DNA of 64,000 nucleotides. Source: Senegalia massiliensis. Its GTDB lineage: Bacteria; Bacillota; Clostridia; Tissierellales; SIT17. Of this stretch, positions 1 through 64,000 are shown in pieces. Numbering within the stretch: the first letter of the stretch is position 1; each line of letters begins with the position of its first letter. Made by a program: the position numbers and the translations under genes. Location of the stretch: positions 436,023 to 500,022 of the forward strand of contig NZ_LR130785.1 in NCBI RefSeq assembly GCF_900626135.1. Reading direction: 5' to 3'. A model generated the notes under the pieces. The model saw only the letters and a program-made list of their open reading frames with translations, was not told the origin of the DNA and ran no database searches.

Positions 1-1391
1 ATTTAGAGGATATAGTTTATTATATAAATGTATTTTTCTTTATATACATGTTTATATATGCTATAGTATTTTTCTTTACTACAAGCTTTTCAGCAATAAA
101 TTTAGATGATTTTTTTATACGTAAAAAGCATATGAGTTATTCTATGATTTCAAATAAGTTGAATTATATACCTATATCTATACTTGTACCTGCTTATAAT
201 GAAGAAATTACAATTATAGAAACAATAAATTCATTAATGGATTTAGATTATCCAGAATATGAAATTATAGTTATAAATGATGGTTCAGATGATAAAACCT
301 TAGAGAAAGTAATAGAACATTTCAATTTAAGTAGAATATCCAAACCCTTTAGAAAATTAGTTAATTCAGAAGAAATAACTAGTATATATGAAAATCAATC
401 TGATAAAAAAATAGTTTTAGTTAATAAAGAAAATGGTGGAAAATCTGATGCATTAAATGCAGGAATAAATATAAGTAAATACCCACTATTTGTATGTGTA
501 GATGCAGACTCTATGTTACAAAAAAATTCACTTGAAAGAATAGTACAGCCCTTCTTGGAAGATAGCTCTACAATAGCAGTTGGTGGGAATATAAAAGTTT
601 CTAATCAAATAGCTATAAAAAATGGTGAAATAAAAAATATAAATCCACCTAAAAAAAGCATTGTGTTATTTCAAATAATAGAATATTTTAGAGTATTTTT
701 AAATTCAAGAGTATTTTTTGACAGATTAAATGCTAATTTAATAATATCAGGTGCTTTTGGAATATATAGAAAGAGTGCAGTAATAAATGTAGGGGGATAT
801 ACAAAAGGATTAATAGGAGAAGATATGGAAATAGTAGTTAAAATGCATGCATTTTATAGGAAAAATAAATTACCTTATAAAATGAATTATGTACCTGATG
901 CTATATGTTGGACTCAAGTGCCAGAAAGCTTAAAGATTTTAAAAAATCAAAGAGTAAGATGGCACATTGGTATGGGAGAGAGTTTAAGACGTCATAAATA
1001 TATATTTTTAAATACCCACTATGGATTAGTAGGCATGCTTTCCTTTCCATATTTTCTGTTTTTTGAATTTATATCTCCTATTTTAGAGATTTTAGGTGTT
1101 TCAACTATAACAATATCATTTTTAATAGGAATTATAAATTTTAGATTTTTTATATTTTATTTACTGTTTTATATAGGGTTCAATGTAGTAATTTCAATAA
1201 TATCAGTTCTTTTAGAAAAATATTTATTTAAGAAGACAATTCCTATAAAATTTATGTTTAAGTTATTTATATTTTGTATGTTAGAGTCCTTTGGCTATAG
1301 ACAAATATGTTCATTGTATAAAATAATAGCATTGTTTAAATTAAAAGACAAAAAATGGGGTCAAATGGAAAGAGTGGAACAAAAATATTAA
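1..1391 (+). CDS. Family 2 processive glycosyltransferase, membrane-bound (5' end outside window)
   Basis: A PgaC/cellulose-synthase-like transferase that should add sugars from a nucleotide donor to a growing polymer at the membrane. Counting from the ATG at 48, it shows PAYNEE near residue 48, the donor/metal motif DAD at 152-154, the acid pair ED at 258-259 and QRVRW at 301-305, the Q/RxxRW signature of processive enzymes. Three or so hydrophobic segments follow from residue 325. The reading frame stays open to the left edge of the window (codons start at base 3) and the N-terminal hydrophobic stretch looks cut, so the true start is probably upstream. The polymer made cannot be named from sequence. 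A small secreted protein follows 108 bases later. Confidence 0.88.
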   Translation, partial: LEDIVYYINVFFFIYMFIYAIVFFFTTSFSAINLDDFFIRKKHMSYSMISNKLNYIPISILVPAYNEEITIIETINSLMDLDYPEYEIIVINDGSDDKTLEKVIEHFNLSRISKPFRKLVNSEEITSIYENQSDKKIVLVNKENGGKSDALNAGINISKYPLFVCVDADSMLQKNSLERIVQPFLEDSSTIAVGGNIKVSNQIAIKNGEIKNINPPKKSIVLFQIIEYFRVFLNSRVFFDRLNANLIISGAFGIYRKSAVINVGGYTKGLIGEDMEIVVKMHAFYRKNKLPYKMNYVPDAICWTQVPESLKILKNQRVRWHIGMGESLRRHKYIFLNTHYGLVGMLSFPYFLFFEFISPILEILGVSTITISFLIGIINFRFFIFYLLFYIGFNVVISIISVLLEKYLFKKTIPIKFMFKLFIFCMLESFGYRQICSLYKIIALFKLKDKKWGQMERVEQKY

Positions 1392-1499
1392 TAATATATT
1401 AATAAACTAAAATTAGGGTATTTAATATAATGGTGGTAAAAGAAGCAGGATTTTTAAAACTTATGTAGAAGTAATATGAGATGGAGAGGAGGTGAAAAA

Positions 1500-1877
1500 A
1501 TGAATAAAAAGAAAATAATATCTATATTACTTGTATTGACATTTTTAATGACAATTATGCCTATGGTATCATTTGCTGATGATTATGATGAGGATTTTGA
1601 AGAAGTAGTAGAACGTGTTAAGGAAGATGTAGCAAGAACGAACGAATCTATAGCTCGTAAAGTTAAGTTTGCTCAATTTTTAGCTGATTTACCTGGAACA
1701 AGTGAAGAAGACTTAGATTTAATAATACATGTTTTAGTTGAAGTAACGAACAGAGAAGCTCAAGCTATGATTGATAGAGCTACAAAATTAGGTGTAGTAG
1801 TAGAATGTCAATATGATTTATATATCATAGGTGGTAGAGAAGTATGGATAGACCCATTAGTAGTACCTACATGGTAA
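1500..1877 (+). CDS. Small secreted acidic protein of unknown function
   Basis: The product is 125 residues. The start is set by a strong GGAGAGGAGGTG ribosome site at 1482-1493; an in-frame ATG at 1476 lies before that site and is rejected. Residues 1-26 form a classic Sec signal peptide (MNKKK, a hydrophobic core, then SFA before ADD). The mature part, about 99 residues, begins with a run of Asp/Glu, then a likely helical middle (residues 40-85), and ends with a short beta-like tail containing a single Cys and Trp residues. I do not recognise a family. It sits directly after the glycosyltransferase and before a strong AT-rich palindrome, so it may be co-transcribed with it; a link to exopolysaccharide is only a guess. 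Confidence 0.75.
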   Translation: MNKKKIISILLVLTFLMTIMPMVSFADDYDEDFEEVVERVKEDVARTNESIARKVKFAQFLADLPGTSEEDLDLIIHVLVEVTNREAQAMIDRATKLGVVVECQYDLYIIGGREVWIDPLVVPTW

Positions 1878-1887
1878 ATAGACATAA

Positions 1888-1929
1888 TAATAAATCAATA
1901 ATCCAATATATTGGATTATTGATTTATTA
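1888..1929. terminator. 42-bp perfect AT-rich palindrome
   Basis: Two 21-base arms (1888-1908 and 1909-1929) are exact reverse complements with no loop. It lies just after the secreted-protein gene and before the HD-GYP gene. It probably acts as a terminator hairpin, but it is AT-rich and lacks a clear T run, so an operator or a cruciform is also possible. Confidence 0.5.
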
Positions 1930-1972
1930 CTATGTTATAATATAAAAAAGAGCTACTATGGGAGGTTAAATA

Positions 1973-2881
1973 ATGGATGGCTTACATGTAGGAAATGATG
2001 ATACTTTTATAGAAAAATTTATACAAGGTGAAACTAATCTTAGTCTTATAGCACGTGGTGATGGTGCAGAGATAATGATTCAAAATATAAAGAAAAATAT
2101 ACATTTTTTTATAGAACCTGGTGAATCAAATGAACTTATGGAGTTCTTTTATATATTAGAAGGAAAAATTACATTTAAAATAGATGGAGAAAAAAAGATA
2201 CTTTCCAAAAATGAATATTTTTATGTACATGAATTAAAAGATACAATTAAATTGAAAGCCTTAGAAGATGTGAAATTACTATATATAACTACTAAACCAG
2301 TATTTCATTATTTAAGTGAAAATATAAATGATTTAATTAGTTTATCAAAAAAAAGTCAAGAAAAGGATATGTATACTCATAATCATGGATATAGAGTTCA
2401 ACAATATTCAATAGAAATAGCAAATAGACTAAGCCTTTCAGATGATATGGTTGAAAGAATAGCATATGCTTCACTTTTTCATGATATAGGTAAAATTAAT
2501 GTACCAGATGAAATACTTAAAAAGCCATCATCCCTTACAAAGGAAGAATTTGATGAAATAAAAAAACATCCTGCAGATGGAGCTAAATTAGTAGAAAAAA
2601 CATATTTTAAAGAACTATCAAGAGTTATAAATGAGCATCATGAAAAAATAGATGGTTCAGGTTATCCTCAAGGATTAAAGGGGGAAGAAATATGTCTAGA
2701 AGCCCGAATAATATCAATTGCTGATTCATTTGATGCTATGACATCTGATAGACCATATAGAGAAGGAATGACTCCTAGCCAAGCTTTATCGGAAATAAAA
2801 AAGTATGCTGGAATCCATTATGACAAGAAATTAGTAAAAATATTTGCTGATATATTATATAAAAATGAAGGTATAGAGTAA
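1973..2881 (+). CDS. Cupin/HD-GYP domain protein, putative cyclic-di-GMP phosphodiesterase
   Basis: The 302-residue protein has two parts. Residues 1-112 look like a cupin-type beta barrel (a FFIEPGE start and a ...GKITFKIDG centre). Residues 118-300 are an HD-GYP domain with HNHGYR, the metal-binding HD in LFHDIGK, and HHEKIDGSGYP, the GYP signature. HD-GYP proteins hydrolyse cyclic di-GMP, or sometimes cGAMP, in the cytosol. The cupin part may sense a small ligand that tunes the hydrolase. The start follows a GGGAGG site at 1960. With a processive glycosyltransferase about 580 bases upstream, a role in c-di-GMP control of polymer production is plausible but inferred. Confidence 0.88.
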   Translation: MDGLHVGNDDTFIEKFIQGETNLSLIARGDGAEIMIQNIKKNIHFFIEPGESNELMEFFYILEGKITFKIDGEKKILSKNEYFYVHELKDTIKLKALEDVKLLYITTKPVFHYLSENINDLISLSKKSQEKDMYTHNHGYRVQQYSIEIANRLSLSDDMVERIAYASLFHDIGKINVPDEILKKPSSLTKEEFDEIKKHPADGAKLVEKTYFKELSRVINEHHEKIDGSGYPQGLKGEEICLEARIISIADSFDAMTSDRPYREGMTPSQALSEIKKYAGIHYDKKLVKIFADILYKNEGIE

Positions 2882-2912
2882 AATCCTCAAACATATGAGG
2901 ATTTTACTTTTA
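2880..2912 (+). terminator. Rho-independent terminator
   Basis: The 10-base arms AAAATCCTCA and TGAGGATTTT enclose a 6-base loop and are followed by ACTTTTAT. It overlaps the stop codon of the HD-GYP gene. Confidence 0.75.
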
Positions 2913-2928
2913 TATAGAGGTGAAACAA

Positions 2929-4257
2929 ATGAAAAATAGTATAGATTTATTAAAAGATGATATAAAAGGTTTATTTTTTAAATATGTATCTGCTGCAGTT
3001 GCTGGAATGGTAATGAATTCATTATATATACTAGCTGATACTATATTTATAGGTAGGTGGATAGGACCTCGTGGTCTTGCTGCACTTAATATTGCTATAC
3101 CTGTTTTTAATTTATTATTTGCCACTGCACTTTTATTTGGAGTGGGTGGTGCTACTGCTATTTCCGTATCTTTAGGTAAAAAGGATTATGATAAAGTAAA
3201 TGTAATATTTACTTTATCTATGGCATTTATAATAGGCTTCGGACTTATTTATACAATACTTGGAAGTGTATTTTTAGAAGAAATTTCATATATTTTAGGA
3301 GCTGAAAGTACAAATATTGAACTTGTAAAAGATTATTTGAGAGTAGTATTTATGTTTGGATTCAGTTTTTTACTAGTATATGGAATGACACCACTTGTTC
3401 GTAACGATAAAGCACCAAGACTTGCCATGATGGCTACAATATTAGGTGGATTAACTAATATGATTTTTGATTGGTTATTTATAGTTATTTTTGAATGGGG
3501 TATGAAAGGTGCTGCTATTGCAACAGTATTATCGGCATTTACTAGTATAATTATATTATTAAGTCACTTTGTTAGTGGATTTGCATCATTAAAATTTACA
3601 AAAATTAAATTTGACTTTTCCATACTGAAAAGAATAATTAAAAATGGTATTCCGAGTTTCATAATAGAGGCATCATCTGGCATAGTAATTGTTTCATTTA
3701 ACTTGGTTATTTTAAGTTTAATAGGTGAAATAGGAGTAGCTTCCTATGGTATAATAGCTAATTTATCCCTTATATGTGTATATATATTTACAGGACTTTC
3801 ACAAGGCTTACAGCCTCTTATAAGTATAAATTATGGTGCAGGATTGTATTCACGAGTAAAAAAGATAAGAATCATGGGAATATTATCAGCATTTATATTT
3901 GGATTTGCGTTTTTTATTGTAGGTAATTTATTTCCTGAGAAATTGATTTCTCTATTTACTGAAGGAAGTGAAGAGCTTATAGCTATAGCTACAAGAGGAA
4001 TAAGGATATATTTTGTGGCTTTTGTAATAATGGGAGTTAATATTGTAATAGGAACATATTTTCAATCTATAGAACTATCTAATTTTTCAACGATGATTAC
4101 ATTATCTCGTGGAGTAGTAATGTTACTTTTAAGTTTATTTATATTATCATACACTTTTAATATGAATGGAGTTTGGTTAAGTGTACCAGTAGCAGAAATT
4201 ACTACACTTTTATTTGCTTTAATATTATTAAAAAAAGAATCTTATAATTTAAAATAA
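2929..4257 (+). CDS. MATE family multidrug/sodium exporter
   Basis: The protein has 442 residues and about 12 hydrophobic segments, the usual MATE size. Recognisable family stretches include the TM1 region SLYILADTIFIGRW, AALNIAIPV, GVGGATAISVSLG, and GLSQGLQPLISINYGAG in the second half. MATE proteins export drugs or metabolites in exchange for Na+ or H+. It resembles the MepA/NorM-like group of Firmicutes. I place the start at the ATG at 2929, seven bases after AGAGGTG; the GTG at 2920 is part of that ribosome site. It stands as a single gene after a terminator. Confidence 0.9.
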   Translation: MKNSIDLLKDDIKGLFFKYVSAAVAGMVMNSLYILADTIFIGRWIGPRGLAALNIAIPVFNLLFATALLFGVGGATAISVSLGKKDYDKVNVIFTLSMAFIIGFGLIYTILGSVFLEEISYILGAESTNIELVKDYLRVVFMFGFSFLLVYGMTPLVRNDKAPRLAMMATILGGLTNMIFDWLFIVIFEWGMKGAAIATVLSAFTSIIILLSHFVSGFASLKFTKIKFDFSILKRIIKNGIPSFIIEASSGIVIVSFNLVILSLIGEIGVASYGIIANLSLICVYIFTGLSQGLQPLISINYGAGLYSRVKKIRIMGILSAFIFGFAFFIVGNLFPEKLISLFTEGSEELIAIATRGIRIYFVAFVIMGVNIVIGTYFQSIELSNFSTMITLSRGVVMLLLSLFILSYTFNMNGVWLSVPVAEITTLLFALILLKKESYNLK

Positions 4258-4305
4258 TTTGCACATAATATTATTGTAAAAAAATAAATTATAGGAGTTG
4301 TCAAA

Positions 4306-4653
4306 ATGGCCATAGTTGGAAATATAGGTAATGATAATATGCAAAAGTGTATTGATGAATGTGTTAAATGTTTAAGAGCATGTGAAGAATGCTTAACACT
4401 TTGTATGAATGAAGAAGATGTAAAGAAAATGGTATCTTGTATGAAGATATTAAGAGATTGTATAGATATCTGTGAGACTGCTATTGGATTTATGTCTAGA
4501 GGTAGTGAACATGCGGCTCATATATGTAAAGAATGTGCAGAAATTTGTGATGCATGTGCAGCTGAATGTGAAAAAATGAATACAGATCATTGCACAAAAT
4601 GCGCTGAGATATGTAGAAGTTGTGCAGATGAATGTAGACAAATGGTAGGATAA
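4306..4653 (+). CDS. Cys-rich four-helix-bundle protein, DUF326 / copper-storage-like
   Basis: The 115-residue protein contains 19 cysteines spaced every 3-4 residues (CIDECVKCLRACEEC and AEICDACAAECEK are examples), so cysteines line the inside of predicted helices. This pattern is that of the DUF326 family, which includes cytosolic copper storage proteins (Csp3 type) that bind many Cu(I) ions. There is no signal peptide, so it should be cytosolic. The start follows AGGAGTTG. No copper exporter or regulator is adjacent, so the metal and role are inferred from the family only. Confidence 0.85.
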   Translation: MAIVGNIGNDNMQKCIDECVKCLRACEECLTLCMNEEDVKKMVSCMKILRDCIDICETAIGFMSRGSEHAAHICKECAEICDACAAECEKMNTDHCTKCAEICRSCADECRQMVG

Positions 4654-4736
4654 AAATTAAAGAAAAACCAAAATACTTTAAATAAGTATATACATTAAGT
4701 TAATCTATTATTTCATTTAAGAGATATTAAGGTTGT

Positions 4737-4776
4737 AAGTAATGGGTCTATTATAATAGGGCCATTACTTTTTATT
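4737..4776. terminator. Bidirectional terminator between convergent genes
   Basis: The arms AAGTAATGG and CCATTACTT enclose a further paired segment and are followed by TTTTTA. It lies between the DUF326 gene and the minus-strand gene ending at 4772. Confidence 0.75.
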
Positions 4777-5038
4777 TTTTTATTAGCATTCCAATACTAG
4801 TGCCTATCCATGTACCTATTAAAGAACTTATAGTAATAAATCCTATTGCTAATCCTTCCCAACGTCTAATGACAGTTATACTTAAAAGAAACAAGATAAT
4901 ACAAATTAAACTCAATATAAGAGATATTGAATATAAAAATGTTCTTGAAACTTTAAAAGAGATAACTAAGATACCTATAGTAAATATAATTCCTATAAAA
5001 AATAAAGGAAACCAGACTTCTAAAATTGATGCATCCAT
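4772..5038 (-). CDS. Small integral membrane protein, unknown
   Basis: The 88-residue protein has three predicted membrane segments (residues about 8-28, 33-54, 64-85) and a basic RRWEG loop between the second and third. I do not recognise the family. The start has a modest ribosome site (AGAAGG) 7 bases upstream. It is read toward the DUF326 gene and ends in the shared terminator. A second, shorter membrane protein gene lies just upstream on the same strand, suggesting a small two-gene unit. Confidence 0.6.
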   Translation of the reverse strand: MDASILEVWFPLFFIGIIFTIGILVISFKVSRTFLYSISLILSLICIILFLLSITVIRRWEGLAIGFITISSLIGTWIGTSIGMLIKK

Positions 5039-5146
5039 TTTATCAACCTTCTTTCTCTTTTAAATAAACTTAATTTTATAAGAATACAAGTTTCTACTTT
5101 CTTTTTACTTTTTTTATGGTGTTATTTTAATAAAATGGTTATAGTA

Positions 5147-5299
5147 CTAGTCTTTTTTCTTTTGCTTGTAAACATATACTGCATCAAAAATGTAGAATAC
5201 ACCGATACCCATAAGAATATATGGTATTAGAAAATGTTCCATATTAATAAATAGGACTCCTAAGATAATTAATATTATAGGCATTAACTTTCTGATCAT
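5147..5299 (-). CDS. Very small membrane protein (50 aa), unknown
   Basis: The reading frame starts at the ATG on the minus strand at 5299 (MIRKLMPIILIILG...) or at an in-frame TTG at 5305 that is better spaced from AAAAGGAAG. The product has two hydrophobic segments and a strongly basic tail, KQKKKD. It is followed after about 110 bases by another small membrane protein on the same strand. The hydrophobic-then-basic layout argues for a real small protein, but there is no recognised family. Confidence 0.5.
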   Translation of the reverse strand: MIRKLMPIILIILGVLFINMEHFLIPYILMGIGVFYIFDAVYVYKQKKKD

Positions 5300-5305
5300 T
5301 GACAA

Positions 5306-5635
5306 AAGAACCACTTCCTTTTAGGCATCTAAAAGCTAATATTTTTTATGAATAAAATAAACATCATATAGTAATTTTAACATAAAACAGTATATTTATC
5401 TATTGATGCATTCTTAATTTATTATAGTATTTTATTAAAGTATGTTTCTTTAATTGTATCTTTAGTATTTAGATATATAAATATGTGATAAAATAGATTA
5501 ACGTTAGAAAACAGGTCATTCTAATGTAATATATAAAATTTGGAGATGATTATATGGAGAAATCTATCCATTATACAACAGAACCTCCTAATAATTTTGA
5601 GCAATTACTAACTCTTTAGAAAAGATTTAAAATGA
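5306..5635. other. Gene-free spacer before the integrase remnant
   Basis: AT-rich sequence with no convincing gene. A 21-codon frame from the ATG at 5554, preceded by GGAGATG, ends at a stop at 5617-5619. It may be leftover coding sequence related to the integrase remnant that follows. The bases just upstream of 5306 probably hold the promoter for the two minus-strand membrane genes, though no clear boxes stand out. Confidence 0.4.
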
Positions 5636-5908
5636 AGTTGCAGAGAGGGAAATAGGAAGTCTATTACAAGGCAACAAGCTCTTAATATCTTAAAGAGTGC
5701 AGCTAAAGCTGTAGGAGTTAAAGATAATGCTGGAACTCATACATTAAAAAAGACTTGAGGTTATCATGCTTAGAAGAAGGGGTTTAGTCCCGCATTAATT
5801 ATAGATACTTTAAATCATAGCAATTTAAGTATTACTCAAAATGATATTAATAATCTCTATGATAGTTTGAATATATATGTAAAAATTAATTTAGAATCAT
5901 ATGAATAA
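5636..5908 (+). pseudogene. Tyrosine recombinase (phage-type integrase) C-terminal remnant
   Basis: In one frame the sequence reads RKSITRQQALNILKSAAK, then GTHTLKKT-stop-GYHA-stop, then KKGFSPALIIDTLNHSNLSIT, then NDINNLYDSL. This is the C-terminal catalytic half of a phage-type integrase, where intact relatives read GTHTLRKT(W/F)GYH and NHSS..T.RY. The catalytic Arg is changed to Lys, two stops interrupt it (TGA 5756-5758 and a TAG 12 bases later), and the KRY(L/I)GI segment with the catalytic Tyr is missing between SIT and NDI. It is dead and marks an old mobile element. Confidence 0.8.
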
Positions 5909-6062
5909 TAATTGCTAAAGCATAAGATATGTAATTGATTGTTTTGCTGCTTTTAATATAAATATGTTATTCCAATCAGGAATGGATACATTCTATAAAT
6001 TATTGAATACTTATTTTTTATTTTGGCTCTATTAAAGCATAGTGTTGATAATATTGTATATT

Positions 6063-6092
6063 TTAAGGGAACTCGTTAAAAGGTTCCCTTAA
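6063..6092. terminator. Hairpin between integrase remnant and GyrI-like gene
   Basis: The 10-base arms TTAAGGGAAC and GTTCCCTTAA enclose a 10-base loop. It lies downstream of the minus-strand gene at 6128-6592. There is no clean T run in either direction, so it may be only an mRNA-end hairpin. Confidence 0.45.
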
Positions 6093-6127
6093 CCCACATT
6101 TTATTAAAAATGCAAACAAAGATTTCC

Positions 6128-6592
6128 TCATACTCTTCGTATTGGGAAAAAAATATATCCTTGTCCATCTTCAGGACAGGTATAATCATGAACTGCACCT
6201 ACAAGTTTGATATTGTTTTCTTTCAAATACTCTATAACTTCTGTAAATGTATTTTGACTTTCATTCTTGACATAAATATACTCATATGATGGAATTGTCC
6301 ATTTCATCCAACCTTGTGGTGCTTGAGCATTGTCCATAACCTCAACACCTGCAAGGTAAAGTCCTTTTGTGAAATTATCCTCCCAAGGATTAAAGGAACG
6401 GGATAAATCGGACATTGCACCCCATATTCCAAGAAGATTTCCACTTTCATCTTTCTTCGCTAATGGTGACACTTCTGCAAAATTAGAATTAGCATCAGCC
6501 CATAATTTCTGAATAAAACCTTTTCCTTCATTTGTAGAACCTTCTTTACCTATGACTGAAAATGATTTTTTTATGCACTTTGTTATTTCCAT
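6128..6592 (-). CDS. GyrI-like / AraC-type effector-binding domain protein
   Basis: The 154-residue single-domain protein matches the effector-binding domain seen in GyrI, BmrR and Rob: an FxxxxG-like region early, Y(L)AGVEVMD in the middle, WMKWTIPSYEYIYV near residue 100, and DYTCPEDGQGYIFFPI at the end. Such stand-alone domains bind or hydrolyse small toxic molecules or modulate partners; which one applies here is unknown. The start follows GGGAGG 8 bases upstream. The gene is a little richer in G and C than its surroundings and lies between two mobile-element remnants, so acquisition by transfer is likely. Confidence 0.75.
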   Translation of the reverse strand: MEITKCIKKSFSVIGKEGSTNEGKGFIQKLWADANSNFAEVSPLAKKDESGNLLGIWGAMSDLSRSFNPWEDNFTKGLYLAGVEVMDNAQAPQGWMKWTIPSYEYIYVKNESQNTFTEVIEYLKENNIKLVGAVHDYTCPEDGQGYIFFPIRRV

Positions 6593-7039
6593 ATTTCAAA
6601 CCTCCCATTATATTAAAGACTTTATGTTTGTATTTAATTATACATCATATAATTTTATAATTACAAATATTTTACATTAGTTATATATATTGCTCCTCTA
6701 AACCTAAAATCCTTTAATTTTGTGCGAATTTAATATAACCCTTATCAGTAAAAGTCTTTTGGCAGGAGTTACAGATATATCTTTGATTTCCGTTATACTT
6801 CTCATTTCTGGATATTTTATTATGTTCATAATGAGGCAGACTTTCCCCCTTGAAAATCTGTTTTCCTTAACTTCATTTGTATAGTCTTATTATAACTAAT
6901 TCTACAGGTTATAATAAAACTTCAGCACAGTTGTTTAATATAGCCTTTATTTTAAACATAAAAACCCTACTTTCTACTATTTGTATATCTAAAACTAAAA
7001 TTTTTCCTAAACTTCTATTTATTATATACTGAAATAAAC
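6593..7039. other. Decayed intergenic region with mobile-element debris
   Basis: No intact gene is seen here. The stretch 6714-6866 carries a transposase fragment on the minus strand (separate entry). From 6867 to 7039 the sequence is AT-rich with only short imperfect inverted repeats. It separates the GyrI-like gene from the ECF sigma factor remnant. Confidence 0.5.
6714..6866 (-). pseudogene. Transposase N-terminal zinc-ribbon remnant
   Basis: Minus-strand reading gives LPHYEHNKISRNEKYNGNQ followed by RYICNSCQKTFTDKGY, then a stop. Zinc-ribbon transposases of the IS1595/ISL3 kind carry CPxC...NGK..GKQRYKCK.CGKTF at this place. Here the first Cys pair is lost (LPHY) while CNSC is kept. The frame is bounded by stops and no catalytic domain follows, so this is a fragment only. 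The exact IS family is uncertain. Confidence 0.6.
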
Positions 7040-7065
7040 TGTAACTTTTTATTATTTGAAACGTT
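7040..7065 (+). promoter_or_regulatory. Likely ECF-sigma-type promoter
   Basis: TGTAAC at 7040-7045 and CGTT at 7062-7065 are separated by exactly 16 bases. This matches the Bacillus ECF pattern TGAAAC-N16-CGTC. It precedes the ECF sigma remnant, as expected for an autoregulated sigma factor. Confidence 0.55.
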
Positions 7066-7082
7066 TAATTAATGAGGAGGTA

Positions 7083-7611
7083 ATGATCTGCATAAAAACT
7101 CACTTGATTATATCTATAATAAATTTTCAAAAGATGTATATTATTATCTCCTATCATTATGTAAGGATAAGTATATAGCTGAGGATATTATGCAAGATGT
7201 GTTTTATAAGGCATATCTTTATTTTGAAGTTTGTCCATATAGTAATATTAAATCATGGTTATTTACTGTAGCAAAGAATTGTTATATTGATTATATTAGA
7301 AAGAATAAAAAGAATATCTTAAAAGAAAGTAAATATTTTGATGGAATTCAGAGTGAAAAAGATATAGAAAAAGAAATTATTAATAAAAAGAAATTATTAA
7401 TAAAAAGGAAGTAAAGGATACATATAAAGCATTAGAAAAATTATCTGAAAAACAAAGAAAAGCTATAATATTATGTGATTTTAAAGAATTATCATATAAA
7501 GAATCAGCAATTGTAATGAATATAAGTCTGAATTATTTTAAAGTATTATTATTTAGGGCAAGGAAAGCTGTAAGAGAAAATATGAAAGGGAGTGAAAAAA
7601 GTGAAAGATGA
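7083..7611 (+). pseudogene. ECF-type RNA polymerase sigma factor, frameshifted
   Basis: Region 2 is readable as FSKDVYYYLLSLCKDKYIAE, DIMQDVFYKAYLYF and SWLFTVAKNCYIDYIRK. Region 4 is readable as YKALEKLSEKQRKAIILCD, FKELSYKESAIVMN and LFRARKAVRENM. The two regions are in different frames. The cause is a perfect 17-base tandem duplication (7374-7390 and 7391-7407); removing one copy joins them as EKEIINKKEVKDTYKALEK. The start is also damaged: the region 2 frame has no ATG, and the ATG at 7083 joins it only if one A is added to the A run at 7094-7098; a CTG start at 7088, seven bases after GGAGG, is the alternative. The stop overlaps the start of the anti-sigma gene. Confidence 0.85.
7374..7407 (+). 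repeat. 17-bp perfect tandem duplication inside the sigma gene
   Basis: The unit AAATTATTAATAAAAAG occurs twice back to back. Because 17 is not a multiple of three, it shifts the sigma-factor frame and creates a stop a few codons later. Confidence 0.9.
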
Positions 7612-7783
7612 TTTCAAAGATAAATTAAAGAAATACAAAGAAGGTAAATTAAGTGATGAAGAATCAAAAGAAATTGAACAAGAATTAGATAAATTAGAAA
7701 TCTATCACGAGTTTATGAATGAAGAATTTAATGAAATAGAAGGAAAAGAATCTCAAAAAGAAGAAAGAAATTATAAAAAATAA
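7601..7783 (+). pseudogene. Anti-sigma factor, N-terminal cytosolic part of a split gene
   Basis: This is the N-terminal piece of a sigma-factor regulator: KDDFKDKLKKYKEGKLSDEE followed by an IEQELDKLEIYHEFMNEEF stretch, the helical sigma-binding domain of YhdL/RsiV-like regulators. I choose the GTG at 7601, eight bases after GGGAG; a GTG at 7592 is less well placed. It ends at TAA 7781-7783. Adding one A to the six-A run at 7775-7780 would join it to the membrane and extracellular part that follows. It overlaps the end of the sigma gene, the usual arrangement for a sigma/anti-sigma pair. Confidence 0.75.
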
Positions 7784-8739
7784 TTAAAAAAGGAAAATGG
7801 AAAGCTAGATTTAATATTGCAATTACTGCTATAGCAATTTTTATGGTTTTTAGTATAATACTTGGAATAATTACAAGTGTTTTTTATAATACTGGAAATC
7901 CTGCTAGAAGGGAGAATTATATTGATGCAATAAAATCAAGTATATATGTAACTAGACCAAATTTAAACTTTTCTTCTGTTGGAACTTCTCAAGAAAATTA
8001 CTTTACTATGAATACAGAAGGAAAACTTGAAAAGCAAGTAGGAGATGGATTTTATGATGGAGGGGAATTAGATGGAAAATTTCTATTTAATAAGGTGAAT
8101 TCAAATATTATAAAATTAGATTCAATTGAATCAATAGGTTTTATACATCCTGAGAAAAATTTAGAATATGATCCACAAAGTGATTGGGAGAAGCTTGAAA
8201 AATTGCATGAAGGAACTGTAGCAGAAGTATATGTTTCATTTGATAAATTATACAAAACAGATGAAATACTTGAAAAAATTGAGCCATCAAAATTAAATTG
8301 GCTATGGGCTGCTGTAGATATAGGAGATACAATACCTAGTGAAATGTTTTCAAATATAGGATTTCCTTCAAAACCTATGTGGAGGGAAGGAGATGGAATA
8401 ACCTATACAGAAGAAACTGAGGACACATTATTTGGTACACAAGTAGTTTCTGAATCAACATCATATTCTTCAGTAGATCCATATGGAAGTGGAAAATTAA
8501 GAGATAAAAACTTTTTAGAGACACTAGAATTTTTAAATGAATATAAAGATATAACTGGTAAAGTGGATTATACATTAGGAAAAAATATAAATAGCATTAT
8601 AAATCATATTGAAGAAAATGGAGTAAAAATATATGGTATGGTTATTACAGGACCTACTAAAGATATATTAAAGCTAAAAGAAGAAGATTATATAACAAAT
8701 ATGAGAGTGAAAGATGTAAAGCTTTGGAATCTAAATTAA
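7784..8739 (+). pseudogene. Anti-sigma factor, membrane and extracellular part of a split gene
   Basis: The frame is open from 7777 and reads GKWKARFNIAITAIAIF before the ATG at 7843, so the start at that ATG is inside the transmembrane helix and is not natural. One membrane segment (7810-7880) is followed by about 280 extracellular residues matching the C-terminal domain of Firmicute sigma-factor regulators (the VAEVYVSFDKLYKTDEI and KLNWLWAAVDIGDT regions). Its frame differs by one base from the N-terminal part. It overlaps the end of the convergent Crp gene by 9 bases. Either the gene is broken or the A run is variable. Confidence 0.75.
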
Positions 8740-9402
8740 CTTCTCTAAAGATGTATTATTTAATGTAGTAATCTTTCCTCTTGAAAGCCGTACATATCCT
8801 TCTTTTGAAAAGTGTTTTAACATTCTTGAAACAACTTCCCGAGCCGTACCTAAGTGCCTTGCAATTTGTTCATGAGTTAATGTTAGAACACTTTTTTCGT
8901 TTCTATATGACTCATCTAATAAAAAGGAAGCAAGTCTTTGGTCAAATTTCAAAAATAATATTTGTTCTATAGCAAACATTACATCTGAAAATCTATTAAC
9001 AGTTTGTTTGAGTAAAAAGTTTTCAACATATAGGTTTTTTGACAGTTTATTTATTACATTTATATCTATAGAAATAATTTCACCTCGAGTTTCTGAATCT
9101 ATATGAACATCAAAATTTATATTTTTAATGGCACAAGAAGCAGAAAGTACACATGTTTCATTTTTATTTACACGATATAGTGTAACTTCTTTACCTTCTT
9201 CTGAAAGCAAATAAGTCCTTATTATTCCTGATTTAACAATTAATACTCCAGAGCAACTATTTAAGTTATTATGTATAGCTTCATTTTTTTCAAACTTTCT
9301 TATTATAGAAGTATTTATAATTAAATTTTTATCTTCTTCATCTAAGTTAGACCAAAAATTTAGATTGTTTTTTAATATATCAATATCATTTTTATTTAAC
9401 AT
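8731..9402 (-). CDS. Crp/Fnr family transcription regulator
   Basis: The 223-residue protein has an N-terminal cyclic-nucleotide-type beta barrel (residues about 20-130), a dimer helix and a C-terminal winged helix (LTHEQIARHLGTAREVVSRM at about 175-195). The barrel carries ETCVLSASC with two cysteines that could respond to redox or metal, and there is one more Cys at NSCS. It lacks the N-terminal Fe-S Cys cluster of true Fnr. The gene is divergent from the YeeE/YedE pair, with a palindrome between them, so it probably regulates that pair and itself. The start has AGGAGG upstream on the minus strand. Confidence 0.88.
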   Translation of the reverse strand: MLNKNDIDILKNNLNFWSNLDEEDKNLIINTSIIRKFEKNEAIHNNLNSCSGVLIVKSGIIRTYLLSEEGKEVTLYRVNKNETCVLSASCAIKNINFDVHIDSETRGEIISIDINVINKLSKNLYVENFLLKQTVNRFSDVMFAIEQILFLKFDQRLASFLLDESYRNEKSVLTLTHEQIARHLGTAREVVSRMLKHFSKEGYVRLSRGKITTLNNTSLEKLI

Positions 9403-9435
9403 ATAATTTACCTCCTATTATATTTAAATATCTAA

Positions 9436-9448
9436 GTGACTTAGTCAC
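9436..9448. promoter_or_regulatory. Palindromic operator candidate for the Crp-type regulator
   Basis: GTGAC-TTA-GTCAC is a perfect palindrome in the 108-base divergent spacer. Its GTGA...TCAC halves resemble Crp-family sites (GTGA-N6-TCAC), here with N5. It is 34 bases from the regulator start and 63 bases from the transporter start. Confidence 0.55.
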
Positions 9449-9510
9449 AGAAATATATTATATCATAATGTATATTATATATAGGAAAAATTTTTAGGAG
9501 GTATATATTA

Positions 9511-10107
9511 ATGAATAATAAATGGTTAATTAAAGGAGTTATATTAGGCCTTGCCTTTTTCTTAGCAGTTTTATTGATAAAACCAATAGGAGTATCAACT
9601 CAATTTGTAATACTTGATGGTATAATACACAATGCAATAGATTCAGATGTAATAACAGAAGATGAAAACAGTCCAACAGGATATACTAGTACAAATGCAT
9701 ATTATGCAAAAAGTGATGGTAAATATGCAAAAGCAATAGAAAATCCATTAAATTATAGTTTTGTATTTGTACTTGCAATACCTTTAGGAGCATATTTAGC
9801 TTCTAAATTAAAATCAAAAAAGGCTATAGAAGATGAAGTTGAAAAAGATATAAATTCAAATGACTTAGAAGAGTTAAAAGGGTCAGATGAAAGTTTTATC
9901 AAAAAATATGGACCAAGTTTTATATCTGGTATTTTATTGTTATTTGGAGCTAGAATGGCAGGAGGCTGTACAAGTGGTCATATGATGAGTGGAATTATGC
10001 AAAGTAGTGTAAGTGGATTTGTATTTACAATAGCTGTATTTGCTACTGCAGTACCTGCAGCAATAATTTTACCAAAGATGATATTTAAGAAAGGGGCTAA
10101 GGTATAA
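9511..10107 (+). CDS. YeeE/YedE family sulfur-compound transporter, first half
   Basis: The 198-residue membrane protein has about five hydrophobic segments and the signature GARMAGGCTSGHMMSG near residue 150; the Cys in GGCTSGH is conserved in YeeE/YedE (TsuA-like) proteins that import thiosulfate or related sulfur compounds. A hydrophilic loop of about 60 residues lies between the first two segments and looks extracytoplasmic, followed by a charged cytosolic stretch before the signature. The next gene overlaps its stop and holds the second half with its own Cys motif, so the two form one transporter. Ribosome site AGGAGG at 9497. Confidence 0.85.
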   Translation: MNNKWLIKGVILGLAFFLAVLLIKPIGVSTQFVILDGIIHNAIDSDVITEDENSPTGYTSTNAYYAKSDGKYAKAIENPLNYSFVFVLAIPLGAYLASKLKSKKAIEDEVEKDINSNDLEELKGSDESFIKKYGPSFISGILLLFGARMAGGCTSGHMMSGIMQSSVSGFVFTIAVFATAVPAAIILPKMIFKKGAKV

Positions 10108-10670
10108 TGGAAATATTACTTGCAATATTATTAGGAGGATTTTTCGGTTTCGCACTATATTATGTAGGTTCAACAAGTTCATTTAATTTAAGGAGTATGC
10201 TTAGTCTTAGATACTTATCACTTATGAAAATAATATTATTTGCAATAGGATTTTCAAGTGCTTTAGTTTCTATTTTTGCACTTATAGGAATATTTGATAT
10301 ATCACATTTAAGTGTAAAATCAACTAATCTAGGTGTTATAGTAGGTGGACTTATATTTGGGTTAGGATTTGGTTTTGCAGGAAAATGTCCAGGGACATGT
10401 GTTGCAGATAGTTCAAGTGGAGGACTTAAAAAAGCAATATCAGTTATATTAGGTGGATTAGTAGGTGCATTTATATTTACACTTTCGTATGGTTCATTTA
10501 AAGAATTAGGACTATTTGATATTATGGATATGGGAAAAATGACATTATTTAATATATCAGAGGAATTTCCTTCTGTATTCAATATAGGATTCGGTGGATT
10601 GTTATCTATGGGTATAGTAATTATGATTATAGCATATATCTTACCTATGAATATAAAAAAAAGAGGATAA
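10107..10670 (+). CDS. YeeE/YedE family sulfur-compound transporter, second half
   Basis: The 187-residue protein has about five membrane segments and GFGFAGKCPGTCVADSSSG near residues 90-108, the matching Cys-containing signature of the second YeeE/YedE repeat. Its start overlaps the stop of the preceding gene, so translation is probably coupled. The substrate is unknown: thiosulfate import is shown for some relatives, and selenium or other sulfur species are possible. It ends just before a strong bidirectional terminator. Confidence 0.85.
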   Translation: MEILLAILLGGFFGFALYYVGSTSSFNLRSMLSLRYLSLMKIILFAIGFSSALVSIFALIGIFDISHLSVKSTNLGVIVGGLIFGLGFGFAGKCPGTCVADSSSGGLKKAISVILGGLVGAFIFTLSYGSFKELGLFDIMDMGKMTLFNISEEFPSVFNIGFGGLLSMGIVIMIIAYILPMNIKKRG

Positions 10671-10671
10671 T

Positions 10672-10704
10672 AAAAAGGATTTGGCATATGCCAAATCCTT
10701 TTTT
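10672..10704. terminator. Strong bidirectional terminator
   Basis: A perfect 32-base palindrome (arms 10672-10687 and 10688-10703) is centred on GGCATATGCC, with an A run on one side and a T run on the other. It serves both the transporter pair and the convergent aldehyde dehydrogenase. Confidence 0.9.
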
Positions 10705-10706
10705 AA

Positions 10707-12113
10707 CTAACTAAATACAGCCTTTTCTTGAAGAAATGCTTCAAATCCTGCAATTCCACCTTCACGACCAATTCCAGAATGTTTATATCCACCAAATGGA
10801 GCCTTGTGAGAAGCATTTCCTTCATTTACAGTAATAGTTCCTGCTTTTATTTTATTTGCGATTTCCTTTGCTTCCTTTTCAGGACCAAATACTGCACCAG
10901 CTAGACCAAATGTAGTATCATTTGCTATTTTAATAGCATCTTCCTTATCTTTATAAGTTATAATCGATAAAACTGGTCCAAATATTTCATCAGTTGCAAT
11001 GCTCATGTCATTTTTTACATCACTAAATACAACAGGACCTACATAATATCCTTTGCTATCATCCTTTGGCACTTCACCATAAATCATATTAGCGCCTTCA
11101 TCTAGGCCTTTTTCAATATATTTCTTAACTTTATCAAATTGTTTTTTACTTACAACAGGACCTACTATTTTTTCTTCACTATATGGATCGCCAAACTTAT
11201 ATTTCTTACTCATATTTACTACTAATTCTTCTATTTTTTCCTTTTCATCTTCTGGTACTAGTAGTCTTGTAAATGCACTACAAGTTTGACCGGTATTATT
11301 ATATACAGTATTTAATGTCTTTTTTATTCCAAGCTCATAATCTCCACCTTTTAGAAGTACTGCAGGAGATTTACCTCCAAGTTCAAGAGTTACTTTCTTT
11401 ATTCCATTCATTGCTGCTTCTCCTACTTTCCTACCACCTTCAACTGAGCCTGTAAATGATACTGCATCTATATCTTTATGATTTGTTATCATATCTCCAA
11501 CTTCAGAGCCTGCTCCTGTTACCATATTAAATACTCCCTTTGGAAATCCTGCCTTGTCAAAACATTCTGCTAAGGTATATGCTACAAGTGGCGTTTTTTG
11601 ACTTGGTTTTAATACTATTGTATTTCCTACAAGTAGTGCAGGAATTATCTTCTTTATAATTTGTCCAAGTGGATAGTTCCAAGGAGTAATTGCTCCAATT
11701 ACACCAAGTGGTTCTTTTCTAACTTTAAAACCATCTTTTTCTACTTCATATTCGTAATTCTTTGCTATATCCATAAAATCATCCATTACATCAATATATG
11801 GCTGAACTTGTGGATTAAGTGCAAAAGCTTTACTTCTTCCCAGTTCATCCATTATGATTCTAACCATTTCATCTTTTTTATTTTCCATTTCTTGTTTTAA
11901 TTTTCTAACTAATTCTATTCTTTTATCTAAGGCTTCATACTGCCATGTTTCAAATGCTCTTTTTGCAGCACCTACAGCTTTTTCTACATCTTCCTTATTT
12001 GAAGCAGGAACTTTTGCAATTATTTCTTTATTTGCAGGATTTTCTACTTCTATAGTTTCAGTGCTATTTGGTTCAACCCATTTTCCATCGATATATAATT
12101 TATTATAATCCAT
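10707..12113 (-). CDS. NAD(P)-dependent aldehyde dehydrogenase
   Basis: The 468-residue protein is a complete ALDH-superfamily enzyme that oxidises an aldehyde to its acid. It shows TPWNYPLGQ with the catalytic Asn at 146, FTGSVEGG at 220-227 in the cofactor site, the catalytic Glu at 244 in LELGGKSP, and the nucleophile Cys at 278 in TGQTCSA. The C-terminus has APFGGYKHSGIGREGG. The substrate cannot be deduced. It stands alone with GGAGGAATG upstream and is divergent from the histidine kinase gene. Confidence 0.92.
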   Translation of the reverse strand: MDYNKLYIDGKWVEPNSTETIEVENPANKEIIAKVPASNKEDVEKAVGAAKRAFETWQYEALDKRIELVRKLKQEMENKKDEMVRIIMDELGRSKAFALNPQVQPYIDVMDDFMDIAKNYEYEVEKDGFKVRKEPLGVIGAITPWNYPLGQIIKKIIPALLVGNTIVLKPSQKTPLVAYTLAECFDKAGFPKGVFNMVTGAGSEVGDMITNHKDIDAVSFTGSVEGGRKVGEAAMNGIKKVTLELGGKSPAVLLKGGDYELGIKKTLNTVYNNTGQTCSAFTRLLVPEDEKEKIEELVVNMSKKYKFGDPYSEEKIVGPVVSKKQFDKVKKYIEKGLDEGANMIYGEVPKDDSKGYYVGPVVFSDVKNDMSIATDEIFGPVLSIITYKDKEDAIKIANDTTFGLAGAVFGPEKEAKEIANKIKAGTITVNEGNASHKAPFGGYKHSGIGREGGIAGFEAFLQEKAVFS

Positions 12114-12264
12114 TATTCACATTCCTCCTTAAAGCTATTTATACCTCATAAGAGCTAAATTAATCAAAGGTTAGAATTAATAGTAATATGATTAAGTTGA
12201 ATGTAAAAATAAATAATGATAAAATTAATTCATTAATTATGTAGATAAGCTAAATTAGAAATGG

Positions 12265-13074
12265 ATGTGCAAAATGAATAGAAAAGACATATATAAAATT
12301 GTTATATCTATATTACTTGGAATTTTAACTTTTATAGCAACATTTATTTCAATTAAAATAGATTTTAATGGATTTTCAATCAATTTTATATGGAGTTTAA
12401 TACTGCCACTTTTAGTAACATTATCATTGGGAATGAAATATGGAATACTTAGTATTACTACTGGGCTAGTCCCATTATACCCGTTCTTTTTAGGATCTTA
12501 TAATGGTTGGGCATCTTTAGTTCCTGCTATATCATTATATTTATGGATAATTATTCATGGATTTGGAAGAGATAAAAGAATATATAACAATAAATTTTAT
12601 TATAATATTTATTTTGTGCAATTTATATATAATATATTAAGAATGATACTTTATCTGAGTCTATTTCCTATTTTAATTAGATTTAATCCACCTTTTTGGA
12701 ATCCAGGTGCATATACGGAAATTGAAATAGGTATTGTATTATTATTTGCTATAAAAGGTGTAATTGTAGAATCTATATTTTTAGCATTAGCTGATGCACT
12801 TTTACAATTAGGGTTTGTCAGAAAGATATTTAAATTAGAATATTCAAAAGCTGCAAGATACAATACTAGGATAATGGCATTGATAGTATCTTTTGGATTG
12901 ATGTTTACTTTATTAATTTCTTCAGTAAATAATTATATTATAGATAAAAACCCCACTCTAGATTGGATTATATATCCAGATGAAAAGACAAAAATAACCT
13001 TTTTATTATCCTTTGTATTATTCATAATAATGGGAGGAATATTAGTTAGATTTGCAGAAAAAAAGAAAAGTTAA
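12265..13074 (+). CDS. Membrane sensor domain of a split histidine kinase (zero-frame product)
   Basis: The 269-residue frame has about six or seven hydrophobic segments and no known extracellular domain, and ends EKKKS-stop at 13072-13074. The kinase core continues in the -1 frame directly after it. The junction is the heptamer A AAA AAG (13059-13065), correctly phased in the zero frame: a -1 slip gives ...AEKKEKLNDELESRVEKRT, restoring a full kinase of about 512 residues. Either this is programmed frameshifting, an A-run indel of one base, or a sequencing error. The start could be 12265 or the ATG at 12274; neither has a strong ribosome site. Confidence 0.7.
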   Translation: MCKMNRKDIYKIVISILLGILTFIATFISIKIDFNGFSINFIWSLILPLLVTLSLGMKYGILSITTGLVPLYPFFLGSYNGWASLVPAISLYLWIIIHGFGRDKRIYNNKFYYNIYFVQFIYNILRMILYLSLFPILIRFNPPFWNPGAYTEIEIGIVLLFAIKGVIVESIFLALADALLQLGFVRKIFKLEYSKAARYNTRIMALIVSFGLMFTLLISSVNNYIIDKNPTLDWIIYPDEKTKITFLLSFVLFIIMGGILVRFAEKKKS

Positions 13075-13802
13075 ATGATGAACTAGAATCAAGAGTAGAA
13101 AAGAGAACAAGAGAGCTTAGAGAATCAGTAGAAGAATTAGAAGGTTTTTCTTATACAATTTCTCATGATATAAAATCACCACTTAGAGCTATAGATACTT
13201 ATAGTGAATTTTTAATAGAAGATTATGATGAGATATTACCAAATGATGCAAAGGATATGATATTTAATATAAGTAAAACCAGTAAAGATATTATATTATT
13301 AACTGATAAATTATTAGAGTATTCAACTACAAATAAGAAACAATTAGAGAAAAAAGAAATTGATATAGAAAATATGATAAAGGATATAACTAATAGGCTT
13401 AAAATTACTGTATATAAAGATATAGATTTAATATTCAACAATAAATTACCAATTATAAAAGGAGACAAAGTTCTTTTAGAGCAAGTTATTTTAAATATAA
13501 TTTCTAACTCTATAAAATTTTCAAATATGAGAGAAAAGATAATTATAATTGTAGATTATATAGAGGGAAAAAATGAGTATATATTTAGTATTAAAGACAA
13601 TGGAGTAGGTTTTGATATAGAGTATTCTCATAAGTTATTTTCACTATTTAAAAGACTTCATAGAAAATCTGAATTTGAAGGTACAGGAATTGGTCTTGCA
13701 ATAATAAAAAGAATAATAGAAAAACACAAAGGAAGAGTTTGGATAGAAGGTAAAGTGAACCAAGGTACTACTATTTATTTTACAATACCTAAGGAGAATT
13801 GA
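13065..13802 (+). CDS. Histidine kinase core, -1 frame continuation
   Basis: After a coiled-coil (LNDELESRVEKRTRELRES), this part carries the H-box FSYTISHDIKSPLRA, the N-box EQVILNIISNSIKFS, the G1 box DNGVGFD and GTGIGLAI. All are needed for autophosphorylation, so the catalytic core looks intact. No ATG lies near its beginning in this frame; the ATG at 13257 is after the H-box and would make a dead fragment. Its activity therefore depends on frameshifting into it from the upstream membrane domain, or on a variant allele. It ends 4 bases before the response regulator gene. Confidence 0.75.
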   Translation, partial: EKLNDELESRVEKRTRELRESVEELEGFSYTISHDIKSPLRAIDTYSEFLIEDYDEILPNDAKDMIFNISKTSKDIILLTDKLLEYSTTNKKQLEKKEIDIENMIKDITNRLKITVYKDIDLIFNNKLPIIKGDKVLLEQVILNIISNSIKFSNMREKIIIIVDYIEGKNEYIFSIKDNGVGFDIEYSHKLFSLFKRLHRKSEFEGTGIGLAIIKRIIEKHKGRVWIEGKVNQGTTIYFTIPKEN

Positions 13803-13806
13803 AATT

Positions 13807-14847
13807 ATGTATACAGTTATGATAGTAGATGATATGGAGATAATGAGAAGAAGAATAAAGAGGTTAAATATATGGAAAGACAATAATGATTTTAAAATAT
13901 TAGACGAAGCTGAAGATGGAGAAATAGCATTAGAAAAATTAAGAAAAAAAAGAGTAGATTTACTTATAACTGATATTTCTATGCCAGTAATAGATGGAGT
14001 AGAGTTGTTAGAGAAAGTTTATAAAGAAAATTTAGCAGGGGCAGTAGTATTTTTAACTGAACATAAAGATTTTAGTTTTGCAAAAAAAGCTATAAGATAT
14101 GATATATTTGATTACCTTTTAAAGCCTGTAAATAACGAAGATTTAAAAGAATTATTAAAGAGAGTAAAAAGATATTTAGGACAAAATTTAGATATATATT
14201 ATCCTAAAAGTCAAGTAGATAACTATATTAAAGATATTTGTAATACAAAGATGGGAACAGAAAGGATTAATATAATTATAGATAATATTATTTCTGTATT
14301 AGATGGAGATGTATCAAAGATAATCATCATATTACAAAAGCTATATGAAGATATAATAAAAAATATTATTAAAAATCATAATTGGATATTAAACTTTCTA
14401 GATAGATCAAATTATAATATAGATTTAAATCAGTATAAAAATATAAATAATATAAAGAAAGTAATACTACAAAAAATAACAGAGATATTATATATTAAAA
14501 ATAAGTTTATATTGAAAGGTAAAACTTATTTAATAGAGGATATTTGTGGGTTTATACTTAATAATGTAGAAAGTGATATAAATATGGAACGTATTTCTAA
14601 TACTTTTTTTCTATCTAAAAACCATTTAGGTGATGTATTTAAAAATGAAACTGGTATTACCATTAGAGATTATATAGCTATGGTAAAAATAGAAAGGGCC
14701 AAATATTTATTGAAGCAAGATGATTTGAAGGTGTATGAAATAGCAGAAAAATTAGAATATAGTGTAGATTATTTTAGTAAATTATTTAAAAAGCATGAAG
14801 GTATATCACCTACAAATTATAAAAGCAAAAATATTAACAAGCATTAA
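13807..14847 (+). CDS. YesN-type response regulator (REC plus AraC-family HTH)
   Basis: The 346-residue protein starts with a receiver domain: acidic pair VDD at 8-9, phospho-acceptor Asp 56 in LLITDISMP, and LLKP with the conserved Lys near residue 105. A linker of about 120 residues follows. The C-terminal AraC/XylS helix-turn-helix domain (about 245-340) has MERISNTFFLSKNHLGDVFK and the second helix pair KVYEIAEKLEYSVDYFSKLF. It is the partner of the split kinase just upstream. Its likely target is the adjacent lipoprotein gene, which is an inference from position only. Confidence 0.9.
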   Translation: MYTVMIVDDMEIMRRRIKRLNIWKDNNDFKILDEAEDGEIALEKLRKKRVDLLITDISMPVIDGVELLEKVYKENLAGAVVFLTEHKDFSFAKKAIRYDIFDYLLKPVNNEDLKELLKRVKRYLGQNLDIYYPKSQVDNYIKDICNTKMGTERINIIIDNIISVLDGDVSKIIIILQKLYEDIIKNIIKNHNWILNFLDRSNYNIDLNQYKNINNIKKVILQKITEILYIKNKFILKGKTYLIEDICGFILNNVESDINMERISNTFFLSKNHLGDVFKNETGITIRDYIAMVKIERAKYLLKQDDLKVYEIAEKLEYSVDYFSKLFKKHEGISPTNYKSKNINKH

Positions 14848-14862
14848 TTTGTCATGGTAGAA

Positions 14863-14940
14863 TCCTTAATTAGTACATGGTATTTATAACTATATTTTTA
14901 TATGATAAATATATAACAAATATTATATATGTACTAAGGA
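14863..14940 (+). promoter_or_regulatory. Possible long-range pairing over the lipoprotein ribosome site
   Basis: TCCTT-AAT-TAGTACAT (14863-14878) can pair with ATGTACTAAGGA (14929-14940), covering part of the AAGGAGG ribosome site of the next gene. The loop is about 50 bases and the structure is unproven. Confidence 0.25.
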
Positions 14941-14949
14941 GGAAATCAA

Positions 14950-15906
14950 ATGAAAAAATTTATTAAGTTGTTATCTATATCATTATTAATGTTTATATTT
15001 GTAGGTTGTAGTAATGGAGATGCAGAAACTTCAAAGAATGATGATAAAAATGAAGAAAAAGCAGATGCAACATCACAAGCATCACAAGAAGTTACAGAAA
15101 TAGAACTTGAATGGGATATTCAACCAGATCTTGGAATAATAAAAGGTGATTATTATAGAGTAGAAGAGCGTTTTAGACAAGGTCATCTTGGGATATTAGA
15201 AGTTGTAAAAAATGAAGATGAGATAGTAAATGTAGAGTTTAATGAGTTAGGAAGACCTAATTATTATGTTCGTTATTATCAAAATGTTCCTAAGCGTATG
15301 TCAGAATATAATTTCACTATGGGAGCTAAAAAAGGAGCTGCTTGGATACAATCAGTTGTACTTGTAGAAGAACAAATGTTAGAAGAGCAAAGAATAACAG
15401 GAAAGTTTGACACAATATCTGGAGCATCAAATAGTGTAAATCAATCTATGTTACCCCTTGCAAAAGAAATATCTAAAAAATTAGATAAGCCATCAGGACA
15501 GAAATATTATAGTATTGCAGAAGATCTTGGAGGTGGATTAACAGGTTATTTAAAAGTAGTTTTAGAAGATAAAAAGATAGTTTCAGTAAAATATGATGAA
15601 ATATTTGCAAATACACCTGAAGAAATAGAAGATCCTAAGTTGAAAAAACTCTATAGACAATCAAAATATGAGTCAGTAGAATATGAAGAACCTTCTCGTA
15701 TAGGATTTAATGTTCAAATGGATGCTTTAAATGAAAAAGTAATAGAAACTCAAGATTTATTAGATTTATCAGGATTACCATCAACAGATGAAACTGGAGA
15801 TTATGCTTCAAGTGGTTTTACAATTAGAAATGAATCATGGGATAATTATTTAAAATTAGCAGAAAAATTAAAAGCTGAAATAGAAAAGGATGGAAACATA
15901 TTATAA
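14950..15906 (+). CDS. FMN-binding-type lipoprotein
   Basis: The 318-residue protein begins with a lipoprotein signal (lipobox FVGC, Cys 20), then a charged linker to residue 50. Two similar segments follow (about 65-170 and 175-315), each with a pattern like GxLxVVxxxxxIVxVxxxE. The first ends with DTISGASNS (154-162), matching the Dxx[ST]GA[ST] motif to which ApbE attaches FMN through a phosphoester bond. The second half lacks an obvious copy. It resembles extracellular flavoproteins such as PplA of extracellular electron transfer, though no electron-transfer genes are adjacent. Ribosome site AAGGAGGA. Confidence 0.7.
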   Translation: MKKFIKLLSISLLMFIFVGCSNGDAETSKNDDKNEEKADATSQASQEVTEIELEWDIQPDLGIIKGDYYRVEERFRQGHLGILEVVKNEDEIVNVEFNELGRPNYYVRYYQNVPKRMSEYNFTMGAKKGAAWIQSVVLVEEQMLEEQRITGKFDTISGASNSVNQSMLPLAKEISKKLDKPSGQKYYSIAEDLGGGLTGYLKVVLEDKKIVSVKYDEIFANTPEEIEDPKLKKLYRQSKYESVEYEEPSRIGFNVQMDALNEKVIETQDLLDLSGLPSTDETGDYASSGFTIRNESWDNYLKLAEKLKAEIEKDGNIL

Positions 15907-15915
15907 TTAATTAAG

Positions 15916-15947
15916 ATAAGGATACTATTAATAGTATCCTTATTTTG
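15916..15947 (+). terminator. Rho-independent terminator
   Basis: A perfect 28-base palindrome (15916-15943) around CTATTAATAG is followed by TTT. Confidence 0.85.
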
Positions 15948-16056
15948 GTTTATCCATTAAAATGAATATATTTCTTTTTTTTCATAATTTTATATATTGG
16001 ATATAATAAGTAGCTGTGTTACAATGATTATATTTCATCATAAATGGGGGATCATA

Positions 16057-17376
16057 ATGACAAAAAATACTAACAGAGATTCACTTGTTTTAGGACTTGC
16101 TTTATTCGCAATGTTTTTTGGAGCTGGTAATTTAATTTTTCCACCTTCTATTGGAATAAGTGCAGGAGATAGTTGGTTTAGCGCAATGGTTGGATTTTTC
16201 CTAACTGGTATAGGAATGCCACTACTTGGAATTTTAGCTATATCAAAAGCAGGAGGAACTTTAGATAATTTTGCTGGTAAAATTAGTTCAAAGTTTAGTA
16301 AAATATATGGAATAATAATTATAATAATACTAGGTCCAATATTAGGTGTTCCAAGAACAGGGGCTACGACTTATGAAGTAGGTATAAGTCCTATATTTCC
16401 AGATGTAAGCCCAGTTTTAGTTTCTATAATATTCTTTTCTCTTACTTTATTTTTAACAATAAAACCTACAGGTATAATTGATAGAATAGGGAAATTACTC
16501 ACTCCAATATTACTTATAATGTTATTTATAATAATATATAAGGGAATTATAATGCCAATTGGTACTCCAGTTAATACAGGAATTTTAAATCCTTTTTCTA
16601 ATGGATTTACAGAAGGTTATCAGACAATGGATGCATTAGGAGCAACAATTTTTGGAGGAATAATAGTTGGTTCATTAGTGGAGAAAGGATATAAAGATAA
16701 AAAATCTCAATTTAAAGTTACTTTAAAAGCAGGATTAATATCTTCTATGGGGTTAGCTATAGTATATGGAGGGCTTTTATATTTAGGATCAACAGCAAGC
16801 TCTACGTTTTCATTAGAAATGACAAAGACAAGCTTAATAATAGCTATAGTAGGTAATATTTTAGGTGAAATAGGAAAAGTAATATTAGGAATTTGTGTGT
16901 CAGTTGCATGTCTTACTACAGCAGTAGGACTTATTGCTACAGTAGGTAATTTTTTCAGTGAAATTAGTAAAGGAAAAGTAAGTTATAAATTAGTTGTTAT
17001 AATTGCCACAATAATTAGTGGGGTAATAGCTAATTTAGGAGTAGAAAGTATAGTTAAATTTGCAGAACCTATACTTGCAGTAATATATCCAGTAGCAATA
17101 GTATTGATTGTTTTAAACTTATTTGATGATCTAATTAAAAATAAAGTAATATATATTGGTGCAGTATATGGAGCACTTTTAATAAGTACAATTGATGGAA
17201 TAAATTCATTAGGAATAGAGTGGGGATTATTAGATAGTATAATAAATATATTACCACTTTGGGATCAAGGCTTTGGATGGATTATACCTTCTATAATAGG
17301 TATGATAATATCAGTAATTGTTAGTAAATTAAATGTTAATAGTAATTCAAAACGTTATAAATATATAGAAAATTAA
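16057..17376 (+). CDS. brnQ: Branched-chain amino acid : Na+ symporter, BrnQ family
   Basis: The 439-residue protein has about 12 membrane segments. The N-terminal LFAMFFGAGNLIFPP motif is diagnostic of the LIVCS family, which imports Leu, Ile and Val with a cation. I place the start at ATG 16057, six bases after GGGGG; an earlier in-frame ATG at 15997 would add 20 hydrophobic residues without a ribosome site. It is a single gene between terminators. No T-box or leader structure was recognised upstream. Confidence 0.92.
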   Translation: MTKNTNRDSLVLGLALFAMFFGAGNLIFPPSIGISAGDSWFSAMVGFFLTGIGMPLLGILAISKAGGTLDNFAGKISSKFSKIYGIIIIIILGPILGVPRTGATTYEVGISPIFPDVSPVLVSIIFFSLTLFLTIKPTGIIDRIGKLLTPILLIMLFIIIYKGIIMPIGTPVNTGILNPFSNGFTEGYQTMDALGATIFGGIIVGSLVEKGYKDKKSQFKVTLKAGLISSMGLAIVYGGLLYLGSTASSTFSLEMTKTSLIIAIVGNILGEIGKVILGICVSVACLTTAVGLIATVGNFFSEISKGKVSYKLVVIIATIISGVIANLGVESIVKFAEPILAVIYPVAIVLIVLNLFDDLIKNKVIYIGAVYGALLISTIDGINSLGIEWGLLDSIINILPLWDQGFGWIIPSIIGMIISVIVSKLNVNSNSKRYKYIEN

Positions 17377-17406
17377 GAAGTGTCTTATGATGCTTCTTAT
17401 TTTTTA
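17374..17406 (+). terminator. Terminator overlapping the brnQ stop codon
   Basis: TAAGAAG and CTTCTTA enclose a 12-base loop and are followed by TTTTTTATTTT. Confidence 0.75.
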
Positions 17407-17479
17407 TTTTAATTAAAGGATATATTGTTTTTTTTATAGAATATATAAACTAACAATAAAAATATATAGGAGTGTTAAA

Positions 17480-17995
17480 ATGGATAAAGGATATATACAC
17501 ATTTATACTGGAAATGGTAAAGGTAAGACAACAGCAGCGTTAGGACTATCTTTAAGAGCAGTATGTGCAGGAAAAAAAGTATTCTTTGGTCAGTTTGTAA
17601 AAGGTATGAAATATAGTGAAACAAAATCAGTAGAATATTTACCTAATTTTGAAATAGAGCAATTTGGTAGAACTTGTTTTATAGATAAAGAGCCAGAAAA
17701 AGAAGATATAGAATGTGCTAAAGTTGGACTAGAAAAATGTAGAGAAACTCTTGAAAAAGATGATTATGATTTAGTAGTATTAGATGAATTGACTATTGCC
17801 CTATATTATAAATTATTTAGTTTAGAAAAAGTCTTAGAAATGATTGAAAATAAAAATAAAAATATAGAATTAGTTATAACAGGTAGATATGCACCAGATA
17901 AATTAATAGAAATAGCAGATTTGGTAACAGAAATGAAGGAAATAAAACATTACTATAATAATGGTGTGAAGGCTAGAAAAGGTATAGAGAGCTAA
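17480..17995 (+). CDS. cobO: Cob(I)yrinic acid a,c-diamide adenosyltransferase
   Basis: The 171-residue protein is of the CobA/CobO/BtuR type and adenosylates cob(I)alamin or its precursors using ATP. The Walker A motif is near the start (GNGKGKTTAALG, residues 11-22), and DLVVLDELTIAL near residue 100 is the Walker-B-like metal site. Length is normal for the family. The start follows AGGAGTG. No other cobalamin genes lie nearby, suggesting salvage or a scattered pathway. A small P-loop protein of unknown function follows on the same strand. Confidence 0.92.
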   Translation: MDKGYIHIYTGNGKGKTTAALGLSLRAVCAGKKVFFGQFVKGMKYSETKSVEYLPNFEIEQFGRTCFIDKEPEKEDIECAKVGLEKCRETLEKDDYDLVVLDELTIALYYKLFSLEKVLEMIENKNKNIELVITGRYAPDKLIEIADLVTEMKEIKHYYNNGVKARKGIES

Positions 17996-18073
17996 ATTAA
18001 AAAAATATTAAATATAGAGAGTAGTTTTTGAATAGTATATATAAATGCCATAATTTAAATAAGGAGAGATTAG

Positions 18074-18628
18074 ATGATATCTAAATGGATTTATATATTA
18101 ATTGGAGATAATAATACAGGAAAAACTACATTTCAAAAAGAACTACTTAAAATATTATGTGATGAAAATAGGGATTCTAGATTATATTATGGAAAAGAAT
18201 ACAAAATTAATCATCCATATGCATTAAAAAATTCAATAAAATTATTTTTAGGAAATAGAAGTTATCAGGAAAAGAAAAATAGTGACATAGATACAGTAGA
18301 AGATTACTTTGAAAGTATATTTATTCCATCAGATATATGTATACTATCGTCACATCTAAATAAAGATGATATACAAAATATTATAAAATTAGGTAAAGAA
18401 CAATTTTATAATATAGGAGGAGTATTTTTTACTAATTCTATAGAAAAACAACCAGATAAGAATAAGGAAATATCACAATTAGATTGGGATGAAAAATTTA
18501 TTATTAATAATAAATTAATTAATGAAAATATAAATGATGAACAATTTAAAATTAAAGTAGATAGTCAAATTAGAATATTATCACGTGAATTTTCACAAAT
18601 GTTAATCAATAGAATGATTGTACAGTAA
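18074..18628 (+). CDS. Small P-loop protein of unknown function
   Basis: The 184-residue protein has one clear motif: Walker [10 protein letters not shown] (residues 11-19), right after a beta strand [15 protein letters not shown] near residue 92 could be a Walker B strand but lacks the usual acids at its end. The rest is polar and very AT-rich. It has no recognised family and may be a small kinase or an ATPase tied to the neighbouring adenosyltransferase. The start follows AAGGAGAG. Spacing of 78 bases from cobO suggests a shared transcript. Confidence 0.6.
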
Positions 18629-18695
18629 ATTAATCAATATAAAACTATTTTATTGGGTAATAATATCATTAGAATATAAAATAGGACGTGATAAT

Positions 18696-20693
18696 TTGAA
18701 TGAAAAGAATACAAATAGATTAATAGATGAAAAAAGCCCATATCTTTTACAACATGCTTATAACCCTGTGGATTGGTATCCATGGGGTGAAGAAGCATTT
18801 GAAAAGGCTAAAATGGAAGATAAGCCTATATTTTTATCAATAGGTTATAGCACATGTCATTGGTGTCATGTAATGGGAAGAGAAAGTTTTGAAGATGAAG
18901 AAGTAGCTGAGCTTTTAAATGAGTACTTTGTACCTATAAAAGTAGATAGAGAAGAAAGACCAGACTTAGATAATATTTATATGACAATAACACAAGCAAT
19001 GACAGGTCAGGGTGGTTGGCCTATGAATGTATTTTTAACACCTGATAAAAAGCCAATTTATGCAGGGACTTATTTTCCAAAACGTTCTATATTAGACAGA
19101 GTAGGACTTATGGATATATTATATAATATAAATAAAGCATGGAAAGAAAAAAGAGAGGACATAGTAGAAAATAGTGAAGATATAATACAAAAATTAAATA
19201 ATATTCAAAGTTCAAGTAATGAAGAACTGGGTAAAGAAGTTTTAGAGGATGTATTTAATGAGAGAAAGGAAGACTTTGATCCTAAATATGGAGGTTTTGG
19301 AACTAGACCTAAATTTCCTATGCCTCATAATTTAATATTTTTAATACGTTTTTATAAAGAAAGTAATGATGAAAAAGCATTAGAAATGATAGAAAAAACA
19401 TTAGATGGAATGTATAAAGGTGGGATATTTGACCACATAGGATTTGGATTTTCTAGATATTCAGTAGATGAAAAATGGTTAGTTCCTCATTTTGAAAAGA
19501 TGCTATATGATAATGCACTTTTAGCTTACTGCTATTTAGAAGGTTATCAGGTAACAGGTGAGGAATTGTATAAAGAAGTAGCAGAAAAAATATTTACTTA
19601 TATAATTCGTGATATGACTTCAGATAAAGGAGGGTTTTATTCAGCAGAAGATGCAGATAGTGAAGGTGTAGAAGGTAAGTTTTATGTTTGGACTAAAGAT
19701 GAAATAAAAGATATTTTAGGAGATGAAGCAGGTGAGGTAGTTTGTAATTATTTTGATATAACAGCCACAGGAAATTTTGAAGGCAAAAATATACCAAATC
19801 TCATAAAACATGATTTAAATTTTATAAAAAAATCTCCTGATTTAATAAACCGAGTACACGCATATGCTGATATGCTATTTTATACAAGGGAAAATAGAAT
19901 AAAACCTCACAAAGATGATAAGATACTTACTTCCTGGAATGGACTTATGATAGCAGCATTTGCATATGGTGGTAGAATATTAAATAAACCTCTATTTATA
20001 AACCGAGCGAAAGAAAGTATAGAATTCATATATGAAAATTTATTTGATGAAAATGGAAGATTACTTGCAAGATATCGTGATGGAGAAGCAAGGTATAAAG
20101 GATATTTAGAAGATTATACATTCTTAACTTGGGGATTGATTGAAATTTATGAGGCTACATTTGATGATATTTATTTAGAAAGAGCAAAAAAATTAATGAA
20201 TGATACTTTTAGATTATTTTGGGATAATGAAAATGGAGGATTCTTCATAAATGGTCATGATGCAGAAGAATTAGTATTAAGACCAAAAGAAATATATGAT
20301 GGAGCAATACCTTCAGGCAATTCAGTAGCTGCTTTTAATATAATAAAATTATCTAAAATGTTAGAAGATGAGTCCTATAAAGAAAAATACACTCAAATGT
20401 TAAAGTCATTTAGTAGTACTATAAAAAATATGCCACATGCTCATTCATTCTTTTTGCTTAGTTATATGGAGTATATAAAAAATGGTAAAAATATAGTCAT
20501 AGCTTATGAAAAAGAAGATGATTTATTTCATGATATAATTAAAGAGATAAATAGTATATATTTACCTTTTACTACAGTAGTTAAAGGTAAAAGAGATCTT
20601 AAAGATAATAAAACAACTGTTTATATTTGTGAAAATTATAGTTGTAATATGCCTATAAATAATTTAGAAGACTTTAAAAAGGCATTAAAATAA
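18696..20693 (+). CDS. YyaL/DUF255 thioredoxin-domain protein
   Basis: A protein of about 666 residues with an N-terminal thioredoxin-like domain ([18 protein letters not shown], then STCHWCHVM with Cys 54 and Cys 57, then [12 protein letters not shown]) followed by an (alpha/alpha)6 glycosidase-like barrel (residues 200-640). It belongs to the family that includes human SPATA20; its reaction is not established. The start is uncertain: a TTG at 18696 gives [15 protein letters not shown], where the family alignment begins, while an ATG at 18618 would add 26 residues and overlap the previous gene. The gloA gene follows after 16 bases. Confidence 0.88.
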
Positions 20694-20709
20694 AGGAGGA
20701 TAAAAGTAA

Positions 20710-21090
20710 ATGGATTACAAAATGTTACACACTTGTTTAAGAGTTATGAATTTAGATAAGTCATTAAAATTTTACAAAGAAGCTTTAGGGTTTAAAGAAA
20801 CTGGGAGAAAGGATTTTCCTGAATATGAATTTACCTTAGTATTTTTAACAGATTCAACAGGTAATTATGAGATAGAGTTAACTTATAATTATAATCCAGA
20901 TAAGCCATATGAAATAGGAAATGGTTTTGCACATATAGCAGTATCTGTATCTGATTTAGAATCTTCTAGAGAAAGACATAAAGATATGGGTTACAAAGTA
21001 ACAGATCTTATGGGACTTCCAGGAAGTAAGCCAAAATATTATTTTGTAACAGATCCAGATGGATATGATGTAGAAGTAATAAGAGCATAA
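20710..21090 (+). CDS. gloA: Lactoylglutathione lyase / glyoxalase I family protein
   Basis: The 126-residue protein has two beta-alpha-beta-beta-beta modules of the glyoxalase fold. Likely metal ligands are His 7 in MLHTCLRV, Glu in YEIELTYN, His in GFAHIAVSV, and Glu in YDVEVIRA. Glyoxalase I isomerises the hemithioacetal of methylglyoxal and a thiol; the residue set fits the GloA group. A clear AAAGGAGG ribosome site precedes it. It follows the YyaL-like gene by 16 bases and is probably in the same operon. Confidence 0.88.
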   Translation: MDYKMLHTCLRVMNLDKSLKFYKEALGFKETGRKDFPEYEFTLVFLTDSTGNYEIELTYNYNPDKPYEIGNGFAHIAVSVSDLESSRERHKDMGYKVTDLMGLPGSKPKYYFVTDPDGYDVEVIRA

Positions 21091-21171
21091 TAATGATATA
21101 AAGTTGTAATGGATTGCATATAAATTATGGTGTATAATTATATAAGAAATAAAGTTAAAGGAGCACAAATT

Positions 21172-21765
21172 ATGCAAAAATATTATTTATATGTAGTCCT
21201 TACAAGTCCTCATACAGCTATTTCAAAATTAATAAAACTATTTAAAAATGATAATTATACTCATGCTTCAATTTCGCTAGATAAAGATTTAAACAACATG
21301 TATAGTTTTAGTAGAAAAAAGGCATATAATCCATTTATAGGAGTATTTAAACATGAAAAATTTGATAAAGGAATTTATAAATTTCATAGAGAATTACCAG
21401 GTAGAGTAATGGAAATAGAAGTAACAAAGGAACAATATGAAGATGCAATAAAATTATTACATCAATTTACATATAATAGTGAAGTATATAAATATAATTA
21501 TAAAGGACTCTTATATATGCTTTTAAACAAAGAAATTTTATCAGAAGACAGATTTTTATGTTCAGAATTTGTATATTACATATTAAATGAAAGTTATATT
21601 GTTGATTTAAATATATCTAGGAATTTAGTAAGACCTGAAAATTTATTAGATATAGAAAGTGAAATAGTGTATGAAGGAAATTTAAAGGAAATGTATCCAG
21701 CACATAGTATTAAAAGTATGACGTTTAATTATATAAAAAATAAAATAGGAATGAAAGTATCATAA
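21172..21765 (+). CDS. Permuted papain-like amidase/peptidase (YiiX/NlpC-like)
   Basis: The 197-residue protein shows the catalytic layout of circularly permuted papain-fold enzymes: a His in YTHASISLD near residue 30 and a Cys in FLCSEFVYYIL near residue 143. Family members cleave amide or thioester bonds in cell wall or lipid substrates, and this one has no signal peptide. The start follows AAAGGAG; an ATG at 21127 would lie before that site. It is convergent with uppP across a shared terminator. The exact substrate is unknown. Confidence 0.7.
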   Translation: MQKYYLYVVLTSPHTAISKLIKLFKNDNYTHASISLDKDLNNMYSFSRKKAYNPFIGVFKHEKFDKGIYKFHRELPGRVMEIEVTKEQYEDAIKLLHQFTYNSEVYKYNYKGLLYMLLNKEILSEDRFLCSEFVYYILNESYIVDLNISRNLVRPENLLDIESEIVYEGNLKEMYPAHSIKSMTFNYIKNKIGMKVS

Positions 21766-21770
21766 ATAAA

Positions 21771-21800
21771 AAGCAAGCTCAATTTTGAGCTTGCTTTTAT
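21771..21800. terminator. Strong bidirectional terminator
   Basis: The 12-base arms AAGCAAGCTCAA and TTGAGCTTGCTT have a 2-base loop, with an A-rich flank on the left and TTTTATTTA on the right. It is shared with convergent uppP. Confidence 0.9.
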
Positions 21801-22625
21801 TTATCCAAAAAATACGAAATATCCAATTACAAGAATTCCAAGTACTATTCTATACCAACCAAATGCTTTGAAGTCATTATTTTTAATATATGAAAGTAAG
21901 AATTTAATAGATATAATTGAAACAATGAATGCTACAACCATACCAAATATAAGTATTATAAATTCTTCCATTGAAAAATCAAAGCCAAATTTAACTAGTT
22001 TTAATGCACTTGCTCCAAACATTACTGGAATAGATAAAAAGAATGAGTATTCAGCAGCAATATATCTAGATGTACCAAGTATAATTGCACCTATAATAGT
22101 AGCACCTGAACGAGATGTACCTGGAATAAGTGCTAAAACTTGAAACATTCCTATTAGAAATGCAGTTAAATAACTTAAGTCATTGAAACTTCTAATTTTA
22201 CCTGTTCTTCCTTTATTCATATTTTCAACTATTATAAATAATATACCATAGAATATTAGCATTATAGCTACAGTTTGATAATTATATAAATGTTCGTTTA
22301 ACCAATCATCAAAAAGAAGTCCAAGAACTGCTGCAGGAAGAACTCCCACTACTACTTTAAACCATATTGACATTGTATCCATTTTTTCTTTCTTAGTCTT
22401 TTTAGGAGAAAAAGGATTTAATTTATGGAAAAATAAAATTACTACAGCCATAATAGCACCTAATTGTATTACTACAAAGAACATTTCTTTAAATGCATCA
22501 GAGTAATTTAATTTTATAAATTCTTCAACTAAAATCATATGACCTGTACTACTTACAGGAAGCCATTCAGTAATTCCCTCAACTATCCCAAGAATTAAAG
22601 TTTTAAATAATTCTATTAAAAACAT
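21801..22625 (-). CDS. uppP: Undecaprenyl-diphosphate phosphatase
   Basis: The 274-residue membrane enzyme of the BacA/UppP family recycles the lipid carrier of cell wall synthesis by removing one phosphate; its level affects bacitracin resistance. Signatures are [14 protein letters not shown] (residues 15-28) and [10 protein letters not shown] near residue 163. The start is the ATG at 22625, after AGGGGTG; a GTG at 22634 is part of that ribosome site. It is divergent from the MacB-type ABC/two-component module, with repeated TGTAAG boxes in the spacer. Confidence 0.95.
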
Positions 22626-22713
22626 TTTTTTCACCCCTATAATTTATGTATTACTTCTTATATATTAATATTCTTTTCTATTTATTGCAAGAATAAAAGT
22701 TTAAATATTTTCT

Positions 22714-22755
22714 TAACTTACAAAACTGTAAGATAAAAAGCATTATTGTAAGTTA
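22714..22755. promoter_or_regulatory. Inverted TAACTTACAA repeats upstream of the ABC module
   Basis: TAACTTACAA (22714-22723) and TTGTAAGTTA (22746-22755) are exact 10-base inverted repeats, and a further TGTAAG at 22727-22732 forms CTTACA-N4-TGTAAG with the first arm. These three half-sites are a candidate operator for the response regulator encoded at 26112. Confidence 0.5.
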
Positions 22756-22827
22756 GGAGTTATGGTTTAAAGTTTAAACTAAAAGTATAATAGATTTATA
22801 AAGATAAAAGAAAGTGAGGAAAATTTA

Positions 22828-23514
22828 ATGGAGATATTAAAAGTAGAAAAATTAAATAAGACATATATTACAGGAGATACAAAAGTGGAAGCTTTAAAAG
22901 ATATTGATTTATCTATAAATAAAGGAGAATTTGTATCCATAGTTGGTGCTTCAGGTTCAGGTAAATCTACCTTATTACATTTATTAGGAGGACTAGATAG
23001 ACCTACTAGTGGGAAAGTAATAATTGATGGAGAAGATATTTACAATTATAAAGAAGAAAAATTAGCTATATTTAGAAGAAGAAAAGTAGGCTTTATATTT
23101 CAATTCTTTAATCTAATACCTATATTAAATGTAGAGGAAAATATTGCACTTCCTGAATTATTAGATAATGAAAAAGTAAGTAGAGATTATTTAGATGAAT
23201 TAATTTCTTTGCTTGGAATGAAAGATAGAAGAAATCATCTTCCATCAGAACTATCAGGAGGGCAACAACAAAGAGTAGCTATAGGGAGAGCATTATTTAA
23301 TAAACCTTCAATAATACTTGCAGATGAACCTACAGGAAATTTAGATAGTGTTACATCAAAAGAAGTAATAGAATTGTTAAAATTTACTGCAAAAAAATAT
23401 AATCAAACATTGATACTTATAACACATGAATTGAATATTGCACAAATGGCAGACAGAGTTATAACACTTAAAGATGGAGATATAGTATCAGATGAATATT
23501 TGAAAGTAGAATAG
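22828..23514 (+). CDS. ABC transporter ATP-binding protein, MacB/LolD type
   Basis: The 228-residue nucleotide-binding protein has Walker A GASGSGKST near residue 41, the Q-loop in IFQFFNLIP, signature LSGGQQQR and Walker B IILADEPTGNLD. It pairs with the large FtsX-type permease encoded 10 bases downstream. Such pairs act in mechanotransmission or peptide sensing/export rather than classical transport. The response regulator and kinase genes that follow complete a typical Firmicute sensing and resistance module, comparable to Vex/Vnc-type clusters. Ribosome site GTGAGG. Confidence 0.92.
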   Translation: MEILKVEKLNKTYITGDTKVEALKDIDLSINKGEFVSIVGASGSGKSTLLHLLGGLDRPTSGKVIIDGEDIYNYKEEKLAIFRRRKVGFIFQFFNLIPILNVEENIALPELLDNEKVSRDYLDELISLLGMKDRRNHLPSELSGGQQQRVAIGRALFNKPSIILADEPTGNLDSVTSKEVIELLKFTAKKYNQTLILITHELNIAQMADRVITLKDGDIVSDEYLKVE

Positions 23515-23524
23515 AGGTGATGAA

Positions 23525-26053
23525 ATGATTACAAATTATAAAGGAATTACAAAAAGATATTTAAAGAGTAATAAAAAAAGAGCAATACTTACAATAGTTG
23601 GGATAATACTCTCTGTTTCATTAATTTCATCTATAGGATTATTTTTTAAAGGGTTACAAGAATCTCAAGTTGAAGCTGCAAAAAATCTTTATGGATCAGC
23701 TCATTTACAATATGAAAATCCTGATAATGAAGATATAGACAAAATACAAAACAATCCTAAAGTAGGTAAAAGTGGCTTATATACAATAGAGTCAGAGTTT
23801 ATGATAGATGAAAAAATAAATGTTATGAAATTATTAGCTACAGATGAAGCATTAGAACTACTACCTGCTAAAATTGAAAAGGGTAGTTATCCAGAAAAAG
23901 AAAATGAAGTAGCTTTAGAAGGATGGTTACTTAAGTATATAGAGCCTGATGCTGATATTGGTGGTATTATTGATATAAATGGAGAAAGCTATAGGTTAGT
24001 TGGAATTTTAGAAGATAGTGTATCTAATCAAATGAATTTAAATAGTTCAATATTAACAAAGGGAAATGTATCAAATCAAAGTAACAAAGTTTTATTAGTA
24101 GAAATTAGTGAAAAAGCAAATTTAAAAAAGGCAGTAGACGAATTAAGTGATGTTGCACCAATGACAGTAGTTAAAAATAATTATCTGCTTTCATTACAGG
24201 GAGCAGGAGATGTAAATGATTTGGTAGGGTTATATATGGTATTATCTGTAATTATAGGTATAGTAGTAATATCAACTATAGCAGTAATATATAATTCATT
24301 TCAAATATCTGTAGTAGAAAGAATAAAGGAATTTGGTTTACTTCGTGCAGTAGGAACAACTCCCAAGCAAATAAGGAAAATAATAGTTAGGGAAGCTACA
24401 TTACTATCATCAATAGGTGTTCCTATAGGACTTTTATTTGGAGTAATAGCAATATACTGTATAGATTTAGTTTTTAAATTCATAGGTGGGGAAAACTTAG
24501 ATTTCATAAAGCTTTCTATTTCACCAATGGTTTTAATAATTAGTGGTGTTATTGGTATAGTATCTATATATGTATCAGCATTGTTACCAGCTATATTTGC
24601 TGGACGTATATCACCTTTACTTGCTATAAGTAATAGAAAATCTATTAAAAAAGAAAAAATTAAAAGAAAAAGAGGTATATTAAGTAAATTATTTAAAGGT
24701 ATATTAGGCTTTGAAGGAGAACTTGCATATAAAAATATTAAGAGAAATAAAAAGAGATATAGAGTAACAGTATTTTCAATAGTAATATCAGTAGTATTAT
24801 TTATATCTTTTTCGTCATTTGTAGATATGGCAGATACAGTAACGGATAATCCTACAGAATCCGATAATGTTCATTTCTCTATAGTTAGAGATACAGCAGG
24901 GTTTGATAATGGAGAATCTATAGGAGAGGATATAATAAAAGAAATAAAAAATATGCCTTCGGTAAAAACAGTATATGAAGCATATAATGACTATGCTTTT
25001 GAATTTGAAATAGACAAGGATAGTCAAATTGGTAAAGTTAAAGAAATAAGTGAAGGAATTGCAAAAGTGGGTGGAGAAAAGATTTATAATGAATCTGAAA
25101 ACCACCAGAAAATTAAAATAGATGGTAATATAAATATATACGATGAAAATGCATTAGAAGTATCAAAGAAATATTTAAAATCAGGAGATATAGATATAGA
25201 AGAGATAAACGATAAAAATGGAGTAATATTTATAGCAGATAATAGAATTTATAATTATGAAACAGAAAATTCATATTATGGACCTATAGCAGATATAGAA
25301 TCTGGCGATAAATTAAAAGTATTAAATAGAAAATATTCATTAGAAGATGAGGAAAAATTAGAAAGCATAGATAAAGAGCTAAAAGTAATGGCTGTTGCAA
25401 AAGAAAATATATTTAGATTTAGAGGTAGTGGTGGTGAAGGAGGATTAAAAATAATAACATCGAAAGAGGTAGCAGAAGATTTATTAGATAAAGATTCTAT
25501 AAAACCTATAAATTTAAATATTGTATTAAATGATGAAACAAGCGAAAAATCAGTAGTTACAGAGTTAGAAAAAATAATAAATGATGATCCAAACTTAAGA
25601 GTTATAAATCATATAGAAAATAATAGACAATCAAAAGCATCTAATTTAATAGTAAAAATACTCTTATATGGTTTTGTAGTAGTGGTTTCACTTATAGGTA
25701 GTGTAAATATAATAAATACACTTACAACAAATATTCTTTTAAGAAAGAGAGAATTTGCAACACTTAGATCTATTGGGCTTACTCATAAAGGACTTAAAAA
25801 AATGGTGGTTTTAGAAGGAATATTATATGGAGTAATGGGTTTAATATATGGTTCTATAATAGGCTCGATTCTTTCATTTGTCATGTATAGAGGAATGGGA
25901 AGTGTAAGGGAAATGCAATTCTGGAATATACCATGGAATACTATAGGCATAGCAACAATTGCCATTGTAGTAATAGGATTTCTTTCTGTACAATATCCAT
26001 TATCTAAAATAAAGCGTGATAATTTAATTGAAACAATAAAAGGTGACTATTAA
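23525..26053 (+). CDS. ABC transporter permease with two FtsX domains
   Basis: The 842-residue protein has a first membrane segment at about 20-42, an extracytoplasmic region, a three-segment FtsX domain (about 235-385, with ERIKEFGLLRAVGTTPKQ), then a second copy: a segment near 415, a large extracytoplasmic domain (about 430-715) and a C-terminal FtsX domain containing RKREFATLRSIGLTHKGLKK. This is the size and layout of large MacB/Vex-type permeases. Extracytoplasmic loops probably recognise a peptide or lipid ligand. It is co-transcribed with the ATPase and ends at a strong terminator, with the two-component genes following. Confidence 0.9.
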   Translation: MITNYKGITKRYLKSNKKRAILTIVGIILSVSLISSIGLFFKGLQESQVEAAKNLYGSAHLQYENPDNEDIDKIQNNPKVGKSGLYTIESEFMIDEKINVMKLLATDEALELLPAKIEKGSYPEKENEVALEGWLLKYIEPDADIGGIIDINGESYRLVGILEDSVSNQMNLNSSILTKGNVSNQSNKVLLVEISEKANLKKAVDELSDVAPMTVVKNNYLLSLQGAGDVNDLVGLYMVLSVIIGIVVISTIAVIYNSFQISVVERIKEFGLLRAVGTTPKQIRKIIVREATLLSSIGVPIGLLFGVIAIYCIDLVFKFIGGENLDFIKLSISPMVLIISGVIGIVSIYVSALLPAIFAGRISPLLAISNRKSIKKEKIKRKRGILSKLFKGILGFEGELAYKNIKRNKKRYRVTVFSIVISVVLFISFSSFVDMADTVTDNPTESDNVHFSIVRDTAGFDNGESIGEDIIKEIKNMPSVKTVYEAYNDYAFEFEIDKDSQIGKVKEISEGIAKVGGEKIYNESENHQKIKIDGNINIYDENALEVSKKYLKSGDIDIEEINDKNGVIFIADNRIYNYETENSYYGPIADIESGDKLKVLNRKYSLEDEEKLESIDKELKVMAVAKENIFRFRGSGGEGGLKIITSKEVAEDLLDKDSIKPINLNIVLNDETSEKSVVTELEKIINDDPNLRVINHIENNRQSKASNLIVKILLYGFVVVVSLIGSVNIINTLTTNILLRKREFATLRSIGLTHKGLKKMVVLEGILYGVMGLIYGSIIGSILSFVMYRGMGSVREMQFWNIPWNTIGIATIAIVVIGFLSVQYPLSKIKRDNLIETIKGDY

Positions 26054-26079
26054 AGAGATGATAAATATCATCTCTTTTT
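26052..26079 (+). terminator. Terminator after the FtsX-type permease
   Basis: The 12-base arms AAAGAGATGATA and TATCATCTCTTT have a 2-base loop and a T run. It separates the transporter genes from the two-component genes, so these may be only partly co-transcribed. Confidence 0.8.
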
Positions 26080-26111
26080 GTTATAATATAAAGTAATAAA
26101 GAGGTGATAAG

Positions 26112-26801
26112 ATGATAAATATACTTTTAGTAGAAGATGATAAAGCACTTGCTATGGGAATAGAATTTAGCTTAAAAGAAAATGGATACGAAGTGTTTAA
26201 TACAAGTACCATAAAAGAAAGTAAGAAAATATATGAAGAAGAAAAGATAGATTTAATACTTTTAGATATTAATTTACCAGATGGAAGTGGATATGATTTG
26301 TGTAAAGATATAAGAAGTGGAAGTGATGTACCTATAATATTTTTAACAGCACTTGATGAAGAGGTAAATATAGTTCTAGGACTTGATATTGGAGGAGATG
26401 ATTATATTACAAAACCTTTTAGAGTAGGAGAATTGACTTCTCGCATCAGAGCCATACTTCGCAGAACTAAGAAAGATGATATAGATATATATAAATCAGG
26501 TGATTTAACAATAAATATATCTAAGGTAAAAGTAGAAAAGAAAAGTAGTGAAATTAAACTTACAGCACTTGAATATAAATTATTATTATTTTTCATTAAT
26601 CATCCTCAAAAATCATCAAAGAGAGAAGAAATTTTATCTTATCTAACAGAAAATGAAGAAGCTTTCTTTGATGAAAACACATTATCTGTGTATATAAAAA
26701 GACTTAGAGAAAAAATAGAAGATGACCATAAAAACCCTGAATATATAATTACCAAAAGAGGGCTAGGTTATATTTGGGAAAAAGAAGTTATAAAGGAGTA
26801 G
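26112..26801 (+). CDS. OmpR-family response regulator
   Basis: The 229-residue protein has a receiver domain with the acidic pair EDD at 8-10, phospho-acceptor Asp 52 in LILLDINLP, the conserved Thr in FLTAL and Lys in DYITKPF, then a winged-helix DNA-binding domain (about 125-225, LTALEYKLLLFFINHPQ and VYIKRLREKIE). It is likely to bind direct repeats such as the TGTAAG boxes before the ABC genes. Start after GAGGTG. The partner kinase gene begins 4 bases after its stop. Confidence 0.92.
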   Translation: MINILLVEDDKALAMGIEFSLKENGYEVFNTSTIKESKKIYEEEKIDLILLDINLPDGSGYDLCKDIRSGSDVPIIFLTALDEEVNIVLGLDIGGDDYITKPFRVGELTSRIRAILRRTKKDDIDIYKSGDLTINISKVKVEKKSSEIKLTALEYKLLLFFINHPQKSSKREEILSYLTENEEAFFDENTLSVYIKRLREKIEDDHKNPEYIITKRGLGYIWEKEVIKE

Positions 26802-26805
26802 AGAT

Positions 26806-28047
26806 ATGGATAGTTATTTCATAAATTCTAGAATGAAAAATAGTTTTATAATACTTTTGACTGTTATAGTTTTATTTGCAGTTATATCATTTTCAATTTT
26901 AAATATACATTATAATAACTTAAAAAAAGATTATATTGATAGTTTTGGAAATGTACTTGTGATAGTTAATGATATTGATCCTGAGCTTGCAAAGGATATA
27001 ATACCTAGTATAACAGGAGAAGAGGATATAAAACAAAGTAAAAGGACAAGGGTTATTCTAAAGGAATATGGTTTAACCGAAGACTTAGAAAACTCACTTT
27101 TTCCTAATATTAATGAAACTTATATGACGAATAATATGTTGTTTATATTGATTTTTATATTACTTTTATTAGTATTATTTATACTTAATTTTATAGAACA
27201 TAGATATTTTTATAGAAAGATTAGAAAAATATCTAATAGAGCAAAAGATATAGTAAAAGGAGAATTTAAGCTATTTGAAGAAAAGGATAAAGAAGGTGAT
27301 TTTCCAAAGCTCATATCATCATTTAATTCTATGGTAGGAATTATAAAGGGGAATTTAGAAAAATTAGATAAAGAGAAAAACTTTTTAGTAGATTTATTAT
27401 CTGATATATCTCATCAACTGAAAACTCCACTTTCTTCAATGATAGTATATAATGACATACTTACAGAAAAAGAACTTCCAAGAGAAAAGCAATTAGTATT
27501 TTTAGAAAATAATAAAAAACAATTAGAACGTATAGAATGGTTAGTAAAGAGTTTATTGAAACTTGCAAGACTTGACGTACAAGCCATAAAATTTGATAAG
27601 GAAAAATTAAATGTAAATTATACTATAAAAGTAGGAGTAGAATCATTAAATGAAAAAATAAAAGCAAAAAAAATAAAAATAAATTTTGATTCTACAAATG
27701 AGATTTTTTTAGATCATGATTTCTATTGGCTAAAAGAAGCTATTATAAATTTAATAGTGAATGCAATAGATCATAGTGAAATTGGAAATGATATAAATAT
27801 ATATACATTTGAAAATCCTATTTATAAGAGAATAGAAATACAAGATTATGGTGAAGGAATAGATAAAAAAGATTTGCCTCATATTTTCAAGAGATTCTAT
27901 AAATCTAAAGATTCCAAGAATAGTGATTCAGTAGGGATAGGACTTGCACTCTCTAAATCAATAATTGAGAGTCATAATGGAATAATAGAAGTTGAAAGTA
28001 CAAAGGGAGAAGGTACTTGTTTTATGATTACATTTTTAAAGCATTAA
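26806..28047 (+). CDS. Membrane sensor histidine kinase
   Basis: The 413-residue kinase has two membrane segments (about 13-33 and 110-130) enclosing an extracytoplasmic loop of about 75 residues, a HAMP-like linker, the H-box SDISHQLKTPLSS with His 203, an N-box LIVNAIDHSE, and G boxes DYGEGID and SVGIGLALSKS. It is the partner of the preceding response regulator. The short sensor loop suggests it may rely on the neighbouring ABC permease for detection, as in BceS-type systems, but that is inference. Confidence 0.92.
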   Translation: MDSYFINSRMKNSFIILLTVIVLFAVISFSILNIHYNNLKKDYIDSFGNVLVIVNDIDPELAKDIIPSITGEEDIKQSKRTRVILKEYGLTEDLENSLFPNINETYMTNNMLFILIFILLLLVLFILNFIEHRYFYRKIRKISNRAKDIVKGEFKLFEEKDKEGDFPKLISSFNSMVGIIKGNLEKLDKEKNFLVDLLSDISHQLKTPLSSMIVYNDILTEKELPREKQLVFLENNKKQLERIEWLVKSLLKLARLDVQAIKFDKEKLNVNYTIKVGVESLNEKIKAKKIKINFDSTNEIFLDHDFYWLKEAIINLIVNAIDHSEIGNDINIYTFENPIYKRIEIQDYGEGIDKKDLPHIFKRFYKSKDSKNSDSVGIGLALSKSIIESHNGIIEVESTKGEGTCFMITFLKH

Positions 28048-28103
28048 TTTATTTTTCCTATTTAGGGTATATTATTTATAGTATGCTTTAGGGAGGAAAA
28101 AAG

Positions 28104-29393
28104 ATGGATTTTATTTTGATACTAATACTTATATTGTTAAATGGATTTTTTGCAGCAGCTGAATTTGCTCTTGTTTCAATAGAAAGAGAAAAATATGAAT
28201 CTAAAAAATATAACAATAATAAAAAGGTGCAAAGTCTTTTAAAAATAACTGAAAATCCTAGTAGGTTTTTAGCTACAATACAAGTAGGTATAACACTTGC
28301 TGGCTTTTTAGCTAGTGCATCTGCTGCAGTAACAATTTCAAAACCTTTTGGTGAAATATTAGAAGCTACAGGATTACCTATAATAGCTGATTTTAGTGAT
28401 CAAATTGCAATAGTAATAGGAACAATAATATTATCATTTATTACTTTAGTATTTGGAGAATTAGTACCAAAAAGAATAGCCCTTGCAAATACAGAACGCA
28501 CAGCATTCTTTTCAGTAACACCAATAAATTTATTATCTAAAATTATGAAACCAGTAGTATTTATACTTACGAAAACCACAGATATTGTAGCAAAGTTATT
28601 AGGCACTAATACAGAAGGAGCAGAAGAAAAGATAACAGAAGAAGAAATAAGAAATACAATAAGAAAAGGTAGAAGACATGGAGTATTAAATCCTACAGAA
28701 ACAGAAATGCTTGAACGGATATTTGAGTTTGATGATAAACTTGTAAAAGATATTAAAACCGCTAAAAATAAAATATTTTCAATCAATATAGAAACAGATA
28801 TTAAAGATATTATGGATCGAATAATAAAAAGTGGTTTTTCTCGAATACCTGTAAAAGATGAAAATGATGATATAATCGGTATACTTTATATAAAAGATTT
28901 ATTCTATGAAATGGAACGAACAAACAAACAGGAAATAGACATAAAAAATATACTTAGAAAGCCTTATTTTGTACCAGAAACTAAAAAGATAGATACATTA
29001 TATAAAGAATTAAAAATAAATCAAAATCATATGGCTATAATAATAGATGAATATGGTTCAATTTCAGGAATTGTAACTCTTGAGGATATATTAGAAGAAA
29101 TAGTAGGAGAGATATTTGATGAATTTGAACAAGAAATACACTCTATAAAATATTTAGAAGAAGGTGTATATTTAGTTGATGGACTTGAAAGTATAAAAAA
29201 AGTAAATGAAGAGTTAGAGTTAGATTTACCTTTAGATGGTCCAGATACTATAGGTGGATTTGTACTTAGTTTACTTGATGATATACCAGATAAAGATGAT
29301 TATCCTATGATTAACTATAATAATATAATATTTAAAGTAGAAAAAATAAAAGGCAAGAGAATAAAAGTTGTAAAAATGACAATAACAAAGTAA
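28104..29393 (+). CDS. CNNM/HlyC-CorC family transporter with CBS domains
   Basis: The 429-residue protein has an N-terminal DUF21/CNNM membrane domain (residues 1-180, FILILILILLNGFFAAAEFA and VFGELVPKRIAL), a paired CBS domain (about 210-340, FSRIPVKDENDDIIGIL and GSISGIVTLEDILEEIVGEI) and a C-terminal CorC_HlyC domain. Relatives export Mg2+ or affect Na+/Mg2+ balance; the older name hemolysin is misleading. It stands alone after the two-component genes and ends in a hairpin shared with the convergent carboxypeptidase. Confidence 0.92.
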   Translation: MDFILILILILLNGFFAAAEFALVSIEREKYESKKYNNNKKVQSLLKITENPSRFLATIQVGITLAGFLASASAAVTISKPFGEILEATGLPIIADFSDQIAIVIGTIILSFITLVFGELVPKRIALANTERTAFFSVTPINLLSKIMKPVVFILTKTTDIVAKLLGTNTEGAEEKITEEEIRNTIRKGRRHGVLNPTETEMLERIFEFDDKLVKDIKTAKNKIFSINIETDIKDIMDRIIKSGFSRIPVKDENDDIIGILYIKDLFYEMERTNKQEIDIKNILRKPYFVPETKKIDTLYKELKINQNHMAIIIDEYGSISGIVTLEDILEEIVGEIFDEFEQEIHSIKYLEEGVYLVDGLESIKKVNEELELDLPLDGPDTIGGFVLSLLDDIPDKDDYPMINYNNIIFKVEKIKGKRIKVVKMTITK

Positions 29394-29429
29394 ATTTTAA
29401 GGACTACTTTTCAAAGTAGTCCTTAAAAT
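29394..29429. terminator. Bidirectional terminator, 17-bp stem
   Basis: Arms 29394-29410 and 29413-29429 pair perfectly around a TC loop (core AAGGACTACTTT). It overlaps the end of the minus-strand carboxypeptidase gene. Confidence 0.88.
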
Positions 29430-30195
29430 ATTCTTCTAATGTTATATTTAAATCATATATTTCTTTTGAAACATCTTTACCAACATATCTTAAATGCCAA
29501 GGTTCATACTGGTAACCAGTTATATCTTCCTTTCCTTTAGGAAATCTTATAATGAATCCAAATTTATGAGCATTTGAAGCTAACCATTTACCATCAGCTG
29601 TTTCACCAAATGATTGTGTAAGTTGGTTATTAACAACTTCAGATGTAACATCCATGGCAAGTCCAGTTTGGTGTTCGCTTTGTCCAGGTTTTGCACTAAA
29701 CTTATTTGCTTCTTCTATCCCATTTGCTTCTACATATTGATTAAATAAAGATGTTTGAATATCATAAGATCTATACCCAGATCTGCCATAGAACTTAAAA
29801 CCTGATTCACTTCCTACTTTGAATAATTCTTCTAAATTTTCAGCTGCTATTTGTCTCATAAATCTTACAGGACTATCCTTGAATACAAATGGGATATCAG
29901 GGGCAACTAGATCTTCAGGTTCATAGTCTTTAGGTAAATTTCTATCTTTATTTGTTAGAACTAGTATATCATTTGGGTTAGTCACAACTTGTTCACCACT
30001 AGCATTTGTAGTTGTAGTTTCTTCTAAATATGATTCTTCTTTTTCGTTTTCTTGACTTTGTTTATTATTTTTATTATCTTCTTTTTCATTATTTTTTTGC
30101 TGAGTTTTAGTTTCATCATTGTTTTCTGTATTTTCACAACCAATAATAGATATAGATAAAATAAATGTTAATAATAAGATTATAAATTTTTTCAT
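29404..30195 (-). CDS. D-alanyl-D-alanine carboxypeptidase, VanY/LdcB type lipoprotein
   Basis: The 263-residue protein has a lipoprotein signal (lipobox IIGC, Cys 20), a long Asn/Glu/Lys-rich spacer to residue 75, and an M15B peptidase domain. Metal and catalytic motifs are YRSYDIQTSLF, SEHQTGLAMDV (His and Asp zinc ligands) and EPWHLRY (catalytic Glu and zinc His). It trims the terminal D-Ala of cell wall stem peptides outside the membrane. Start after AGGAGG. The linker suggests it reaches into the wall from a membrane anchor. Confidence 0.92.
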   Translation of the reverse strand: MKKFIILLLTFILSISIIGCENTENNDETKTQQKNNEKEDNKNNKQSQENEKEESYLEETTTTNASGEQVVTNPNDILVLTNKDRNLPKDYEPEDLVAPDIPFVFKDSPVRFMRQIAAENLEELFKVGSESGFKFYGRSGYRSYDIQTSLFNQYVEANGIEEANKFSAKPGQSEHQTGLAMDVTSEVVNNQLTQSFGETADGKWLASNAHKFGFIIRFPKGKEDITGYQYEPWHLRYVGKDVSKEIYDLNITLEEYFKDYFEK

Positions 30196-30337
30196 TTTCT
30201 GAACCTCCTTACCTATTATAGTATAACAAAAGTGATTAAATAAAGTAACAAAAACAATTAAATAAATGCAAGAAACGTATTGACTATTTTACTTTATAGT
30301 GATAAAAAAGAAGAGAATAAAAAAAGAGGTGGAAAAT

Positions 30338-31345
30338 ATGAAATTAGATAGGAACTTAGCACTTTCATTAGTTAGGGTTACAGAAATAGCTTCACTTGCT
30401 GCAGCAAAATATATGGGGAGAGGCGATAAAATAGGAGCAGATGGAGCAGCAGTAGATGGAATGAGGAGTGCTTTTAATTTAGCAGAAGTAAAAGGAACTG
30501 TAGTTATAGGAGAAGGAGAAAAGGATAAAGCACCTATGCTTTTTATTGGTGAGGAAATAGGGGCAGGAACTGATGAATCTATAGAAGTAGATATAGCAGT
30601 AGATCCATTAGATGGTACAACTTTAGTTGCAAAGGGTCTTCCAAATGCCATAGCAGTAATAGCAATGGCTCCAAAAGGATGTTTATTACATGCACCAGAT
30701 ACTTATATGGAAAAAATAGTAGTAGGACCTAAAGCTAAAGGAAAAATTAAATTAGATGCATCAGTAGAAGAAAATTTAACTGCTGTTGCAAAAGCATTAA
30801 ATAAGGAAATTTCAGACTTAACAGTTACAATACAAGATAGACCTAGACATTTTGATTTAATTAGAGAAATTAGAAAAATAGGTGCAAGAATAAAATTATT
30901 TGGAGAAGGTGACGTAGCAGCTGCACTTGCTACAGGGTTTGATGATACTGGAATAGATATACTTATGGGGATAGGTGGTGCACCAGAAGGAGTTATAACA
31001 GCAGCAGCTATAAAGTCCATGGGTGGAGATATGGTAGGAAGACTAAATGTAAGATCGGATGAAGAATTACAAAGATGTAGAGATTTAAATTTAACAGATG
31101 AAGATATAAATAAAATACTTTCACTAGATGATTTAGTGAAAGGTGATGAAGCATTCTTTTCTGCAACAGGAATAAGCGATGGAGATTTACTTAAAGGTGT
31201 AGTATATAAAGGTAACAATGTAGCAACTACACATTCTGTAGTAATGAGATCAAAAACAGGAACTATACGTTTTGTAGAAGCTATTCATAAGTTGGATAAA
31301 AATGATATTCTTATAAATCTTATGAATAAACATGGAGAAGCTTAA
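30338..31345 (+). CDS. glpX: Class II fructose-1,6-bisphosphatase
   Basis: The 335-residue GlpX-type enzyme converts fructose-1,6-bisphosphate to fructose-6-phosphate in gluconeogenesis. Motifs are ADGAAVDGMR, GEGEKDKAPMLFIGE and VDPLDGTT, which bind Mg2+ and phosphate, and IGGAPEGVITAAA. I chose ATG 30338 after AGAGGTGG; an ATG at 30299 would add 13 Lys/Arg-rich residues that have no family counterpart. It is a single gene with a strong terminator. Together with ppdK at 54 kb it points to an active gluconeogenic route. Confidence 0.95.
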   Translation: MKLDRNLALSLVRVTEIASLAAAKYMGRGDKIGADGAAVDGMRSAFNLAEVKGTVVIGEGEKDKAPMLFIGEEIGAGTDESIEVDIAVDPLDGTTLVAKGLPNAIAVIAMAPKGCLLHAPDTYMEKIVVGPKAKGKIKLDASVEENLTAVAKALNKEISDLTVTIQDRPRHFDLIREIRKIGARIKLFGEGDVAAALATGFDDTGIDILMGIGGAPEGVITAAAIKSMGGDMVGRLNVRSDEELQRCRDLNLTDEDINKILSLDDLVKGDEAFFSATGISDGDLLKGVVYKGNNVATTHSVVMRSKTGTIRFVEAIHKLDKNDILINLMNKHGEA

Positions 31346-31348
31346 TGT

Positions 31349-31388
31349 AATAGATATAGGATAATAATTATCCTATATCTATTTTTTT
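31349..31388 (+). terminator. Strong terminator after glpX
   Basis: 17-base arms around the centre GGATAATAATTATCC (31349-31383) are followed by TTTTTAT. Confidence 0.9.
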
Positions 31389-31634
31389 ATAGTGTTTGGA
31401 TTATGATATAATTTAAGTATTAAAAATAAATTATACCTCTATTATTATGCTGGAGGTGTTGCAGTTCACTTAGGAGAAAAAACAGAGGATGTAGTCAATG
31501 GTTTGAAATAGCACTAAATTGTATAGAAATAGATATATTTATAAATATAGCATTGACAAATATACAACTCTGAAATAGATTAAAAAGTAAAATTGACTGA
31601 GGTTATTTATATTTCAAATGGAATGAGGAGAAAA
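31389..31634. other. Spacer with a short orphan coding remnant
   Basis: In one frame 31431-31511 reads LYLYYYAGGVAVHLG then EKTEDVVNGLK and a stop, preceded by no start or ribosome site. It looks like the tail of a lost gene that I cannot assign. The rest is AT-rich upstream sequence of the response regulator. No promoter boxes are clear. Confidence 0.35.
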
Positions 31635-32312
31635 ATGAAAAAGATATTGCTCGTTGAGGATGACCAAGAAATTAATAAAATGGTTCAAACCTTATTAAGA
31701 AAAAATCAATATGAAGTAGAAACTGCATTTTCTGGAACAGAGGCACTATTATTATTAGAAATAAAAACTTTTGATTTAATTTTACTAGACCTAATGTTAC
31801 CAGGATTAAGTGGTGAAGAGGTCATAACAAAAATTAATGAATATTCTCAAATTCCTATTATATGTGTATCAGCAAAAGATGATTTAAATACTAAACTTGA
31901 ATTGATTAGAGAGGGGGCGGATGATTATATAACAAAGCCATTTAATAATGAAGAATTAATTGTGAGGGTAGGTGCAGTACTAAGAAGAACGAACAAAGGT
32001 TTTAAAATAGAGAAAACTGAGATATTCAAATTTAAAGACCTAGTTTTAGATAGTGAAAATCACATTGTAACTATTAATGATGAACCTATAGAACTTACTG
32101 TAAAAGAATATGATATATTAGAATTATTAATTAGTAATCCTAAGAAAGTATTTACCAAACAAAATATATTTGAAAGTGTTTGGGCTGAAGAATATATTAT
32201 GGATGAAAGAGCAGTTACTGTACATGTTAGTAATCTGCGTAATAAATTAAAGCATGGAGAAGCATATATAAAAACGGTATGGGGCATAGGATATAAAATG
32301 CAAGATAACTAA
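31635..32312 (+). CDS. OmpR-family response regulator of a peptide-resistance cassette
   Basis: The 225-residue protein has a receiver domain with EDD at 8-10, Asp 52 in LILLDLMLPG, and Lys in DYITKPF, then a winged helix (about 130-225, with LTVKEYDILELLISNPKK and VHVSNLRNKLKH). The start is set by GAGGAG before ATG 31635; two earlier in-frame ATGs (31593 and 31623) have no ribosome site of their own. It heads a four-gene cassette with an ABC ATPase, ABC permease and kinase, the order found in antimicrobial-peptide detoxification loci of clostridia (Bcr/Cpr type). Confidence 0.9.
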   Translation: MKKILLVEDDQEINKMVQTLLRKNQYEVETAFSGTEALLLLEIKTFDLILLDLMLPGLSGEEVITKINEYSQIPIICVSAKDDLNTKLELIREGADDYITKPFNNEELIVRVGAVLRRTNKGFKIEKTEIFKFKDLVLDSENHIVTINDEPIELTVKEYDILELLISNPKKVFTKQNIFESVWAEEYIMDERAVTVHVSNLRNKLKHGEAYIKTVWGIGYKMQDN

Positions 32313-32429
32313 TTTATAAACTTTATACTTTCTTGATAAATTCTAAATTCTATTTTGATATTTTTTATTTATGATTAATGTGTAGAAAAGAATAAGAATT
32401 CAATTATAGAAAGTAGGAGGAAAAAATAT

Positions 32430-33332
32430 ATGAGTATGGTATTGCAAACGAATTATTTAAGTAAAAAATACGATAAACAAATAGCTGTAAACAAAGTCAG
32501 TTTGAATGTAGTAAAGGGTGATATTTACGGCTTGATAGGTGAGAATGGTGCAGGGAAAACCACAATTATGAAGATGATATGTGGATTGATTTTTCCAAAC
32601 CAAGGAAAAATTCAGCTTTTCGAAAGTAACAATTTAGAAAAAGGTAGAAAAAGAGTAGGGTGTGTTATTGAGCAGCCAGCACTTTATCCTGGAATGACAG
32701 CTAGACAAAATTTGATTTATTATAATAAACTACTTGGTATTTCAAGCTATCAAAATATTGATTATGTTCTTGATTTAGTAGGTTTACAAAATACAGGGAA
32801 AAAGAAAACTAAGAATTTTTCACTTGGCATGAAGCAACGTCTATCAATTGCAATTTCACTATTAGGTAATCCGGATTTTCTTATCCTAGATGAGCCTACT
32901 AATGGATTAGATCCTTCTGGTATAAAAGAAATTAGAGAATTAATACTAAAACTTAATTATGAAAATGAGGTTACTGTTTTGATTTCCTCACATATTTTAG
33001 GAGAGCTTGCTAAGGTTGCAACAAAGTATGGCATCATTAAAGAAGGAATATTGGTTGATGAATTTGCAGCAGTGGAATTAGAAAATCGTTGTAAAAAGTA
33101 TCTTTCCTTAGTAGTTGATGATTCAGAAAAAGCAGCTTACATTATAGAAAATAATATTAAAAGTATTGAGTATAAAGTGTTTGATCAAGGTAAAATTTGT
33201 ATTTATGATTTATTAGATATACCAGAAAAGATTAATAAGGAATTGGTTAGAAATGATGTTCTTGTATCTAGTCTTACTTTAGAAGGAAATGATGTAGAAT
33301 CATATTTCGTAAAGATGATGGGAGGCAATTAA
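32430..33332 (+). CDS. ABC transporter ATP-binding protein, BcrA type
   Basis: The 300-residue protein has Walker A GENGAGKTT near residue 40, signature FSLGMKQRLSIA and Walker B FLILDEPTNGLDPSG, followed by a C-terminal extension of about 85 residues usual in BcrA-type subunits. Such transporters remove bacitracin or lantibiotics from the membrane. It is followed directly by the permease gene. Ribosome site AGGAGG. The specific peptide cannot be predicted. Confidence 0.92.
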   Translation: MSMVLQTNYLSKKYDKQIAVNKVSLNVVKGDIYGLIGENGAGKTTIMKMICGLIFPNQGKIQLFESNNLEKGRKRVGCVIEQPALYPGMTARQNLIYYNKLLGISSYQNIDYVLDLVGLQNTGKKKTKNFSLGMKQRLSIAISLLGNPDFLILDEPTNGLDPSGIKEIRELILKLNYENEVTVLISSHILGELAKVATKYGIIKEGILVDEFAAVELENRCKKYLSLVVDDSEKAAYIIENNIKSIEYKVFDQGKICIYDLLDIPEKINKELVRNDVLVSSLTLEGNDVESYFVKMMGGN

Positions 33333-33334
33333 TA

Positions 33335-34096
33335 ATGATGAATATAATTACGAGTGAGTTTTATAGAATATTTAGAAGTAAGATTTTTTATGTTATTTCA
33401 ATAATATTATTAGTAATGAATGTTATAGCCTCTGTATCAACTATATATGTACAAAACTTAACTTCTTTTTCTTCTGAGATAAAAGCACAGATGTCAGGAA
33501 CAGGAATTACTAGTTATCAGGGATCATATGGTGGAGATCTTATTTTTTATATAATCCTTATATTTGTGTCTTGTCTGATTACAGCAGAATATTCCAATGG
33601 TAATATAAAACAAAAGGCAAGTCATGGAATAACTAGATGGAAATTAGTACTTGGTCAGAATATTGCTATAACTTCAGTTATTACAATAATTTTATTAGGG
33701 TTTGGAATTTTAAACTTATTAACAAATACATTATTATCACAATTAGGAGAAGTTGATATATCTTCATTTATACTAATGAATATTGGATTAATTTGTATGT
33801 TTTGGGGTATGGCGGGAATTGGAACTGTTTTCTCATATCTATTTAAAAATGGAGGTATTACAGTTGCAATCTCTATGTTATTTGTTATAAGTGGAAATAT
33901 AATAGTGCAATTTATGACTTTATTAACAGAAAATGATATATTCACAAAATATAGTCTTGCAAATATGCGTAGAATTATAATTGATTTTACATCAAAACCA
34001 GAGGATATTGTAAAAAGTTCTATTGTATTTTTATTAATAGGTGTAGTTACAATTTTAGGATCTAGTTTACTGTTTTCAAAAAGAGATGTAGTTTAA
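33335..34096 (+). CDS. ABC-2 type permease, BcrB-like
   Basis: The 253-residue protein has six predicted membrane segments (first at about 15-40, last at about 228-248), typical of lantibiotic/bacitracin immunity permeases. GNIKQKASHGITRWK near residue 90 is a recurring loop of this family. It begins two bases after the ATPase stop, with GGGAGG inside the end of that gene, so translation is coupled. It probably forms the export channel of the cassette. Confidence 0.85.
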   Translation: MMNIITSEFYRIFRSKIFYVISIILLVMNVIASVSTIYVQNLTSFSSEIKAQMSGTGITSYQGSYGGDLIFYIILIFVSCLITAEYSNGNIKQKASHGITRWKLVLGQNIAITSVITIILLGFGILNLLTNTLLSQLGEVDISSFILMNIGLICMFWGMAGIGTVFSYLFKNGGITVAISMLFVISGNIIVQFMTLLTENDIFTKYSLANMRRIIIDFTSKPEDIVKSSIVFLLIGVVTILGSSLLFSKRDVV

Positions 34097-34110
34097 ATAA
34101 AGGAGTTAAG

Positions 34111-35019
34111 ATGGGAAATATTTGGATGGTTACAACTTTCATATTATTCATTGTTTTGATAATATTTATTTTTTACCATATGTACTATCGTATGAATATC
34201 AAAAATATTACTAAACAATTAGAGGAAATTATGGATATAGAAGATACCAATAAATTGTTAACAATTTTAGCAGATCAAAAAGATATTACAAACTTAGTAA
34301 ATATACTTAATAATTTAGTTAGAGATATGAGACAAGCTAGTATACATATTAAGAATTTAAATAAGAATTTCAGACAAAGTATAACCAATATTTCTCATGA
34401 TTTACGAACTCCACTTACCACGGCTGGTGGTTATGTGCAAATTCTACAGAAAAGTATTTTAGACAAAGAAGAGCAGGAATATTTGAGCATAATATTAGAA
34501 CGACAAAATATGGTTAAGTTGCTATTGGAACAATTATTTGAATATGTACGAATTGAATCAGGTGAAATTGTTTATGAAAAAGTACCCATCGATGCAAAAA
34601 AAGTTTTGATAGATACACTGGCTATGTATTATGATGATTTTAACAGTAAAGGTCAAGAGCCAATTATTCATTTACCCGAAGAACCTTGTATAATAATAGG
34701 AGATGAGCAAGGAGTAAAAAGAATATTTTCAAATGTCTTATTTAATGCGGTTGTACATGGTAAAGGTGAATACTATTTTGAAATTAGAGAATCAAAAGGT
34801 TATATATTTACTTTCTCCAATATTAGTGAACCTATGACAAAAGACGATTTAGATAATATTTTTGAACGTTTTTATACAAAAGATCAATCCAGAAATAAAA
34901 AGACAACAGGATTAGGATTGTCAATAGCAAAAGAAATTACTAAACAATTTGATGGAACAATAGATGCTTACTATAACAATAGTATACTTTCTATATCTAT
35001 ATTTTTTCCTAAAATTTAA
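34111..35019 (+). CDS. Sensor histidine kinase of the peptide-resistance cassette
   Basis: The 302-residue kinase is compact: one N-terminal membrane segment (about 6-27), hardly any extracytoplasmic part, then a dimerisation domain with H-box NISHDLRTPLTT (His 96), an N-box SNVLFNAVVHGK and G2 box TTGLGLSIAKE. The first glycine box is weak (FSNISEPMTKDDLDN), which is common in this kinase group. It is the partner of the response regulator at 31635. It follows the permease gene by 14 bases with AAGGAG. Confidence 0.88.
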   Translation: MGNIWMVTTFILFIVLIIFIFYHMYYRMNIKNITKQLEEIMDIEDTNKLLTILADQKDITNLVNILNNLVRDMRQASIHIKNLNKNFRQSITNISHDLRTPLTTAGGYVQILQKSILDKEEQEYLSIILERQNMVKLLLEQLFEYVRIESGEIVYEKVPIDAKKVLIDTLAMYYDDFNSKGQEPIIHLPEEPCIIIGDEQGVKRIFSNVLFNAVVHGKGEYYFEIRESKGYIFTFSNISEPMTKDDLDNIFERFYTKDQSRNKKTTGLGLSIAKEITKQFDGTIDAYYNNSILSISIFFPKI

Positions 35020-35183
35020 AAGGTTATATGAATATCTTGCAAATAAAGAAAAACTTGATTTAATATCAGCAATTGGTGTTTTATTATTATTTGAAGGATC
35101 ATTTTTAATATGATTGTTACTATTTATATAAGGGGTTTTTGTATAGATATTAAATTTCAGAACAATGATAAAATGGTTTTTAA
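35020..35183 (+). other. Spacer after the cassette with a short coding-like tail
   Basis: A frame ending at TGA 35111-35113 reads RLYEYLANKEKLDLI then SAIGVLLLFEGSFLI, with no start codon or ribosome site. It resembles the tail of a membrane protein that has been lost. Nothing else is seen. Confidence 0.3.
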
Positions 35184-35453
35184 TTATAGAGCGTGTACAA
35201 TATCTCTTAAATAAAAGTCTATACCCTGCCCTGCTCCTTAATCTCTACAAAAAGTAGTATCAGAATATAAGTGCTTTTTAAGGTTTGCTACACCTTGTAA
35301 AGTAGTTTTTGAGGCAGATTTTTTTGACATTAAACTCACAGGATTAGCTATTGGCTCCATTGTAATATGAACATGACTATCAATAAGTCCTGTCATTATA
35401 GTTTTTTCTTTTAAACTAATACAATTTACATTTTCAAATATGGAAAATTCCAA
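35184..35453 (-). pseudogene. Amidohydrolase N-terminal remnant
   Basis: Minus-strand reading gives TIMTGLIDSHVHITME, then ANPVSLMSKKSASKTTLQGV, then SDTTFCRD followed by a stop and GAGQGIDFYLRDIVHAL. This is the N-terminal metal-binding part of an imidazolonepropionase-like amidohydrolase (HVH metal motif; intact relatives read GxTTxRDxG). It has an in-frame stop at the RD(L)G position and ends after about 90 codons, with no catalytic C-terminus. It is dead and marks a deletion or recombination border beside the peptide-resistance cassette. Confidence 0.75.
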
Positions 35454-35523
35454 AACTGAACAAAAGGATTATCTTTTATTTATAAGGGTATAATATTGAG
35501 GTATATAAATAAAGGAGTTGAGT

Positions 35524-36267
35524 ATGTTGAATAATGTTTTAGATCTATTGAAAGACCATAGATCAATTAGAAAATATAAAGAGGATAGTATCCCAGAAGA
35601 GTATTTAGATAATATAATACAAGCAGTACAATCAGCACCAACCTCTATAAATGGACAACAAATATCTGTTATTGCAGTAGAGGATAAAGCTAAGAAAAAG
35701 AAAATATCCGAATTATCAGGAGATCAAGAGTGGATAGATCAAGCTCCACTTATGCTTATATTTTGTTCAGACTTTTATAAAGCAAAATTAGCACTTGAAA
35801 AGCAAGGAAAAGACTTTGGATTAATTGACAATATAGAGGCAACACTAGTAGGTGCAGTAGATGTAGGTATTGCTCTAGAAGCAGCTATGGTATCTGCAGA
35901 ATCATTAGGACTTGGAATAGTTCCTATTGGTGCAGTTAGAAAAGAATCTGAAGAATTAGCTAACATGTTAGAACTACCTGAATATGTATTTCCTATGGTA
36001 GGATTATGTATAGGATTTCCTATGGATGGGTCAGATAAAAAACCAAGACTTCCTAAGAAGGCAGTTTTCCATAGAGAGAAATATGATACAACAGACATGA
36101 AGAAGTTAATAGATGAATATGATTCAACAATGAGTGATTATATGAAAGAAAGAACCAATGGAGAATCAGATAGAAATTGGAGTCAAACAGTAGCACAAAC
36201 ATACGAAAATGTTTACTTCCCTAAAGTAAGTGGTTCAATAAGAAAGAAAGGTTACAAATCAGAATAG
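35524..36267 (+). CDS. NADPH-dependent nitroreductase / FMN oxidoreductase
   Basis: The 247-residue protein is of the nitroreductase superfamily, closest in layout to NfrA/NfsA flavin oxidoreductases. It has DHRSIRKYKEDSIPEEYL at the N-terminus (FMN phosphate contact), APTSINGQQISVIAVED, and GLGIVPIGAVRK near residue 135 with GLCIGFP following. It reduces flavins, quinones or nitro compounds with NAD(P)H. Start after AAAGGAG; the TTG at 35518 is inside that site. It is a single gene upstream of rho. Confidence 0.9.
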   Translation: MLNNVLDLLKDHRSIRKYKEDSIPEEYLDNIIQAVQSAPTSINGQQISVIAVEDKAKKKKISELSGDQEWIDQAPLMLIFCSDFYKAKLALEKQGKDFGLIDNIEATLVGAVDVGIALEAAMVSAESLGLGIVPIGAVRKESEELANMLELPEYVFPMVGLCIGFPMDGSDKKPRLPKKAVFHREKYDTTDMKKLIDEYDSTMSDYMKERTNGESDRNWSQTVAQTYENVYFPKVSGSIRKKGYKSE

Positions 36268-36280
36268 TTTTCTTGTTGAC

Positions 36281-36309
36281 TTGTTAATATTCAAATGATA
36301 CTATATAAT
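36281..36309 (+). promoter_or_regulatory. Promoter upstream of rho
   Basis: TTGTTA (36281-36286) and a perfect TATAAT (36304-36309) are 17 bases apart. Transcription should start near 36316 and give a 5' leader of about 160 bases for rho. Confidence 0.7.
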
Positions 36310-36353
36310 TATCCAAAAGCTGTGTGGTCTAATGCTCACAGCTAATGGATAAT
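36308..36353 (+). promoter_or_regulatory. Hairpin at the rho promoter and leader
   Basis: Outer arms ATTATCCA (36308-36315) and TGGATAAT (36346-36353) flank inner arms AGCTGTG (36318-36324) and CACAGCT (36337-36343), each side separated by AA. The outer left arm overlaps the -10 box; the inner hairpin would be at the 5' end of the rho leader. Confidence 0.55.
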
Positions 36354-36474
36354 ATTACTTTATATATAAGCTTATCTTTTATTTTCTTATATTATTTTTC
36401 TATAATATTTAAATTCATATACCATATAAAATACATAAAATTATATATAATTGTAAATTTGCGGAGGTGGAATT

Positions 36475-37803
36475 TTGAAACGATCTGACCTAGAGTCGAT
36501 GAAATTAGACCAGCTAAAAAGCATAGCAAAAAATGTAGGTCTAAAAGGGTTTACTAAATTTAGAAAAGACGAATTAATAGATCATTTATTAAAAGCAGGA
36601 GATTTAGAAAAAATAGAAAAACTAAATCAAAAAGAAATGCACAAAAAAGAGTTACCAGACAGACTATCAGAAGAAATAGATAAAAGTAAAGAAATAAATC
36701 ATGTTGAAGGTATACTTGAACTTCACCCTGATGGAGGATATGGATTTTTAAGACGTCAAAATTATCTATCAGGAGACAATGATATATACATATCTCCTTC
36801 ACAAATAAGAAGGTTCAATCTCAAAACAGGTGATAAAGTATTTGGTATAACACGACCTGCAAAAACTGGTGAAAAATATAATGCTTTATTATATGTTAAG
36901 AAGGTAAACGATTTAAACCCCGAAAGTGCAACTAATAGACCAAATTTTGATACCCTTACCCCTATTTATCCTATTGAAAGAATGACCCTTGAAACAAACC
37001 CATCTGAAATTTCAACTAGAATAATAGATCTTATTGCTCCAATAGGAAGAGGTCAAAGAGGAATGATAGTAGCTCCCCCAAAGGCAGGAAAAACAGTACT
37101 TCTTAAAAAAGTTGCTAATAGTATAGCCAAAAATCATCCAGATGTAGAGATCATAATATTATTAATAGATGAAAGACCAGAAGAAGTTACAGATATGCAA
37201 CGTTCAGTTAAAGGAGATGTAGCATATTCTACATTTGATGAGCTTCCACGTCATCATACAAAAGTGGCAGAAATGGTATTAGAACGTGCCAAAAGGTTAG
37301 TGGAACATGGTAAAGATGTAGTTATACTTTTAGATAGCATAACAAGGCTTGCTCGTGCATATAATCTTATAATACCACCAACAGGAAGAACACTCTCAGG
37401 AGGACTTGATCCGGGAGCATTACATAAGCCAAAAAGCTTTTTTGGAGCAGCAAGAAAAATAGAAAATGGAGGAAGTCTTACTATACTTGCAACAGCTTTA
37501 ATTGATACAGGTAGTAGAATGGATGATGTAATATTTGAAGAGTTTAAAGGAACAGGAAACATGGAAGTACATCTAGATAGAAAATTATCTGAGAAGAGAA
37601 TATTCCCTGCAATTGATATAAATAAATCTGGTACAAGAAGAGAAGATTTACTTTTATCACAAAAAGAACTTGAAACAATTTGGAATATAAGAAAGGCACT
37701 TGGGAATACTTCTACTATAGATGTAGCAGAAATGATACTTGAAAAATTAATGAATACAAAAACAAACTTTGAGTTCATTGAGATAATGAGGAATAAAAAA
37801 TAG
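36475..37803 (+). CDS. rho: Transcription termination factor Rho
   Basis: The 442-residue hexameric RNA helicase that ends transcription. It has a SAP-like N-terminus (residues 5-45), a cold-shock-type RNA-binding domain (about 75-150, [20 protein letters not shown]), Walker [11 protein letters not shown], Walker [17 protein letters not shown], and the Q/R-loop regions [13 protein letters not shown]. The start codon is TTG, set by GGAGGTGG. It opens the conserved backbone; rpmE, usually the next gene, is displaced by the Mrp operon. Confidence 0.96.
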
Positions 37804-37832
37804 ACTAGAAGAATTTCTTCTAGTCTTGCTTT
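37802..37832 (+). terminator. Terminator after rho
   Basis: AGACTAGAAGAA and TTCTTCTAGTCT pair nearly without loop (37802-37826) and are followed by TGCTTTATAT. It overlaps the rho stop. Confidence 0.75.
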
Positions 37833-37877
37833 ATATATATTTAAAAGGGGTATTATAAAAAAAGAAGAGGTGAAAAT

Positions 37878-38243
37878 ATGTTAAATAGAGGAAAGCATGA
37901 TATTTATAATATAGTTTGTTCTCTTACTTCCATAATGCTTAAAAAAGATGCTACAAAAATTGATTTAAATATAGATAATAATGAAGAATACATGAGAATA
38001 AGAATCGTAGCTAATATAAAGGATTTAAAGAAAGAAAGTATTGATAAATTAAGAGAGTTTCTTGAAAAAGATGAAGATTATGATATACCTTTGTTATTAT
38101 ATGAAGGATTATATGATGATATAGAAGAAGAAAATATATATCTTATTGCAAGTCTTATAGATAAATCATATGTTAATTATGATGGGGAAAATATAGAAAT
38201 AATACTTGTAAAAGAAAAAAACGGGCTTACAGAGGTGGAATAA
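37878..38243 (+). CDS. Unknown protein heading the Mrp antiporter operon
   Basis: The 121-residue soluble, acidic protein has no membrane segments. It has an N-terminal helix (RGKHDIYNIVCSLTSIMLK) and a middle part of alternating strands, and may be an alpha/beta fold. I do not recognise the family. Its stop overlaps the start of the mnhE-like gene by one base, so it is translationally coupled to the antiporter genes and may regulate or assemble that complex. Ribosome site AAGAGGTG. Confidence 0.7.
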   Translation: MLNRGKHDIYNIVCSLTSIMLKKDATKIDLNIDNNEEYMRIRIVANIKDLKKESIDKLREFLEKDEDYDIPLLLYEGLYDDIEEENIYLIASLIDKSYVNYDGENIEIILVKEKNGLTEVE

Positions 38244-38728
38244 TGAAAGTAAAAAGATTTCACCCTAAGATGTTTATTATTCTATTTATATTTTGGATGT
38301 TACTTACTCTTAATTTAGAAATTTCAAATATAATAGGAGGAATTATAGTTTCTTTTATAGTAACCTATTTGTCTTATGGGTTACTATATACTGAGAGTGG
38401 ATTTTTATTTTCATTTCCTAGTATTTATACATGGATAAAATATATATTTATTCTTATTTCAGAAATTTATATATCTTCTATAGATTTGATGAAAAGTATA
38501 ATAAAAGACGAATATAATCCTTCTATATTAGAAATAGATCTAGATTTAAAAGATTCTTTTTTAATTACACTTGTAGCTAATTCAATAACACTTACACCTG
38601 GGACAATTACTGTAGATAAAAAAGACAACAAATTAATCATATTATATATAAGACAAGATGAAAATGGAGACGCAGAAAAAAATATCAAAGAGAAATTTGA
38701 AAAACTCTTTATTAAAAAGGAGAATTGA
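38243..38728 (+). CDS. mrpE: Na+/H+ antiporter Mrp subunit E
   Basis: The 161-residue membrane protein begins KVKRFHPKMFIILFIFWMLL and has ANSITLTPGTITVD near residue 112, the hallmark of MnhE/MrpE. Subunit E is needed for assembly and activity of the multi-subunit antiporter that exchanges Na+ for H+ across the membrane. It overlaps the gene before by one base and mrpF starts 3 bases later, so a single tightly packed operon runs from here to 44022. Confidence 0.93.
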   Translation: MKVKRFHPKMFIILFIFWMLLTLNLEISNIIGGIIVSFIVTYLSYGLLYTESGFLFSFPSIYTWIKYIFILISEIYISSIDLMKSIIKDEYNPSILEIDLDLKDSFLITLVANSITLTPGTITVDKKDNKLIILYIRQDENGDAEKNIKEKFEKLFIKKEN

Positions 38729-38731
38729 TAT

Positions 38732-38992
38732 ATGTTTTTAATCATAACTATGGTTGTTTTGATAATTGCAATGTTTTTTGTTTTAATAAAAATGGTAAAA
38801 GGGCCTACTCTTTGGGACAGGCTAATGTGCCTCAACTTAATTTCAGCACATACAATACTTCTTATAACAATTTATGGAATATATAAAGAAAATTCAATGC
38901 TTTTAGATATTGCAATATCTTATGGAATCATAGGATTTTTGACTATAACACTTCTATCAAGATTTTTACTTAGAGGAGGAAGACAAAAATGA
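38732..38992 (+). CDS. mrpF: Na+/H+ antiporter Mrp subunit F
   Basis: The 86-residue protein has three membrane segments, the family-standard KGPTLWDRLMCLNLIS near residue 22 and SYGIIGFLTITLLSRFL near the end. It is the small F subunit, which interacts with E and G in the Mrp complex. Normal length. The mrpG start overlaps its stop. Confidence 0.93.
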   Translation: MFLIITMVVLIIAMFFVLIKMVKGPTLWDRLMCLNLISAHTILLITIYGIYKENSMLLDIAISYGIIGFLTITLLSRFLLRGGRQK

Positions 38993-39297
38993 TATTTGAT
39001 ATTATTTCAATTATTTTAATTTTTTTCTCATGGATATTTATATTTTTTGGAGTTTTGGGTATATATAGATTCAAAAATATTTATGCTAGATTGCTTACTA
39101 GTAGTAATATAGATACAGTAGCTTTTATTACAATAATATTTGCTCTCATATTTAGAGTTGGAATAAATACATTATCAATAAGACTTATTATAATACTAGT
39201 ATTTATGCTGCTTACAGGTCCAGTTAGTAATCATATCATAGCAAGAAGTGCATACTTAAATGGTATACCTTCAAAACAAGATAAGGAGAGATTATGA
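38989..39297 (+). CDS. mrpG: Na+/H+ antiporter Mrp subunit G
   Basis: The 102-residue protein has three membrane segments, with FFGVLGIYRFKNIYARLLTS and LLTGPVSNHIIARSAYLNG, both typical of MnhG/MrpG. It overlaps mrpF at its start and the next gene at its end by 4 bases each, implying coupled translation and fixed subunit stoichiometry. Confidence 0.93.
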   Translation: MIFDIISIILIFFSWIFIFFGVLGIYRFKNIYARLLTSSNIDTVAFITIIFALIFRVGINTLSIRLIIILVFMLLTGPVSNHIIARSAYLNGIPSKQDKERL

Positions 39298-39830
39298 ATA
39301 TAATAATTTTACTTCAAATTTTTTTAATAATAATATCTATTACTGTAATAACATTAAAAAATAATTTAAAATCAGTTATTTTTTTCTCAGTATTTTCTCT
39401 TATTTCAGCTCTTCTTTATTATTTCTATAGGGCACCAGATTTGGCACTTGCTGAAGCCGCAATAGGAAGTGCCATATTACCACTTATATTTATAATAGCA
39501 ATATCTAAACAAAAGGAGTTTATTGTAGTATTAGGAAGTGTAGAAGATAGCTTTTTAGATATAGAAACTAAGTCTGGAATAGGATATAAAATATTAGAAG
39601 AATTAACTGATTATTATCAGCTTAAATTAGTATTTTTAAAAGATAAAGATGATATATCATTTGAAGTATTTAGAGTTAGGAATGTAGATTTATTTATATA
39701 TAAAGAAAATGAACATTATGTTTTTAAAGGAAATCCAGCATCTACTATTACTAATAGACTAAATAAAATTTGTGGAGATTATAAGGATGTGAAAGTGAAA
39801 TTTGTAGAGGAGGAACATGTTTATGATTAA
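39294..39830 (+). CDS. Split MrpA C-terminal piece, DUF4040/MbhD-like
   Basis: The 178-residue protein has three membrane segments in the first 80 residues, with YRAPDLALAEAAIGSAILPL matching the conserved segment of the MrpA C-terminus and of MbhD in archaeal membrane hydrogenases. A soluble tail of about 90 residues (residues 85-178) has no counterpart I recognise. The full-length MrpA found in Bacillus is absent here; this gene and the next supply its C-terminal region as separate proteins. Confidence 0.85.
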   Translation: MNIIILLQIFLIIISITVITLKNNLKSVIFFSVFSLISALLYYFYRAPDLALAEAAIGSAILPLIFIIAISKQKEFIVVLGSVEDSFLDIETKSGIGYKILEELTDYYQLKLVFLKDKDDISFEVFRVRNVDLFIYKENEHYVFKGNPASTITNRLNKICGDYKDVKVKFVEEEHVYD

Positions 39831-40083
39831 AAAATTTATAACTATAATTCTTCTCATAATCATATTTTTAAGTTTTTCTTCTATTTTAATAGATTTGGAT
39901 ATAGATAATTATACTAAAAATTATTTATTTGAAAATGGATTAGAAGAAACTGGATCTAAAAATCTTATAACAGCAATATATTTAGACTATAGATTATATG
40001 ATTCACTATTTGAAGCAGGGCTTCTTCTTGTGACAGTTTCAGGTATTATCTTTATTTCTAAAAGGGATGATGATGTAATATGA
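39817..40083 (+). CDS. MbhE-like subunit, MrpA/B junction piece
   Basis: The 88-residue protein has two membrane segments (about 5-25 and 63-80) and SKNLITAIYLDYRLYDSLFE before the second, matching the region between the MrpA C-terminus and MrpB, as in MbhE of archaeal Mrp-like complexes. It overlaps the gene before by 14 bases and mrpB by 4 bases. Confidence 0.8.
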   Translation: MFMIKKFITIILLIIIFLSFSSILIDLDIDNYTKNYLFENGLEETGSKNLITAIYLDYRLYDSLFEAGLLLVTVSGIIFISKRDDDVI

Positions 40084-40484
40084 AAAAATCCGAAATTTTA
40101 ACATGTATTTGTAGAATTTTATTTCCATTTATATTGATATATGGATTTTATGTTATAATCAATGGACATTTGTCTCCAGGTGGTGGATTTCAAGGTGGAG
40201 CAATACTTGCAACAGCTATACTAATAACATATATAGTGGAAGTACCAATATTAGAAGATATAGTAATATTAGTTAAGTTAGAAAAATATAGTTTTTTTAT
40301 AATTATATTAGTGGCCATGACTAGTATATTTACTAGAGGTAGTTTTTTTACTAATTTTATTCCTGAACATATGAGTATGGGAGTAAAAACTATATTTTTA
40401 TTGCTTCTCAACTTTCTAATAGGCATTAAGGTTTCAACAGGACTTATAACAATATTTACCACATTTATGGAAGAAGGTGAATAG
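40080..40484 (+). CDS. mrpB: Na+/H+ antiporter Mrp subunit B
   Basis: The 134-residue protein has four membrane segments and NGHLSPGGGFQGGAILATAI near residue 26, the signature of MnhB/MrpB. In the complex it lies next to the C-terminal part of MrpA. Its stop is immediately followed by mrpC. Confidence 0.93.
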   Translation: MKKSEILTCICRILFPFILIYGFYVIINGHLSPGGGFQGGAILATAILITYIVEVPILEDIVILVKLEKYSFFIIILVAMTSIFTRGSFFTNFIPEHMSMGVKTIFLLLLNFLIGIKVSTGLITIFTTFMEEGE

Positions 40485-40820
40485 ATGAAGTTAGAAATAT
40501 TACTTTCATTTGTAATAGTACTTATAGGACTTTTTGGACTTTCAACTAGTAAAGGGATAATTAAAACAATTATTTCCTTAAATATAACTCAAGCAGCAAT
40601 AATATTATTGTTTTTAAGTATTGGAGCAACAGAAGGAGGAGAAATACCTATTTTAAATGGAGTAACAGAAAAAATAGTAGATCCTATTCCACAAGCTCTT
40701 ATGATAACGACAATAGTAATAGGGGCAAGCATTACTGCATTATCTCTCATGCTAGCTATTAAAGTATTTCATTATTATGGTACCCTTAGTTGGAAGGAGC
40801 TTTTTGACAGGGAGGGATAA
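40485..40820 (+). CDS. mrpC: Na+/H+ antiporter Mrp subunit C (NuoK-like)
   Basis: The 111-residue protein has three membrane segments and DPIPQALMITTIVIGASITA near residue 67, the standard MnhC/NuoK motif. It is homologous to NuoK of respiratory complex I. The start is one base after the mrpB stop with AGAAGGTG inside mrpB. The D-subunit gene follows after 2 bases. Confidence 0.93.
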   Translation: MKLEILLSFVIVLIGLFGLSTSKGIIKTIISLNITQAAIILLFLSIGATEGGEIPILNGVTEKIVDPIPQALMITTIVIGASITALSLMLAIKVFHYYGTLSWKELFDREG

Positions 40821-40822
40821 TT

Positions 40823-42418
40823 ATGGATTTTATACCTATACTTTTGATATTTATACCAATATTTTTTGGAGTTATAATATATCTGTTTCATAAAAGAAAT
40901 ATAAATAAATTTATATTTCTTTCTCAATCAATCATTTCGATATTATTTTTATACTATATAAATTATTTTTTTGATAGTAATAGGGTTTTAAAACATACCT
41001 TCGGAAACTGGGTTCAAGGAATAGGTATTACTATAAAAGTTGATAATTTAAGTATATATTTTATAGCACTTACTATATTTTTATGGTGGATTATAATACT
41101 ATTTTCATGGTTTAAAAGAAAATATGAATTTAAATATCTATTTTTCATCTTAATACTAGAAGGGGCATTTATAGCACTTTTAATTAGTGACGATCTTTTT
41201 AATATATTTATTCTTTTAGAAATAATTTCAATAACAACTACCATACTTATAATTTATAAAAGGGATGGATTTGCAGTTAAATCAGGATTGTTTTATTTGT
41301 TATTCAATAGTATAGCTATGATGTTTTTCTTAATATCGCTTATACTTTTATATTCTATTACTGGAACACTAAATATAGAAATGATAGCTTTAAAGATAGA
41401 TAATTTTAATGATACTAATATAATAATATTTAGTTATATATTTATGATAATTTCACTTGCAATAAAATCAGGAGTTTTCCCAGCATTTGTATGGCTTGCA
41501 AGAGCTAATGGAGCAGCTCCTAGTTCAATATCAGCACTATTATCTGGAATAATAGAAGCTGGAGGAATTTATATTTATATACAGTTACTAAGTATATATA
41601 ATATGAATTTATTTGATAATATAATACTTACAATTGGAGTATTTACTTCATTAAGTGCAGGAATTATGGCAATTTGTCATAAAGATATAAAACAAATCTT
41701 AGCATTAAGCACTATATCACAAATAGGATTAATATTCATTGGACTAAGCAATATAACCGAATATATGTATATTGGAGCTTTAGCACATATATTTAATCAC
41801 GCTATATTCAAAACCTTATTATTTTTAGTAGCAGGAATTATAATAAATAGGTATAATTCTAGAGATATAACAAAAATAAGAGGTGTATTTAAAGAATCTC
41901 CTATTGTTTCTATATTTTTTATAATAGGATTACTCTCTATATCAGGAGCTCCATTTTTTAGTGGATTTATAACAAAAACTATAATGGAATATGGGGCAAG
42001 TAGTAGGTTAATTTTGAAAACAATAATAAAAATAATTAATTTTATAACATTGTTATATTCTATAAAGTTAATTCAAATATTTTTTGGAACTAGTAAAGTA
42101 AATAAATTAAATATGAAATTAAGTAATATTTCAATATTTATATTGGTATTTATTCTAATCCTTATAGGTATACTTGGAGTAAATATAATTGAAAATATAT
42201 TTAGAGTTGATTTAAATGATATAGAGTTTTTCACATTAAATAATGTAATTTATTATTTAATCTCATTTTTATTAGGAGGAGCTTTTTATAAACTCTTCTT
42301 AAAAGATGATAATAAAATATTTCGTAAAATAAGAAATTATAATCTATCCTTTGAAAATACAAATACGATTTCATTAGTTACTGTCGTATTTATGATCATA
42401 TGGGTTTGGGTTTTTTAG
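40823..42418 (+). CDS. mrpD: Na+/H+ antiporter Mrp subunit D, first paralogue
   Basis: The 531-residue proton-conducting subunit has about 14 membrane segments and is homologous to NuoN/M/L. The essential TM5 Glu is present (Glu 133 in FILLEIIS), as is TM7 Lys 215 (IKSGVFP) and the TM12 Lys in HAIFKTLLF. Two usual residues are missing: where relatives have LPRAH it has LARAN (Asn 229), and the TM8 Lys (position 246 in the paralogue) is Ala, within SGIIEAGGIY. Its partner gene downstream is the same length and aligns without gaps through these regions. Confidence 0.9.
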   Translation: MDFIPILLIFIPIFFGVIIYLFHKRNINKFIFLSQSIISILFLYYINYFFDSNRVLKHTFGNWVQGIGITIKVDNLSIYFIALTIFLWWIIILFSWFKRKYEFKYLFFILILEGAFIALLISDDLFNIFILLEIISITTTILIIYKRDGFAVKSGLFYLLFNSIAMMFFLISLILLYSITGTLNIEMIALKIDNFNDTNIIIFSYIFMIISLAIKSGVFPAFVWLARANGAAPSSISALLSGIIEAGGIYIYIQLLSIYNMNLFDNIILTIGVFTSLSAGIMAICHKDIKQILALSTISQIGLIFIGLSNITEYMYIGALAHIFNHAIFKTLLFLVAGIIINRYNSRDITKIRGVFKESPIVSIFFIIGLLSISGAPFFSGFITKTIMEYGASSRLILKTIIKIINFITLLYSIKLIQIFFGTSKVNKLNMKLSNISIFILVFILILIGILGVNIIENIFRVDLNDIEFFTLNNVIYYLISFLLGGAFYKLFLKDDNKIFRKIRNYNLSFENTNTISLVTVVFMIIWVWVF

Positions 42419-42429
42419 GGAGGTAATTT

Positions 42430-44022
42430 ATGCAATTTATACCGATATTTTTGATATTTATACCAATATTTTCAGCTATGATAATATATTTAGTACATGA
42501 TAGAAGAATAAATTACTTGGCATTTGTAACCCAGATTACAAGTATAATTTTATACATAGTTTATTCAAAGTATTTTATAACTATAGGAAGAAAACATATA
42601 TTTACATTAGGACCATGGAATAAAGCAATTGGAATTACATTTTTAATTGATAATCTTAGTATGGTCTTTGTAGCACTTACAATATTTATTTGGACCTTAA
42701 TAATACTTTATAGCTGGAATAAAAGAGAGCATGAATATAAGTTTTTATTCTTCTTATTATTTCTAGAAGGAGCATTTATAGCACTTTTATTTAGTAATGA
42801 CCTTTTCAATATTTTTGTTGTACTAGATATAATAACAATACTTTCAACAATACTTATAATATATAAAAAAGATGGTTTTTCAGTTAGAGCAGGGCTTTAT
42901 TATCTTGCTTTTAATTCAGTAGGTATATTATTTTATCTATTAGGATTGATTTTATTATATTCATTTACAGGTACACTTAATATGGATACAATAAAGATTA
43001 AAATAGAATTTTTTAGAGATACAAGTATAGTGAAATTATCTTATGTATTTATAATGGCAGCAGTAGGAGTAAAGTCAGCACTTTTTCCAGTATATAATTG
43101 GCTTCCAAGGGCTCATAGTGCTGCACCATCTGGAGTATCAGCTTTACTTTCAGGATTGCTTGTAAAAAGTGGATTATATGCATTTATTCGAATGAATCAG
43201 ATGTTTAATATAGACCTATTAAATGATTTTTTCTTTTTATTAGGTTTTGTAACTGGATTTTTAGGTGTTTTATTTGCATTAACTCAAAAAGATATAAAGC
43301 AAATTTTAGCCTTTCATACAATATCTCAAATAGGTATTATGCTTATGGGAATAAGTGCTATGGAAGGAGAACTTTTAATTGGTGGAACCCTACATGTATT
43401 CAATCATGCAATATTTAAGACATTACTATTTTTAGGGGCAGGAATACTTATAAATAGATATGGGTCAAGACGTGTTACAGAAATAAGAGGTGTATTTAGG
43501 GATTCACCAATTATATCTATATTCATGATAATTGGTATATTATCTATAACAGGGGCACCTTTATTTAATGGATATGTAAGTAAAACAATAATAAAACATG
43601 GACTTTATGGAAGTAGTTTAAAGGTAAATATGTTAAACTTGCTTAATTTAGGAACAATAATTTCATTTGTAAAGTTCTCTCAAATATTTTTTGGTCGTTC
43701 TTATGTAAACAAGTTACATCATAGAACAAGCGAAACTTCTATTGGTATATTAGCTATAACTTGCTTGTTTTTAGGATTATTCTCAAAAAGTATAATGTTA
43801 AATTTATTCGGAATAGAAGTATCCTATTTGAATATATTTGATATGGGTTATATAATGGATTATATAATAAATGTATTTTTAGGATATATAATATTTAAAC
43901 TTATAATAGAAAAGGACTATAAAATAATAAAAAAATTAAGACATGTAAATTTATCATTTTCTACTACAAATATAATGTTAATAACGTTTATAGCAATAAT
44001 GATTTTGTGGATAAAAATTTAA
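42430..44022 (+). CDS. mrpD: Na+/H+ antiporter Mrp subunit D, second paralogue
   Basis: The 530-residue paralogue aligns with the first D subunit along its whole length. It keeps LPRAH (His 229), TM7 Lys 215 and TM8 Lys 246 (LLVKSGLY), but the TM5 Glu is replaced by Asp 133 (FVVLDIIT). It therefore has the charged residues the first copy lacks, and differs at the one the first copy keeps. The second D copy appears to stand in for the missing N-terminal part of MrpA, as in archaeal and Thermotoga-type Mrp operons. Last gene of the operon; no clear terminator. Confidence 0.9.
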   Translation: MQFIPIFLIFIPIFSAMIIYLVHDRRINYLAFVTQITSIILYIVYSKYFITIGRKHIFTLGPWNKAIGITFLIDNLSMVFVALTIFIWTLIILYSWNKREHEYKFLFFLLFLEGAFIALLFSNDLFNIFVVLDIITILSTILIIYKKDGFSVRAGLYYLAFNSVGILFYLLGLILLYSFTGTLNMDTIKIKIEFFRDTSIVKLSYVFIMAAVGVKSALFPVYNWLPRAHSAAPSGVSALLSGLLVKSGLYAFIRMNQMFNIDLLNDFFFLLGFVTGFLGVLFALTQKDIKQILAFHTISQIGIMLMGISAMEGELLIGGTLHVFNHAIFKTLLFLGAGILINRYGSRRVTEIRGVFRDSPIISIFMIIGILSITGAPLFNGYVSKTIIKHGLYGSSLKVNMLNLLNLGTIISFVKFSQIFFGRSYVNKLHHRTSETSIGILAITCLFLGLFSKSIMLNLFGIEVSYLNIFDMGYIMDYIINVFLGYIIFKLIIEKDYKIIKKLRHVNLSFSTTNIMLITFIAIMILWIKI

Positions 44023-44032
44023 ATTTAGTTGT

Positions 44033-44061
44033 TTGCAAAAGTTTTTTTTCTATGCTATAAT
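44033..44061 (+). promoter_or_regulatory. Promoter of rpmE
   Basis: TTGCAA (44033-44038), a 17-base spacer ending in an extended -10 TG, and TATAAT (44056-44061). It gives rpmE its own promoter after the inserted antiporter operon. The leader is about 60 bases. Confidence 0.8.
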
Positions 44062-44130
44062 GTATTAGTTGAAAACTGACAAATATGAAAATCATAAATT
44101 TATAAGTTGCATCGGAAAGAGGTGATTTTA

Positions 44131-44328
44131 GTGAAAGAAGGAATCCATCCAGAATACAATACAGTTAAAGTGCGTTGTGCATGTGGAAATGAATTTGAAA
44201 CTGGTTCTACAAAAGAAGATATAAAAGTTGAAATTTGTTCAGAATGTCATCCATTCTTCACAGGACGTCAAAAGTTTATTGATAAAGGCGGACGTGTTGA
44301 TAAATTCAAGAAAAAATATGGAATGTAA
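44131..44328 (+). CDS. rpmE: Ribosomal protein bL31, zinc-binding form
   Basis: The 66-residue protein starts [20 protein letters not shown], contains CACG and CSECH zinc ligands, and ends [20 protein letters not shown] plus a basic tail: the C+ (zinc-containing) form of L31. The start is GTG 44131, six bases after AGAGGTG; an upstream ATG at 44107 would add 8 residues not found in L31. The strong promoter and terminator make it a separate unit. Confidence 0.96.
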
Positions 44329-44338
44329 TAGAAGCTAT

Positions 44339-44376
44339 AGGTTAGAAGGAAAAAATCTTCTAGCCTTTATTTTTTC
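44339..44376 (+). terminator. Terminator after rpmE
   Basis: GGTTAGAAG and CTTCTAGCC form a stem with one G-U pair and an 8-base loop, followed by TTTATTTTTT. Confidence 0.8.
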
Positions 44377-44406
44377 GAAAAATACTAATGATAATGGGGG
44401 ATTTAT

Positions 44407-44985
44407 ATGTATGGACCAAATGATCATGGATATATAGAAGCTGCAATAGGACCTATGTATAGTGGAAAAAGTGAAGAACTTATAAGAAGGCTTAGAAGAG
44501 CAAAAATAGCAAAACAAAAAGTACAAGTCTTTAAACCTGCAATAGATAACAGGTATTCAAAGGTTGATGTAGTATCCCATAATGGAGATAAAATAGAAGG
44601 AGTTTGTATATCAAATTCTGAAGAGATATTAGAATTATTAGATGATGATACAGAAGTAGTAGGAATAGATGAAATTCAATTTTTAGATAGAGGAATAATA
44701 CATATTTGTAGAACACTTGCAAATAGAGGACTTAGAGTAATAGTAGCAGGACTTGATATGGATTTTAGAGGAGAGCCATTTGGTCCTACACCAGAAATAT
44801 TAGCTATATCAGAATTTGTGGACAAGCTTACAGCAGTATGTATGGTTTGTGGAAATCCTGCAACAAGAACTCAAAGATTAATAGATGGGAAACCTGCAAT
44901 GTATGATGAACCAACAATACTTGTAGGAGCAAAAGAAAGTTATGAAGCAAGATGTAGACTCCATCATGAAGTAAAACGTGGCTAA
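44407..44985 (+). CDS. tdk: Thymidine kinase
   Basis: The 192-residue type II thymidine kinase phosphorylates thymidine for salvage into dTMP. It has Walker [15 protein letters not shown] (residues 15-28), DEIQFLD near residue 93, the lasso/nucleoside region [12 protein letters not shown], and four zinc ligands: CMVCGNPA and, near the end, RCRLHH. Position after rpmE is common in Firmicutes. The start follows GGGGG. Confidence 0.95.
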
Positions 44986-45027
44986 TGCTCAAATTTCGAT
45001 ATAATTTAAAATTCTAAAACATTATAT

Positions 45028-45075
45028 TTAAAATAAGATAGATAAATGTACACTTATCTATCTTATTTTAAGTTT
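45028..45075 (+). terminator. Terminator after tdk, 18-bp stem
   Basis: Arms 45028-45045 and 45054-45071 (core AAGATAGATAA / TTATCTATCTT) have an 8-base loop and are flanked by T-rich sequence. Confidence 0.8.
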
Positions 45076-45196
45076 ATTCTTTATGATTACTGTCTATTAT
45101 AAAGGGTATTAAATTTTATAATGCTGTTAGAAATAATACAAAAGGTTATACTAGTAAGTATAAATGTAAAGTCGTATGTGTTTCAAGGAGGGAATT

Positions 45197-46108
45197 ATGA
45201 AGAAGATATTTATTGTTTTAACAATATTATTAGTTGTATTAACAGGCTGTGCTGATGATAACAATGAAGCACAAAAGAATGATAAGTTTACTGTAGCTGC
45301 AGGGATACCACCAATAAAAGGATTTATAAATTCTATTGCAGAAGAAAAAATAGAAATAGTTACTATGATACCACCAGGAAATAGTCCTACAAATTATCAG
45401 CCTTCACCAAAAGAGTTACAAAAATTTAGTGATTCTAAAGTATATTTTGCTATGGGAGTACCAGCAGAAGAATCAAATATTATCCCAAAGGTAAAAGACT
45501 TAAATGAAGATATGGAAATAATCCATTTAGCAAATAGTATAGAGCAAGATTTTCCTAATAGATATTTTGAGGAAGATGAAGAGCATACCCATGAAGATGG
45601 CGAAACTCATGATGATGAAGAAGGTAGAGATCCACATATATGGTTATCACCTAAAAGAGTTATTGCTATGGTAGATATTATAACAGATAAGTTGATAGAA
45701 CTAGATTCTGAAAATGAAGATTTCTACATTGAAAATAGTGAAAAATATAAAGAAGAATTAAAGCAAATAGATGAAAGTATAAAACAAAGTTTAGAAGGAG
45801 TAAAGAGTCAGTCATTTATAATTTATCATCCTTCATTTGGATATTTTGCTGATGATTATGGTCTCAATATGGTAGCAATAGAGGAGTCAGGTAAAGAAGC
45901 AAGTGCTAAAAGAATAACTGAAGTAATAGATTTTGCTAAAGAAAATAATATAAAATTTGTTTTTTATCAGCAAGAATTTAGCAGTTCACAAGCAGAAACT
46001 ATAGCAGAAGAAATTGATGGCAAAGCAATAAAGGTTGATCCACTATCAGAAGATTATATTGACAATATGAAAAATATTTCAGAAAAGTTTAGTGAAGTAT
46101 TAAATTAG
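45197..46108 (+). CDS. Zinc/manganese ABC transporter substrate-binding lipoprotein, ZnuA-like
   Basis: The 303-residue lipoprotein has lipobox LTGC (Cys 18) and the cluster A-I metal-binding fold: GIPPIKGFINSIAEEKIEI near residue 37, an acidic His-rich loop (EEHTHEDGETHDDEEG, about 135-150), then DPHIWLSP with the metal His and YHPSFGYFADDYGL with another. It should capture Zn2+ or Mn2+ outside the cell. The permease and ATPase genes that normally accompany it are not in this window. The start follows AAGGAGGG; an ATG at 45176 is upstream of that site. Confidence 0.9.
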   Translation: MKKIFIVLTILLVVLTGCADDNNEAQKNDKFTVAAGIPPIKGFINSIAEEKIEIVTMIPPGNSPTNYQPSPKELQKFSDSKVYFAMGVPAEESNIIPKVKDLNEDMEIIHLANSIEQDFPNRYFEEDEEHTHEDGETHDDEEGRDPHIWLSPKRVIAMVDIITDKLIELDSENEDFYIENSEKYKEELKQIDESIKQSLEGVKSQSFIIYHPSFGYFADDYGLNMVAIEESGKEASAKRITEVIDFAKENNIKFVFYQQEFSSSQAETIAEEIDGKAIKVDPLSEDYIDNMKNISEKFSEVLN

Positions 46109-46113
46109 GATTT

Positions 46114-46149
46114 AAAATCTCTACTATAATAAATATTGGTAGAGATTTT
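46114..46149 (+). terminator. Terminator after the ZnuA-like gene
   Basis: AAAATCTCTAC and GTAGAGATTTT arms with a 14-base loop end in a short T run. Confidence 0.75.
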
Positions 46150-46199
46150 CAGCATGTGTTATAATTTTAAATAGAATATTTTGAAAGGGGACATTTTAA

Positions 46200-47063
46200 G
46201 TGAGCACAACTGTAAGAGACCTTTTAGAAAGGGGTTTCAAATCTTTATCAAAAACAGAAAGGAAAAGTCCAAGATTAGAGTCAGAGCTAATAGTGATGCA
46301 TTTGTTAGATGTTGATAAAGCATATCTTTATACTCACCCAAATCGTATAGTAAGTAAGGAAATTATAGAAAAATTTGAAGAATTAATTGAAAAAAGAAAA
46401 GAAGGTTATCCTATACAATATATATTAAAAAATCAAGAATTTATGGGCTTGGATTTTCATGTAACAGAAGGAGTACTTGTACCAAGGCCAGACACTGAAA
46501 TATTAATTGAATATATAATAAAATTTGCTAGAAAAAATAAAAAAGAAAAAATTAAAATATTAGATATAGGAACAGGAAGCGGTGCTATATCACTTAGTCT
46601 TGCTTACTATATAGAGAATTCATATATTTATTCTGTGGATATAAGTGAAAAAGCAATAAAAATAGCCCGTAAAAATAAAAAGAAAATGAACCTTGAAGAC
46701 AGAGTAGAATTAATAACTAAAGATATTTTAGAAGGATTCCCAGAAATAGATGAAAAAATGGATATAGTAGTATCAAATCCTCCTTACATTCCTTCAAGAG
46801 ATATTGATAGTCTTCAGATAGAAGTGTCAAAATATGAACCTAGACTTGCATTAGATGGTGGAGATGATGGGCTAGTATTTTATAGATATATAACAGAAAA
46901 AGCAAAAGAAAAACTTATAGATAATGGGCTTTTATGTTATGAAATAGGATATGATCAAGGTGAAAGTGTTAAAAATATAATGGGAGATAACGGATACAAA
47001 GAAATATTAGTATTAAAAGACCTACAAGGTAGGGATAGAGCAGTTATAGGAAGGATGGGTTAG
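46200..47063 (+). CDS. prmC: Release factor glutamine methyltransferase
   Basis: The 287-residue PrmC/HemK methylates the Gln of the GGQ motif in release factors RF1 and RF2. It has an N-terminal helical domain (1-80) and a Rossmann methyltransferase domain with the SAM loop LDIGTGSGAISLSLA near residue 121 and the catalytic VSNPPYIPS near residue 190. The start is GTG 46200 after GAAAGGGG. Its substrate gene prfA is 1.1 kb downstream, separated by a chromate-transporter pair. Confidence 0.95.
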   Translation: MSTTVRDLLERGFKSLSKTERKSPRLESELIVMHLLDVDKAYLYTHPNRIVSKEIIEKFEELIEKRKEGYPIQYILKNQEFMGLDFHVTEGVLVPRPDTEILIEYIIKFARKNKKEKIKILDIGTGSGAISLSLAYYIENSYIYSVDISEKAIKIARKNKKKMNLEDRVELITKDILEGFPEIDEKMDIVVSNPPYIPSRDIDSLQIEVSKYEPRLALDGGDDGLVFYRYITEKAKEKLIDNGLLCYEIGYDQGESVKNIMGDNGYKEILVLKDLQGRDRAVIGRMG

Positions 47064-47064
47064 C

Positions 47065-47610
47065 TTGAAAGACCTTTTAAAGTTTTTTATCACCTTTTTT
47101 AAGATTGGTATATTTACAATAGGTGGTGGATATGCAATGCTTCCATTAATACAAAGAGAAGTAGTAGATAAAAATAGATGGCTAACTGAAAAAGAATTTT
47201 TAGATATACTTGCAGTTGCTCAATCATCACCTGGTGCAATTGCTATAAATACTTCTATACTTGTAGGATATAGGTTGAATAAAATAAAAGGTGCTATTTT
47301 TTGTGCAATAGGAGTAGCAGCTCCTTCCTTTTTAATCATATTATTTGTAGTTAAATTTGTATATGGATTTAGAGATAATATTATAGTGGAAAAAGTATTT
47401 AAAGGGCTTACGCCTGCAGTAGTAGGACTTATTGGGGCATCATTATGGAATTTATATATATCTGCTAAGTTAAAACCTATATTAATAATTATATCAATAT
47501 TAGCTGCTATCATTCTTATAATATTTGGAATTAGTCCTGTATATGTATTATTAACTGCTGCATTTGTATCTATAGCATATAATAAATTAAGAGAAGAAAG
47601 GGAAAAATAA
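47065..47610 (+). CDS. Chromate transporter family protein, half 1
   Basis: The 181-residue half-size CHR protein has FFKIGIFTIGGGYAMLPLI near its start and AVAQSSPGAIAINTSILVG near residue 50, both diagnostic, and about five membrane segments. Half-size CHR proteins work as pairs. TTG is the start codon, two bases after the prmC stop, and the second half overlaps its end by one base. Chromate efflux is shown for some relatives; the natural anion here is unknown. Confidence 0.9.
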   Translation: MKDLLKFFITFFKIGIFTIGGGYAMLPLIQREVVDKNRWLTEKEFLDILAVAQSSPGAIAINTSILVGYRLNKIKGAIFCAIGVAAPSFLIILFVVKFVYGFRDNIIVEKVFKGLTPAVVGLIGASLWNLYISAKLKPILIIISILAAIILIIFGISPVYVLLTAAFVSIAYNKLREEREK

Positions 47611-48128
47611 TGATATCATTAAAATTGTTTTTATCATTTTTTAAAATAGGTTTGTTTAGTTTTGGTGGAGGGCTTGCTATGCTTCCATTTATACAAGAAG
47701 AATTGATAAAAAATAGAGGTTGGATAAATCCAAAAGAATTTATAGATATGCTTGCTATATCACAAGTAACTCCAGGTCCTATTGCAATAAATTCAGCTAC
47801 ATTTTTAGGTTTTAATATAAATGGAGTATTAGGCTCAGCAATTGCAACAATTGCAGTGATACTTCCTTCATTTTTAATACTTATAACTATAGCTCATTTC
47901 TTAGAACGATTTAAAAATTCTAAATATGTAGAATGGATTTTTTCGGGAATTAGACCTATAGTATTATCACTTATAGCATCTGCGTTATATTTAGTCGGAA
48001 AAGAGTCCATATTAGATATAAAGGGAGCTATAATTGCCATAGCAATATTTTATTTAGTAGGAATAAAAAAAATAAGCCCTATAATAGGAATAATTGGGGC
48101 AGGAATAACTGGAATTTTCATATATTAA
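47610..48128 (+). CDS. Chromate transporter family protein, half 2
   Basis: The 172-residue partner of the preceding gene has FFKIGLFSFGGGLAMLPFI and AISQVTPGPIAINSATFLG, the same motifs as half 1, and about five membrane segments. Overlapping start and stop imply coupled translation in a heterodimer. The two genes are in the same direction as prmC and prfA and appear to be inserted between them. Confidence 0.9.
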   Translation: MISLKLFLSFFKIGLFSFGGGLAMLPFIQEELIKNRGWINPKEFIDMLAISQVTPGPIAINSATFLGFNINGVLGSAIATIAVILPSFLILITIAHFLERFKNSKYVEWIFSGIRPIVLSLIASALYLVGKESILDIKGAIIAIAIFYLVGIKKISPIIGIIGAGITGIFIY

Positions 48129-48129
48129 T

Positions 48130-48158
48130 TCGACTTTTAAATAATTTTTTGATATAAT
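48130..48158 (+). promoter_or_regulatory. Candidate promoter of prfA
   Basis: TCGACT (48130-48135) and TATAAT (48153-48158) are 17 bases apart. It would give prfA its own transcription start despite the inserted transporter genes. Confidence 0.5.
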
Positions 48159-48191
48159 ATATTATTGGTGAAAGGGAATGAGGTGAAATAG

Positions 48192-49262
48192 ATGCTAGAA
48201 AAATTAGATTTTCTTGAAGAAAAATATAAAGATTTAAACGGAAAGATAAGTGATCCAGATATAATAAATAATATAAATGAATGGCAAAAGTATGTAAAAG
48301 AACATGCTGAAATAGAACCTATTGTAATGAAATATAGAGAATATAAAGAAGCAACAGAACAGATAGAAGAATCAAAAGAAATGTTAAATGAAAAGTTAGA
48401 AGATGATTTCAAAGAGATGGTAAAAGAAGAATTAAATGAACTACAAAAACATCAAGAAGAATTACAAGAAGAAATTAAATTCTTACTTATACCAAAAGAT
48501 CCTAATGATGAAAAAAATGTTATAGTAGAAATTCGTGCAGGAGCTGGAGGAGACGAAGCAGGTATATTTGCAGGAGATTTATTCCGCATGTATTCAAGAT
48601 ATGCTGAAAGACAAGGCTTCAAAGTGGATATTATGAGTACGAGTTCACAAGGAGTAGGTGGATTTAAAGAAATAGTATTTATGATAAAAGGTAAAGGTGC
48701 TTATTCTAGATTGAAATATGAATCAGGAGTTCATAGAGTACAAAGGGTACCAGAAACAGAATCTGGTGGAAGAATTCATACTTCAACATCAACAGTTGCA
48801 GTACTTCCTGAAGTAGATGATGTAGAAGTAGAAATAAATATGAATGATGTAAGAGTCGATGTATACCGTTCATCAGGTAATGGTGGTCAAAGTGTTAATA
48901 CGACTGATTCAGCAGTAAGACTTACTCATGTTCCTACAGGAATAGTAGTAGCTATGCAAGATGAAAAATCACAGCTTAAAAATAAAGATAAAGCATTTAA
49001 AGTATTAAAAGCAAGACTTTATGAAAAACAGGTTTCAGAGCAAAATAAAGAAATAGCAGAAGCTAGAAAATCACAAGTAGGTACAGGAGACAGATCAGAG
49101 AGAATCAGAACATATAATTATCCACAAGGTAGAATAACAGATCATAGAATAAATATGACAGTATATAAATTAGATAATTTCCTAGATGGGGATATAGAAG
49201 AAATGGTAGATGCACTTATTACAACAGATCAAGCAGAAAAACTTAAAACTATAGAAAAATAA
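48192..49262 (+). CDS. prfA: Peptide chain release factor 1
   Basis: The 356-residue RF1 recognises UAA and UAG stops. It has the GGQ catalytic loop in [19 protein letters not shown] near residue 230, methylated by PrmC, and the PxT-type stop-recognition loop [13 protein letters not shown] near residue 188, which marks RF1 rather than RF2. Ribosome site GAGGTG. Ends in a hairpin terminator. Confidence 0.97.
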
Positions 49263-49264
49263 TT

Positions 49265-49290
49265 AGCGAACTTTTTTGAGTTCGCTTTTA
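49265..49290. terminator. Terminator between prfA and the convergent ZIP gene
   Basis: AGCGAACT and AGTTCGCT form a stem with a 6-base loop, followed by TTTTATAA. Confidence 0.85.
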
Positions 49291-50016
49291 TAATATATTT
49301 ATTATCATAATACCAATAATAAAACCTATACACAAAGTCACAGGGGCAAGTCTATTATTGTGGATATCTTTAGAGTTTGGTATAAGTTCTCCACATGTAA
49401 TATAAAGCATAGTACCTGCAGCAATAGCAAAACACAAACCTATAAATGAATCTGAAATACCTCCTAATATAGTTCCAAAAAAAGCACCAATACCTGTAGG
49501 AATTCCTGCAAGTATTGAATAGATTATTATTTTGATTCCTTTAAATCCACTTATTTTTAAAGGAGTTGCCATAGCTATACCTTCAGGTAAATTGTGGAGA
49601 GATATTATAATAGCAAGTTTAAAACCCATGTCAGATGTAAACATGAAACCAGAACCTATAGCAAGACCTTCAGGAATATTGTGTATAGCAATTGCAATAG
49701 CCATTAATAGTCCAGATTTAATGAATTGATTATGATTTTTATTAATCTGTAATTTATACAATATATTTTCCATAAATACTACTATAATTGTTCCAATAAA
49801 TATTCCAAAGGAGGTTAATCTTATATTTGATAATTCTATTGCTTCATAAATAAGATCAAAAGTTACAATAGACAGTATAAGACCTGCAGTAAAGCTAAGT
49901 ATTAGTGAAAGTATCTTTTTATTATCATTAACAAAAATTAGTGCAATTATTGCACCTAAACTAGTGCCTAATATTCCTACAATGAAACCTATTAAAGTAT
50001 TATTAATTAATTGCAT
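49288..50016 (-). CDS. ZIP family divalent metal transporter
   Basis: The 242-residue protein has eight predicted membrane segments. The ZIP metal-site motifs are IAIHNIPEGLAIGSG near residue 115 and SLHNLPEGIAMATPL near residue 142, each with the His and Glu that bind metal in the transport path. It resembles GufA/ZupT-type importers of Zn2+, Mn2+ or Fe2+. Start after GGGGTGC on the minus strand. It lies 3 kb from the ZnuA-like binding protein; a joint role in zinc supply is plausible but unproven. Confidence 0.9.
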   Translation of the reverse strand: MQLINNTLIGFIVGILGTSLGAIIALIFVNDNKKILSLILSFTAGLILSIVTFDLIYEAIELSNIRLTSFGIFIGTIIVVFMENILYKLQINKNHNQFIKSGLLMAIAIAIHNIPEGLAIGSGFMFTSDMGFKLAIIISLHNLPEGIAMATPLKISGFKGIKIIIYSILAGIPTGIGAFFGTILGGISDSFIGLCFAIAAGTMLYITCGELIPNSKDIHNNRLAPVTLCIGFIIGIMIINIL

Positions 50017-50141
50017 TTAATGCACCCCATAAAATTTAAGATATATAATTTTATTCAAATAAGGTTATAAATATACGTGTTGTATATAATGATAAAAATA
50101 ATATATAATATTAAAAAGAAAATATGTATTAGAGGGATAAT

Positions 50142-51179
50142 ATGAATAAAAAAACAATCATAAAAAAATCAGATGAAGAAAATGCACTTGAATTAGCAGC
50201 TAGCATTTTAAGAAATGGTGGATTAGTTGTTATACCTACAGAAACAGTATATGGACTAGGAGCAAATGCACTAAATACTGAGGCAGTAAAAAAAATATTC
50301 AAAGCAAAGGGAAGGCCTCAGGATAATCCGTTAATTGTGCATATATCAAATATAAGTCAATTAAATTATTTAGTAGAAGATATAACAGATTCTGCAAAAT
50401 TAGCAATAGAGAAATTTTGGCCGGGACCTTTAACTTTAATAATGAAGAAAAAAGATATTGTACCAGATATAATTACAGGAGGACTTGATACAGTTGCTAT
50501 ACGTATGCCTAAAAATAATATAGCTAGAAAAATAATAGAATTAGCTGATACTCCTGTTGCGGCACCTAGTGCTAATATATCAGGAAGACCAAGCCCAACA
50601 TATATAAATCATGTTAAAGAAGACTTGTTTGGAAAAGTAGATATGATAATAGATGGTGGAAAAACAGATGTAGGTTTAGAATCTACTGTATTAGATGTAT
50701 CTGGGAAAACTCCAATGATACTTAGGCCAGGAGATATAACTAGAGAAGATTTACTTGAAGTATTCGATGAAGTTGAACAAGATAAATCATTAAAAGATAA
50801 AAAAATTGTACCTAAATCTCCAGGACAAAAATATAAACACTACTCTCCTAAGGCAAATATGAAGATAATTAGAGGGGATTTAGAAAAAGTAATAAAAAGA
50901 ATAAATATTTTAGATAGAGATTATGGAGAAAAAGGATTAAAAGTGGGTATATTAGCAACAGAGGAAACAAAAGGAAGGTATGAGAATGAAAACTTACTTA
51001 TATTAGGTTCAAGAAGATATCCCAGTACTATAGCTTCTAACTTATTTCTAATGTTAAGAGAATTTGATAAATTAGATGTAGATATAATACTTGCAGAAGC
51101 TATAGAAGAAAAAGGCATAGGAAGTGCCATAATGAATAGAATGGAAAAAGCAGCAGGGTACGATATAGAAAATGTATAG
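50142..51179 (+). CDS. ywlC: Threonylcarbamoyl-AMP synthase (Sua5/YwlC)
   Basis: The 345-residue two-domain Sua5 makes threonylcarbamoyl-AMP from Thr, bicarbonate and ATP for the t6A37 modification of ANN-decoding tRNAs. The YrdC domain (about 15-205) has GGLVVIPTETVYGLGANAL, KAKGRPQDNPLIVHI and APSANISGRPSPT; the Sua5 domain (about 220-345) has SPGQKYKHYSPKA. Its stop is 11 bases before the ywlE start, as in other Firmicutes. Confidence 0.95.
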   Translation: MNKKTIIKKSDEENALELAASILRNGGLVVIPTETVYGLGANALNTEAVKKIFKAKGRPQDNPLIVHISNISQLNYLVEDITDSAKLAIEKFWPGPLTLIMKKKDIVPDIITGGLDTVAIRMPKNNIARKIIELADTPVAAPSANISGRPSPTYINHVKEDLFGKVDMIIDGGKTDVGLESTVLDVSGKTPMILRPGDITREDLLEVFDEVEQDKSLKDKKIVPKSPGQKYKHYSPKANMKIIRGDLEKVIKRINILDRDYGEKGLKVGILATEETKGRYENENLLILGSRRYPSTIASNLFLMLREFDKLDVDIILAEAIEEKGIGSAIMNRMEKAAGYDIENV

Positions 51180-51190
51180 GAGTGATAATT

Positions 51191-51871
51191 ATGAAAAACA
51201 TTCTTTTTGTATGTACAGGAAATACCTGCAGAAGTAGTATGGCAGAGGCAATGTTAAAGGATATGACTGATGATAGTGAATTCAACATATATTCAAGAGG
51301 AGTAGCTGCAGTAGATGGGACAGATGCATCAAAACAAGCTATAAGAGTAATGGATAGTATGGGAATAGACATGAGAAGTCATAAAGCCAAATCACTTACA
51401 AGAAAAGATGTAGAAAAAGCAGATATAATACTTACAATGACAAATAATCATAAATCTTTAGTACTTAATTTATATCCTGAAACAAAAAATAAACTATATA
51501 CTTTAAAGGAATATGCTAATAAAGATATAGACATAAATGATATATTAGACGAAATAAATGAAATATATAAATCTATAAATGAAAAAAGAACACATTTAAT
51601 GGAACAAAGAAAAGGTGAAATTAGAAAGTTACAACAAAAGAGAAGGAAACTATTAAAAGAAGTAGAAAAAATTGACATTGAATTAAAAGAATGGGAAAGG
51701 GATATAGAAAGTGAATTAGAAGATGAAAAAGCTAAAATAACTAAATTACAAAGTAAAATACCATCACTCGATATAAAAGACCCATTTGGACAGCCTACAT
51801 CTGTATATGAAAAAAGTGCAGAAGAAATAAAAGAAACATTAAAAAAAGTAGTAAAAAATTTAAAAAAGTGA
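51191..51871 (+). CDS. ywlE: Low-molecular-weight protein arginine phosphatase with a coiled-coil insertion
   Basis: The 226-residue protein is of the YwlE family. The P-loop VCTGNTCRSS has nucleophile Cys 8, Arg 14 and Thr 12, the residue that marks arginine-phosphate rather than tyrosine-phosphate specificity. The general-acid motif DPFGQP is at 197-202. Family members are about 150 residues; here about 80 extra residues (roughly 113-193), Lys/Glu-rich and clearly coiled-coil, are inserted before DPFGQP. Start after AGGAGTG; the GTG at 51182 is inside that site. YwlE reverses McsB-type arginine phosphorylation. Confidence 0.92.
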   Translation: MKNILFVCTGNTCRSSMAEAMLKDMTDDSEFNIYSRGVAAVDGTDASKQAIRVMDSMGIDMRSHKAKSLTRKDVEKADIILTMTNNHKSLVLNLYPETKNKLYTLKEYANKDIDINDILDEINEIYKSINEKRTHLMEQRKGEIRKLQQKRRKLLKEVEKIDIELKEWERDIESELEDEKAKITKLQSKIPSLDIKDPFGQPTSVYEKSAEEIKETLKKVVKNLKK

Positions 51872-51883
51872 GGAGAATAAATT

Positions 51884-52330
51884 ATGAAAATAGCAATAGG
51901 AAGTGACCATGGAGGATATGGATTAAAACAAAATATAATCAAGTATTTAGAAGATTCAGGTTATGAATATAATGATTTTGGAACATATTCAGAAGACTCA
52001 GTTGATTATCCTGATTTTGGTAAAAAAGTTTCAGAATCAGTAGCAAAGGGAGAATATGATAAGGGAATAGTAATATGTGGTACAGGAATAGGTATTTCTA
52101 TAGCATGTAACAAAGTTCGTGGAATAAGATGTGCATTATGCTCAGATATTTATTCAGCTAAAAAAGCAGCAGAACATAATAATGCAAATATTATAGCACT
52201 TGGTGGACGTGTACTTGGACAAGATCTTGCACAAGCTATAGTAGAAGCTTTCCTTTCATCAGAATTTGAATCAGGTAGACACGAAAGAAGAGTAAATAAA
52301 ATTATGGATATAGAAGAAAATATGTTATAA
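51884..52330 (+). CDS. rpiB: Ribose-5-phosphate isomerase B
   Basis: The 148-residue RpiB interconverts ribose-5-phosphate and ribulose-5-phosphate in the pentose phosphate pathway. It shows [11 protein letters not shown] at the N-terminus (Asp 8, His 9), catalytic Cys in [17 protein letters not shown] near residue 65, and a [10 protein letters not shown] tail. Normal length. The start follows GAGGAG. It lies between ywlE and upp, the typical Clostridia order. Confidence 0.96.
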
Positions 52331-52365
52331 TATTTAGCGATAAACAATTGAAAGGAGATGCGTAC

Positions 52366-52995
52366 ATGGGAGAATTATTTGTAATGAACCACCCATTAAT
52401 AAAGCACAAGATAACATTTATAAGAGACAAAAATACAGGGCCAAAGGAATTTAGGGAACTTGTAAAAGAAGTTTCAATGCTTATGGGATATGAGGTTACA
52501 AGAAATTTAGAACTTGAAGATATAGAAATAGAAACACCAATAACTACAACAAAATCAAAAGTTATATCAGGAAAGAAATTAGGAATAGTTCCAATACTTA
52601 GAGCAGGACTTGGAATGGTAGAAGGAATGCTTACACTTCTTCCAGCAGCAAAAGTTGGTCATGTTGGATTATATAGAGATCCTGAAACTTTACAAGCTGT
52701 AGAATATTATTGTAAATTACCAAAAGATGTAGAAGAAAGAACATTAATAGTAACAGATCCAATGCTTGCAACAGGTGTATCTGCAATATCAGCACTAGAA
52801 GCAATTAAAAAAAGAGGTGCAAAAGATATTAAATTAATGTGCCTAATAGCAGCACCAGAAGGTGTAAAAGCAATACAAGAAGCTCATCCAGATGTGGATA
52901 TATATCTTGGTGAAATGGATGAAAAATTAAATGACCATGCATATATTGTACCGGGACTTGGTGATGCAGGAGATAGATTATACGGTACAAAATAA
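52366..52995 (+). CDS. upp: Uracil phosphoribosyltransferase
   Basis: The 209-residue enzyme makes UMP from uracil and PRPP for pyrimidine salvage. It has [19 protein letters not shown] near residue 70, the PRPP-binding [12 protein letters not shown] near residue 130 and [16 protein letters not shown] at the C-terminus. The start is ATG 52366 after AAAGGAG; an earlier TTG at 52348 lies before the ribosome site. It closes this conserved run and has a strong terminator. Confidence 0.97.
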
Positions 52996-53019
52996 TAAGG
53001 TAATAATTAACTAAAATTA

Positions 53020-53052
53020 TAGAGAGAAACTGAAAAGTTTCTCTCTATTTTT
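53020..53052 (+). terminator. Terminator after upp with a GAAA tetraloop
   Basis: AGAGAGAAACT and AGTTTCTCTCT arms (53021-53031, 53036-53046) close a GAAA tetraloop and are followed by ATTTTTAT. Confidence 0.92.
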
Positions 53053-53074
53053 ATATTCTTTTTTATAAAAAGTA

Positions 53075-53103
53075 TTGACAATATAACTAATATGACATAC
53101 TAT
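53075..53103 (+). promoter_or_regulatory. Promoter of ppsR-ppdK
   Basis: A perfect TTGACA (53075-53080) and TACTAT (53098-53103) are 17 bases apart. Confidence 0.7.
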
Positions 53104-53132
53104 ATATTTATAATGTTATATAGTATATCACA
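53091..53132 (+). promoter_or_regulatory. Two inverted CcpN-like boxes
   Basis: TATGACATACT (53091-53101) and, on the opposite strand, TGTGATATACT (53122-53132) both fit TRTGHYATAYW, the consensus I recall for the gluconeogenesis repressor CcpN. The first box overlaps the -10 element. The two lie within a longer near-perfect inverted repeat (53089-53135). Confidence 0.6.
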
Positions 53133-53152
53133 TTATAAAAAGAGGTGACAAA

Positions 53153-53974
53153 TTGGAACGATTAAAAATATATATTATATCAGATTCATTAGGAGAAACT
53201 GGAGAAACAGTATTAAAAGCTGCAATGGCACAATTTAAAACAGATAATTATGAAATAAATAGATATTCTCATATAACAAATATGAAGAAGCTTGAGAATA
53301 TAATGAAAAAAGTGATTTTAGAGGAAAATGTTTTAGTTTTATATACATTAGTTAATAAAGAACTAGTTAGTTTTATAGATGATTGTTCAAGAACATTTCA
53401 AATTGCAACAATTGATTTGTTAAGTCCACTAATCAATGCATTAAGTGAGAAGTTAGATAATAAACCACTTAGAAAATCAGGTACTATAAGGAGATTAGAT
53501 GAAGCATATTTTAGTAGGGTAGCAGCAATAGAATTTGCAGTTAAATATGACGATGGAAAAGATCCAAGAGGATTTTTAGAAGCAGATGTAGTATTGCTAG
53601 GAGTATCTAGAACTTCTAAAACACCTTTAAGTATGTATTTAGCAAACAAAAATATAAAAGCTGCAAATTTACCATTAGTAAATGAAATAAAACCTCCTAA
53701 AGAAATATATGAAATACCTAAAAAAAAAATAATAGGACTTACAAATTCACCAGAAAAATTAAATGAAATAAGAGAAGTAAGACTTAAGTCTTTAGGACTC
53801 AAAGAAAATTCAAGTTATGCAAGTTTTTCTAGAATATTAGAAGAATTAGAATATGCAGATAAGATTATGAGGAAAATAGGATGTCCTATAATTGATGTAT
53901 CAAATAAAGCAATAGAAGAAACAGCAGAAATAGTAGTATCATTATTAAATAAAAATGGTATTACTTTTCAATAA
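53153..53974 (+). CDS. ppsR: PEP synthase / pyruvate phosphate dikinase regulatory protein
   Basis: The 273-residue DUF299 bifunctional kinase/phosphorylase switches PpdK or PEP synthase on and off by ADP-dependent phosphorylation of a Thr near the catalytic His. The N-terminus YIISDSLGETGETVLKAAMA and the P-loop-like GVSRTSKTPLSMYLA near residue 149 are diagnostic. The start codon is TTG, after AGAGGTG. Its target gene ppdK begins 28 bases after its stop, and the CcpN-like boxes lie upstream, so both are probably controlled by carbon source. Confidence 0.95.
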   Translation: MERLKIYIISDSLGETGETVLKAAMAQFKTDNYEINRYSHITNMKKLENIMKKVILEENVLVLYTLVNKELVSFIDDCSRTFQIATIDLLSPLINALSEKLDNKPLRKSGTIRRLDEAYFSRVAAIEFAVKYDDGKDPRGFLEADVVLLGVSRTSKTPLSMYLANKNIKAANLPLVNEIKPPKEIYEIPKKKIIGLTNSPEKLNEIREVRLKSLGLKENSSYASFSRILEELEYADKIMRKIGCPIIDVSNKAIEETAEIVVSLLNKNGITFQ

Positions 53975-54002
53975 ATATTAGAAATTAGAGAGGGGAATTT
54001 AA

Positions 54003-56627
54003 ATGACAAATAAATATGTATATAATTTTAATGAAGGTAAAAAAGAAATGAAATCTTTACTTGGGGGAAAAGGGGCTAATTTAGCTGAGATGACTAATTT
54101 AGATTTGCCAGTTCCACCTGGGTTTACAATAACAACAGAAGCATGTAATAGATTTTATGAAGAAAATGAGAAAATATGGGTTGAGTTACACGAGGAAATA
54201 AAAAAGCATTTACAAGATTTAGAACAAAGACTTGGAAAAAGTTTTTCTGATGAAGACAATCCTTTACTTGTATCAGTACGTTCAGGTGCGGTTACTTCAA
54301 TGCCTGGTATGATGGATACTATACTTAATTTAGGACTAAATGATATATCAGTAAAAGGACTTGCAAAATCTACAGGTAATGAAAGATTTGCATATGATAG
54401 TTATAGAAGATTCATTCAAATGTTTTCAGATGTTGCAATGGAAATACCAAAAGTAAGATTTGATAATTTACTTGATGATATGAAAGAAAAAAAGAATACA
54501 GAGCTTGATACAGATTTGACTAAAGAAGATTTAAAGAAATTAGTAGAACAGTACAAGGAAGTATACAGTGAAGAAATAGGAGAAGAATTTCCACAAGATC
54601 CTGTAAAGCAATTGGAACTTGCCATAGAAGCAGTATTTAAATCATGGAACAATCCAAGAGCTAGAGTATATAGAAAAATAAACAACATATCACATAAATT
54701 AGGTACAGCTGTAAATGTTCAATCAATGGTATTTGGTAATATGGGAGAAACTTCAGGTACAGGAGTAGCATTTACAAGAAACCCAGCAACAGGAGAAAAT
54801 AAATTGTTCGGTGAGTATCTTATAAATGCACAAGGGGAAGATGTTGTTGCAGGAATTAGAACACCACAAGAAATTTCTCATTTAGAAGTTAGTATGCCTG
54901 ATGTATTTGAAGAATTTAAAAATATAACAAGAAAACTAGAAGAACATTATAAGGATATGCAAGATATTGAATTTACAATAGAAAATAAAAAGTTATATAT
55001 GTTACAAACACGTACAGGAAAAAGGACAGCACAAGCTGCAATAAATATAGCAGTAGATCTTGTAAAAGAAGAAGTAATTGAAAAAGAAGAAGCAGTATTA
55101 AGAATTGAACCAAATACATTAAATCAACTTCTTCATCCAACATTTGAACAAAAAGCATTAGAAAATGCAAAATCACTTTCAAAAGGTCTTGCAGCTTCTC
55201 CTGGTGCAGCTTCTGGTAGAATTTATTTCAATGCTCATGATGTAGTAGAAGCAAAGGCAAGAGGAGAAATGTGTATATTAGTAAGACAGGAAACATCACC
55301 AGAAGATATAGAGGGTATGGTATCAGCAGAAGGTATACTTACATCTAGAGGAGGAATGACATCTCATGCTGCAGTAGTCGCAAGAGGAATGGGAAAATGT
55401 TGTGTAGCTGGATGTAGTGAAATTAGAGTAAGTGAAGAGAAAAAAGAAATAAGAGTAAAAGACTTTGTATTAAAAGAAGGAGATTACATTTCTCTTGATG
55501 GAAGTACAGGTAATGTTTATAAAGGTAATATAAACAAAGTTCAACCAAAATTAAGTGGTAACTTTGGTGAGTTTATGGAATGGGTAGATGAAATAAGAAC
55601 TATGAGTGTAAGAACAAATGCAGATACGCCAAAAGATGCTAATCAAGCATTGGAATTTGGAGCAGAAGGAATAGGACTTTGTAGAACAGAGCATATGTTT
55701 TTTGATGAAAAGAGAATACCATCTGTAAGAAAGATGATACTTTCTACAACAGAAGAAGAAAGAAAAAATGCACTTGCAGAATTATTACCATTCCAAAGAG
55801 AAGACTTTTTAGGATTATATAAAGTTATGAAAGAAAAGCCAGTTACAGTAAGACTTCTTGATCCACCATTACATGAATTTTTACCAACTAAAAAAGAAGA
55901 TATAGAAAGTCTTGCAAAAGCTATGAATATAGATTATGAAAATTTAATGGATAGAATAGAAGAACTTGGTGAAGTTAATCCTATGCTTGGTCATAGGGGA
56001 TGTAGACTTGCAGTAACTTATCCAGAAATATATAAAATGCAAGTAAGAGCAATAATAGAAGCTGCAATAGAAATAAAGCAAAATGGATTTGAAAATATCA
56101 AACCTGAAATAATGATACCACTTGTAGGACATATAGAAGAATTGAAATATGTAAAGGGACAAATAATTGAAGAAATAGAAACTGTATTTAAAGAAAAAGA
56201 AATAGAAGTAGATTATATGATAGGAACAATGATAGAAATACCAAGAGCTGCAATAACAGCTGATGAAATAGCTACTGAAGCAGAATTCTTTAGCTTTGGA
56301 ACAAATGACCTTACTCAAATGGGCTTTGGATTTTCAAGAGATGATGCAGGTAAGTTCTTAGATGAATATGTAAACAAAGAAATATTAGAAAGAGATCCAT
56401 TCCAAGCAATAGATAGAAAAGGTGTAGGAAAACTTATGGAAATAGCAGTTCAAGGTGGTAAATCAACAAGAGAAAATATAAAACTTGGAATATGTGGAGA
56501 GCATGGGGGAGAGCCATCTTCAGTAGAATTTTGCTATGAATTAGGGCTTCAATATGTATCATGTTCACCATTTAGAGTACCAATAGCAAAACTTGCAGCA
56601 GCACAAGCAGTGGTGAAAAATATATAG
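54003..56627 (+). CDS. ppdK: Pyruvate, phosphate dikinase
   Basis: The 874-residue complete enzyme interconverts pyruvate, ATP and Pi with PEP, AMP and PPi. It has the ATP-grasp N-domain (KSLLGGKGANLAEMTNLDLP at the start, SVRSGAVTSMPGMMDT near residue 92), the phospho-His domain with catalytic His in TSRGGMTSHAAVVARGMG near residue 450, and the C-terminal PEP-binding TIM barrel (GIGLCRTEHMFF, SFGTNDLTQMGFGFSRDD, GICGEHGG). It serves glycolysis with PPi or gluconeogenesis. Ribosome site AGAGGGG. Confidence 0.97.
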   Translation: MTNKYVYNFNEGKKEMKSLLGGKGANLAEMTNLDLPVPPGFTITTEACNRFYEENEKIWVELHEEIKKHLQDLEQRLGKSFSDEDNPLLVSVRSGAVTSMPGMMDTILNLGLNDISVKGLAKSTGNERFAYDSYRRFIQMFSDVAMEIPKVRFDNLLDDMKEKKNTELDTDLTKEDLKKLVEQYKEVYSEEIGEEFPQDPVKQLELAIEAVFKSWNNPRARVYRKINNISHKLGTAVNVQSMVFGNMGETSGTGVAFTRNPATGENKLFGEYLINAQGEDVVAGIRTPQEISHLEVSMPDVFEEFKNITRKLEEHYKDMQDIEFTIENKKLYMLQTRTGKRTAQAAINIAVDLVKEEVIEKEEAVLRIEPNTLNQLLHPTFEQKALENAKSLSKGLAASPGAASGRIYFNAHDVVEAKARGEMCILVRQETSPEDIEGMVSAEGILTSRGGMTSHAAVVARGMGKCCVAGCSEIRVSEEKKEIRVKDFVLKEGDYISLDGSTGNVYKGNINKVQPKLSGNFGEFMEWVDEIRTMSVRTNADTPKDANQALEFGAEGIGLCRTEHMFFDEKRIPSVRKMILSTTEEERKNALAELLPFQREDFLGLYKVMKEKPVTVRLLDPPLHEFLPTKKEDIESLAKAMNIDYENLMDRIEELGEVNPMLGHRGCRLAVTYPEIYKMQVRAIIEAAIEIKQNGFENIKPEIMIPLVGHIEELKYVKGQIIEEIETVFKEKEIEVDYMIGTMIEIPRAAITADEIATEAEFFSFGTNDLTQMGFGFSRDDAGKFLDEYVNKEILERDPFQAIDRKGVGKLMEIAVQGGKSTRENIKLGICGEHGGEPSSVEFCYELGLQYVSCSPFRVPIAKLAAAQAVVKNI

Positions 56628-56655
56628 TAGTGATTCATACTTTAGTTTAAATTAA

Positions 56656-56692
56656 GCAGATGTATTATATTTATATGATACATCTGTTTTTT
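56656..56692 (+). terminator. Terminator after ppdK
   Basis: CAGATGTAT and ATACATCTG arms (56657-56665, 56678-56686) with a 12-base loop are followed by TTTTTTATC. Confidence 0.85.
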
Positions 56693-56853
56693 ATCTTCAT
56701 TTTAAATCAAAACTCTATGTATTTACTTAAACTCAGTAACCTTAGTATCTTTACTCATCTATGTAAATTGTCCCATGAAAAATTTTGTGCTATAATAATT
56801 GATAATGTTTGACATAATAGTATTTATCCGATTGAAAAGAAAAGAGGGTTATT

Positions 56854-58065
56854 ATGGCTAGAGAAAAAAGATTAAAAATGAAGCGTGTTGAACTAGAACA
56901 CCTTGAACAATACAATCAGTTACTTAGGTATGTTTTTCAAGTTACTGATAATGAACTTCGTAAGGTGGGTTGGGAAGATCGTGATATGATCAGGGCGAAA
57001 TCTCCTGTTTTACAGCAGGCTGATGTTCTGGGATGGTTTGATGGAGACAAATTAGTTTCTCAGGTAGCAGTCTATCCCTTTAAGGTGAATATATTTAATA
57101 GAATCTATGATATGGCTGGTCTTACTGGAGTAGGAACTTTCCCTGAGTACTCCAATATTGGGTTAATGCACAAACTTTTATATCAAGCACTTTTTAATAT
57201 GAGAATTCGTAAGCAGTCTATCTCTTTCCTTTATCCTTATTCAATTCCTTATTATCGTAGGAAGGGTTGGGAAATTATTTCTGATAAGATTGTATTTGAA
57301 GTCAATGATTACCAATTACCTAAAGTTAAACAGGTCTCAGGAGAAGTTGAACGTGTTGATACAAATAGCGAAGAAGTAAAAGAAGCTTATAAACGTTTTA
57401 GTAGTCAACAACATGGAGCTATGTTAAGAAATGATCTGGCTTGGAATGAATATTGGCTATGGGATTATGATGATTTAAATGCAGCTATTTACTATAATGA
57501 AAATAGAGAGCCTGAAGGATATGTTTTGTATTGGATTGCAGATGAAGTGTTTCATATAAAAGACATGATTTTTATTAATGAAGAAGCTAGAACTGGATTA
57601 TGGAATTTTATTAGTGCTCATTTTTCCATGATTTCAAAAGTAATAGGCAATACCCATACAGATGAACCATTGGCATTTTTATTAGAAGATGCAGATATTA
57701 AGGAAACTATATCACCTTACTATATGGCACGAATTGTAGATATTCAGCAGTTTATTGAGCAGTATCATTTTAAGCCTGATAATAGAGAGCGTGTATGGAC
57801 CTTTACTTTAGATGATCCAATGTTGTTGTGGAATCAAGGGGTTTTTACCCTTAAAATCGACAAAGGTGGAAAAGGAGAAATCATTGCAACAAAGGAGAAA
57901 ACTGATTCAAAAATAGATATTCAAACTATGGTAACTATGCTATTAGGATATAAACGACCTGATTATTTCCATAAAATAGGACGATTGAAATGTAGTTCAG
58001 AAATAGTGGATATGCTAGAGGATTCTATTGAACAACAGAGTCCGTATTTTTCAGATTATTATTAG
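56854..58065 (+). CDS. Eis-like GNAT N-acetyltransferase
   Basis: The 403-residue protein has the layout of the Eis family: an N-terminal GNAT domain (about 5-150) with GVGTFPEYSNIGLMHKLL as the acetyl-CoA loop, a second degenerate GNAT domain, and a C-terminal SCP2-like sterol-carrier domain (about 300-400). Some Eis enzymes acetylate aminoglycosides at several positions; the substrate here is unknown. Codon choice is visibly richer in G and C (many CGT, CTG, GGG, CAG codons) than in neighbouring genes, suggesting recent transfer. The start follows AGAGGG. Confidence 0.85.
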   Translation: MAREKRLKMKRVELEHLEQYNQLLRYVFQVTDNELRKVGWEDRDMIRAKSPVLQQADVLGWFDGDKLVSQVAVYPFKVNIFNRIYDMAGLTGVGTFPEYSNIGLMHKLLYQALFNMRIRKQSISFLYPYSIPYYRRKGWEIISDKIVFEVNDYQLPKVKQVSGEVERVDTNSEEVKEAYKRFSSQQHGAMLRNDLAWNEYWLWDYDDLNAAIYYNENREPEGYVLYWIADEVFHIKDMIFINEEARTGLWNFISAHFSMISKVIGNTHTDEPLAFLLEDADIKETISPYYMARIVDIQQFIEQYHFKPDNRERVWTFTLDDPMLLWNQGVFTLKIDKGGKGEIIATKEKTDSKIDIQTMVTMLLGYKRPDYFHKIGRLKCSSEIVDMLEDSIEQQSPYFSDYY

Positions 58066-58087
58066 AATAAAAAAGAGGAGGAAAAAC

Positions 58088-58513
58088 ATGCGAAAAGATT
58101 GGGATAATTATTTCATGGATATAGCTTTAAAAGTTGCAGAAAGAAGTACATGCCCTAGGCTTCATGTAGGAGCTGTAATAGTAAAACATAAGAGAATAAA
58201 AGGCACAGGATATAATGGAAGTCCTGCAGGGCTTCCTCATTGTGAAGATGTAGGATGCCATATAGTTAATAATCATTGTACTCGTACAATTCATGCAGAA
58301 GTTAATTGTCTACTAGAAACTACACCAGATGAAAGAAAAGGTGCTACTATTTATGTAACACATCAGCCTTGTCCAGAATGTCAAAAACTTATAATAACAT
58401 CAGGAATTACTAGAGTAGTATTTCTAAAAGATTATAGTCCGTCAATAAATTGGTTTAAAGAATCACCAAATATAGAAGTAGTTTATTTAGATGATAATAA
58501 ACCCACCAAATAA
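58088..58513 (+). CDS. comEB: dCMP deaminase / ComEB
   Basis: The 141-residue zinc-dependent deaminase converts dCMP to dUMP for dTTP synthesis. It shows TIHAEVNCLL (His 69, catalytic Glu 71) and QPCPEC (zinc Cys 95 and Cys 98), preceded by CPRLHVGAVIVKHKRIKGTG. The start is ATG 58088 after GAGGAGG; an in-frame ATG at 58028 inside the preceding gene has no such site. In many Clostridia this gene directly follows upp; here ppsR, ppdK and the Eis-like gene intervene. Confidence 0.94.
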   Translation: MRKDWDNYFMDIALKVAERSTCPRLHVGAVIVKHKRIKGTGYNGSPAGLPHCEDVGCHIVNNHCTRTIHAEVNCLLETTPDERKGATIYVTHQPCPECQKLIITSGITRVVFLKDYSPSINWFKESPNIEVVYLDDNKPTK

Positions 58514-58530
58514 TATTAAATTTGTGGGTT
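58500..58530. terminator. Bidirectional terminator after comEB
   Basis: AACCCAC and GTGGGTT arms enclose a 17-base loop and are flanked by A/T runs on both sides. It overlaps the ends of both convergent genes. Confidence 0.75.
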
Positions 58531-59688
58531 ATTATTATTTAATTTTTCTTTTAAAAAATCTCCTAGCATAAGTTCCATTTCAGCTTCACCTTTTAAAGGA
58601 TAATTTTCAGCTAAATCTTTTAATTCATTTAAATATTTCAAACTTTTTTCTTTATCGTTTTTGTAAAGTCCTTCATAAGCTATCATAATTCTTTTTTTAC
58701 TTACCATGAATTTTGAAGCTTTTATATATTTTTGAAGACTTTTATCATATAATTCTTCTATTATTTCTTCGTTACAATCTCCTATAAGTTCCATAAATAA
58801 CATTTCAGACTCCCATTCTAATCTATTTAAAGAGATTGTGTATTGAGTAAAAGACTCTGCAAATTTTAATACTTGTTTAGCTTTTTTAAAATCCATATTA
58901 TCTAAAAAGTAGTTATATGTTATAAAAAATTTAGAAAAATTTAAAGAGTTTTTATAATTAACATCTTCTTTTAGTTTAAATTTTTCATAGGGCATATTTT
59001 TTAATCTTTTTCCTTCAGTTAAAAGTCCATTTATTTCAAGTTGAAGGTGAAAAGATTCTCTTGCATCCTTATCTTTAATCATTGACAATAAATTATATGC
59101 ATCATTTCCTACTCCATTAATTTTCATAGGTATACCATTTGTTAAGGCACAAAGTATTCCACCAAGACTTATTAATATAAAGAAAACACTTAAGTAAGAA
59201 GAATATTGTTTTGCAATTAATATAACTAGTATGGATATAATTAAATTAAACATTACTCCACCTAAATTATATAATGTAAATGGATATTTTCCATTTATCA
59301 TATTAGGAGGCATCATCAGACATTGCCCTGCTGTACCAGCAATACTAAATCTTTTAAACTTAAATTTTCCTTGAAATTTTATTATTGTAAAAGAAGCAAC
59401 TCTAAAAGATACAAATTTATATCCTGAAATCAGTCCAAATACTAAATGTCCAGCTTCATGAATTATAATATGTATTAAATAACCTAGTATGAATATTAAT
59501 AATAAAATATAGATATTAAAAATTTCAATATATGCTTTTTCATTATTGATGTATTTTTGGAAAAAGTCCTCTAAATAAGTATTTGAAAGAAACCCAAGTA
59601 TAAATCCTAGACCAGCACATATTAATATGAAGAAAATAGATCCTAAATATTTGTTTTTTCTTTTATGATTTTTTACTACCTTATCCAT
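58516..59688 (-). CDS. M50-type membrane metalloprotease-like protein
   Basis: The 390-residue protein starts with two membrane segments, then LIHIIIHEAGHLVFGLISGY near residue 75 with the HExxH-type zinc motif HEAGH, and further segments up to about 200, where NGIPMKINGVGNDAYNLLSM resembles the second active-site region of site-2 proteases (the usual N-x-x-P-x-x-x-x-D motif with altered spacing). A soluble helical C-terminus (about 205-390) looks TPR-like. The substrate is unknown; such proteins cleave membrane-bound regulators. It is transcribed toward comEB. Confidence 0.75.
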   Translation of the reverse strand: MDKVVKNHKRKNKYLGSIFFILICAGLGFILGFLSNTYLEDFFQKYINNEKAYIEIFNIYILLLIFILGYLIHIIIHEAGHLVFGLISGYKFVSFRVASFTIIKFQGKFKFKRFSIAGTAGQCLMMPPNMINGKYPFTLYNLGGVMFNLIISILVILIAKQYSSYLSVFFILISLGGILCALTNGIPMKINGVGNDAYNLLSMIKDKDARESFHLQLEINGLLTEGKRLKNMPYEKFKLKEDVNYKNSLNFSKFFITYNYFLDNMDFKKAKQVLKFAESFTQYTISLNRLEWESEMLFMELIGDCNEEIIEELYDKSLQKYIKASKFMVSKKRIMIAYEGLYKNDKEKSLKYLNELKDLAENYPLKGEAEMELMLGDFLKEKLNNNNPQI

Positions 59689-59767
59689 TAAATCAAATCC
59701 CCTTTATATATTATAAAGATTATTATATCTTTTAAAGTAATATTTGGGAAGGATTTTAATTTATTAC

Positions 59768-60541
59768 TTAATGTTTTATTAATTTTAAAAATACAAATAT
59801 ATTTACAATTAATACTATTATTATAGATATTATTACTGTTATAATAACTGAAGGATACACTCTATCAAATCCATTTTCAGATAAATGTTTAATGAGTATA
59901 CCAATATATGCCCATATTATTACAGCTCCATATACATAGTCCTTATTTTTTATAATAGTTATAATTCCAATAATAGCTCCTATTATAATAATTGTAATAG
60001 CCCAGAAAATTTCTGAGAGTCCAAATCTATCCCAATTAATTTTCACAAGAAAAGCAGTTATATTTGCAATAGTTGCAACAGTAATCCAGCCAAAATAAAT
60101 ACTAAAGGGAATACTTATAAAGAATTTTTCTTTAGAGTTTAAATTAGTATTTTTAATTTTTGTAACTATAAAAATTAAACTAATGAGAATTATAGTCATA
60201 AGAATTACAGATAAGCTTAACACTTTATAATGCCAAGCAAATATCCATAACATATTAGCAATTGAAGATATGGAAAATAGTATTCCAATATTATTTAAAA
60301 GTTTTGCATGTTTGTCATTATTTCTAAATAATCCTGCTTGATAGAGTGTAAAAAGTGCAAGTAAAAAATATATTACTCCCCATATAGAAAATGTAATACT
60401 ACTTGGAGTGAATAAATTTTCATATAAATTAGACACTTCACCTGTAGTAATTCCATTTATAGGAATAATATTTGCAAGTGCATTTACTGCTATCATAGCT
60501 ATATATGTTATAATTACAAATGCTTTTATCCAAGATTTCAT
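59768..60541 (-). CDS. TspO/MBR-like tryptophan-rich membrane protein
   Basis: The 257-residue protein has seven to eight membrane segments. LYENLFTPSSITFSIWGVIY near residue 42 matches the FxPPxxxFxIWGxIY motif of TspO-like tryptophan-rich proteins, and NMLWIFAWHYK near residue 98 is another typical stretch. TspO binds porphyrins and affects stress and transport; this larger group is poorly known and is sometimes mislabelled as a lantibiotic permease. The start is ATG 60541 after AGGAAG; a GTG at 60550 overlaps that site. Confidence 0.7.
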   Translation of the reverse strand: MKSWIKAFVIITYIAMIAVNALANIIPINGITTGEVSNLYENLFTPSSITFSIWGVIYFLLALFTLYQAGLFRNNDKHAKLLNNIGILFSISSIANMLWIFAWHYKVLSLSVILMTIILISLIFIVTKIKNTNLNSKEKFFISIPFSIYFGWITVATIANITAFLVKINWDRFGLSEIFWAITIIIIGAIIGIITIIKNKDYVYGAVIIWAYIGILIKHLSENGFDRVYPSVIITVIISIIIVLIVNIFVFLKLIKH

Positions 60542-60656
60542 ATAATTCACTTCCTATTCTTTTTATATTTATAAAATATTTACCCTTAAACTATATTTTC
60601 AAGTAAGGATATTTATGCATATAGAAGATTATTTAAGGAAATATAATTATATTCAT

Positions 60657-60693
60657 ATAAATTCACCCACTTGTGCAAAGTTAGTGAATTTAT
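60657..60693 (+). promoter_or_regulatory. Inverted repeat upstream of the PTS operon
   Basis: ATAAATTCAC and GTGAATTTAT (10-base arms, 17-base spacing) lie 57 bases before the PTS regulator start. This could be an operator or a leader hairpin. Confidence 0.45.
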
Positions 60694-60749
60694 TTGGTAT
60701 TTAGATGTTTTTATTAAAATGGTATTATTTATTTAAGGAGATTGCTATG

Positions 60750-62681
60750 AAAAAAAGAAATGAAAAAATACTTTATCAAATATTAAATAAAGAAGAAAAC
60801 ACTTTAGATTCTTTATTAGAATATTTTAATATCTCTAAAAGAACTTTATATTATTCTATAGGTGAAATAAATGATTTTATTAAAGAAATTGGAGAAATAA
60901 AAACTATAAATAGAAAAGTAATATTTATAGGAGATATTGAGAAACTAAAAAAGAAACTTGAATATTCTAATGAAATTTATTTTGATCCTAGTAAGAGAAG
61001 GACTGAATTACTTAATATTATATTTATTAATCCAAAAATTACTATTGAAGAAATGTCAGAAAAGTTTTTAGTAAGCAAAAATACTATTGTAAATGATATT
61101 TCTTTTATAAAAAAAATTTTAAAAAAGAGAAATATTATTCTTTATTATAAGGGAGAATATATACTATATGGAAATGAAATAGATATAAGGGAATTATTTC
61201 TTAAAAACTTAGAGAATAAGCAATTTAATATAGTAGAAAATAAGCACATATTAGATTTTGATAAGGTATTTCAATTGGAATTAACAGATATTTCTTTGTT
61301 TTATTTAGAAAATCTCATAAATTTTATCTATACAAGAATTGAACAAGGTTATATTCTTAATCAATATAAGTTTGTAAATGAAGCAAAAGAATTCTTTTAT
61401 TTTGATTATATACATGAGTTATTTGCTAAAGATATAAATATTAATATTTATGAAAGAGCATATATAACAACATATATAAGCTCATTATCGAGTTTGAAAC
61501 CTATAATAGATGAACAAAAGATAATTGATATAGTTAATAAATTAATTTCTCAGTTTAAAAGTCAAGTATCTATAAATATAGAAGAAGAAGAAAAACTAAC
61601 AAATAATCTTAAAAGTCACTTTAGATCTTCTTATAATAGAATACGATTTCAGATTCCTATTGTGAATCCATTATTAGAAGAAATTAAAGAAAAGTATTCT
61701 GACATATTTAAAATTACAAAATTGATAATTGAAAATATCAAAGGATTTCCAGAGTTATCAGGTATAAGAGAAGAAGAAATTGCTTATATAAGTATGTATT
61801 TTGGAGTGTATTTTAAGAAAAAACCACAATCTTTAAATAAAAACATGAAAAAAGTTCTTATAGTTTGTCATAAAGGAGCAGTGTTTTCTAAAATATTAGA
61901 AAAACAAATAGAAGAAAAATTTCCTTATATTGATATAGTAGCAACAACTCCCATAAAAGATATAGATAATTATCAAGGAGATTTTGACTATATAATTTCA
62001 ACAGTCTCTCTAAAGGGATATGAAAATGTTATAGTGGTAAATCCAATATTAAGTAATTATGATATACATCTTTTGTATGAAAAAATTATGGAATATGATG
62101 CTCAAGGTATAAGAATAGACATAAAGTCTCTTTTAGATATAATCAAAAAATATTCTACAGTTCACAATGAAAAACTTTTAGAAAAAGAAATATTGCAAAA
62201 ATTTTATAAGGTAAATAAAAAGGAGTTTGTTCAGCCAATGTTAAAAGAATTATTAACAGAAGATAGAATAGTATTAAAAGATAGTTTAGATAATTGGGAA
62301 GACGCTATAAAAATAGCATCGGAACCTTTATTAAACCAAAAAACAATAACTGATGAATATGTAAATGCAATGATAGATAGTGTTAAGGAACATGGACCTT
62401 ATATAGTATTAACAGATTATTTTGCACTGCCACATGCTAGACCAGAAAGTGGAGTTAAGGATATGAGTATGTCTATGCTAATATTAAAAGAACCTGTTGA
62501 TTTATTAGGGAAGCCAGTAAATATATTTACTGTCCTTGCTTCTATAGATAATTCATCTCATATAAAAGCTTTAGCTTCATTAACTGAAATAGTTGGAGAC
62601 AAAGATAATATTGAAAAGCTTAAATCTAGTAACAATAGTGAAGAAGTAATGAAAATGATAAATAAAGAAGAGGAGGAATAA
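60750..62681 (+). CDS. PRD-containing PTS transcription regulator with EIIB- and EIIA-like domains
   Basis: The 643-residue protein is an MtlR/BglG-type activator. In order: two N-terminal HTH modules (about 8-115), PRD domains (about 180-380), an EIIB-Gat-like domain (about 385-470, VLIVCHKGAVFSK with its Cys) and a C-terminal EIIA domain (about 500-640) with the phospho-His in FALPHARPES. PTS-dependent phosphorylation of these domains tunes activity to sugar supply. The start is ATG 60750 after AAGGAGAT; the ATG at 60705 is upstream of that site. It begins an ascorbate-type PTS operon and may also serve as its EIIA. Confidence 0.9.
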   Translation, partial: KKRNEKILYQILNKEENTLDSLLEYFNISKRTLYYSIGEINDFIKEIGEIKTINRKVIFIGDIEKLKKKLEYSNEIYFDPSKRRTELLNIIFINPKITIEEMSEKFLVSKNTIVNDISFIKKILKKRNIILYYKGEYILYGNEIDIRELFLKNLENKQFNIVENKHILDFDKVFQLELTDISLFYLENLINFIYTRIEQGYILNQYKFVNEAKEFFYFDYIHELFAKDININIYERAYITTYISSLSSLKPIIDEQKIIDIVNKLISQFKSQVSINIEEEEKLTNNLKSHFRSSYNRIRFQIPIVNPLLEEIKEKYSDIFKITKLIIENIKGFPELSGIREEEIAYISMYFGVYFKKKPQSLNKNMKKVLIVCHKGAVFSKILEKQIEEKFPYIDIVATTPIKDIDNYQGDFDYIISTVSLKGYENVIVVNPILSNYDIHLLYEKIMEYDAQGIRIDIKSLLDIIKKYSTVHNEKLLEKEILQKFYKVNKKEFVQPMLKELLTEDRIVLKDSLDNWEDAIKIASEPLLNQKTITDEYVNAMIDSVKEHGPYIVLTDYFALPHARPESGVKDMSMSMLILKEPVDLLGKPVNIFTVLASIDNSSHIKALASLTEIVGDKDNIEKLKSSNNSEEVMKMINKEEEE

Positions 62682-62684
62682 TAA

Positions 62685-62966
62685 ATGGAAATTTTAGCGG
62701 TATGTGGATTTGGAGTAGGTTCTTCAATGGTTTTAAAAATGACTCTAGACAAGGTATTTAAAGAATTAGGGGTAGATGCAAATGTTCAAACAATGGATCT
62801 ATCATCAGCTAAAGGTGCTAAACCAGATGCAATTTTTACTTCTAAGGAAATAGCTAAAGACTTGAGAAATTCAACAACTTCTCCAGTGTATGAAGTGGAA
62901 AAATATATGGATAAACAAGAAGTTAAAAGCGCAGTAGAAAAATTTATTAATGAAAATAAAAAATAA
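62685..62966 (+). CDS. PTS system EIIB, ascorbate/lactose-galactitol type (UlaB-like)
   Basis: The 93-residue EIIB has the phospho-Cys in AVCGFGVGSSMVLKMTL (Cys 7) and a flavodoxin-like small fold, as in SgaB/UlaB. It passes phosphate from EIIA to the sugar held by EIIC. It starts 3 bases after the regulator stop, with GAGGAGG overlapping the end of the regulator gene. EIIC follows after 14 bases. Confidence 0.92.
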   Translation: MEILAVCGFGVGSSMVLKMTLDKVFKELGVDANVQTMDLSSAKGAKPDAIFTSKEIAKDLRNSTTSPVYEVEKYMDKQEVKSAVEKFINENKK

Positions 62967-62980
62967 AAGGAGGAATATTA

Positions 62981-64000
62981 ATGAGTTTTATAATTGATAA
63001 CCTTTTTAGAAATCCCCCTGTATTATTAGGAATAATAGCAATAATAGGTCTTGCTTTACAAGGGAAAAAAATTGGCGATGTAATTAAAGGTGGTCTTTTA
63101 GCTGCTATTGGAATGTTTATATTGCAGCAAGGTGTTAATATATTAGTTGGGTCAATAGCACCAATAAATGGATTATTTCAAGAAATTGCTGGTGGAGAAG
63201 TAACAGAAGGACTTAACGATATAACATTTACTTCAGAGTTTGGTGGAGAAGTAGGTCTTACAATGTTTTTTGCACTAGTATTACATCTTCTTATAGCTAG
63301 ATTTACACCAATTAAAACTATATTTTTAACTGGTCACTTTTTATGGTGGTTCCCATTTATATTTGTAGCTGCAGGTGTAGAAGGGAATTTAAGTGGAGCT
63401 ACTTTAATAATATTTGCAACAGTATTATCGGCATTATACTGGTCCATAGTTCCATGGTTATTAAAACCTTTTGTTAGTGCTGTTACAGGAGATGATTCCT
63501 TTACACTAGGTCATCCTTCAGGAATTTTAGCTTTAATATCAGGATTTATAGCTAAGAAGTTTGGAAACAAAGAAAGATCAACAGAAAGTTTAAAGATACC
63601 AGAAAGTTTATCATTCTTTAAAGAAGTATCTATTACTGGTGGTATAGTAGTATTTTTAATGTTCTTATTTTTAGGATTAACTGTAGACGGTGCATTTGAA
63701 GCAGAAGCACAACCAATAGTATTTTATGCAATAAATCAAGGATTCATGTTTGGTGCAGGCTTAGTAATCATGTTACAAGGTGTACGTATGTTAGTAAATC
63801 AAATATTACCTGCATTTCAAGGAATATCAGAAAAACTTATACCTAATTCAGTACCTGCATTAGATGCTCCAATATTATTTAACTATAAACCAAACGCAGC
63901 AATTATTGGATTTGTTACAGCAATGGTAGTATCCACAGTAGTTATACTAATAGCTAATAGTTTTAATGTATTTGGTTTGATGCTTATACCTTTAGTTATT
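62981..64000 (+). CDS. PTS system EIIC, ascorbate type (UlaA-like), cut by window end
   Basis: The first 340 codons are present and the frame is open to the right edge. The start ATG follows AAAGGAGG. Features of SgaT/UlaA include RNPPVLLGIIAIIGLALQGK at the N-terminus, FTPIKTIFLTGHFLWWFPFI near residue 108, DDSFTLGHPSGILALISGFI near residue 168 and PALDAPILFNYKPNAAIIGF near residue 290. It is the membrane channel that takes up and phosphorylates L-ascorbate or a related sugar acid; the exact substrate is inferred from the family. Confidence 0.92.
   Translation, partial: MSFIIDNLFRNPPVLLGIIAIIGLALQGKKIGDVIKGGLLAAIGMFILQQGVNILVGSIAPINGLFQEIAGGEVTEGLNDITFTSEFGGEVGLTMFFALVLHLLIARFTPIKTIFLTGHFLWWFPFIFVAAGVEGNLSGATLIIFATVLSALYWSIVPWLLKPFVSAVTGDDSFTLGHPSGILALISGFIAKKFGNKERSTESLKIPESLSFFKEVSITGGIVVFLMFLFLGLTVDGAFEAEAQPIVFYAINQGFMFGAGLVIMLQGVRMLVNQILPAFQGISEKLIPNSVPALDAPILFNYKPNAAIIGFVTAMVVSTVVILIANSFNVFGLMLIPLVI

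Follow-up and report, generated by a model that had tools for sequence, protein, structure and literature searches.

What does it mean when region 2 and region 4 of an ECF sigma factor are encoded in different reading frames, with a short perfect repeat at the point where the frames part? The question is raised by a 64,000-nucleotide stretch of the Senegalia massiliensis genome (hereafter the window), for which an earlier note had attributed the split to a 17-bp tandem duplication and had proposed that it could be either a reversible off switch or a recent lesion.

The duplication and the divided sigma gene

The duplication is real: AAATTATTAATAAAAAG is present twice without a mismatch, at 7374-7390 and 7391-7407. 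It forms part of an array at 7368-7407 (period 17, 2.35 copies), which ranks first by TRF score (80) among 92 in the window. Shifted by 17, this array matches itself exactly over 23 bp, as against at most 13 bp in 20 first-order Markov simulations, which places it far beyond chance. The genome has few perfect duplications of comparable size: only 12 with a period of 10-60 were found in 392 kb of it, and just one of these, with a 15-bp period that is a multiple of three, exceeds a period of 12. In the window the 17-bp unit is flanked by AAAAAG at both ends, while the single-copy sequence of a sister species (G003) has AAAAAG at one end of the unit and AAAAAT at the other; beyond this AAAAAG/AAAAA microhomology, nothing is repeated at the site in the relatives. 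Such flanks are the usual trace of replication slippage, which is the probable cause here. What characterizes a pseudogene formed by slippage is found at this locus, namely a frame-disrupting duplication that is bounded by microhomology and single-copy in the related species. Taken by itself, the 17-bp duplication is an ordinary mutation of a known kind.

Its effect on the coding sequence agrees with the earlier reading, in that the duplication separates the frames of the two regions. Region 2 (PF04542, 44.8 bits) lies in the frame at 7088-7411 and region 4 (PF08281, 52 bits) in the frame at 7387-7608; these are -1 apart, so the two are not in one open frame, and they overlap at about 7384-7414. 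Both halves retain good domain scores and contain no additional stops. With TIGR02950, the NCBIfam model of the SigM family that has a curated whole-protein cut-off of 147.95 bits, they score 88.5 and 61.3 bits separately, each below that cut-off. Judged by its reading frames, the locus is a broken gene of a SigM-family member and not a working member. Additionally, the start of the gene is weakened, with CTG in the window as opposed to TTG in both relatives that keep it. Sigma factors made of two separate subunits are known in the form of SigO/RsoA; this arrangement was considered and rejected for the window, as the region 4 frame has no ATG, GTG or TTG before the middle of the domain.

Table 1. 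Features of the sigma/anti-sigma operon and their positions in the window
Feature	Position	Strand	Evidence
ECF-type promoter TGTAAC-N16-CGTTTA, 5' of the sigma gene	7040..7067	+	pattern search
GAGGAGG ribosome-binding site, followed by a CTG start codon (TTG in G002 and G003)	7074..7090	+	G003 alignment; G002 start
Sigma N-terminal fragment with region 2, stop TAA at 7412-7414	7088..7414	+	PF04542 1.1e-11; SigM family models
Site at which G003 has lost one C of a CC pair (sigma frameshift at codon 21 there); intact in the window	7150..7150	+	G003 alignment
Perfect 17-bp tandem duplication (AAAAAGAAATTATTAAT x 2.35)	7368..7407	+	repeat search; G003 single copy
Region 4 half of the sigma factor (C-terminal), in the -1 frame and lacking a usable start codon	7387..7611	+	PF08281 5.4e-14; translation
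Anti-sigma cytoplasmic N-terminal part, premature TAA at 7781-7783	7601..7783	+	ORF; alignment with the intact 379-aa G003 protein
A-run, 6 A against 7 in G003 (frameshift in the anti-sigma gene)	7775..7780	+	G003 alignment
Anti-sigma membrane and extracytoplasmic part, shifted in frame, with Sigma_reg_N and Sigma_reg_C	7786..8739	+	PF13800 6.2e-15; PF13791 1.8e-34

The operon in related species and in the wider Bacillota

The intact operon is represented by G002, named Anaeromonas frigoriresistens in GTDB and belonging to the same genus as the window. Its sigma ortholog is 167 aa long and scores 161.9 bits with TIGR02950, above the cut-off, and it is overlapped by the next gene, whose 383-aa product carries Sigma_reg_N and Sigma_reg_C. 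G003, which is ~95% identical to the window in this region, lacks the 17-bp repeat and has a whole anti-sigma gene of 379 aa, but its sigma gene is broken by a different lesion, a 1-bp deletion; a third relative, G001, lacks the operon. The comparison with orthologous loci that had been proposed as a check thus yields one copy of the 17-bp unit, not two, in both G002 and G003, the two congeners in which the gene is retained. This, together with the perfection of the array and two halves that are still good domains free of extra stops, bears out the suggestion of a recent lesion.

The damage extends to the second gene. The Sigma_reg_N/Sigma_reg_C protein encoded directly downstream of the sigma gene is intact in G002 and G003 and frameshifted in the window, the frame being broken after the cytoplasmic part and ahead of the membrane segment. 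Among 45 genes compared between the window and G003, with a median dN/dS of 0.11, this one ranks highest at 0.42, and as the value is below 1, the relaxation would be recent or partial. Only three interior gene-breaking indels occur in the 47-kb alignment of the window with G003, and all three lie inside the 1.65-kb operon; the remaining coding indels are at gene ends or compensate one another. Given the duplication, two further such indels would, by our own arithmetic, land within these 1.65 kb of the 47 kb with a probability of about 0.001.

The strict TGTAAC-N16-CGTTTA pattern occurs once per genome in G000, G002 and G003, each time at this place, and is absent from G001, the genome without the operon; similar promoter-like sequences precede the orthologs of C. 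tetanomorphum and Paenibacillus. The restriction of the pattern to the operon and the similar sequences ahead of the Clostridium and Paenibacillus orthologs suggest that the operon is autoregulated from a promoter resembling the self-recognised ECF types.

Divergence from G003 is uneven along the window. At 6300-7350 it is only about 1-2%, non-coding sequence included, as compared with about 5% on either side, which may reflect a recent recombination event between the two lineages, one boundary of which would lie close to the duplication. The aldehyde dehydrogenase gene at 10707-12113 has a dS of 0.82 against G003, where its neighbours have about 0.1-0.2, and might have been replaced by a foreign or paralogous copy. 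Further, degenerate ECF region 2 fragments amid stops are present at G000:C2:242362-242529 (L073:2363-2530) and G003:C1:32460-32627 (L074), and are a second, older sigma relic. No close paralog that would explain dispensability was found in the genome, the nearest whole ECF gene being 43% identical and having a different kind of partner.

Beyond the genus, a scan of GTDB contigs returned no relative with the anti-sigma protein as query and did find relatives with the G002 sigma factor. Whole orthologs are the majority, with roughly 110 among 380 Paenibacillaceae sampled (in-frame stops in three) and a dozen, mostly whole, in a phylum-wide sample. Broken versions include C. tetanomorphum DSM 4474, with a frameshift near codon 19 and an open anti-sigma gene, and P. 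lactis, in which the ATG start is lost ahead of a full anti-sigma frame; its relative G623 shares this ATG loss and adds a stop at about codon 129, and another Paenibacillus, G665, has a stop at codon 26, both again with a full anti-sigma frame. In a further Paenibacillus (G642) only a region 2 fragment is left. Such independently broken SigM-like loci, most with an intact anti-sigma gene, were recorded in C. tetanomorphum and several Paenibacillus at L100:2969-3484, L105 and L223, L222, L225 and L247. As broken genes are less likely to pass the score thresholds of the searches, and the window itself was picked as broken, no rate of loss is claimed; an excess of broken SigM-like genes over other ECF genes is only suggested, with few genomes surveyed in the groups around the two anaerobe orthologs.

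Probable decay of the operon and its alternatives

On this evidence we hold it to be highly probable that the window, from a bacterium of the Tissierellales, carries a SigM-family ECF sigma/anti-sigma operon recently inactivated by a slippage duplication, and that the module is dispensable in both lineages. The unit would have been duplicated when replication slipped from one AAAAAG to the other, 17 bp away, and the +17 shift would stop translation at 7414, ahead of region 4, leaving a product which, its truncation being evident in the sequence, is predicted no longer to recognise -35 elements. Since the ECF-type promoter resembles self-recognised ones, loss of the sigma factor probably silenced the operon too, and would have removed selection on the anti-sigma gene, which may then have lost one A of its homopolymer. 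The start codon would have changed to CTG by drift. In the sister species the same sigma gene was lost through a different indel, and this second loss points to dispensability in both lineages. That the sigma factor no longer functions, that the operon fell silent and that sigma was lost before anti-sigma are predictions from sequence, the last of which fits the other orthologs with a broken sigma and an intact anti-sigma gene.

The principal competing view is that of phase variation, whereby slippage between one and two copies would toggle the sigma factor in part of the population. A perfect tandem overlap of 23 bp can be lost through slippage, the single-copy state is present in the relatives, and both window indels sit in slippage-prone sequence, a circumstance that would also be compatible with the A-run having been misread or misassembled. 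However, there are just two copies, and the relatives, with one genome compared per species, have no repeat at the site beyond the microhomology. It had been proposed that deleting one copy restores a normal protein; this holds for the reading frame, but the start would stay CTG instead of TTG and the downstream anti-sigma gene would stay frameshifted, so that a change of copy number alone would not switch an otherwise intact system. Further, the sister species broke its sigma gene elsewhere, by an unrelated deletion outside any repeat. The reversible switch is hence not upheld and we regard it as improbable; three independent lesions in two species within one 1.65-kb operon look like ordinary gene decay. 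An error of assembly or sequencing, to which repeats and homopolymers are prone, is more doubtful still, as the 40-bp array is shorter than the usual read length, miscounting of a homopolymer would not insert 17 bp, and the 47 kb compared contain no other interior gene-breaking indels.

The order of events could also be reversed, with the anti-sigma gene lost first, the unrestrained sigma factor toxic, and the duplication selected for killing it. Null mutation of yhdL kills B. subtilis, where suppressors with an inactivated sigM are readily obtained (PMC6827917), and in the window both genes are indeed broken. Yet G003, C. tetanomorphum and three Paenibacillus genomes combine a broken sigma gene with an intact anti-sigma frame; sigma loss thus needs no anti-sigma loss, which argues against suppression as a general route. 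As the cytoplasmic part of the anti-sigma factor is also still encoded in the window, we consider this scenario unlikely. Hardly credible is a programmed -1 frameshift giving a full-length sigma factor from the overlapping frames: the required shift is indeed -1 and AAA AGG within the A5 run permits one-tRNA slippage, but an X XXY YYZ heptamer was not found in the overlap, neither G003 nor G002 uses the arrangement, and the G003 frameshift is unrelated.

The window operon is therefore best read as the loss of a dispensable SigM/YhdL-like module, one of a scattered set of recurrent losses, and the clustered, parallel loss is more interesting than the duplication. A conserved ECF stress module appears to have been caught in the middle of its loss, by different mutations in sister species and with lesions clustered far above background. 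G002 (intact), G003 (sigma broken), the window (both genes broken) and G001 (operon absent) offer a natural series for asking in which order sigma and anti-sigma genes are lost, and whether loss of the sigma factor is neutral or selected. A bolder extension, tentative and rather doubtful at present, is that lineages across Bacillota repeatedly inactivate their SigM/YhdL-like modules as an adaptation, the sigma gene being mutated first and the orphan membrane anti-sigma factor keeping some function of its own; the window would then represent a late stage at which the partner is going too.

Comparison with known systems

Searching the literature for tandem duplications that inactivate an ECF sigma gene yielded no relevant case, and the closest comparisons come from other directions. 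The operon resembles SigM/YhdL(K) of Bacillus subtilis in that the G002 ortholog exceeds the SigM cut-off, a membrane anti-sigma gene comes next in the operon and an ECF-type promoter lies ahead of it. Unlike that system, the window operon has two genes, with no YhdK-like third gene seen, and both are broken; further, its anti-sigma factor is assigned by Sigma_reg_N/Sigma_reg_C alone, so that orthology to YhdL is putative and inhibition of the sigma factor predicted. In the E. coli allele rpoS819, a 46-bp duplication in a sigma gene attenuates RpoS and gives a longer protein (PMC5444009). The two cases share a short duplication within a sigma gene, but rpoS819 lowers activity and can be selected, whereas the window protein is cut before region 4 and is a candidate loss for which no selection is claimed. 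The resemblance is closest to ordinary slippage pseudogenes, with a short tandem duplication arising between microhomologies and further lesions following; the window differs from these in nothing essential, and stands out only because related species lost this gene independently of one another.
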